A DNA stretch of 32,015 bases from a bacterium (GTDB taxonomy: Bacteria; Patescibacteriota; Minisyncoccia; Moranbacterales; UBA2206): NCBI GenBank assembly GCA_021777675.1, contig JAJYDG010000010.1:1-32015 (forward strand), in the 5' to 3' direction. This document shows, piece after piece, positions 1 to 32,015 of the stretch. The translations under genes and the position numbers were made by a program. Position 1 is the stretch's first letter. Every line of letters starts with the position of its first letter. Below the pieces are notes generated by a model. It made no database searches and was not told the origin of the DNA. It worked only from the letters and a program-made list of their open reading frames with translations.

Positions 1-3
1 TTG

Positions 4-348
4 TTATTTTTTCTTGCTTGCCGGAGAAGCCTTGGCTGCTTTAGCAGCATCTGCCTCCTTTTGTTTTGCGGCGGTTTCAATTTCTTTTTGCATTTTTCCT
101 CCATGTCTTATGAATTTCTTTGTGGGAGAAAATTCTCCTAATCTATATCCTACTTTTTCTTCTGTAATCAAAACAGGAATGAAAATTTTTCCGTTATAAA
201 CACCAAAAGTAAAACCCACCATTTCCGGAGAAATCACTGAAGACCTAATCCATGTTTTAATTATGGAACGATCTCCCGGTTTTTTATTCAGCACTTTTTT
301 CAATAATCGCTCATCCACATAGGGACCTTTTTTGATACTTCGTGTCAT
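4..348 (-). CDS. rpsS: 30S ribosomal protein S19
   Basis: Small-subunit protein S19, which binds 16S rRNA in the head of the 30S subunit with S13. The 114-residue product opens with MTRSIKKGPYVDERLLKKV and carries the family core (PEMVGFTFGVYNGK, GYRLGEFSPTKKF, RHGG). The typical length is about 90 residues. The extra C-terminal part is a Lys/Ala-rich tail (around residues 92-114, ending SPASKKK) that probably lies on rRNA. It is the last S10-cluster gene in the window: its stop codon is 3 bases from the left edge, so rplV/rpsC would be expected just outside. It follows rplB by 2 bases, so the two are surely co-transcribed. No strong ribosome-binding site is visible. Confidence 0.97.
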   Translation of the reverse strand: MTRSIKKGPYVDERLLKKVLNKKPGDRSIIKTWIRSSVISPEMVGFTFGVYNGKIFIPVLITEEKVGYRLGEFSPTKKFIRHGGKMQKEIETAAKQKEADAAKAAKASPASKKK

Positions 349-350
349 AT

Positions 351-1184
351 TTATTTCCGCTTTGTTCTCCTCTTAATTATATATTTATCACTATATTTAA
401 CTTTTTTCCTGGTTTTCTTCCCAAGCGCAGGCTTTCCCCAAGGAGTTTTTGGATGTTTCAACCCAATACCTTGCCGGCCTTCTCCTCCTCCATGAGGATG
501 ATCAACAGGATTCATTGCTGAACCGCGCACCGAAGGTCTCTTGTTAAGCCAACGACTCTTACCCGCTTTTCCGATATTTATCGAATTACTCTCAAAATTA
601 CTCACTTGTCCCACTGTAGCATAGCAATCGCAACTAACCAAGCGAATTTCTCCGGATGCTAACTTTATTTGTGCACTTTTTTCATCAACAGCTGTAAGCA
701 TAGCAGATGAACCGGCGCTACGAACAATTTGTCCTCCGCGTCCGGGAAATAATTCGAGATTACAAATTGTTGTTCCTACAGGAATATTCTTTACCTTGAC
801 TCTGTTTCCCATTTTCACCGGAGCATTTTCAGCAGTAATAATTTCTTGACCGACACGCATGCCTTCTGTTGCTAAAATATATCTCTTCTCTCCATCAAAA
901 TAATTAATCAACGCGATAAATGCACTGCGATTGGGATCTTTTTCTATGAACGCAACACGCCCGGGAACCATAAATTTATTTTGCAAAAAATCAACCAAAC
1001 GATATTTTTGCTTATTTCCTCCACCTTGATGTCTAACAGAAATTTTTCCATGAGATCTTCCCGCTTTCTTGGCATTTGCTGAAAGCAAAGATTTTTCCGG
1101 CTTTTTCTTCGCCACAAAATCAGCCCGAACAACAGACATATTTCTTCTTCCAGCGGTATTTCTTTTGTAAATCTTAATTGCCAT
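351..1184 (-). CDS. rplB: 50S ribosomal protein L2
   Basis: Universal large-subunit protein L2, needed for subunit association and peptidyl-transferase centre assembly. At 277 residues it has the normal length. It shows the hallmark C-terminal region [14 protein letters not shown] followed by [16 protein letters not shown], which includes the conserved His near the peptidyl-transferase centre. The N-terminal SVVRADF and [12 protein letters not shown] segments are also typical. It sits 24 bases after rplW and 2 bases before rpsS, in the usual S10 order (L3-L4-L23-L2-S19). Nothing is unusual. Confidence 0.98.
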
Positions 1185-1208
1185 ATAATAAATTATACCT
1201 AAACCAAA

Positions 1209-1523
1209 TTATTTTCCTTCAAAAATATCGATTTTACTTCCTTCTTTCAATGTTATGATTGCCTTGCGATATGCCGCTTTCCAACCGGAAATCCTTCCTC
1301 TATTTCTCGCCTTTTTAGGCAAACTCACTGTATTAATTTTTTCTACTTTAACTTTATATATTTTTTCGATTGCCTGTTTTATCTGAACTTTATTCGCAAA
1401 ATCGGATATTTTAAAAATATATTTATTCTTCTCCATGGAAGCTGTCGCTGCTTCAGTAATAATCGGCTCACAAAGCACTCTCGACAGAATAACTTCTTGA
1501 TTTTGTTTAGCTAAATTATTCAT
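1209..1523 (-). CDS. rplW: 50S ribosomal protein L23
   Basis: L23 lies at the polypeptide exit tunnel and docks trigger factor and SRP. The 104-residue product has the family pattern: PIITEAATASMEKNKYIFKI near the N-terminus, then QIKQAIEKIYKVKVEKINT, and the Arg/Lys-rich loop KKARNRGRISGWKAAYRKAI. It follows rplD with a gap of 14 bases, in standard S10-operon order. The start at MNNLAKQ leaves a slightly long N-terminus before the conserved core. No closer ATG precedes the core, so I kept it. Confidence 0.96.
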   Translation of the reverse strand: MNNLAKQNQEVILSRVLCEPIITEAATASMEKNKYIFKISDFANKVQIKQAIEKIYKVKVEKINTVSLPKKARNRGRISGWKAAYRKAIITLKEGSKIDIFEGK

Positions 1524-1537
1524 TCTTTTATTACTAC

Positions 1538-2167
1538 TTATTTATATTTCTCCTCTAAATATTTTAATGACTCTTTGCTTATAACCAAATGCTTATTCTC
1601 CAACATGTCAGAAACATTCAATTGCTCAATCAAAATACTTTTTACATTTTTGAGATTGCGACTAAGCAAATATTTGTCCCGTTCTTCTTTTACATAAGCC
1701 AATAATGCTCGATTATTGGTTATGTTTAGATTAGAAAACATTTCCGCCACTTTTTTTGTCTTCTTTTCACTGAAATTAAAATCACTCATCACAAATAATT
1801 GTTCATCTTTTAGCTTTCCGCTTAAAACAAGCTTTATTGCCTTTTGATTCATTTTTTTATTGATTTTTTTCTTGTAGTTTCTATCATTACTTGGACCAAA
1901 AACAACGCCTCCTTTTTTCCAAAGCGGAGTTCTTTTTGAACCGACACGAGCACGACCGGTACCTTTTTGCTTCCATGGTTTTATTCCACTGCCAGCCCTC
2001 TCTCCCCTTGTCTTAGTGTCCGCCAATACTTGTCTTTGATTAGCATAAATAGCAACAGCCACTTGGTGCACCAAATCATCATTTTTGGCTAGCCCAAAAA
2101 CAGTATCAGAAACATTCATTTCTTCAGCGATTTTTCCTTCTAGATTATAGATCTTTACTTTTGCCAT
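1538..2167 (-). CDS. rplD: 50S ribosomal protein L4
   Basis: L4 is a 23S rRNA-binding protein whose loop lines the exit tunnel; in enterobacteria it also autoregulates the S10 operon. Diagnostic segments are the loop TRGERAGSGIKPWKQKGTGRAR followed by GSKRTPLWKKGGVVFGP. I chose the start at MAKVKIYNLEGK (209 residues), where family similarity begins. An in-frame ATG 10 codons upstream (2197) would overlap rplC and adds MKLERFKFSY, which does not look like L4. Neither start has a clear Shine-Dalgarno sequence. With the chosen start the gap after rplC is 10 bases. Confidence 0.95.
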   Translation of the reverse strand: MAKVKIYNLEGKIAEEMNVSDTVFGLAKNDDLVHQVAVAIYANQRQVLADTKTRGERAGSGIKPWKQKGTGRARVGSKRTPLWKKGGVVFGPSNDRNYKKKINKKMNQKAIKLVLSGKLKDEQLFVMSDFNFSEKKTKKVAEMFSNLNITNNRALLAYVKEERDKYLLSRNLKNVKSILIEQLNVSDMLENKHLVISKESLKYLEEKYK

Positions 2168-2177
2168 ATAACTAAAT

Positions 2178-2735
2178 TTAAATCGTTCTAATTTCAACTA
2201 TACCTCCGGGAATTCCGGGAATAGCGCCTTTAATACCCAGTAAATTATTTTCTTTATCAATAAACACCACTCCTAAATTTCTTGTTGTTGTTCTTTTCCC
2301 GCCCATTCTTCCGGCCATTCTCTTTCCTTTAACAACATGTTCCGGAAAACCAGATCCGATTGAACCGGGAGCGCGTAAATCATGTTTATGTCCATGACTG
2401 GCTGGAGAACCCTTGAATCCATGTCTTTTTACAACACCTTGAAACCCTTTTGATTTTGAAGTTCCTGTTACACGAATTTTTTCTCCAATTTGAAAAATTG
2501 AAACATCACAAACATCACCTTCTTTTAAAACAGTTTCGTTGACACGAAATTCTTTTTTAAAAACTTTATTTTTTGATTTGGCAATCTCCATTTGAACAGC
2601 ATCATAGCCATCCTTATCTTTGCTTTTAACTAAAGAAACCTTTGAAAAACATTCCAATAATGTAATGTTTAAAGCGCCTTTTTCTTCATAAAGCGTAGTC
2701 ATTCCGATTTTTTTACCTAATATAAACTTATCCAT
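2178..2735 (-). CDS. rplC: 50S ribosomal protein L3
   Basis: L3 binds near the 3' end of 23S rRNA and helps nucleate 50S assembly. The core is clear: FILGKKIGMTTLYEEKG at the N-terminus, KGFQGVVKRHGFKGSPASHG in the middle, and RAPGSIGSGFPEHVVKGKRM then AGRMGGKRTTTRNLGV at the C-terminal half. At 185 residues it is shorter than the usual 205-210. The loss is in the loops of the first half, while the rRNA-binding extension is intact. It is separated from rpsJ by 124 bases, which is long for this operon and contains small hairpins. Confidence 0.96.
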   Translation of the reverse strand: MDKFILGKKIGMTTLYEEKGALNITLLECFSKVSLVKSKDKDGYDAVQMEIAKSKNKVFKKEFRVNETVLKEGDVCDVSIFQIGEKIRVTGTSKSKGFQGVVKRHGFKGSPASHGHKHDLRAPGSIGSGFPEHVVKGKRMAGRMGGKRTTTRNLGVVFIDKENNLLGIKGAIPGIPGGIVEIRTI

Positions 2736-2859
2736 AAATTTCGCAAAAATGCTTTAAATAAAAAATGGCCATAAGCCAGCCAAAACCTTTTAAGGTCAAA
2801 GAAATTACTTTCTTTAGGCTAGCTAAGTATCCTCATTGCAAGGACTTTATAACTAGATC
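2736..2859 (-). other. rpsJ-rplC spacer with two small hairpins
   Basis: This is an untranslated 124-base spacer inside the S10 operon. It holds a perfect 7-bp hairpin at 2798-2815 (AAAGAAA, loop TTAC, TTTCTTT). On the minus strand there is also a short 4-bp stem (TGGC/GCCA, loop of 5) at 2766-2778, followed by six U residues at 2765-2760. The second element resembles a weak intrinsic terminator or attenuator, but the stem is short. No ORF or tRNA was found here. A regulatory role is inference. Confidence 0.35.
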
Positions 2860-3186
2860 TTACATTTTTATTTCAATATCCACACCAGCAGGCAAATCAA
2901 GATTGGTCAGACTATCAATTGTCTTTGGATTTGGATTCATAATGTCAATCAATCTCTTGTGCACTCTCATTTCATATTGATCTCTCGCATCCTTATGTAC
3001 AAAAGTCGATTTGTTCACTGTGAACTTGCGGACTTCTGTCGGCAAAGGAACGGGACCTACAATACTCGCACCAGATCTTTGTGCCGTTTCCACAATTTGA
3101 TGCGCGGATTGATCAATTATTTTATGATCATACGCTTTGATTTTAATCCTAATTCTTGTTTTAACTTCTTCTTTCTTTAACATCAA
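2860..3186 (-). CDS. rpsJ: 30S ribosomal protein S10
   Basis: S10 is a head protein of the 30S subunit and also the NusE partner in antitermination. The 108-residue product has [37 protein letters not shown] and the [15 protein letters not shown] segment. It ends in [11 protein letters not shown], as is usual. The first seven residues (MMLKKEE) are an extension; a start at the second Met is equally possible. It is the first gene after tuf, and the 155-base spacer before it carries its own promoter. Confidence 0.96.
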
Positions 3187-3234
3187 TTTTAAACGAAATA
3201 CTTAATTTATTTTTTAAATTTTCTCTATAATTCA

Positions 3235-3316
3235 GCTCTCATTACCACATTTTTTGATTCTAGCAAACAAATTATAATTAGTCAAATATTATCTGAATTT
3301 TACGATATATGAGAGC
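3235..3316. repeat. Inverted repeat flanking the rpsJ promoter
   Basis: A perfect 8-base inverted repeat, GCTCTCAT at 3235-3242 and ATGAGAGC at 3309-3316, brackets the promoter at 3257-3285. It lies in the tuf-rpsJ spacer. It may be an operator pair or the two arms of a long-range RNA stem in transcripts coming from tuf. The size alone does not rule out chance in AT-rich DNA. Confidence 0.4.
3257..3285 (-). promoter_or_regulatory. Sigma-70-type promoter for the S10 cluster
   Basis: Reading leftward: -35 box TTGACT (3280-3285), 17-base spacer, -10 box TAGAAT (3257-3262) preceded by TGC, the extended -10 signature. The predicted transcript start is near 3250, giving a 5' leader of about 65 bases before rpsJ. 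It lets the ribosomal proteins be transcribed independently of tuf. Confidence 0.7.
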
Positions 3317-3341
3317 CAAACAAAGAAAAAACTTTTTGTTA

Positions 3342-4535
3342 TTATTTAATAATTTTTGTAACAACCCCGGCACCAACGGTGCGACCTCCCTCGCGAATAG
3401 CAAAACGCATTTCTTGTTCCATTGCCACTGGTGCACCAAGAACAACTTTGAAGCTTACAGTATCTCCAGGCATCACCATCTCAGTTCCTTCGGGAAGCAT
3501 AACTTCACCCGTTACATCAGTTGTTCTGACGTAGAATTGCGGTTTATAGCCTTTGAAAAATGGTGTATGTCGTCCACCTTCTTCTTTTGTTAAAATATAT
3601 ACTTCGCATTCAAACTCGGTATGTGGATTAATTGAACCAGGCTTAGCCAAAACTTGACCTCTTTCAACATCTTCTTTTTTAATTCCTCTAATCAATACTC
3701 CGGCATTATCTCCCGCTTGACCTTTATCCAATGTCTTATTAAACATCTCAATTCCAGTCACGACTGTTTTTTGAGTTGGACGAAGTCCTACAATTTCCAC
3801 TTCTTCATTGATATTTATTACACCTCTTTCGATTCTTCCCGTCACGACCGTTCCGCGACCTTCAATTGTAAAGATATCTTCAATCGGCATCAAAAACGGT
3901 TTATCCGTTTCACGAACCGGATCAGGAATTTTTGCATCAAGTGCATCCATTAATTCTAAAATCGGTTTAGCTGCCTCTTCCTCGGCTGATTTAGCTTCTA
4001 ATGCCTTTAGCGCTGATCCGCGAATAACTTTTGCGTTATCTCCGTCAAATTCATATTTCGTCAAAAGTTCACGAACCTCAGCTTCAACAAGATCCACCAA
4101 CTCAGGATCATCAACCATATCAACCTTATTTAAAAATACTACGATTTCCGGAACGCCAACTTGCTTAGCCAACAAAATATGTTCGCGTGTTTGTGGCATA
4201 GGACCATCGGTAGCGGCAACAACGATAATGGCGCCATCCATTTGCGCAGCGCCGGTAATCATATTTTTGATATAATCGGCATGTCCGGGACAATCAACGT
4301 GAGCATAGTGTCTTTTATCTGTTTCATATTCGCAATGAGCTGTTGCGATAGTAATTCCACGCTCTCTTTCTTCGGGAGCCTTATCGATTTCATCGATACC
4401 CTTTTCCTTTGCTCTTCCAATAAAACTAAGCACATGCAAAATCGCCGCAGTCAATGTAGTTTTTCCATGATCAACATGACCAATGGTTCCAACATTAACA
4501 TGAGGTTTTGTTCTTTCGAATTTTTCTGTTGCCAT
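3342..4535 (-). CDS. tuf: Translation elongation factor EF-Tu
   Basis: EF-Tu is the GTPase that delivers aminoacyl-tRNA to the ribosome. The 397-residue product carries all G motifs: GHVDHGKT (G1), RGITI (switch I), DCPGHADY (G3), NKVDM (G4) and GSALKAL (G5). Domains 2 and 3 follow ([32 protein letters not shown]). I chose the start [19 protein letters not shown] at 4535. An in-frame ATG at 4586 would add 17 residues unlike any EF-Tu. No Shine-Dalgarno sequence is evident. It lies between the 92-residue gene and rpsJ, as is common where tuf heads the S10 cluster. Confidence 0.98.
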
Positions 4536-4642
4536 ATTTTTTTTCAACAACCGCTGACCGCATACTCGAGAAAAGTTCTCAAGCAACTTAGTGATTGTTT
4601 AACTTATTAAATTTAATTATTTATACTTGCTAATTAAAAAAA

Positions 4643-4921
4643 CTAGGAAACGCTTTCGTAGTGGACCTCGCTCTCTTTTATTTCCCCTAAAGTTTCCAAT
4701 TCGATATCGGCCAGTTCTCTTTCTTCTTGTGAAAATTTCCAACTGGCAATATCATTATTTATCTTATCAATCAATTCTTGCTTTGTCAACCCTGTAACAT
4801 TTTCTTGCCTGATTCTTTTAAATTCCTTAAGTGTCAAAACAACATAATATTGATCTTGGTCTTGAATGACACCCCTTCCGCCTAAAAGTTCCAGTGCTTC
4901 TTTCAATTTTTTATCTAACAT
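4643..4921 (-). CDS. Conserved-looking hypothetical protein upstream of tuf
   Basis: I do not recognise this 92-residue acidic protein. It starts MLDKKLKEALELLGGRGVI, has a short beta-like stretch QYYVVLTLKEFKRI, and then a helical Lys/Glu-rich part ending in an acidic tail (LGEIKESEVHYESVS). There are no Cys residues, membrane segments or signal peptide, so it is probably cytosolic. It is the first gene behind a good extended -10 promoter and is followed 107 bases later by tuf, so it is probably expressed with the translation machinery. Good promoter placement and coherent composition make it likely to be real. No function is assigned. Confidence 0.75.
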   Translation of the reverse strand: MLDKKLKEALELLGGRGVIQDQDQYYVVLTLKEFKRIRQENVTGLTKQELIDKINNDIASWKFSQEERELADIELETLGEIKESEVHYESVS

Positions 4922-4957
4922 AAAAGATTGTATTTATATCATATTAACATTAAAAAT

Positions 4958-4984
4958 ATTATAGCAAATATTTCTTTTTGTCAA
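4958..4984 (-). promoter_or_regulatory. Promoter of the 92-aa gene and tuf
   Basis: Reading leftward: a perfect TTGACA (4979-4984) and a perfect TATAAT (4958-4963) preceded by TGC. The extended -10 compensates for a short 15-base spacer. The predicted start near 4951 leaves about 30 bases before the ATG at 4921. It lies between the stop of murI and the 92-aa gene, so it separates the upstream operon from tuf. Confidence 0.7.
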
Positions 4985-4996
4985 TTCACTGCACAG

Positions 4997-5857
4997 TTAG
5001 TTATACATTGTTTTTTGAGTAGCTTCACACACAACAGTCTCAATGGAAATTTTTGCTCCATAGAATTGAGTCATTAATTCTTTTGCCTTGCCATCACTTG
5101 ATGTCGTATAAAAATAAGTCGAGCATTTAGTACTTAGTTTTTGGCAAATTTCGCTATGCCTGTTGAGATAATCAAATAATTTAACCGCCACTATTTCTCC
5201 CTGGCCAATAATGCTAATATTTTTGGGCAATGCTTTTTTAATTTGATTTTCAATAAGTGCATAATGAGTGCATCCGAGGATGACTGTATCCATAAATTCA
5301 TCCTGCGCAATTAACTGCTCGACAACTTTCTTGATTTCCGCTTTCAAGTCTTTTTCATTTTTATTCAGTTCAATCATTTCAGCCAATCTTTCTCCCGATT
5401 GAGAAATTATTTGTATTTTTGGACAATATTTTTTCGCTTCTTTTTCAAAAACACCAGAAGCAACCGTTGCTTTTGTGGCTAGCACTCCGATATGCCCGAA
5501 TTTACTAAAATTATCAATATTTTCTATGGTTGGAATGATAATTCCTAATACTCGTTTATTTTTATATTTAAATGGCAAGATTTCTTGTTGAATTTTTTGC
5601 AAAGCATTGGCAGAAGCAGTATTGCAAGCCAGTATAATAATTTCAGCTCCACGACCAAACAACCACTCCACTCCGGCCAAAGTATATTTAAATATTTCCG
5701 CTTGAGTTTTTTCTCCATATGGCGCACGCAGATTGTCTCCTAAATATAAATATTCTCGATTTGGCATCAACTTAATTATTTCTTTTAAAATAGTCAACCC
5801 GCCCAATCCGGAATCAAATATGCCGATTTTTCCATTATTATTTTTCAAATTTTTCAT
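4997..5857 (-). CDS. murI: Glutamate racemase
   Basis: This cofactor-independent racemase makes D-glutamate for peptidoglycan. The 286-residue product has the N-terminal motif IGIFDSGLGGLTI and both catalytic cysteines: C78 in ACNTASA and C196 in GCTHYAL. The YLGDNLRAPYG segment is also diagnostic. It is cytosolic. Its start overlaps the stop of murD by 4 bases (ATGA), so the two are translationally coupled. This is functionally neat: MurI makes the D-Glu that MurD adds. It is the last gene of the run that starts at the hydrogenase large subunit. Confidence 0.96.
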   Translation of the reverse strand: MKNLKNNNGKIGIFDSGLGGLTILKEIIKLMPNREYLYLGDNLRAPYGEKTQAEIFKYTLAGVEWLFGRGAEIIILACNTASANALQKIQQEILPFKYKNKRVLGIIIPTIENIDNFSKFGHIGVLATKATVASGVFEKEAKKYCPKIQIISQSGERLAEMIELNKNEKDLKAEIKKVVEQLIAQDEFMDTVILGCTHYALIENQIKKALPKNISIIGQGEIVAVKLFDYLNRHSEICQKLSTKCSTYFYTTSSDGKAKELMTQFYGAKISIETVVCEATQKTMYN

Positions 5858-7245
5858 CTCAAGTTATTCACCGCTATTTTAAATTTATCTCCGCGATCAA
5901 ACTCATTAAGAAAAAGACCGAAACTGGCCGTTCCCGGTGAGAGCAAAACAATGTCACCAATTCTCGCCAAATTTTTAGCCATGGCCACCGCATCATCCAT
6001 AGAATCAGCGATTAAGTAATTCTTATTTTTAATCGATTTTTTCAATTCGACAATCAGCTTATCCGTACCGGCACCCCTTAAAAAAACAATTCTGTCAGTT
6101 TTTTTCTCGATAGCATTCGCTAATTCTTGCATATTTAAATTTTTATCCGACCCGCCGACAATCAATATTAAATCTTCTGCAAATGAATTCAAACTGGAAA
6201 TTGTGCCATCGGGAGAAGTTGCTGCAGTATCATTATAATATTTCACTCCATTAAACTCGCGTACAAATTCCAAGCGATGAGGCAATCCCGCAAAAGACAA
6301 AATGCCTTTTCTAATTATTTCGGGCTTAACATTTAAAGCTTGAGCTACGCCAATTCCGGCTAAAATATTATTTATATTATGCGCTCCTTTTATTTTTATT
6401 TCGTCTATATCTAAAATTTTTTCCTCTGTGTTTTCTTTTTTTGAATATATAACATTATCAGATATATATACTGAATTTTTTTGAACGATTTTATTTTTTG
6501 AAAATCTTATAATTTGCGAACCAATTTCATTTTCCAGCATTTTTAATCGCACATCATCTTCGTTTATAACGCAAAAGTCAGTTTTTTTTTGATTGGTAAA
6601 AATATATTTCTTATCTTTAATATATTCATCCAAATTGCTATAATAATTCAGATGATCTTGAAATATATTCGTCAAAACAGCAATTTCCGGACTCAATTGA
6701 TATCTTCCGAGAGCGCTCAACCTCCAACTGGATAATTCAAAAACAACCATAGAGGAATCCCCTAACCCTCTCAACTTGTCTAGAACAGAAATCTGACCAA
6801 TTCCAACTCCAACCGGATTCAATCCGGCTTCACGCAATATTTCACAAATTAAAGAAGCGGTTGTTGTCTTTCCTCTGGTTCCGGTTATCCCAATTATCTT
6901 ATTTTTACATAATTTAAAAAACAAACTGGAATCAATTTCTACGGGAATATTGTTTTCTATCGCCAAGCGGATATATTTATTCGTCCAAGGAATCGCCGGA
7001 TTTTTAATAACCATATCTGTTTTTAGAAAATCAATTTCACGATGTCCTCCTAGCACATATTTTATTTTTGAAACATTTTCAAGCTTATTTAGAGACAATT
7101 CCAACTCTTCTTTTGATTTCAGATCAGTCACAACCAGTTTTGCTCCGGCTTCTGACAAAAATTTAATCACACCAATTCCTCCGCCATGAAGCCCTAATCC
7201 CATTACTGTTATTTTCATTCCTCTCAGTTTATCAATATTCATCAT
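5854..7245 (-). CDS. murD: UDP-N-acetylmuramoyl-L-alanine--D-glutamate ligase
   Basis: MurD adds D-Glu to UDP-MurNAc-L-Ala in the cytoplasm, using ATP. The 463-residue product begins with a Rossmann-like N-domain (ITVMGLGLHGGGIGVIKFL). The ATP loop is at residues 121-128 as TGTRGKTT, where most Mur ligases have GTNGKT. The central domain has VFELSSWRLSAL and LTNIFQDHLNYY. The C-terminal domain has YYNDTAATSPDGT and LILGG-like IVGGSDKNL. The ELSSW and DTAATSPD motifs and the MurI neighbour favour MurD over MurC/E/F. The gap to the upstream amidohydrolase is 4 bases. Confidence 0.95.
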   Translation of the reverse strand: MMNIDKLRGMKITVMGLGLHGGGIGVIKFLSEAGAKLVVTDLKSKEELELSLNKLENVSKIKYVLGGHREIDFLKTDMVIKNPAIPWTNKYIRLAIENNIPVEIDSSLFFKLCKNKIIGITGTRGKTTTASLICEILREAGLNPVGVGIGQISVLDKLRGLGDSSMVVFELSSWRLSALGRYQLSPEIAVLTNIFQDHLNYYSNLDEYIKDKKYIFTNQKKTDFCVINEDDVRLKMLENEIGSQIIRFSKNKIVQKNSVYISDNVIYSKKENTEEKILDIDEIKIKGAHNINNILAGIGVAQALNVKPEIIRKGILSFAGLPHRLEFVREFNGVKYYNDTAATSPDGTISSLNSFAEDLILIVGGSDKNLNMQELANAIEKKTDRIVFLRGAGTDKLIVELKKSIKNKNYLIADSMDDAVAMAKNLARIGDIVLLSPGTASFGLFLNEFDRGDKFKIAVNNLR

Positions 7246-7249
7246 ATTT

Positions 7250-8821
7250 TTAACGCTTAATCACTCTTCCATTGCGATTTCCCAAATATTTTCCATCACT
7301 AAAAACAATTTCTCCATTGATTAGGACTGTCTCAATTCCCTTGCTGTATTGATAAGGATTTTCCGTGTTGGCAGGGCTGGAAATTTTATTTTGATCAAAT
7401 ATGACAATATCGGCAAAATTATCTTTTTTAATAAATCCGCGCTTTTTTATTCCAAATTTGATTGCCGGCAATCCGGTCATTTTCTTTATTGCATCTTCCC
7501 ATGTTAATATTTTCTCTTTGTGCACATATTTTTCCAAAACTTTTGGAAAAGTTCCAAAATTACGCGGATGCACTCTTTCTCCGGTTTTGGCATGAAAAAT
7601 ATCATACCCGGCTCCATTAGTAGCGATAATTGATAAGGGATGAGCAATTGCTTGCTCAACATTTTTTTCATTTAGAATTTCAATTGAGGTAATCACCATT
7701 CCTTCCGATGCAATCAAGATATCTAAAACAACGTCTTCCACGCTTTTTTCTTGACTCTTAGCAATATCGGAAATGCGACGCCTGGTTAGAGTTTTGTTAA
7801 GTGGGGAAATAGCGATTTCTATTTTAGCGTAATCAAAACCGGATGCGCGCATTTCTTCAACCACCTTTACTCTTATGGATTGATCTTTCAAGCGATGTAG
7901 CATTATTTTTTTTCCTCCTTCGGAAACCCAAGCTGGCAAGAAAGAATATAGGACGGAACCGGTTGCCGTGTATGGATAGACATCAAATGTTACATCTAAT
8001 CCTCCTTGCTTTGCTTTCAATATTAGTTCCAAGGCTTCGTCCATTTTTGACCAATTTTTTTCACCAAGCACTTTCAAATGAGAAATATGCAATCTAACAC
8101 CTGAATCTTTGGCAATTTGCAATGCTTCATTAATCGCTTCCAAAAATTCTCCTTGCTCCGAACGAATATGTGTCGCATAAACTCCGTCATATTTTTTAAC
8201 AATCTTGGCTAACTCCAAAAGCTCTTCATATGGAGCAAGTCTTGCATGCGAATAAATCAATCCTGTTGACATTCCCAACGCGCCTTCCTTCATTGCTTTT
8301 TCCAAATTCTTTTTAAGCGCCTTGATTTCTTTTGGCAAGAAACTGCGCACCTCATCGCCGATAATACCCCTGCGCAATGTAGCATGTCCGACCAATGTGG
8401 CAAAATTAGGCGTTATTTTTTTTTCTTCCACGATAGCAAAAAATTCTTTCAATGTAAGCCAATTGACATTTAATTTTTTAATTTCCACCCATTTCTGAAT
8501 CGCATCTATAGTTTCCGGAGCAACCAATGGGGCAAGTGAAGTGCCACAATTTCCACCGATAATTGTCGTAATTCCTTGATAAATCAAACTTTCCAAATGC
8601 GGATTTAAAAATATTCGCCAATAAGTATCGCTGTGATTATTCACATCAATAAATCCCGGGCAAACGACTTTTCCGTTAGCGTCAATTTCCACCGTCGCTC
8701 TTTCATCGTGCAATTCTCCAATTTTAACAATTTTATCTTCCTTTATCCCAATATCCGAGCGAACCGCCGACTCGCCGGATCCATCAATAACTATTCCATT
8801 TTTAATAATCACGTCGTACAT
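7250..8821 (-). CDS. D-aminoacylase-like amidohydrolase
   Basis: This is a 523-residue member of the N-acyl-D-amino-acid deacylase branch of the amidohydrolase superfamily. Visible are the N-terminal beta-sandwich (MYDVIIKNGIVIDGSG), PGFIDVNNHSD at 56-64, the GGNCGTSLAPL segment with Cys92, YATHIRSE, and LHISHLKVLG, plus a C-terminal VLINGEIVF strand. Cys92 and the two later His residues match known metal ligands of D-aminoacylases. The first His of the usual HxH is Asn61 here, with only His63 kept. It lies 4 bases upstream of murD, next to murI, which suggests work on D-amino-acid or peptidoglycan derivatives. The substrate is unknown, and loss of one ligand may alter metal content. Confidence 0.85.
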   Translation of the reverse strand: MYDVIIKNGIVIDGSGESAVRSDIGIKEDKIVKIGELHDERATVEIDANGKVVCPGFIDVNNHSDTYWRIFLNPHLESLIYQGITTIIGGNCGTSLAPLVAPETIDAIQKWVEIKKLNVNWLTLKEFFAIVEEKKITPNFATLVGHATLRRGIIGDEVRSFLPKEIKALKKNLEKAMKEGALGMSTGLIYSHARLAPYEELLELAKIVKKYDGVYATHIRSEQGEFLEAINEALQIAKDSGVRLHISHLKVLGEKNWSKMDEALELILKAKQGGLDVTFDVYPYTATGSVLYSFLPAWVSEGGKKIMLHRLKDQSIRVKVVEEMRASGFDYAKIEIAISPLNKTLTRRRISDIAKSQEKSVEDVVLDILIASEGMVITSIEILNEKNVEQAIAHPLSIIATNGAGYDIFHAKTGERVHPRNFGTFPKVLEKYVHKEKILTWEDAIKKMTGLPAIKFGIKKRGFIKKDNFADIVIFDQNKISSPANTENPYQYSKGIETVLINGEIVFSDGKYLGNRNGRVIKR

Positions 8822-8829
8822 ATATATTT

Positions 8830-9828
8830 TTATTTATTTGAAATATATTCCGCCATTTCAACAAAACGATTGGAATAACCCCATTCATTATCATACCAGC
8901 CGACAACTTTAATTAGGTTTCCACTTGCCATTGTTAAGGGTAAATCAACTGTTGCACTATGCGCATCACCCTTAAAATCCATAGAAACCAAATTTTCATC
9001 GCTTGTCGCCAAAATATTTTTCATACTTCCTTGTGCCGCATCATTAAAAGCAAGATTAATTTCTTCAACGGTAACCTCTTTTTTTAATGTACCGATAAAA
9101 TCAACAATTGAAACAACGGGCGTTGGAACGCGAAGAGAGATCCCATCCAATCTTCCTGCTAAATGTTTTATTACTTTTCCAACCGTCTTTGCCGCACCCG
9201 TCGTCGTAGGAATAATACTTAGCGCTGCCGCTCTGGCTCGCCGTAAATCTTTGTGTGGCAAATCCAAAACACGCTGGTCATTAGTATAAGAATGAGTTGT
9301 TGTCATAAAGCCTTTCTCGACACCAAAATTATCATCCAAAATTTTAATCATCGGCGCCAAACAATTAGTCGTGCAAGAACCGTTAGAAATAATTGTTTCA
9401 TTAGAAGAATATTCATTTTCATTTACACCCATAAGATACACCGGGATATCATCTTTCGGCGGAGCGCTGAGTAGCACTTTTTTTGCTCCGGCCGACAAAT
9501 GTTTTCCGGCTGTTTCTTTTGTTTCAAAAATTCCCGTACATTCCAAAACGACATCAATTCCAAGATCTTTCCATGGCAACTTGGACGGATCGCTTTCTTT
9601 GAAATATTTCACCCTCGTTCCGTCAATGATTAATTCTGAATTGGAACTGTCCGCAATCACATCATAGCCATACCTTCCGTAACTTGAATCATATTTCAAA
9701 AGATGCGCCGCTGTTTCAATGTCCATCAAATCATTAATTGCAATCACTTCCATATCATTTTTTTCAAAAGCGATCTTAAAACTCGGCCGACCTATTCGAC
9801 CAAATCCGTTAATTGCGATTTTTGTCAT
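8830..9828 (-). CDS. gap: Glyceraldehyde-3-phosphate dehydrogenase, type I
   Basis: This enzyme catalyses phosphorylating oxidation of glyceraldehyde-3-phosphate with NAD in glycolysis. The 332-residue product starts MTKIAINGFGRIGR, has Asp33 in the IAIND segment (typical of NAD preference), and the active-site ISNGSCTTNCLAPM with Cys152. It ends WYDNEWGYSNRFVEMAEYI, the family signature. It lies 26 bases after the HypA-like gene and 8 bases before the amidohydrolase, inside the hydrogenase/SOR run. This links NADH production in glycolysis with a hydrogenase that could dispose of electrons, although that link is only inferred from position. Confidence 0.97.
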   Translation of the reverse strand: MTKIAINGFGRIGRPSFKIAFEKNDMEVIAINDLMDIETAAHLLKYDSSYGRYGYDVIADSSNSELIIDGTRVKYFKESDPSKLPWKDLGIDVVLECTGIFETKETAGKHLSAGAKKVLLSAPPKDDIPVYLMGVNENEYSSNETIISNGSCTTNCLAPMIKILDDNFGVEKGFMTTTHSYTNDQRVLDLPHKDLRRARAAALSIIPTTTGAAKTVGKVIKHLAGRLDGISLRVPTPVVSIVDFIGTLKKEVTVEEINLAFNDAAQGSMKNILATSDENLVSMDFKGDAHSATVDLPLTMASGNLIKVVGWYDNEWGYSNRFVEMAEYISNK

Positions 9829-9854
9829 AATTTTTACATTTAATTTATTAAATC

Positions 9855-10130
9855 TTATTCCGTTTCAATACTTGCAATTCGCCAATCATTTCCGACTATT
9901 TTTTTTATCATAAATTCTACATTTTCAAATGGCGTATTTTTAGCAATACTTTTTAATCCAAATTGCAAATTCTCCACACTGATATCTTCCGCGTGCTCCG
10001 GATACTCATCATGCGCAAGACTGACCATTCCAATTTCCAGACTGATTTTTTTTATTTTAACTATTTTTTTTTCCGCCATAATCGCATTTAATTCATCGAT
10101 TATTTCTTTGGCAAGCAAGAAGTCATGCAT
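9855..10130 (-). CDS. hypA: HypA-like nickel protein lacking the zinc ribbon
   Basis: HypA inserts nickel into NiFe hydrogenases. The 91-residue product starts MHDFLLAKEIIDEL, matching the HypA N-terminus with the nickel-binding His2. It continues with IKKISLEIGMVS and ENLQFGLKSIAKNTPFENVE, which match HypA. Normal HypA (about 113 residues) then has a CxxC...CxxC zinc ribbon. Here the sequence passes from FMIKKIVGND directly to WRIASIETE, the terminal strand, and contains no Cys at all. I chose the start at Met 8 of the open frame because His2 is essential in the family. It begins 1 base after the superoxide reductase stop. It is probably a real shortened HypA rather than a broken one, since both flanks of the missing domain are kept. 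Confidence 0.8.
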   Translation of the reverse strand: MHDFLLAKEIIDELNAIMAEKKIVKIKKISLEIGMVSLAHDEYPEHAEDISVENLQFGLKSIAKNTPFENVEFMIKKIVGNDWRIASIETE

Positions 10131-10131
10131 A

Positions 10132-10506
10132 TTAATTTTTCCATAAACCATGAATATTGCAATAAGCGCGAACGGAAATATGTTCGGCTTCCAATGAAAA
10201 TTCAGCTACCGGTTCATCTCCGGGATTTAAAAATTTTCGATAAATTCTATGCTCAGTAATCACTTCGATCCATTCAATATAGTGTTCGCTTTCCATTGGA
10301 TGGCTAGTTTCTCCCACTCGCACAATCACACCAGAGTCCGTTTTTTCCAGTACCGGTTTGTGTTTTTCCATGCCTTCTTCTTCATCTGCTTCAATTTTGA
10401 GTTCCATCGGAACTCCGCAACAAACCAATTCTCCACCTCCGCTATGCGTTATTTCGACAATATTTCCGCAAATATTGCATCTATAAATTTGATTTAATTC
10501 TGTCAT
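10132..10506 (-). CDS. dfx: Superoxide reductase (desulfoferrodoxin, two-iron type)
   Basis: It reduces superoxide to hydrogen peroxide without making O2, which suits anaerobes. The 124-residue product has the N-terminal desulforedoxin domain with C10, C13, C29 and C30 (RCNICGN; LVCCGVPM). The catalytic domain has EKHKPVLE (E47, K48, H49), H69 and H75 in SHPMESEHYIEW, and C116/H119 in YCNIHGLW. Both iron sites are therefore intact. It sits between the hydrogenase large subunit (22 bases upstream) and the HypA-like gene. This suggests it protects the O2-sensitive NiFe site, with electrons perhaps coming from a rubredoxin not in this window. Confidence 0.96.
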   Translation of the reverse strand: MTELNQIYRCNICGNIVEITHSGGGELVCCGVPMELKIEADEEEGMEKHKPVLEKTDSGVIVRVGETSHPMESEHYIEWIEVITEHRIYRKFLNPGDEPVAEFSLEAEHISVRAYCNIHGLWKN

Positions 10507-10528
10507 ATGTTTTTCTAATTAATTAACA

Positions 10529-11788
10529 TTAATGCACCGCGCAAGAAATACAAGGGTCATAAGCGCGAATAAACGCACGCAATTTCCGTTCTCGTTCTTT
10601 ATTTTCCATTTCCAAAATTTTAGCGAGATATTGCGCCACATCATCTTCAAGGTTTGCCAGAAATTGAGCGGTTGGCGTAATAATATTAACATTTTTTACG
10701 TAACCCTTCGCATCAACTTCCACGTGATAATAGAGTGTCCCTCTCGGTGCTTCAACCGCCGCTACGCCAAAACCCTCTTTAATTGTATATTTTTTAGTCA
10801 ACAATTCATCCAAATCGGAATTTAAAAGCTCCAGAAGTATTTTTTTTGTTTCCTCTATGGAATGTATAACCTCCACCATTTGCGCAAAGATATTATGAAA
10901 AGGATTGTAATCGGGAAACTTCAACCCAAGCCCTCTTAGATATTCTTCCGCCCTTTTTTTTAGTTTTGTTCTATTGTTATTTATTCTAGCAATCGCCCCA
11001 ACCATATAGCTTTCACCATTATGTTCAACTTTTTTGATCACTTCATTTTGTTTTTGAAGCTCTAAAAAATTAGCTTCAAATTTTTCCACAGGAATATGCA
11101 ACCCGCGATTAGAAATAACATCTCCGTCATAAATCGCATATTCCCCTTTTTTAGACAAGCAAACATATTCGGTTTCACGAGAAAAATCAGGAATTTTAAT
11201 TTTTTTAAAAAATTCTCCCAATTCCAAAGCGATTTGCAAAATTTCATCCGCATCATGCAATATTTTTTTCAATTCTTCCCGATCGGGAATTTTCTTGAAT
11301 CCGCCAACCTCATTAGTTAATGGATGAACGACTCGTCCACCAATCACTTTCACTAACGCCATTCCATATTCTCGAATACGCACCGCCTTTTTTGTCTCTT
11401 TGGGATATTCTCCAATCAATTCGATGTCACTATCCATGTCCAAAAAATCCGCCAACGACAAAAAAAACAAATGCAAAGCATGCGAATGAATAATTTGTGC
11501 GTACTCCAAAAGCGTGCGCAATTTTTCCGTTTCCGGCGAAACAGCAATGTCCATTGCATTTTCCAATGCCTTAATTGAAGTTAAGTTATGTACCACCGGA
11601 CAAATTCCGCAAATGCGCTGTGCAATAAGTGGCATATCTTGATATTCTCTGCCAATTAAAACTCCTTCGATCAAACGAATTCCCTCTTGCACTTGCAACT
11701 TTGCCGACTTTACATCGCCGTCCAAAACACTTGCCATAAAACCGGCATGTCCTTCCATTTTTGCAATGTGATTAATTTTAATATTCAT
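10529..11788 (-). CDS. NiFe hydrogenase large (catalytic) subunit, group 3-like
   Basis: Catalytic subunit holding the NiFe(CN)2CO centre. The 419-residue product has the L1 motif RICGICPVVH (C60, C63, H67) and the L2 motif DPCISCAVH (C413, C416, H419), i.e. all four cysteine ligands. Its compact length and lack of a signal peptide match cytosolic group 3 enzymes, and the partner small subunit looks like group 3b. The protein ends exactly at the L2 histidine, so there is no C-terminal peptide for a maturation protease to remove. The gene starts right behind an extended -10 promoter, possibly as a leaderless mRNA, and heads the run to murI. The small subunit is encoded 3.4 kb away in another operon. 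Confidence 0.95.
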   Translation of the reverse strand: MNIKINHIAKMEGHAGFMASVLDGDVKSAKLQVQEGIRLIEGVLIGREYQDMPLIAQRICGICPVVHNLTSIKALENAMDIAVSPETEKLRTLLEYAQIIHSHALHLFFLSLADFLDMDSDIELIGEYPKETKKAVRIREYGMALVKVIGGRVVHPLTNEVGGFKKIPDREELKKILHDADEILQIALELGEFFKKIKIPDFSRETEYVCLSKKGEYAIYDGDVISNRGLHIPVEKFEANFLELQKQNEVIKKVEHNGESYMVGAIARINNNRTKLKKRAEEYLRGLGLKFPDYNPFHNIFAQMVEVIHSIEETKKILLELLNSDLDELLTKKYTIKEGFGVAAVEAPRGTLYYHVEVDAKGYVKNVNIITPTAQFLANLEDDVAQYLAKILEMENKERERKLRAFIRAYDPCISCAVH

Positions 11789-11794
11789 AAAAAG

Positions 11795-11803
11795 ATTATA
11801 GCA
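11795..11803 (-). promoter_or_regulatory. Extended -10 promoter of the hydrogenase large-subunit operon
   Basis: Reading leftward the sequence is TGC-TATAAT (TATAAT at 11795-11800), with only a weak -35 (TTTAAT at 11818-11823). The expected transcript start, about 7 bases downstream, falls on or next to the ATG at 11788. The message would therefore be leaderless or nearly so. It is back to back with the promoter of the HypF-like gene. Confidence 0.6.
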
Positions 11804-11833
11804 TGTTTTTAGAAAAGATTAAAATTTTTTGTA

Positions 11834-11842
11834 TGCTATACT
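11834..11842 (+). promoter_or_regulatory. Extended -10 promoter of the HypF-like gene
   Basis: TGC-TATACT on the plus strand (TATACT at 11837-11842), with no good -35. The predicted start near 11849-11850 is directly at the ATG at 11851, again suggesting a leaderless message. The layout mirrors that of the divergent large-subunit promoter 40 bases away. Confidence 0.55.
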
Positions 11843-11850
11843 GATTTTAT

Positions 11851-12963
11851 ATGCGCAAATATTACTTCTATTTTCAAAAAACAGCAAAAACTATCCTTGC
11901 TCTTGGCGCTGAATCTGACGGAAATTTTTGTTTTTTTATGCAAGACAAAATTTATTTTTCCGAAAGTTTCGGCGATCTTTTGGAAGAAAAAAATTGGCAG
12001 AAATATCAAAAAGCTGTTTTGAAATTTTTACTAAAAAATAAAATCAAGCCGGATATTATTCTCACCGACATGCACCCGCTTTATTTGACTTCTATTTTTG
12101 GAGAAGCTCTAAGTGAAAAATATAAAGCCAACCATATTCAAGTTCAACACCATATTGCGCATATTTTCTCCGCCGCTGGAGATAAGTTTGTTGGCAATGC
12201 GACACATGCGATGCCTGATATATTTTATGGCATTGCCATGGATGGCACGGGTTATGGTCAAAATGGAAAAGTTTGGGGCGGAGAAATATTTGAAATAAAA
12301 ACGGGGAAAACCAGAAACATCAAACGGATTGGTTGTCTTGAGAATCAAATTCTCATTGGCGGAGATTTGGCAGTGAAAGAACCGGCACGAATGCTTCTTA
12401 GTATTTTGGCTAATTTTTTTCCAAAAGATAAAATTTATAATCTCACCAAAAAATATTATGCCAAAAATGAATTCGAATTGCTTTACAATCAATTAAAGCA
12501 AAATTTCAATTGTCTTGAAGCATCAAGCACCGGCCGAATTCTTGATGCTGTTTCAATACTTTTGAATTTTTGCGGAAATGAAAGAAGATATAAACACGAG
12601 CCAATAGCCCTGCTTGAAGCCAATTCTACAAAGCCGTATCCAAATATAAAACCAAAAATTGAAACAAAAAAAGACATCAAAATACTAAACACAACTGTTC
12701 TGTTTGAATATTTGATTGAAAATTTGCATAAAGATAAAAAAAGGCTCGCCGCTACCGCTCAGCTTTATATCGCCGAGGGGTTGCGCAAAATTATTAACAA
12801 AAATATTTCAACCACTTTCATCGCCGGCGGTGTCGCCAATAACAAAATTATTTCTGCCTATCTGATTTCCCAAGGGGCGTATGCGAGCAAGACGATCCCG
12901 CGTGGCGATGCCGGACTTTCTTTCGGACAGATTATTTATTATTTATTTTTAATTTCACGCTAG
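11851..12963 (+). CDS. hypF: Stand-alone HypF carbamoyltransferase domain
   Basis: HypF makes the cyanide ligands of NiFe hydrogenase by carbamoylating the C-terminal Cys of HypE. Full HypF is about 750 residues (acylphosphatase, zinc fingers, YrdC-like, then a Kae1-like domain). This 370-residue protein is only the last part. It has ILALGAESDGNFCF, TDMHPLYLTS, metal site VQHHIAHI, AMDGTGYG, VWGGE, GGDLAVKEPAR, SSTGRILDAVS, IAGGVANNK and the PRGDAGLSFGQ end. The GGDLAVKEPAR and DMHPLY motifs are HypF-specific and argue against TsaD. It is divergent from the large subunit, and its stop codon overlaps that of hypE tail to tail (CTAG). The carbamoyl-adenylate-forming half must be elsewhere or replaced. 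Confidence 0.88.
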   Translation: MRKYYFYFQKTAKTILALGAESDGNFCFFMQDKIYFSESFGDLLEEKNWQKYQKAVLKFLLKNKIKPDIILTDMHPLYLTSIFGEALSEKYKANHIQVQHHIAHIFSAAGDKFVGNATHAMPDIFYGIAMDGTGYGQNGKVWGGEIFEIKTGKTRNIKRIGCLENQILIGGDLAVKEPARMLLSILANFFPKDKIYNLTKKYYAKNEFELLYNQLKQNFNCLEASSTGRILDAVSILLNFCGNERRYKHEPIALLEANSTKPYPNIKPKIETKKDIKILNTTVLFEYLIENLHKDKKRLAATAQLYIAEGLRKIINKNISTTFIAGGVANNKIISAYLISQGAYASKTIPRGDAGLSFGQIIYYLFLISR

Positions 12964-13949
12964 CATATTCGCGGAATTAATTTTCCTCTTGGCACTTCAA
13001 TTTTTTTCTCACCACCAAGCTTAGTTTTAAGCCAAACCCCGTTGCCCTTGGTGACTGTACCAATAATCTTAGCTTTACGATTAAATCTTTGAAGTACTTT
13101 AATCACTTTTTCAGCGTCTTTTTTCGCAACAGTTGCCACAAACCGACCCTCGGAAGGAAAGGAAAATTTATCAATCCCGAGGAGTCCCGAAAGCGCAACA
13201 GTTTCCTTGGCAAAAGGCAAATCAGTTTCATTTAATATTATTTTAATTTTCGATTTTTCGGCAATTTCATTAAGCACCGCCGCCACACCGCCACGCGTCG
13301 GATCCTTGCAAGCAGTAAGGTATCTTGCAATACTTTGGATTTCTTTTGTTAGCGACTGACAATCACTTTTTATTTTTGTTTGGTAATTGAATCGGCTTGC
13401 CAGAAGCGCCACCGTATGCTCGCCAAGATTGCCGGAAGCAATAACCGCATCACCCGCTTTCGCTCCGCCATTTTCAATAATTTTAGAAGCTAATCCAATA
13501 CCGGATGTCGTGATTTCAATTTTATCGATTTTGCCTTTTTCCGTCACCTTCGTATCTCCCGTTACAATCGGCACTCCGGTTTCTTTGGAAATTTTTCCAA
13601 TTGATTGCATTATTTTTTTCAAATCATCTTTTGGAAAACCGTCTTCAATTACAAGACTAAGCGAGATGCCAATCGGCACCGCACCCATTACCGAAAGATC
13701 ATTTATCGTCCCGCAAATAGCGATTTTCCCAATATCACCGCCCGGGAAAAAAATTGGATCGACAATAAAAGCGTCTGTTGTGAAAACCAATTTTTCTTTT
13801 CCCAAATCAAAAACCGCACCATCATCCTTAATATTTTTCCAATTTTTCACCACAGGAAAAAATTTCCTGATTTCAAAAATCAATTCATTGGACATATTTC
13901 CCCCGCCGCCCTGTTCCAATTCTACAAATTTATTATTTTTATTTTCCAT
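12960..13949 (-). CDS. hypE: Hydrogenase maturation protein HypE
   Basis: HypE is the ATP-dependent dehydratase that turns its own C-terminal thiocarboxamide into thiocyanate, the CN source for the active site. The 329-residue product has the glycine-rich start (ELEQGGGGNMSNELI), DDGAVF, FTTDAFIVDPIFFPGG, CGTINDLSVMGA and IVTGDTKV. It ends in PRGKLIPRIC, the required C-terminal Cys. I chose the start MENKNNKFVE at 13949. The longer open frame (to 14054) would add 35 residues lying within hypD in another frame. It overlaps the hypD stop by 11 bases. Its intact tail shows that cyanide synthesis is expected, so carbamoylation must come from the short HypF. Confidence 0.95.
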   Translation of the reverse strand: MENKNNKFVELEQGGGGNMSNELIFEIRKFFPVVKNWKNIKDDGAVFDLGKEKLVFTTDAFIVDPIFFPGGDIGKIAICGTINDLSVMGAVPIGISLSLVIEDGFPKDDLKKIMQSIGKISKETGVPIVTGDTKVTEKGKIDKIEITTSGIGLASKIIENGGAKAGDAVIASGNLGEHTVALLASRFNYQTKIKSDCQSLTKEIQSIARYLTACKDPTRGGVAAVLNEIAEKSKIKIILNETDLPFAKETVALSGLLGIDKFSFPSEGRFVATVAKKDAEKVIKVLQRFNRKAKIIGTVTKGNGVWLKTKLGGEKKIEVPRGKLIPRIC

Positions 13950-14979
13950 AGCGATATTCCATATTACAACTCCCTTCCACTGAAACCATGCACGCTCCTT
14001 TGGGATTTTCCGGCGTGCAAATTTTTCCAAACAGAGGGCAAGCTTTCGGCTCAATCAATCCTTGCAAAACCTCTCCGCACTTGCAAGCACTCGGCTTAAT
14101 TTTAATTTTTTTCTTTATCTTTTCAATTAATTTTTTATGCACAAATTGCGCATCCTGTTTTTGATATTTTTTGCGAATTTTCAACCCCGAACCCTTAATC
14201 TCGCCAAGTCCCCGCCATTTGGCATTTCCAACTTCAAAAACTTCAAAAATCATCGCCAATGCCTTCTTATTTCCCCCTTTTTTAACTAATCGTTCGTAGG
14301 CATTTTCCACGCGAGGCTTATTTTCCAAAATTTGACCAAGCAACATATCAATTGCCAAAAGCACATCCTCTCCGGAAAAACCGGCTACGACTTGCGGAAT
14401 CTCAAATTTTTGAAAAACTTCCGTGCCGATAATCGCACTCACATGACCCGGATCAATAAATCCATCCAGCTTTATTTTCTTATTCCGAAGAAGCGCTTCC
14501 ATCGCCGGCGGAAAAAGTTTGTGTGCGCTATACACAGTGAGCCCATTTTTAATCGCCCAGGCTGTCATTCCTGAAGTTGTTTCAAAACCCAAACCAAAAA
14601 AAACCAAATTCGGTTTTTCTTTTTGCATCTCAACTGCTTCAGAAATTGAATAAATAATTCGCACATCTGCTCCGTTTCTTTTTGCTTCTTCAAGACTCAT
14701 CAGATTTCCCGGCACTTGCATTGTGTCGCCATAAACAGCAATCGGGATTCCAAAAAGAGCCAAACCGACCACAATATCGATATCAGACTGATCCGTCACG
14801 CACACCGGACACCCCGGACCGGAAACCAAGCTGATATTTTTTGGCATCAATTCTTTAATCCCATGCTCGGCAATTGTCTGCGAATGCGTGCCACAAAGCT
14901 CCATGAAACGCAAAGGGCGGTCAATTTGCGTTGCTTTTTTTTCAATTTCCGAAAGAATTTTATTTGTCGTAATGCGCAT
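13939..14979 (-). CDS. hypD: Hydrogenase maturation protein HypD
   Basis: HypD is an iron-sulfur scaffold that, with HypC, assembles Fe(CN)2CO. The 346-residue product has MELCGTHSQTIAEHGI, VSGPGCPVCVT and GLGFETTSGMTAW. The C-terminal cysteine region for the 4Fe-4S cluster (ACKCGEVLQG, ACPLFGKICTPENPKGACMV, GSCNMEY) is also present. The length is normal. It begins directly after the hypC stop with no spacer, and hypE overlaps its end, so hypC-D-E form one coupled unit. Confidence 0.97.
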   Translation of the reverse strand: MRITTNKILSEIEKKATQIDRPLRFMELCGTHSQTIAEHGIKELMPKNISLVSGPGCPVCVTDQSDIDIVVGLALFGIPIAVYGDTMQVPGNLMSLEEAKRNGADVRIIYSISEAVEMQKEKPNLVFFGLGFETTSGMTAWAIKNGLTVYSAHKLFPPAMEALLRNKKIKLDGFIDPGHVSAIIGTEVFQKFEIPQVVAGFSGEDVLLAIDMLLGQILENKPRVENAYERLVKKGGNKKALAMIFEVFEVGNAKWRGLGEIKGSGLKIRKKYQKQDAQFVHKKLIEKIKKKIKIKPSACKCGEVLQGLIEPKACPLFGKICTPENPKGACMVSVEGSCNMEYRYGK

Positions 14980-15183
14980 TTATTTTTTTTTCAAATATCC
15001 CTGCATTTCTTTTGCATATTCATCATCCATTTTCTCAATCGCAAAACCGGCATGCACCATAACATATTCGCCAATCTTCACATCAACTAATGAAATATTA
15101 ATTTCTTTTTCAATGCCACTAAAATCAACTGTCGCCAGCTGATTTTTAATTGCCATAATTTTCCCCGGAATTGCCAGACACAT
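14980..15183 (-). CDS. hypC: Hydrogenase maturation chaperone HypC
   Basis: This small chaperone carries the Fe(CN)2CO unit from HypD to the large subunit. The product starts MCLAIPGKIMAI, with the essential Cys2, and has the usual beta-barrel (TVDFSGIEKEINISL, VKIGEYVMVHAGFAI) and a helical tail. It is 67 residues long, slightly short against the usual 75-90. The frame is open further upstream to 15252, but that would bury Cys2, so the internal Met at 15183 is the start. It follows the small-subunit gene by 13 bases and abuts hypD. Confidence 0.95.
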   Translation of the reverse strand: MCLAIPGKIMAIKNQLATVDFSGIEKEINISLVDVKIGEYVMVHAGFAIEKMDDEYAKEMQGYLKKK

Positions 15184-15196
15184 AGGCTTTTTTATA

Positions 15197-15973
15197 TTAA
15201 GAAAACTGTTCATCTTTTTGTTCTCGATCTTCAAGATCATCTCTGAGGCCAAAAATTTCTGTCATATTTTGAAATTGCTCATCACTCATTATATTTTTAA
15301 GCATTGCTCGCATCGCTTTTACATTACCGGTGGGACGAAGTCCGCGACAGCCTTGACAAGAAGATCTGGAACCGGGGCAAGTCGCTCCGCAACCACCCAA
15401 AATCATCGGACCAAAACATGGTTTTTTATCAAGAAGCAAACAGTGATTACCAGCCTTTTTACATTCCACGCAAACCGGCTGATCGGAAATAACCGGAATA
15501 TTTCCTTTAAGCAATTCGGGGGCATAACGCAAAAATTCCTCTCCGTTAATCGGACAACCGGGAAAAACAAAATCGACTTTCACAAAATTATCAATTTCAC
15601 GAATGGGTGGATTGCCAATCCCTTGAATATATTTATACACATGCTTAACCGTTTCCACTCCCTCATGATAATTTTTAATTTCAGGCACGCCACCCATCGC
15701 CGCACAGTTTCCCAAGGCTACTAAAATCTTTGCTCGTTTTCTTGCGCTTTTTAATGTTTTGATATTGGCTTCCGTTACCGGACTACCCTCAACCAAAACC
15801 AAGTCCAGTCTGCCGCCATCATCATCCGCATCTTCAATTAAGCGAAAATCAACCAATTCTACGGATTCGGTAAAATCCAAAAAACGCGTGCCAAGATCGA
15901 GCAGGACAAATTGACAACCCTCGCAAGAAGTAAGACTGATAATCGCAACGCGTGGTTTTTGCATTAATTCCAT
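15197..15973 (-). CDS. NiFe hydrogenase small subunit, group 3b-like
   Basis: This is the electron-transfer subunit with iron-sulfur clusters. The 258-residue product has the proximal cluster motif SCEGC (C17, C20), LGNCAAMGGV and FPGCPINGEEF. A Cys-rich end (VCVECKKAGNHCLL, KPCFGPMILGGCGATCPGSR, SCQGCRGLRP) follows, as in the small subunit of cytosolic NADP-linked sulfhydrogenases (group 3b). There is no twin-arginine signal, so it is cytosolic. It lies 34 bases after manC and 13 bases before hypC. No FAD/NAD-binding beta/gamma subunits are next to it, so its electron partner is not shown here. It pairs with the large subunit encoded at 10529-11788. Confidence 0.93.
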   Translation of the reverse strand: MELMQKPRVAIISLTSCEGCQFVLLDLGTRFLDFTESVELVDFRLIEDADDDGGRLDLVLVEGSPVTEANIKTLKSARKRAKILVALGNCAAMGGVPEIKNYHEGVETVKHVYKYIQGIGNPPIREIDNFVKVDFVFPGCPINGEEFLRYAPELLKGNIPVISDQPVCVECKKAGNHCLLLDKKPCFGPMILGGCGATCPGSRSSCQGCRGLRPTGNVKAMRAMLKNIMSDEQFQNMTEIFGLRDDLEDREQKDEQFS

Positions 15974-16007
15974 ATTTTTTAATTTTTGTTAATTTATTGA
16001 TTCATTT

Positions 16008-17087
16008 TTACAAATATTTTCCACCTCGATCTTTCAATTCCATTACCGTTTTTTTCACATCCTGCGAACGACCTTTCGGGCAAATAAGCAAAGCATCATC
16101 CGTATCAATAATCACCAAATCATCAACACCAATCGTGGCGATTAATTTTTTATCGCTCCCATAAATAATGCATCCCGAAGTATCAATGTTGAGTCTTTCG
16201 CCTCGTACTAAATTTCTGCGCTCATCAGTCTTGGTAAGTAAATTTTCATACAGAGTATCCCATGCTCCGATATCTTTCCACTCAAATTCTCCTTGAATAA
16301 TTAAGACGCTTTTCGGATCCATTTTTTCCGTTACAGCATAATCGATTGAAATTTTTTCCATTGAAAGATAAATTTTTTTAATTTCATCCTCTTTTCCACC
16401 GATTTTCATCAAATCCGCAATTTCTTTCAACTTAAAAAACAACTCGGGAGCATATTTTCCGTAAGCTTCCAAAAAATTTTTCGGCGTCCACATATAATAG
16501 TTAGCATGCCAGAGATAATTGCCTTCTTCAATATATTTTTTTGCTGTTTCAAAATCCGGCTTTTCTTTATGCGCTAAAAATTCATAAAATTCCACGCCAT
16601 TTTTTTCAAACTTTTTTCGACCGATTTTTGTATATCCAAGAGCAGTATTTGGGCTAGTCGGATAGATAGAGATGTCTAACATTTTTCCCGTTTCTTTAAT
16701 GATATTTTCCGCTTCGCGGATTGAATTGAGAAAACGATCACTCCTTCCGATGTAATGATCGGAGGGAATGAAAGCCATTGGCTCGTCCGGATCCAATAAA
16801 TTCAAAAAAGTTGCCGCATAACCCATCGCCGGGCCGGTATCGCGCCGGGCCGGTTCTATTATGATATTTTTAATCGGGAAATTCGGAACTAAATCGCGCA
16901 CTTGCGACAGCAACTCCTTGGTTGTGGCGATGTAAATTTTTTCCATCGGAAAATCTTTAAACCGCTCCAGTGTTTCCTCGAACATTGTTTTTTCAGAAAT
17001 TAATCTGCAAAATTGCTTGGGCATATTACTTCGACTCATCGGCCATAATCGCGATCCACCACCACCCGCTAAAATCACAATGCGCAT
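16008..17087 (-). CDS. manC: Mannose-1-phosphate guanylyltransferase
   Basis: It forms GDP-mannose from mannose-1-phosphate and GTP. The 359-residue product starts MRIVILAGGGGSRLWPMSR and continues PKQFCRL, the nucleotidyltransferase signature. FIPSDHYIG, HANYYMWTPKNFLEAYG, SIDYAVTEK and WKDIGAWDTLYE are all diagnostic. It has only the transferase domain, without the fused isomerase of bifunctional enzymes. Together with the PGI/PMI enzyme (19302-20342) it supplies most of the fructose-6-phosphate to GDP-mannose route; phosphomannomutase is not in the window. It precedes the hydrogenase small subunit by 34 bases, so they may be co-transcribed despite unrelated roles. Confidence 0.95.
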   Translation of the reverse strand: MRIVILAGGGGSRLWPMSRSNMPKQFCRLISEKTMFEETLERFKDFPMEKIYIATTKELLSQVRDLVPNFPIKNIIIEPARRDTGPAMGYAATFLNLLDPDEPMAFIPSDHYIGRSDRFLNSIREAENIIKETGKMLDISIYPTSPNTALGYTKIGRKKFEKNGVEFYEFLAHKEKPDFETAKKYIEEGNYLWHANYYMWTPKNFLEAYGKYAPELFFKLKEIADLMKIGGKEDEIKKIYLSMEKISIDYAVTEKMDPKSVLIIQGEFEWKDIGAWDTLYENLLTKTDERRNLVRGERLNIDTSGCIIYGSDKKLIATIGVDDLVIIDTDDALLICPKGRSQDVKKTVMELKDRGGKYL

Positions 17088-17281
17088 ATTTTTTTTAACT
17101 TAATATTTTAAATATTTGATCCCCCCGACACTTTAATAATAAACCAACCTAATGAAAAAATAAAGACCTCCTCTTAAATAATCACTAAAAAATCAAAAAC
17201 AGCCAAAAAATATTTGTTTTTTAGTTTTAAAAAAATACTTTAATATGAGCCAAAAATAATAGAAAAACCACCTTTTTCAGC

Positions 17282-17310
17282 TTGACTAAAAAATAATCCT
17301 ATGCTAACCT
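17282..17310 (+). promoter_or_regulatory. Promoter of secG
   Basis: TTGACT (17282-17287), 17-base spacer, TAACCT (17305-17310) preceded by TGC. The predicted start near 17317 gives about 20 bases before the secG ATG, with no Shine-Dalgarno sequence. The rest of the 249-base spacer 17088-17336 is very A/T-rich. I see no gene, tRNA or convincing promoter for manC in it. Confidence 0.55.
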
Positions 17311-17336
17311 TTTAAAGTAATAAACAAACATTATTT

Positions 17337-17570
17337 ATGTTAAAAATAATAAATATCATCGAGATTATCTTTGCCGTTGCGCTGGTTATTTCCATTCTTC
17401 TCCAAAATCGCGGAGCAGGCTTGTCTTCAACTTTTGGCAGCGGATTTGAAGGGTATCACACTAGACGCGGTTTTGAAAAATTTTTAGTTTTTTCATCTGT
17501 TTTTCTTTCAGTAATGTTTGTTGTTTTTGCTGTTATTAATTTGATTTTGTCAAATAATAAATTAAGTTAA
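17337..17570 (+). CDS. secG: Protein translocase subunit SecG
   Basis: This is the small accessory subunit of the SecYEG channel. The 77-residue product has two membrane segments (about residues 4-21 and 50-71) joined by the conserved loop LLQNRGAGLSSTFGSGFEGY, then HTRRGFEKFL. The loop pattern Q-x-R-G-x-G-L is the SecG signature. It is immediately upstream of the substrate-binding protein gene. Confidence 0.9.
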   Translation: MLKIINIIEIIFAVALVISILLQNRGAGLSSTFGSGFEGYHTRRGFEKFLVFSSVFLSVMFVVFAVINLILSNNKLS

Positions 17571-17676
17571 ATCTATTAGCAATTTTCCCGACAATCATAA
17601 TAGGAGATTTTCATCAAAATATTTAACCGGAATTTTCCGAGTTACCACGCTTAAAGAAAAAATTTTCTTTTGTTTT

Positions 17677-19284
17677 TTGGTCTTGCTTTTCATATTTTCT
17701 CTGAGCTATTGGTTGATATCCATTTATCACGCCAAAACTCGCGTAATAGCTGATTTTGGAGGAGAGTATAAAGAGGGTAGTGTTGGACAGCCGGCACATA
17801 TAAATCCGGTTTTGGCGCTTTCCAATGATATTGACTCAGACTTAAGTCAAATCATCTATAATGGACTGCTGAAATATGACAAGCAAGGAAAACTAATTCC
17901 CGATTTGGCGGAAAGTTATGAAATCAGCGATGATAAAACTACTTATACCTTTCATTTAAGAAAAAATGTTACATGGCATGATGGAACACCATTTACCGCC
18001 GGAGATGTGCTTTTTACTTTCAATTTAATTTCCGACCCGACATATAAAAGCCCCCTGCGCTCCAATTGGCAAGGCGTAACCGCCGATTCACCCGATAATT
18101 ATACGATTGTTTTCAAAACAACTCCCTATGTTGGCTTTCTTAATAATGCCACTTTTGGCATTTTGCCAAAACATCTTTGGGAATCAATTAAGCCGGATAA
18201 TTTTAGCTTAACCTCTTTGAATTTAGAACCAATTGGAACAGGACCATTTAAATATAGTTCTGTTCAAAAAGATTCTCGAGGCAACATTCTTTCCTATAAA
18301 CTAGTTGCCAATCCGAATTATTATGCAGGAAAACCCTATCTTTCTCGAATCACTTTCAATTTTTACACTGACGAAAAATCGGCAATAGATGCCTATGTCC
18401 GCAAGGAAATCATGGGCATTAGCAGTCTTTCCACGGGAAATATTACTTTGATTAAAAATCAAAAAAATTCTGTTATTTATGAATTGCCCATTCCCAGATA
18501 TTTTGCCGTCTTTATTAATCAGGTGAAAAGCTTGCCTCTTGCTGACAATCAGGTGCGTCAGGCCCTCAACTATGCAACAAATAGAGATGAACTTATCAAA
18601 ACCGTGCTTAACGGAGAGGGCACTCCTATTTATTCGCCAATATTGTCTGGTATGATCGGCTATTCTCCGGATTTAGGACGAGTTAGCTTTGACATTGAAA
18701 AGGCAAAACAAATATTAGACGATGCTGGCTGGAAGATTTCCGATTCCGGAATTAGAGAAAAAAACGGAAAACAATTGGAAATAAATTTAGTAACAACAGA
18801 TTGGGATGAATTTTCCAAAAGTGCCGAAGTGCTGAAAAACCAATGGGGAAAAATAGGCATTAAAGTCAATGTGAATGATTATTCGGTTTCTGACATTCAA
18901 CAAAATTACATTCGACCAAGAGAATATGAGGCATTGCTTTTCGGGCAAAGCGTCGGCGCCGATCCGGATCCCTATTCTTTTTGGCATTCTTCACAACAAA
19001 AAGATCCCGGTTTGAATTTGGCACTTTTCGGAGACAGCACAACAGATAAATTGATTGAAGACGGTCGTGTAGAATTTGACGCGCAAAAAAGAACGCAGGA
19101 TTATATTGACTTTCAAAATGCATTAGTGAAAGAACTTCCTGCTATCTTTCTTTATAGCCCGAAATATATTTATCCGGTTAACAAATCCTTGCAAGGAATC
19201 GACATTCAAAACTTAGTTTCTCCGTCAAAACGCTTTTCAGAAATCGAAAAATGGTATATTACGACAAAAAGAATTTGGAAATAA
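17677..19284 (+). CDS. Membrane-anchored oligopeptide-binding protein (ABC transporter, SBP family 5)
   Basis: Extracytoplasmic solute-binding protein of the peptide/nickel family. After an N-terminal membrane segment (LLFIFSLSYWLISIYH) come EGSVGQPAHINPVLA, IIYNGLLKYD, LIPDLAESYEIS, TYTFHLRKNVTWHDGTPFTA, GDVLFTFNLI and EPIGTGPFKY, the typical family run. The listed start is a TTG at 17677 and is doubtful. The frame is open back to about 17566 and reads LKEKIFFCF just before, as expected for the basic start of the anchor. A good ribosome-binding sequence (AGGAG, 17602-17606) lies further up, but no ATG/GTG/TTG fits it in frame. There is no lipobox, so it is anchored by the helix. No permease or ATPase genes are nearby. 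Confidence 0.88.
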   Translation: MVLLFIFSLSYWLISIYHAKTRVIADFGGEYKEGSVGQPAHINPVLALSNDIDSDLSQIIYNGLLKYDKQGKLIPDLAESYEISDDKTTYTFHLRKNVTWHDGTPFTAGDVLFTFNLISDPTYKSPLRSNWQGVTADSPDNYTIVFKTTPYVGFLNNATFGILPKHLWESIKPDNFSLTSLNLEPIGTGPFKYSSVQKDSRGNILSYKLVANPNYYAGKPYLSRITFNFYTDEKSAIDAYVRKEIMGISSLSTGNITLIKNQKNSVIYELPIPRYFAVFINQVKSLPLADNQVRQALNYATNRDELIKTVLNGEGTPIYSPILSGMIGYSPDLGRVSFDIEKAKQILDDAGWKISDSGIREKNGKQLEINLVTTDWDEFSKSAEVLKNQWGKIGIKVNVNDYSVSDIQQNYIRPREYEALLFGQSVGADPDPYSFWHSSQQKDPGLNLALFGDSTTDKLIEDGRVEFDAQKRTQDYIDFQNALVKELPAIFLYSPKYIYPVNKSLQGIDIQNLVSPSKRFSEIEKWYITTKRIWK

Positions 19285-19301
19285 TTTTTTAAAAAAATCT
19301 G

Positions 19302-20342
19302 ATGAAAAACTTAAATCAAATATCAAATAAAATTGACAAACAAAATTTACGCGCAGTTATTATGGAATCTCCCAAGCAATTCGCGCAAGGCTTTGCCTTA
19401 ACGAAAAACATCCAAATTAAAGGCAATTTTGATTCACTTTGCGTTTCCGGAATGGGCGGTTCATCGCTTCCAATTGATCTTTTGCGAACATATGCTGATG
19501 ATTTATTTGAAAATAATTCGAAAAAAAACCAACCATTGGAAATAATTCAAAATAGATCATATAACCTTCCGGCAAAAACGTTATCTAGGAAATGTTTACA
19601 TATTTTTTCTTCTTATTCCGGAAACACGGAAGAAACAATATCTTCGCTGGAAGATGCCCTTGCAAAAAAAATTCCATCCCTGATAGGAATTACTCACGGG
19701 GGAAAATTACAAGAACTTTGCGCAAAAAATAATTTGCCTTGCGTCATTTTGCCGGAAGTTATTCAGCCACGCTATGCTACCGGATATTTCTTCACAGCCA
19801 TCTTGCAAATACTTATCAATTTAAAATTACTAGAAGATACCTCGAAAGAAATTTCAATCAGCGCTAAAAAGCTAGAAAAAAGGATGTCGGATTTGGAAAA
19901 GCGGGGTAAAATTATTGCCAAAAAATTACAAGGAGAAACACCCGTCGTTTATTCTACTGATAAATATAAGGCAGTGGCGATGGTTTGGAAAATAAAAATA
20001 AATGAAAACAGCAAAACACCCTGTTTCTACAATTGTTATCCAGAATTGAATCACAATGAAATGGTTGGTTATACACTGCCTCAGGCAAAATTTCATATCA
20101 TCGCCCTAATTGATCCAAGAGAAAATTCGCAAATCACAAAACGCATACTAATCACCGCCAAATTGCTCAAAGCCAAAAAGATTGATACGACTCTTTTTGA
20201 ATTAAATGGAGCAAACAACTTTGAAAAAATGTTTGATGCGCTTCTTCTCGGCGATTGGATTTCCTATTATCTGGCATTAAATTACAAACAGGATCCCACT
20301 CCGGTCGCTATGGTAGAGAATTTTAAAAAAATGCTTATTTGA
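19302..20342 (+). CDS. Bifunctional phosphoglucose/phosphomannose isomerase
   Basis: It interconverts glucose-6-P or mannose-6-P with fructose-6-P. The 346-residue product has two SIS-type halves with SGMGGSSLPIDLLR (sugar phosphate loop), IFSSYSGNTEETIS, the catalytic PELNHNEMVG, and an end of DPTPVAMVENFKKML. These motifs mark the archaeal-type PGI/PMI family, which is common in CPR. It lies 17 bases after the peptide-binding protein gene, so the two are probably co-transcribed. Its stop codon lies inside an inverted repeat and within the promoter of the next leader. Confidence 0.93.
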   Translation: MKNLNQISNKIDKQNLRAVIMESPKQFAQGFALTKNIQIKGNFDSLCVSGMGGSSLPIDLLRTYADDLFENNSKKNQPLEIIQNRSYNLPAKTLSRKCLHIFSSYSGNTEETISSLEDALAKKIPSLIGITHGGKLQELCAKNNLPCVILPEVIQPRYATGYFFTAILQILINLKLLEDTSKEISISAKKLEKRMSDLEKRGKIIAKKLQGETPVVYSTDKYKAVAMVWKIKINENSKTPCFYNCYPELNHNEMVGYTLPQAKFHIIALIDPRENSQITKRILITAKLLKAKKIDTTLFELNGANNFEKMFDALLLGDWISYYLALNYKQDPTPVAMVENFKKMLI

Positions 20343-20358
20343 CGCTTTTTGTCAAATA
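20336..20358 (+). repeat. Inverted repeat across the isomerase stop codon
   Basis: TATTTGAC (20336-20343), a 7-base loop, and GTCAAATA (20351-20358) form a perfect 8-bp repeat over the stop codon. No T-run follows, so it is not an ordinary terminator. It overlaps the -35 box of the T-box promoter and could be an operator or simply 3'-end protection. Confidence 0.45.
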
Positions 20359-20367
20359 GACTAGAAT
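20339..20367 (+). promoter_or_regulatory. Promoter of the T-box leader
   Basis: TTGACG (20339-20344), 17-base spacer, TAGAAT (20362-20367), with predicted start near 20374. The start lies only about 113 bases before the T-box motif, so the leader is compact. The -35 box overlaps the last codons of the isomerase gene. Confidence 0.6.
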
Positions 20368-20373
20368 ATACAT

Positions 20374-20597
20374 AGTTAAAAAAGTTTGAAATATTGACAC
20401 GGCCCAACCATCTGTCGAGTTTCTGCCAAAAGCGGGAAAAATGGCGCTTAAAAAGTGTTTTGTTGGTTTTTTTAACCAATAAAAAATTTGGGTGGAACCG
20501 CGAGGTTAATGGAAAGAAAAAGACCCCGTCCCAAAAATTTTGCACACTTTCGCGCTTTGCGCGTTGTTGTTGAAATTTTTGGAACGGGGTTTTATTA
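20374..20597 (+). promoter_or_regulatory. T-box riboswitch (probably threonine) with terminator
   Basis: A tRNA-sensing leader. The T-box core TTTGGGTGGAACCGCG is at 20487-20502. Antiterminator: TTTGGG (20487-20492) pairs with CCCAAA (20530-20535), the 7-base bulge TGGAACC follows, then GCGAGGTT (20500-20507) pairs with GACCCCGT (20522-20529). The competing terminator stem is 20523-20540 with 20573-20590 (17 bp, one mismatch), then a U-rich tail. A stem III-like hairpin, TTGGTT/AACCAA with a 5-T loop, is at 20463-20479. A short helix TTGAC/GTCGA (20394-20398/20414-20418) encloses a loop holding ACC (20407-20409), a possible threonine specifier. Canonical stem I is not evident. The next plus-strand gene is thrS, 320 bases on. 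Confidence 0.88.
20523..20597. terminator. Bidirectional intrinsic terminator of the T-box
   Basis: A 17-bp stem (ACCCCGTCCCAAAAATTT with its partner at 20573-20590) has a loop containing a nested CGCGC/GCGCG hairpin. On the plus strand it is followed by TTTTATT. On the minus strand the same stem is followed by CTTTTTCTTT, so it can also end the antisense zinc-ribbon transcript, whose stop codon is at 20595. Confidence 0.85.
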
Positions 20598-20846
20598 CAG
20601 ATATGGGGCAGGATGATTGTTTTCCTCCCCACAAGCAGGGCAAATGCCCCGCAAAATAATCATCTCTCCTGCCGTGCATCTCTGCACGACAAAAAAAATT
20701 TCATAACAGCCACCCTGTAGAGTCGACAGCTCTCCACAGGATGGACATGCCCATTTCATTTCAATAGGCATGCATATTCTCCGTTGCAACACCTTGCAAC
20801 GACGTTTATTTAGAAAAAAATCTTTTGCATCTATCAATATCGCCAT
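20595..20846 (-). CDS. Small zinc-ribbon protein, antisense within the thrS leader
   Basis: I do not recognise a family. The 83-residue product has two CPxCGE knuckles, WACPSCGELS and GICPACGEENN, about 33 residues apart, which form a likely zinc ribbon. There are four further Cys (C17, C25, and those in GGCYE and QRCTA). The start is well supported: AAGGAG lies 7 bases before the ATG, one of the few clear ribosome-binding sites in the window. A perfect TTGACA-17-TATAAT promoter lies upstream. It lies on the minus strand between the T-box terminator and thrS, so T-box readthrough is antisense to it. The DNA is a chain of strong hairpins, so a structured RNA is an alternative or additional role. 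Confidence 0.65.
   Translation of the reverse strand: MAILIDAKDFFLNKRRCKVLQRRICMPIEMKWACPSCGELSTLQGGCYEIFFVVQRCTAGEMIILRGICPACGEENNHPAPYL
20607..20801. other. Run of five consecutive inverted repeats
   Basis: Five stems follow one another. (1) GGCAGGATGATT (20607-20618) with AATCAT...CCTGCC (20658-20673), enclosing GGGC/GCCC at 20638-20649. (2) CGTGCA/TGCACG, loop of 4 (20673-20688). (3) CCTGTAGAG (20714-20722) with CTCT..ACAGG (20730-20740). (4) CATGCCcATT with AATaGGCATG (20746-20772). (5) CGTTGCAA/TTGCAACG, loop of 4 (20782-20801). They cover almost all of the small zinc-ribbon ORF. They suggest a folded RNA on either strand, or a repeat-derived origin for this segment. Confidence 0.6.
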
Positions 20847-20873
20847 CTACTTTCTCCTTTTTTGGTTGTTAAT

Positions 20874-20902
20874 GTTACAAAAAATTGATTTTTTATTATA
20901 AT
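20874..20902 (+). promoter_or_regulatory. Proximal promoter of thrS
   Basis: GTTACA (20874-20879), 17-base spacer, perfect TATAAT (20897-20902), with predicted start near 20909, only about 8 bases before the thrS ATG. It would give T-box-independent expression. Its -10 box overlaps the -10 box of the leftward promoter, so the two probably compete for polymerase. Confidence 0.6.
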
Positions 20903-20923
20903 TTAAATTTAAATTTATGTCAA
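20895..20923 (-). promoter_or_regulatory. Consensus promoter of the antisense zinc-ribbon gene
   Basis: Reading leftward: perfect TTGACA (20918-20923), exactly 17 bases, perfect TATAAT (20895-20900). The -35 box overlaps the thrS start codon and the -10 overlaps that of the thrS promoter. The predicted start near 20888 leaves a leader of about 40 bases with a good Shine-Dalgarno sequence. It is the best-matching promoter seen in the window. Confidence 0.8.
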
Positions 20924-22731
20924 ACAAAAAAACCAATATGGACATAACGACTTTGCGCCATTCAACCTCGCATGTTTTGGCGGCAGCGGTTTTGGAGATG
21001 TTTCCCGAAGCGCGCTTTGCCATCGGACCGGCGATTGAAAATGGATTCTATTATGATTTCGATCTGCCAAGAACACTCATTCCTGAAGATTTGCTGATCC
21101 TCGAAGAGAAAATGCAAGAAATCATCAAGGCTAATTATGCTTTTGAAAGAGCGGAAATTTCCATTACCGAGGCGAGAACGGATTTCGAAAAATTGAATCA
21201 AAACTACAAAGTTGAATTAATCAACGAACTGGAAAAAAACGGCAATAAAAAAGTTTCTGTATATAAATCCGGTCCGTTCGTTGATTTATGTTCCGGTCCA
21301 CATTTGAATTCGACCGGAGAAATTTCCGCCGACGCATTCAAGCTCACAAAAATTTCCGGCGCTTATTGGCGAGGAAACGAGAAAAATAAAATGCTTCAGC
21401 GAATTTATGGTGTAGTCTTCACAAGCAAAGCGGAGTTAAAAAATTATATCCACTTGCTTGAAGAAGCGGAAAAAAGAGATCACAGAAAACTCGGAAAAGA
21501 ATTGGATCTGTTTCATATTGATGAAAAAGTTGGAATTGGTTTGCCTTTATGGCATCCCAAAGGAGCTTTGCTTTGGAGAATAGTTGAAGATTATTGGTAT
21601 AGTGAACATTTGAAAAATGGTTATGAACTTGTTCGCTCACCGCACATTGGAAACAGAATACTCTGGGAAACTTCCGGACATTGGGGATTTTATAACTCAA
21701 GTATGTATCCGCCAATGGAAGTCGGACAAACATTGGAAGACAGGCAAAACAACATTAAACCAAAGGAATCGGAAGAATTTTTGTTAAAACCGATGAACTG
21801 CCCCTTTCATGTGCAAATTTATAACAATAATTTAAGATCTTATCGCGAATTCCCCTTCAGATGGGCTGAATGTGGCACAGTTTATCGCTTTGAAAAAAAA
21901 GGTGAGCTTTCCGGGCTGACTCGTGTGCGCGGATTCACTCAAGATGATGCGCACATCTTTTGTCGCGCAGATCAAGTTGAAGAAGAACTGAAAAAAGTTA
22001 TCGATTTTATTCTTCACATATTCAAATCTTTTGGATTTGATACTGATTTGATTAATGTCTATTTGTCACTTCGCGATCCGAAAAATAAGAAAAAGTATGC
22101 CGGAAATGATACGGGTTGGGAATTTACCCAAGACATATTAAAAAAAATAGCAACCGAAAAAAAATTGAATTTTATTGAAGAAGAAGGTGAAGCGGCTTTC
22201 TATGGTCCAAAGCTGGATTTTAAATTGAAAGATGTTTTGGGTCGAGAATGGCAATGCTCAACACTTCAATTTGATTTCAATCTTCCGGAAAGATTTGATA
22301 TGACATTTATAAACAATAAAGGCGAAAAAGAAAGACCCTATGTTTTGCATAGAGCGCTTTTTGGTTCTTTTGAAAGATTTTTAGCATTACTCATTGAACA
22401 CTACGCTGGCGCATTCCCAACTTGGCTCTCCCCTGTTCAAGTGGCGATCATTCCCATTTCGGAAAAATTCAATGAATACGCCCATTCTGTAGAGACGCAA
22501 TTTATCGCGTCTTGCATTCGCACCTCAGTCGACAATTCCAACGAATCCCTCGGCAAACGCATCCGCCTAGCCGAAAAACAAAAAATTCCCTACATTTTGG
22601 TTGTGGGAGAAAAAGAAATGACTGACGAAACAGTTGCAGTGAGAAAAAGAGGTGAAGAAAAAAAACAAGAAGTATTGAAAGTTTCCGAGTTTTTGGAAAA
22701 AGTTAAAAAAGAAATTGATGAGAAAAAATAA
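20917..22731 (+). CDS. thrS: Threonine--tRNA ligase (no TGS domain)
   Basis: It charges tRNA-Thr. The 604-residue product starts straight at the editing domain (RHSTSHVLAAAV with H15 and H19; CSGPH with C125 and H129). The class II catalytic core follows with zinc ligands C295 (KPMNCPFH), H346 (TQDDAHIF) and H478 (VLHRALFG), plus WETSGHWGFY and RFEKKGELSGLTRVRGF. The anticodon-binding domain follows. The N-terminal TGS domain of about 60 residues found in E. coli ThrS is missing. The start at 20917 lacks a Shine-Dalgarno sequence; Met8 (20938) is an alternative. It heads thrS-miaB-miaA. A palindrome at 22493-22512 lies in the anticodon-binding part. Confidence 0.96.
   Translation: MSNKKTNMDITTLRHSTSHVLAAAVLEMFPEARFAIGPAIENGFYYDFDLPRTLIPEDLLILEEKMQEIIKANYAFERAEISITEARTDFEKLNQNYKVELINELEKNGNKKVSVYKSGPFVDLCSGPHLNSTGEISADAFKLTKISGAYWRGNEKNKMLQRIYGVVFTSKAELKNYIHLLEEAEKRDHRKLGKELDLFHIDEKVGIGLPLWHPKGALLWRIVEDYWYSEHLKNGYELVRSPHIGNRILWETSGHWGFYNSSMYPPMEVGQTLEDRQNNIKPKESEEFLLKPMNCPFHVQIYNNNLRSYREFPFRWAECGTVYRFEKKGELSGLTRVRGFTQDDAHIFCRADQVEEELKKVIDFILHIFKSFGFDTDLINVYLSLRDPKNKKKYAGNDTGWEFTQDILKKIATEKKLNFIEEEGEAAFYGPKLDFKLKDVLGREWQCSTLQFDFNLPERFDMTFINNKGEKERPYVLHRALFGSFERFLALLIEHYAGAFPTWLSPVQVAIIPISEKFNEYAHSVETQFIASCIRTSVDNSNESLGKRIRLAEKQKIPYILVVGEKEMTDETVAVRKRGEEKKQEVLKVSEFLEKVKKEIDEKK
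22493..22512 (+). repeat. Palindromic element inside thrS
   Basis: AGACGC, loop AATTTATC, GCGTCT: a perfect 6-bp stem preceded by TGTAG. It encodes part of SVETQFIASCIRT in the anticodon-binding domain, in frame and without changing the expected length much. The form resembles small REP-like elements (GAGACGC...GCGTCTC) that tend to occur between genes. Whether it is repeated in this genome cannot be seen here. Confidence 0.5.
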
Positions 22732-22734
22732 GGT

Positions 22735-24003
22735 ATGCTTTCAAAAAAATATTTCATCAAAACATTCGGTTGTCAAATGAACATTTCAGACTCCGAAAGA
22801 ATAGCTGGAATTTTGGAAAAAAATAAATTTAAACCAACTTCAGAAATTACTAAAGCCGATTTGGTTGTTTTTAACACCTGTGGGATTCGCCAGATGGCGG
22901 AAGACAGAGCCTATGGGCAAATCCATAATTTAAGAAAAAATAACCCAAAAATAAAAATTGTTCTCACTGGTTGTCTTGCTAATCGCGAAGATGTGAGGAA
23001 AAAATTAAAAAATAAAGTGGATATTTTTTGTGAAATAAAAAATATCGAAACTATTATTGAAACACTTGGTTTTTCTGTTTGTCACTATCTGGACATTGTG
23101 CCGAAATATTCGCTTGCGCACTCGGTGCTTGTGCCAATTATGACCGGTTGCAATAATTTTTGCTCATATTGTGTTGTGCCTTATGCGCGCGGACGAGAAA
23201 TTTCGCGACCAGCCACAAAAATTATTACTGAAATAAAAAATCTAATCAAAAACGGTTGCAAAGAAATCACACTTTTGGGACAAAATGTGAATTCATATAA
23301 TTATAAAAAAATAGTCTTCCCTGAACTGCTCCAAAAAATTGAAAAAATTCCTGGAAACTTCTGGATTCGCTTCATATCATCGCATCCAAAAGATTTTTCG
23401 AGTGAACTCATTGAGACAATCGCTAAATCAAAAAAAATTTGCGAACAAATTCATCTGCCGATCCAATCCGGATCGAATAAAATTCTTGCCACCATGAATC
23501 GCAAATATACCGCCGAGCATTATTTGGATTTAATCAAAAAAATTCGCATCGCTTTTAAGAAATATAAAACCGACATTCCCTGCTCCATTACATCAGATAT
23601 AATTGTCGGTTTTCCCGGTGAAACAAAAAAAGATTTTCTGAAAACAGCTACGCTCATGAAAAAAGCACAATATGACTTGGTCTATTTTGGCCAGTTTTCT
23701 CCTCGCCCAGGAACGGTTGCCTATAAAATGAAAGATAATGTTTCCAAAGGCGAAAAATCTCAAAGAGAAAACACTCTAAATGAAATATTAAAAAAAACTG
23801 CCCTTTCCAATAACCAAAAATATCTCGGAAAAACATTGGAAGTACTTATTGATTCGAAAAAAAACGGATTATATTTCGGCCGAACGCGCTCGGGAAAAAA
23901 TGTGAAAATAATCAGTACTCGAAAAAATTTAATTGGTCAATTTGCGAAAGTTAAAATTATCAAAGCCAATATATGGAATCTCGAAGGAAAAACAATAAAA
24001 TAA
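22735..24003 (+). CDS. miaB: tRNA-2-methylthio-N6-dimethylallyladenosine synthase MiaB
   Basis: Radical-SAM methylthiotransferase acting on A37 of tRNAs already modified by MiaA. The 422-residue product has the N-terminal UPF0004 cluster cysteines C13 (TFGCQMN), C49 (FNTCGIR) and C80 (LTGCLA). The radical-SAM motif is C139, C143, C146 (GCNNFCSYCVVPYARGRE). ITLLGQNVNSY, HLPIQSGSNKIL and a C-terminal TRAM-like domain follow. It starts 3 bases after thrS and overlaps miaA by 31 bases. MiaA and MiaB as neighbours make one modification pathway. Confidence 0.95.
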   Translation: MLSKKYFIKTFGCQMNISDSERIAGILEKNKFKPTSEITKADLVVFNTCGIRQMAEDRAYGQIHNLRKNNPKIKIVLTGCLANREDVRKKLKNKVDIFCEIKNIETIIETLGFSVCHYLDIVPKYSLAHSVLVPIMTGCNNFCSYCVVPYARGREISRPATKIITEIKNLIKNGCKEITLLGQNVNSYNYKKIVFPELLQKIEKIPGNFWIRFISSHPKDFSSELIETIAKSKKICEQIHLPIQSGSNKILATMNRKYTAEHYLDLIKKIRIAFKKYKTDIPCSITSDIIVGFPGETKKDFLKTATLMKKAQYDLVYFGQFSPRPGTVAYKMKDNVSKGEKSQRENTLNEILKKTALSNNQKYLGKTLEVLIDSKKNGLYFGRTRSGKNVKIISTRKNLIGQFAKVKIIKANIWNLEGKTIK

Positions 24004-24878
24004 TTGTTATTCTCGGACCAACTTCTTCCGGAAAATCTTCTGTTGCCATCAAATTAGCACAAAAATTTAATGGTGAAATAATCTCGGCCGATAGTCGACA
24101 AATTTATCGCGGAATGGACATTGGAACAGGCAAAATCACCAAAGACGAGCAATTACTCGCAAAACATTATATGCTTGACATTGTCAATCCTAAAACCAAT
24201 TTCAGCGTGGCACAATTCAAGAAAAAGGCCGATAAAATTATCATGGATATTCTAAAACGCGGGAAACTGCCCATTATTTGTGGTGGGACCGGTTTTTGGA
24301 TTAAGGCACTCGTTGATAATATAATTTATCCGGAAGTAAAACCTGACTGGAAATTACGAAATAAATTGCAAAAAAAATCTGCCACAGAGCTTTTTGCGCT
24401 ACTTCAAAAACTCGATCCGACGCGCGCAAAAAATATCGACTCCAAAAATCCTGTGCGTCTCATTCGAGCGATTGAAATTTGCAAAACGCTGGGCAAGGTT
24501 CCGCATAGCGTTACTTGCCTATCAAATACTAATTTTGACTTTTTACAAATCGGCATTTCTCTGCCAAAAGAAAAACTGCACGAAAATATTAAAAAACGCT
24601 TAGAACAAAGATTTGATGAAGGAATGGTCTCTGAAGTGGAAAGATTACACAAAAAAAATAAAATCAGTTGGGAAAAAATGGAAAGTTTCGGATTAGGCTA
24701 CCTTTGGATTGCCAAGTTTTTGCAAAAACAACTCCCGCATGAGGAGTTGTTTGAAAAAATCTATCAAGCGGAAAGAGATTATGCTAAACGACAGCTGACT
24801 TGGTTTGGAAAAGACAAACGAATTCTTTGGCTAGAAAATTATTCAGCAATAGAAAAAGAAGTGGAAAGATTTTTTTAA
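23973..24878 (+). CDS. miaA: tRNA dimethylallyltransferase MiaA
   Basis: It transfers the dimethylallyl group to A37 of tRNAs reading UNN codons. The 301-residue product has the P-loop VILGPTSSGKSS (about 12-23), ISADSRQIYRGMDIGTGK, ICGGTGFWIKAL, NPVRLIRAIEI and the C-terminal YAKRQLTWFGKD. The start at 23973 lies inside miaB in another frame (31-base overlap), giving a short basic leader MESRRKNNK before the P-loop. No better start exists. A 10-bp palindrome lies at 24726-24752. A strong terminator follows the gene. Confidence 0.95.
   Translation: MESRRKNNKIIVILGPTSSGKSSVAIKLAQKFNGEIISADSRQIYRGMDIGTGKITKDEQLLAKHYMLDIVNPKTNFSVAQFKKKADKIIMDILKRGKLPIICGGTGFWIKALVDNIIYPEVKPDWKLRNKLQKKSATELFALLQKLDPTRAKNIDSKNPVRLIRAIEICKTLGKVPHSVTCLSNTNFDFLQIGISLPKEKLHENIKKRLEQRFDEGMVSEVERLHKKNKISWEKMESFGLGYLWIAKFLQKQLPHEELFEKIYQAERDYAKRQLTWFGKDKRILWLENYSAIEKEVERFF
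24726..24752 (+). repeat. Perfect palindrome inside miaA
   Basis: AAACAACTCC (24726-24735), 7-base loop, GGAGTTGTTT (24743-24752): a perfect 10-bp stem in coding sequence, encoding about QKQLPHEELFEK. It is 1.3x the stem length of most hairpins here and lies 145 bases before the terminator. It may be a small mobile palindrome carried in frame, or chance. Confidence 0.5.
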
Positions 24879-24896
24879 TTTTAATTCTCCCAAACC

Positions 24897-24924
24897 AAAA
24901 ACCGGATCTTCATCCGGTTTTTTT
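24897..24924. terminator. Bidirectional terminator between miaA and the thioredoxin-fold gene
   Basis: AAAAACCGGAT, loop CTTC, ATCCGGTTTTT, with T-runs on both strands: an 11-bp perfect stem. It serves the convergent miaA (ends 24878) and the minus-strand gene ending at 24959. Confidence 0.92.
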
Positions 24925-24958
24925 AGATAAAACAGGTTTTGTATTTTTTATTCTATTT

Positions 24959-26104
24959 TTAATTTCCGCAAGAAGCAGTATTGCTTCCTGCTGTTCCAGT
25001 GGCAGCCGCTGTGCTATCACCAAAGCCAGGACTTGGTGCTGTTGATGAAAGGCTTGTTGAACATTCTTTTGGTTGCTTGTTGAAAGCCCCACAGATCGTT
25101 TTTAGAATACTGGCAGAATCTCGCCCCGCAGAACTGGCTTCAACTCCATTTATCACAAGTGTTGGAGAGCCCTGTACATTGTATTTAGCATTATCCGCCT
25201 TGTCTATTTCAAATAATGGAAAAGTTCCTTGATATGTACTCTTATCTTGAAAATCCTTTGTTACATTAAACTGCGTGTCTGCTTGAGTCATACAAGTTGC
25301 CACCTGAGCCGAAACAACCCCGGATGATTTCATGCAATCATTTTCTGTTCCTTGTCCTTTTTTCAAAAAACAAGTTAAATAATCTGCTAATTTTGTCGGC
25401 TGATTTTTTTGGATACAATATTGTCGCAAATTTTCATCCAATTCTTTTCTGTCATTGCTTGCCAAATCATTATGCATCGAATAAGAAACAAATTTCAAAG
25501 TAAAATCAATTTTTGATTTAAGAGCGTTAAGCACCGGCAAAATGCCTTTTTCCATTTGAGTACCATATGGACAATAACTCATTACGAAAAGCTCCACAAC
25601 AGGCTTGTCTGTCTTGGGAATGTCAGCTTGTTTTGAAGCAGTCGCTTGTTGACTCCCGTTACTGTTCTTTGCCTTTTCCGCATCTATTTGGGCGATATTC
25701 ATCACGCTGGGGAAAAAATTCAAACCGTCTTGTGACAAGTAAGATGTTATTTCTTGCTGTTGTTTGTCTGCTCCAACTTTTACTACAACTTTAAACAATC
25801 CGTTTTCTTTAGTTATTGAAGATATTTCAATATTAGTCCCTGGCGGAACCAAATCATTTTTAATGAAATTTTCGACCTTTGTTTTTGCCTCTGCAGTTGT
25901 TATATGCGCTTTAATCCAAACTGTTTTATAGTACCAAAAGCCACCCACTAATCCAATCAAAAGAACTAGCAGGACGACTTTCAAGAAAACACTTTGTTGC
26001 TTCTTTCTTCTTGTGTTTTTTTCATGAGTATGAGCATACTGAGTTTCTTTTTTTTCAGCCTCTTTAACTTCACCATCTTTCATTTCTTTTTTTTCTGTTT
26101 CCAT
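24959..26104 (-). CDS. Membrane-anchored thioredoxin-fold (DsbA/GILT-like) protein
   Basis: The 381-residue product has a charged cytosolic head (1-37), one membrane helix (about 40-58, VFLKVVLLVLLIGLVGGFWY), a small alpha/beta domain (65-135), a Ser/Gln-rich linker, then a thioredoxin-like domain from about 167. Its active-site-like segment is ELFVMSYCPYGTQMEKG, with Cys178 in C-P-Y-G, so it has one thiol rather than CxxC. GSPTLVINGVEA supplies the cis-Pro loop. Further Cys occur at YCIQ, LTCFL, NDCMK, ATCM, TICG and KECS. The tail is Ser/Thr/Ala-rich and ends SCGN. It faces outward by inference. It lies downstream of cysteine-rich surface-protein genes, so disulfide formation or isomerisation is a likely role. 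Confidence 0.75.
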   Translation of the reverse strand: METEKKEMKDGEVKEAEKKETQYAHTHEKNTRRKKQQSVFLKVVLLVLLIGLVGGFWYYKTVWIKAHITTAEAKTKVENFIKNDLVPPGTNIEISSITKENGLFKVVVKVGADKQQQEITSYLSQDGLNFFPSVMNIAQIDAEKAKNSNGSQQATASKQADIPKTDKPVVELFVMSYCPYGTQMEKGILPVLNALKSKIDFTLKFVSYSMHNDLASNDRKELDENLRQYCIQKNQPTKLADYLTCFLKKGQGTENDCMKSSGVVSAQVATCMTQADTQFNVTKDFQDKSTYQGTFPLFEIDKADNAKYNVQGSPTLVINGVEASSAGRDSASILKTICGAFNKQPKECSTSLSSTAPSPGFGDSTAAATGTAGSNTASCGN

Positions 26105-26155
26105 AATTATTATTAATTTAAACTTATTATTTTCAAATTCACACTAACACTAACA

Positions 26156-26184
26156 ATTATACACAATTGCCAAATTTAATGCAA
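26156..26184 (-). promoter_or_regulatory. Promoter of the thioredoxin-fold gene
   Basis: Reading leftward: TTGCAT (26179-26184), 17-base spacer, perfect TATAAT (26156-26161), with predicted start near 26149 and a leader of about 45 bases. The 115-base spacer 26105-26219 holds nothing else I can identify. The gene can thus be expressed apart from the surface-protein operon. Confidence 0.55.
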
Positions 26185-26219
26185 CAATTACGATGTTTAA
26201 GCTTAAAATAAATTAGAAA

Positions 26220-29033
26220 TCAGTTTGCTTCTTGCCATTTTCCGCTATTACAAGGACAGTTGACATTGTGCTCACTACAATTTAGCAAGCAATCGACTCC
26301 GCAATTATTTGAATCAACGCATTGGCTATATTGTGTTCCGCATTTATTACCATCACAGCTTGGAGATGTGCAACTAAAATTTGGGTTACAAGTCGGGGTT
26401 GGAGTTGGGGTTGGGGTTGGAGTTGGGGTTGGAGTTGGAGTTGGAGTTGGAGTTGGAGTTGGGGTTGGAGATTGAACTACACAATAACAACCATCGCAAA
26501 CAGTTCCATTGGCACAAGCACCCACTGCGCTAAAAGCCGGGTTACATTCACAAGGTTTTGTGCAAGAAGCGCCGCTCCATGTGGTCCCTGGGGGACAAGC
26601 ATAGCAACTACCCGTTCCGCAACATTCTCCGACAATCGGAATCGATCCATTATGAGAATCAAATGTTACGCAACCGCCAGAACAATTTTTCACACAAGCG
26701 GCCAACTCAACTGTGACAGTTACATCAAAAACTGCCGTTATCTGAGTTAATGTTCCTCCTGCTAAAACTGAATTTAATAAATTATATTTAAAAAAAGAAA
26801 GTTTGTTTTCTGTATTAACCCCTCCAAAGCCAGTTCCATTATCCTCCAAATTACCTGTTAATACGCAAGTATAAATTCCAGGTGAATCAAATCTAATTTG
26901 AAAGGCATCCCCTTGATGTTTTCCAATAACCGCATATCCCGGTTGAGTATAAAAATATTTTTTATTGATCAATGCCGGCTGGTGATTATTGGAATTATTG
27001 GTATTTTTTGCGCAAATCAACTCAACATCAGAAACATTTGATAAATCCCATTTAACCACTCCAATATCCCCTGGATGATATACGCTTTTATCAAATTCTA
27101 ATTTTCCATAAGGCGCTTCGGCTATTTTTTCTCCTTTATAATAGTTTGTTATATGACTAATAGTCTCACTAACTGCTTCATCGCTATTGACATTATAAAA
27201 TATATCCGCAGTATTATAATCAAAGTTTCCTTCGCCCCTAGATGGTCCGGCGCAATACGGCTGAACACCGCCAGAATTCTCTCCTGTTATACAAGCCTTA
27301 AAAGAAACAGAGTTATTTGATGACGCCGCATTACCCGCACTCCAAGTACCATTCGTTCTAACTGTGCAATCTCTTGCACTCTTAAAGTCCTGATCACCTC
27401 GATAACTATCATTAATATTTGCCCAACTATTTGTTGGTGACGCATTATTTTTAAACGCTATCAATGTAGTATTACCGTCATGCTGGTTACATTCTTTAAG
27501 GCTTGCAGATCCGCTATAGAAACCAATTATCGCCTCTCCTGGACTATACACACTATTATCTAAACTTATAGCATAATTGAAACTTCCCCAATAATCATTT
27601 CTTAGTTGTGTTTTAGACAACGTTATTGCGTCAACATTTTCTCCTTTCATTATCAACCCCCCTCCCAATAAAACTAATAATAGAAATAATTTTGTTATAT
27701 TATTGTTCTTTTTCCTTGCTTGATGTCGCATTCTAAAAATAATTGCAAGCGATACAAACAAGAGCAGAAGAATGAAAATAATTAAAACTGTTTTGGTATT
27801 AACAGCTGATTTGACTTGCTTTAAATTCTTGGATTGATCGACTAGAGTTTGATTATCCTTCTCAAAAGTAAAGGTTTTTTGATCCAATATTTTGTTTTGA
27901 TCGTTTTTTAAGCTAACCGTTGCAATGGGATTTTGGCAGTTATTAATGGCTTTAAGATTGATTTCTGTTTTGAATTGTGATTGATCCAAATTTTGCGTAT
28001 ATTCATTGATACAATCTTTCTTGTTTTGATCAGTAATGATCAAGCTTAAGTTGACATTAAAAGAGCCATTGGTGTCAAAATAGAGAGCGGCTTTAAGCTC
28101 ATCCCCTTTTTGATAACCGATTTTATCCAAATCAAACTTTTGAATCGTGGCTGACTCCCCGGCAATAACATAATGTACATCAATAGCTTGGGCGACTTTG
28201 GTTTGATCAAGTTGATTGCTGTTATAGAAATTGATCAGTGTATCATAGGCTTGCGGATCGGTTGGTTTTTTAATTGTAATGGTGATAGTCTTTTTTTCTT
28301 CCGGTTGCAAAGTAATGGGAGTTTCTTTTTGGGGTTGTCCGAGCTGATCGCCAAAGACGGAACGGGGAAAAGTTATTTGTGTCGGATAGATTGTTTTGGC
28401 TTCTTTGAAATGACTGATGGCATCACAATTTAATTTCAGGGTTTCACTGTTTTTGAGCGATACGCCTTGCATTAAAGTATATTTTTTATCTTGAGCCTCT
28501 CCGTCAATTTTTAGCGCGCAAGAATTTTGATCGACTTCCAGATATTCTCCATTGCCGGTTAATGTGATTGGGTCTTTTAATTTGAAAGCAGCCAAAGGCA
28601 AACCGCTTTCATTTTTGGCAATGAGCCAAAGATCAAAATTGCCGGATAAATATTCGGGAGCGGTATAGGTGAAGATTTTTTGAATGGAGTTTTTGCCTTC
28701 GACGGAAAGAGTGTCATCGGTGTAGATTTTTTCATCTGCTAACTTATCGCCCCCAATCAGTTGCACGCCATAGCGGATACCGGATTCGCTTTGAGGAAGA
28801 TTATTTTCCATGCGAAAATAGATTTGGAATATATTGTTTTTTTGAGAAGTGACAAGCGGATTTCTGAAATTAATATCGGCGATAATAGTTGCTTGATTGG
28901 AAGAAGGAGCTGGTTGAGTCTGAGCAGTTATTGGTAAATTTGACGGGATAGATGTGCTGGAAGCTTGCACTGTAAAAGCAAACATTCCCCATGTAAGAAG
29001 CACGCTGAGTAAGATGTTTTTTTTGTTTTTCAT
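26220..29033 (-). CDS. Large two-part surface protein with Cys-rich end and Pro-Thr linker
   Basis: I do not recognise a named family. The 937 residues read: signal peptide (1-24, ending VQASS); beta-rich extracellular region (about 45-405); membrane helix (about 412-432, TVLIIFILLLLFVSLAIIF); short basic loop RMRHQARKKNNN; second hydrophobic segment (about 446-462) that looks like a signal peptide ending ENVDA; a domain starting TLSKTQLRNDYWGSFNYA shared with the right-edge paralog; a second beta domain; Cys-rich EGF-like modules (CCGTGSCYACPPG, CDGCYC); a linker of 13 Pro-Thr pairs; and a Cys-rich end CNSGKWQEAN. The basic loop between the helices suggests both large parts are outside. It looks like a fusion of two secreted proteins. 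It follows the 167-aa gene by 14 bases. Confidence 0.85.
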   Translation of the reverse strand: MKNKKNILLSVLLTWGMFAFTVQASSTSIPSNLPITAQTQPAPSSNQATIIADINFRNPLVTSQKNNIFQIYFRMENNLPQSESGIRYGVQLIGGDKLADEKIYTDDTLSVEGKNSIQKIFTYTAPEYLSGNFDLWLIAKNESGLPLAAFKLKDPITLTGNGEYLEVDQNSCALKIDGEAQDKKYTLMQGVSLKNSETLKLNCDAISHFKEAKTIYPTQITFPRSVFGDQLGQPQKETPITLQPEEKKTITITIKKPTDPQAYDTLINFYNSNQLDQTKVAQAIDVHYVIAGESATIQKFDLDKIGYQKGDELKAALYFDTNGSFNVNLSLIITDQNKKDCINEYTQNLDQSQFKTEINLKAINNCQNPIATVSLKNDQNKILDQKTFTFEKDNQTLVDQSKNLKQVKSAVNTKTVLIIFILLLLFVSLAIIFRMRHQARKKNNNITKLFLLLVLLGGGLIMKGENVDAITLSKTQLRNDYWGSFNYAISLDNSVYSPGEAIIGFYSGSASLKECNQHDGNTTLIAFKNNASPTNSWANINDSYRGDQDFKSARDCTVRTNGTWSAGNAASSNNSVSFKACITGENSGGVQPYCAGPSRGEGNFDYNTADIFYNVNSDEAVSETISHITNYYKGEKIAEAPYGKLEFDKSVYHPGDIGVVKWDLSNVSDVELICAKNTNNSNNHQPALINKKYFYTQPGYAVIGKHQGDAFQIRFDSPGIYTCVLTGNLEDNGTGFGGVNTENKLSFFKYNLLNSVLAGGTLTQITAVFDVTVTVELAACVKNCSGGCVTFDSHNGSIPIVGECCGTGSCYACPPGTTWSGASCTKPCECNPAFSAVGACANGTVCDGCYCVVQSPTPTPTPTPTPTPTPTPTPTPTPTPTCNPNFSCTSPSCDGNKCGTQYSQCVDSNNCGVDCLLNCSEHNVNCPCNSGKWQEAN
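26395..26472 (-). repeat. Hexanucleotide repeat encoding a Pro-Thr linker
   Basis: Thirteen tandem 6-base units (GGGGTT or GGAGTT on the plus strand, the last degenerate) encode 13 Pro-Thr pairs between two Cys-rich modules. Slippage in whole units would change linker length without a frameshift. The two unit types alternate irregularly, with a run of five identical GGAGTT units at 26431-26460. Confidence 0.9.
27239..27337 (-). repeat. Repeat block B, copy 1 (paralog of 31653-31751)
   Basis: About 99 bases nearly identical to 31653-31751, with a few substitutions clustered at the left end of the minus-strand coding sense (near GENSGG versus GESSGG). It encodes SVSFKACITGE..GGVQPYCAGPS. It is separated from block A by a divergent stretch of about 100 bases in both copies. 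Confidence 0.85.
27438..27610 (-). repeat. Repeat block A, copy 1 (paralog of 31843-32015)
   Basis: 173 bases that match 31843-32015 with a single difference that I can see (CTGG versus TTGG at about 27483/31888). It encodes the start of the shared domain, QLRNDYWGSFNYAISLDNSV onward. Such identity between otherwise divergent paralogs points to recent duplication or gene conversion. Confidence 0.9.
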
Positions 29034-29047
29034 TTTGTTTGAAAAAA

Positions 29048-29551
29048 TTATTTATGCCTTATCAATAAAACAGCTTTATTCACCATTGGTATAAAATTTA
29101 CATCAACACGCTCCCCTGGTTTAATATCGCTTATCCCTATTTCTGTTTGCACTTGATTACCTTTTTCATCTGTAACAACTTGGACTATTTTCGTATTGAC
29201 ATCAACTTGAAAAGAAATTATTTTTTCATCAATACTTTTAAGCGTAATCCCTTTTCCTCCTATTCCGATGCTTTTCACTGTTCCGGAAAGCATTTCTTTC
29301 TCTGCCGTTTTTTGCGCCATATCTTGCTTGAATTTATTGGCAAAATCAGCTTGTTCTTTGGTCATTTGATCAATTGTCACATTATCTTTGGGAGTATTGT
29401 TTTCCGATGTATTATTATCAGCATTGTTTTTTTCTTGGGTATTCTTTATTGCAATTGATTTTTTTTGCTCTATCCGCCAAACGACAAAGCCGATTGAACC
29501 GATAAGAATGATTATTGCTAAAACCAAGATGAAAATATTTTTTTTGTTCAT
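29048..29551 (-). CDS. Membrane-anchored protein with a DUF5666-like domain
   Basis: The 167-residue product has an N-terminal membrane helix (about 6-25, IFILVLAIIILIGSIGFVVW), an Asn/Lys/Thr-rich spacer (30-75) and a C-terminal small beta domain. That domain has MLSGTVKSIGIGGKGITLKS, ISFQVDVNTKIVQVV and ISDIKPGERVDVNFIP, a pattern like the DUF5666/OB-like domains of other CPR envelope proteins. The domain name is my reading, not a search result. It lies between two surface-protein genes (17 and 14 base gaps) and so is part of that operon. The C-terminal domain is predicted to be outside. Confidence 0.75.
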   Translation of the reverse strand: MNKKNIFILVLAIIILIGSIGFVVWRIEQKKSIAIKNTQEKNNADNNTSENNTPKDNVTIDQMTKEQADFANKFKQDMAQKTAEKEMLSGTVKSIGIGGKGITLKSIDEKIISFQVDVNTKIVQVVTDEKGNQVQTEIGISDIKPGERVDVNFIPMVNKAVLLIRHK

Positions 29552-29568
29552 TGTTTTTTGGTTTTTAA

Positions 29569-32015
29569 TTAATTACTAGGAGTTACTTCTTGCCACTTAC
29601 CGGAATTGCAAGGACCGCAATCTTTCGTGCAAGTTTGATTGCCACAAGTACTGGAGTATTTTTGAACACCGCATTTGCTTTCACAACTAATATCCGGGCA
29701 AACATCCGATTTAGTTCCATTGCACACGCCCCCGCATCCATCGTTGCAAGATGATCCGACACATGTGTTACTAGCGCAAGAGCAATCTCGGGAACAAGAA
29801 GTTACCGTAACATTCGTGCTGGCATTTTTAGAAACACCCGTATTTGAATCGATAATTTGTACAGACGGAGAATATGTTCCAGTAGAATTATAGATGCAAG
29901 TGAAACTTGAATTACTAATATTTGTTGGGGATGCCGACCCGCCACAATGAGGGTAAATGTTGTATTTTTGTCCGGAATAAGCATTGTTGATGGCTATACT
30001 CAATACTGAAGTAAGTGGTGATTGTCCGGAATTCGGATTGGCAGAAAGCGAAACAGACCAATCGGCAGAAGATGCGCAAGTTGGATCAGTTGGATTGCTG
30101 GGAAGACGACAAACTCCTTGATCAGTGTTTTGAACGATCTTTGGATAACAAATCAATCCATTTTTACAAACATAATTACCATCTCCCGTGCATAAACCAT
30201 TGCAATCCGAATAAGTTGTAGGAGAACTGCAACAAGTATTCTTTCCGCAGCTGTCTATGCAACTAAATTGACCGCAGACACAAGTGGGGGCTGGACCAGG
30301 AGAATACGCGGAAAGATTTACACTCGCCGAACAACTATTTCCCGGCGTTGATCCATTATATGGCGTGAATGTGCAAGTTTCTGTTCCAGATTGAGAGTTT
30401 GTAAAAGAAAATGGATATGCTGAATATGACAAGCCGTAATTATCATAAGAGACAGGCAACGGACCGGTACAATATCCATAAGTCGCAGTTGCATTTGTCG
30501 AGCTCCATGTCAGATAAGAAGTGCCGGGAACCGTCAGGCTGGCTGGCGAAAAAGAAGCAACACAAGTTGCGTTATTTGCTGGTTTTGTGCAATAGCATCC
30601 ATCGCAAACCGTCCCGAACGAGCAACTATTTCCTCCGCTAAACACTAAACTGCATTCACAGGTTGGAGTTGACGCTACGCAAGCCTTAGCTGTTGTGCTC
30701 CAGCTTGTTCCGCTTGGACATTCATAGCAACTTTCACCATTACAGCAAGTTCCGGCAGAAGAAGCAACGGCTCCCGCTGGTTTAGACGATAGGCAAGCGC
30801 TATAACCACTGGAGTTGCAAGTTGCTGTGCAAGTGGTTGGCGCTACGCAAGCTCCATTACTGCAAGTTTGTCCGCTTGGGCAAGTTCCACAGTTTATACT
30901 TGTGCCACAACTATTAGTATATGATCCACAGGTAACACTATATTTATTACAATCCGATTGCGTAAAATCAGGAACACAACATTCTCCAGTAGCTTTTGTG
31001 CCCGTAGCTGTTTGTGTCGTATTGCAATTACTGGTTTGCGTGAAAGATTGACCGGAGCAAACAGTTGATGGATCGGGAGACCAAGAGGTTACAGTGCAGT
31101 TTGCTACGCAAGCCGAACCGTCCCAAATGTAACCATCGGCGCAAGCATAACATGTTTCGCCTGATTGACAGGTGAGACTTGACACTACCTGAAAGTGATA
31201 TTGAGCAATTTGAGCATCAGATAATGTATTAACGCAAGCGCGCGTAATACCACCAGAAGTAACACAGGTATATGATGGCGCTACACAAGTTTTTGTTGTT
31301 GCATTGTATGTATAACCGGAAGCACATACTTCCGCCGTTGCATTACAAGCAGTTCCTGCTGTTGATCCGTTATATGGCGTAAGTGTGCAAGTGACTGTTC
31401 CTGCCACCGTTGGTTGAAATCCATAAAGATCATATGCAGTTCCCGCATTAGAATCATTAACATACACATTGCTGGAATTTGTTGCACAATAAAGTGTGGC
31501 ATTGGTAGCATTCGTAGTCGTCCATGATGCATGTATCGAATCATTCACCATGGCATGATCCACATCAATAGTAAACGATGAGCAAGTGGCAGTTGCCTGT
31601 GTTACCGAATAATAAATATCCCCTGTATTAAAATCAAAGTTTCCTCCGCCATTAGATGGTCCGGCGCAATACGGCTGAACACCGCCAGAACTCTCTCCTG
31701 TTATACAAGCCTTAAAAGAAACAGAGCTATTTGATGATCCTGCATTACCTGCACTCCAAGACGAACCAGTATAAACCGTGCACCCAGCATCAACAAAATT
31801 CTGATTACCTCGCCAACTGCCACTAACATCTTGCCAATCGCCTGACGCATTATTTTTAAACGCTATCAATGTAGTATTACCGTCATGTTGGTTACATTCT
31901 TTAAGGCTTGCAGATCCGCTATAGAAACCAATTATCGCCTCTCCTGGACTATACACACTATTATCTAAACTTATAGCATAATTGAAACTTCCCCAATAAT
32001 CATTTCTTAGTTGTG
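29569..32015 (-). CDS. Cysteine-rich surface protein, 5' end beyond the window (partial)
   Basis: The reading frame is open to the right edge, so the true start lies outside; an internal GTG at about 31956 is not a convincing start. The visible part (about 815 residues) begins QLRNDYWGSFNYAISLDNSV, shared with the 937-aa protein. It then has repeated domains with WTTTNATNATLYC and WSSTNATATYGYC (Ig-like), several EGF-like Cys clusters (CCNGESCYECPSGTSW, CDGCYC, CGTCPSGQTCSNGACV), a PKD-like domain (SLSANPNSGQSPLTS) near the C-terminus, and a final CNSGKWQEVTPSN. It is very rich in Cys, Ser, Thr and Asn. It has no visible anchor here. It heads the surface operon with the 167-aa and 937-aa genes. 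Confidence 0.85.
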   Translation of the reverse strand, partial: QLRNDYWGSFNYAISLDNSVYSPGEAIIGFYSGSASLKECNQHDGNTTLIAFKNNASGDWQDVSGSWRGNQNFVDAGCTVYTGSSWSAGNAGSSNSSVSFKACITGESSGGVQPYCAGPSNGGGNFDFNTGDIYYSVTQATATCSSFTIDVDHAMVNDSIHASWTTTNATNATLYCATNSSNVYVNDSNAGTAYDLYGFQPTVAGTVTCTLTPYNGSTAGTACNATAEVCASGYTYNATTKTCVAPSYTCVTSGGITRACVNTLSDAQIAQYHFQVVSSLTCQSGETCYACADGYIWDGSACVANCTVTSWSPDPSTVCSGQSFTQTSNCNTTQTATGTKATGECCVPDFTQSDCNKYSVTCGSYTNSCGTSINCGTCPSGQTCSNGACVAPTTCTATCNSSGYSACLSSKPAGAVASSAGTCCNGESCYECPSGTSWSTTAKACVASTPTCECSLVFSGGNSCSFGTVCDGCYCTKPANNATCVASFSPASLTVPGTSYLTWSSTNATATYGYCTGPLPVSYDNYGLSYSAYPFSFTNSQSGTETCTFTPYNGSTPGNSCSASVNLSAYSPGPAPTCVCGQFSCIDSCGKNTCCSSPTTYSDCNGLCTGDGNYVCKNGLICYPKIVQNTDQGVCRLPSNPTDPTCASSADWSVSLSANPNSGQSPLTSVLSIAINNAYSGQKYNIYPHCGGSASPTNISNSSFTCIYNSTGTYSPSVQIIDSNTGVSKNASTNVTVTSCSRDCSCASNTCVGSSCNDGCGGVCNGTKSDVCPDISCESKCGVQKYSSTCGNQTCTKDCGPCNSGKWQEVTPSN
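31653..31751 (-). repeat. Repeat block B, copy 2
   Basis: Partner of 27239-27337. It lies in the same relative place of the second surface-protein gene and includes the same PYCAGPS coding stretch. Confidence 0.85.
31843..32015 (-). repeat. Repeat block A, copy 2, cut by the window edge
   Basis: Partner of 27438-27610; the match continues to the last base of the window, so the repeat is longer than shown. Sequence ends inside repeats are typical of assembly breaks, so the real neighbour on the right is uncertain. Confidence 0.88.

Follow-up and report, generated by a model that had tools for sequence, protein, structure and literature searches.

The segment at positions 20388-20593 of the plus strand, upstream of the threonyl-tRNA synthetase gene thrS, is very probably a T-box riboswitch specific for threonine, of an ultrashort kind that occurs in Patescibacteria and controls transcription. 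It sits between a phosphoglucose-isomerase-like gene and thrS, on a contig of an 879-kb genome; the window, meaning the whole stretch of DNA that we analysed, is 32,015 nucleotides long (Table 1). The anatomy of the element, its specificity, its homology to other thrS leaders and its mutually exclusive terminator are indicated by sequence, covariation and the tRNA match. The element is a true T-box, and what is new about it is its architecture and its host. The window leader is apparently one member of a large, phylum-wide and apparently undescribed family that breaks several textbook T-box rules; in the open-access literature, we found no description of a T-box for CPR or Patescibacteria. A preliminary description of this DNA had already read the locus as a T-box, and the checks that it named (Rfam search, conservation of the ACC triplet and covariation) gave positive or mostly positive outcomes.

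Table 1. Features at and around the thrS leader, in window coordinates, with the evidence for each.
Feature	Position	Strand	Basis
Upstream gene, bacterial phosphoglucose isomerase C-terminal SIS-domain protein	19302-20342	+	Pfam PF10432, E = 7.4e-42
Promoter-like site TTGACG-17-TAGAAT	20339-20367	+	Consensus scan, 10/12; overlaps end of upstream gene; predicted
Ultrashort Stem I	20388-20423	+	Sequence; covariation at 9/9 pairs among 21 leaders
Specifier ACC (Thr codon), followed by A20410	20407-20409	+	Invariant in 21 aligned thrS leaders; genome has tRNA-Thr(GGU)
Stem IIA/B-like pseudoknot	20424-20449	+	Covariation in relatives; comparison with L172
RRRxG (AAGUG, 20453-20457) and Stem III (20458-20484)	20453-20484	+	Sequence, fold; Stem III covaries in relatives
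Antiterminator	20487-20535	+	Rfam alignment, model R1 alignment
Intrinsic terminator with U-tract	20519-20593	+	MFE fold, sequence
ORF83, antisense small CxxC-containing protein, 83 aa, SD-like AAGGAG	20595-20846	-	ORF list; orphan
Possible private thrS promoter GTTACA-17-TATAAT	20874-20902	+	10/12 match; AT-rich region; predicted
ORF83 consensus promoter TTGACA-17-TATAAT	20895-20923	-	12/12 match; overlaps thrS start codon
thrS, threonyl-tRNA synthetase lacking a TGS domain; predicted target gene	20917-22731	+	Pfam PF00587, PF03129, PF07973
MiaB-like radical SAM protein gene	22735-24003	+	Pfam
MiaA-type IPP transferase gene	23973-24878	+	Pfam

The T-box core of the window, GGGTGGAACCGCG, the antiterminator with its 7-base bulge and the competing terminator, all three claimed in the preliminary description, were located in the sequence. 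Transcription is predicted to start at about position 20374, leaving ~119 nt to the bulge, compared with the ~113 bases earlier given for the distance between transcript start and core. Stem I consists of a 5-bp lower helix (20388-20392/20419-20423), a kink-turn with a 3-nt AUU bulge and the GA dinucleotides 20396-20397 and 20417-20418, and a 4-bp upper helix (20399-20402/20412-20415) that closes a 9-nt apical loop, CCCAACCAU, at 20403-20411. The loop carrying ACC had been recognized before, but as enclosed by a 5-bp helix; the closing helix has 4 bp, and a second helix, of 5 bp, lies below the kink-turn. Stem II with its S-turn is absent, and only a pseudoknot-like segment of ~26 nt spans the distance from Stem I to RRRxG, likewise in the thrS relatives. 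In the window, the first strand of this pseudoknot is UGCC (20424-20427) and its second helix is AAGC/GCUU, and the pseudoknot is imperfect because a G-C pair that is invariant in 18 relatives is G-A here.

Downstream of this segment, the RRRxG-Stem III-AA arrangement that characterizes RF00230 is present, as is the 7-nt UGGNACC bulge that separates helix A1 from helix A2, here UGGAACC (20493-20499). Helix A1 pairs UUUGGG with CCCAAA, and helix A2 (20500-20505/20524-20529) has a G-U pair at its base. As in transcriptional class I T-boxes, the terminator excludes the antiterminator, with the strand 20524-20535 common to both. The MFE fold of the leader including the terminator has -70.7 kcal/mol (z = -3.65), whereas minus the terminator its stability is unremarkable (z = -0.81). 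Because Stem I does not appear in it as in the covariation model, the MFE fold computed for the leader alone was rejected as a poor guide to the functional structure.

An Rfam search, as proposed in the preliminary description, returned a significant T-box (RF00230) match of 31.7 bits (E = 3.8e-5 in a local search, 9.8e-6 genome-wide) that nevertheless stayed below the gathering score of 93 bits, at which the search of the window gave no match. This gathering score is a detection threshold and not a structural feature; in a control search of 14 named genomes, five had a match, which was over threshold in only two of those five. Apart from the Rfam score threshold, every sequence feature tested fits membership of the T-box family. 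Other sub-threshold Rfam families at the locus (U4atac, SpR19 and several miRNAs) had chance-level scores and were rejected.

We built an independent covariance model, R1, from 18 thrS leaders of other genomes, leaving out both the window and its sibling. The window was the sole R1 match in the host genome, at 70.8 bits (E = 8.8e-18 genome-wide), and across the class the model matched 53 of 384 genomes with scores up to 120 bits. Twenty-four further R1 loci were read, one of which (L238) repeats a Wolfebacteria leader already used, and the downstream gene was thrS wherever it was readable. Given that R1 saw the RNA alone, this association with thrS is informative. At L250 (G418 contig 3), the order is Thr T-box, NYN-like gene and thrS, representing an operon with an intervening gene. 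On thrS loci of Clostridia and Atribacteria, where leaders have a long Stem I, R1 scored at most 30 bits, and on the bacterium L094 it scored 53 bits.

The nearest thrS sequences were those of a same-genus MAG (88%) and a Wolfebacteria-labelled MAG (66%), followed by other Paceibacterota/Parcubacteria. Loci from the window's own family were identical to loci of Ca. Moranbacteria CG23 35_22 and Parcubacteria M10-OD1-1, the latter bearing Patescibacteria group in its taxonomy line. Given this family-level identity, the host is patescibacterial, which bears out the earlier suggestion of a likely CPR bacterium. Among the best 30 thrS loci from 55 related genomes, a T-box core was found upstream of thrS in 23; one (L172) retained just the 5' half of the leader, and six had no core. 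The ACC triplet was conserved, as the preliminary description had anticipated for a genuine leader, in 21/21 aligned thrS leaders, and the kink-turn showed invariant or almost invariant G and A residues. In the Stem I helices of these 21 leaders, 96.3% of cells were paired (slid controls ≤46%), double changes occurred in all nine pairs, and 36 cells were double-changed versus 10.6 after shuffling. The whole-element alignment, made from 18 leaders with the window and its sibling excluded, contained 33 pairs spread over seven helices, the pseudoknot among them; 93.0% of cells were paired versus 77.0% when shuffled and ≤48.0% when slid, the slid controls being the fairer yardstick because the leaders are related and shuffles overstate significance. 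Double changes were present in 28 of the 33 pairs, and Stem I, Stem III and the antiterminator each gave strong evidence of the covariation that had been called for.

The specifier matches the regulated gene as in RF00230, with ACC coding for threonine ahead of thrS, and the A of the UGGAACC bulge is complementary to U73, which is carried by all three tRNA-Thr found (GGU, UGU and CGU). The same genome has a second ultrashort T-box, before ileS, with AUC in its apical loop. T-box matches were detected in 128 of 380 sampled genomes of the phylum, and from the positive genomes we drew 58 short leaders, in which the specifier and bulge code was read by eye. Among these leaders, the bulge was UGGAACC before thrS and glyS (U73), UGGCACC before aspS-type genes (G73 in tRNA-Asp and tRNA-Asn) and UGGUACC before ileS, valS and proS. 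The loop codons of short leaders were AUC, GUC, GAC or AAC, CCC, GGC and ACC, and in the other genomes of the phylum the loop codon and bulge base, as read by eye, fit the downstream synthetase for Ile, Val, Asp/Asn, Pro, Gly and Thr. An automatic finder of kink-turned Stem I detected 31 of 79 versus 9 of 237 shuffled; it worked for Thr and for some Gly, Ile and Asp leaders, and missed many with differing bulge or helix lengths, so that for genes other than thrS the match between specifier and gene was judged by eye (~20 leaders), with no formal statistic.

Several leaders deserve separate mention. Upstream of glyS, L160 and L163 are Gly T-boxes apparently reduced to a mini Stem I and the discriminator, without Stem II or pseudoknot, with Rfam matches of 107-117 nt. 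The leaders L119 and L158, of aspartate--tRNA(Asn)-type ligases, and L154, of a bacterial aspS, have AAC (Asn), not GAC, as their loop codon, which hints at tRNA-Asn as the tRNA sensed. Short T-box leaders also precede proB- and proC-looking genes at L114 and L161, where the gene assignment is based on the protein start only.

Neither accepted T-box subclass fits the window. One defining feature of the transcriptional class I fails, namely a long Stem I with the IDTM elbow-binding module, since Stem I is here 36 nt with a 9-nt loop. Two features of the translational class II fail: Stem II with an S-turn is missing from the window, and in place of SD sequestration adjoining the gene there is a terminator, with the thrS start ~320 nt downstream. 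The short kink-turned Stem I with its specifier in the apical loop, also a class II feature, is present. For transcriptional T-boxes, a long Stem I with IDTM is generally needed, an ultrashort Stem I is a feature of translational T-boxes, and a truncated Stem I without Stem II hardly binds tRNA, the published ultrashort T-boxes needing Stem II (PMC7583486). Judged by sequence, the patescibacterial thrS leaders combine transcriptional control with an ultrashort Stem I and no Stem II, contrary to these rules. By analogy, a G-C-rich codon may compensate for the missing Stem II, as has been argued for glycine (PMC7583486).

One of the nearest known parallels, the actinobacterial ileS T-boxes with ultrashort Stem I of N. 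farcinica and M. tuberculosis, shares with the window the apical-loop specifier, the short kink-turned Stem I, the lack of IDTM, the IIA/B pseudoknot, the RRRxG-Stem III-AA discriminator and the 7-nt bulge (PMC7583486). However, those T-boxes are translational class II, act by SD sequestration and need Stem II, whereas the window leader is patescibacterial and specific for Thr, ends in an intrinsic terminator and does without Stem II. The likeness to them proposed in the preliminary description therefore holds for the architecture, but not for the window's being a transcriptional attenuator without Stem II, nor is it an isolated case. The canonical transcriptional thrS T-box of Firmicutes (RF00230) has in common with the window the UGGAACC bulge, the ACC specifier, the competition between antiterminator and terminator and the thrS target, while its long Stem I, side-bulge specifier and Stem II are absent from the window. 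The glycine T-boxes of glyQS are likewise transcriptional, without Stem II and with strong codon-anticodon pairing, but in them a long Stem I still holds on to the tRNA elbow, whereas Stem I of the window leader measures ~36 nt.

The window represents the classical platform, in which the 3' strand of the antiterminator doubles as the 5' arm of the terminator. In most thrS relatives, where the core is AGUGGAACC(N)CC, the terminator is instead formed by RRRxG and the 5' strand of Stem III paired with a downstream strand that enters U-tracts, and in the MFE fold A1, the bulge and A2 stay inside this enclosing terminator. Such an enclosing terminator was seen in most of L173, L178, L179, L182, L185-L188, L191, L192, L194, L196, L198-L200 and L236-L261. 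In 13 aligned leaders, its 18 pairs were 95.7% paired, with double changes in four, and Stem III and the antiterminator also covary in enclosing-type leaders; the base of A2, a G-U pair in the window, is mostly closed by G-C or U-A there. For 36 loci classed as enclosing by exclusion, native strands paired at -18.4 versus -12.5 kcal/mol for swapped strands (Wilcoxon p = 2.6e-9, uncorrected for relatedness), and L246, L099 and L186 among them did not show the enclosing pairing. The alternatives of the switch must here be Stem III with the purine string on one side and this terminator on the other. We found no description of such a platform in the open-access literature. On balance, patescibacterial Thr T-boxes seem to constitute a distinct minimal class (~118-148 nt: kink-turned mini Stem I, pseudoknot and discriminator) that is transcriptional without elbow contact or Stem II, with most relatives using the new enclosing-terminator platform, in which the antiterminator hairpin stays intact inside the terminator and the tRNA would have to hold Stem III together with the purine string, and not helix A1.

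Based on these features, we infer that the window leader binds tRNA, senses its charging and terminates transcription in vivo. The nascent leader RNA would bind tRNA-Thr, with ACC in the apical loop of the kink-turned mini Stem I pairing with the anticodon GGU and UGGA of the bulge pairing with the tRNA 3' end UCCA. Uncharged tRNA-Thr would stabilize Stem III and the antiterminator, block the terminator and let transcription continue toward thrS; charged tRNA would not be accommodated, so that the terminator would form and transcription would stop. The downstream tRNA-modification genes (22735-24878, plus strand) are possibly co-transcribed with thrS. Farther along the window, a 937-aa ORF on the minus strand (26220-29033) had no Pfam match.

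The window copy itself probably still controls thrS, but this is less certain because ORF83 and the possible thrS promoter intervene. The gap of ~320 nt between the terminator and the thrS start contains ORF83 on the opposite strand, and the predicted private promoter of thrS would yield a near-leaderless mRNA. Moreover, the closest sibling (L033/L172) lacks everything from window position 20445 to 20883, including the core, the terminator and the ORF83 region, while its promoter and ACC-bearing Stem I are kept and abut the thrS promoter region; by sequence, the T-box was apparently deleted naturally in this genome. The preliminary description had seen neither the antisense ORF nor the possible thrS promoter nor the partial loss in the sibling, and these weaken the case for continued thrS control by the window copy. 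Together with the broken pseudoknot pair, otherwise invariant, they indicate that this copy may be decaying, and a reading in which thrS has moved to its own promoter in this genus, leaving a vestige homologous to the functional Thr T-boxes of relatives, is unlikely although it carries appreciable weight. Against it, the core, bulge, antiterminator and terminator remain intact and still complementary, as do Stem I and the promoter-like site of the leader, and a congener (L176; G385) has a complete T-box copy close to thrS. In the relative L183, too, small antisense ORFs separate thrS from a T-box core that is intact. At that locus, positions 334-799 hold two other antisense small CxxC-containing ORFs, and given these inserts, the gap seems to attract such ORFs.

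ORF83 is convergent with the leader and the terminator hairpin is common to both; on the minus strand, too, the hairpin is followed by a T-rich stretch and could therefore terminate ORF83 as well. Its product may be a zinc ribbon, as the Pfam match to this fold was weak and below cut-off, and no homologue was found among the 54 related genomes searched, so that ORF83 was rejected as an ancestral part of the locus. This arrangement, with the consensus promoter of ORF83, would also suit a leader that controls ORF83 instead of or besides thrS, with read-through under Thr starvation producing antisense RNA or polymerase collision across it. We regard this as very improbable, given that ORF83 is unique to the host genome among the relatives searched and that the T-box is kept with thrS where ORF83 is missing. 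Least probable of all, to the point of being negligible, is that an ordinary terminator of the upstream gene resembles a T-box by chance: the sub-threshold Rfam score would agree with it, but it is refuted at the level of homology by the R1 match, the covariation in relatives, the matching tRNA discriminator base and the conserved position before thrS.

With a terminator but neither a long Stem I nor Stem II, this covarying family allows the published rules to be tested on very small RNAs. Rfam thresholds miss most patescibacterial T-box regulation. Patescibacteria are epibionts without most amino-acid synthesis, and our results suggest that amino-acid-responsive control of aminoacyl-tRNA synthetases operates in these organisms.
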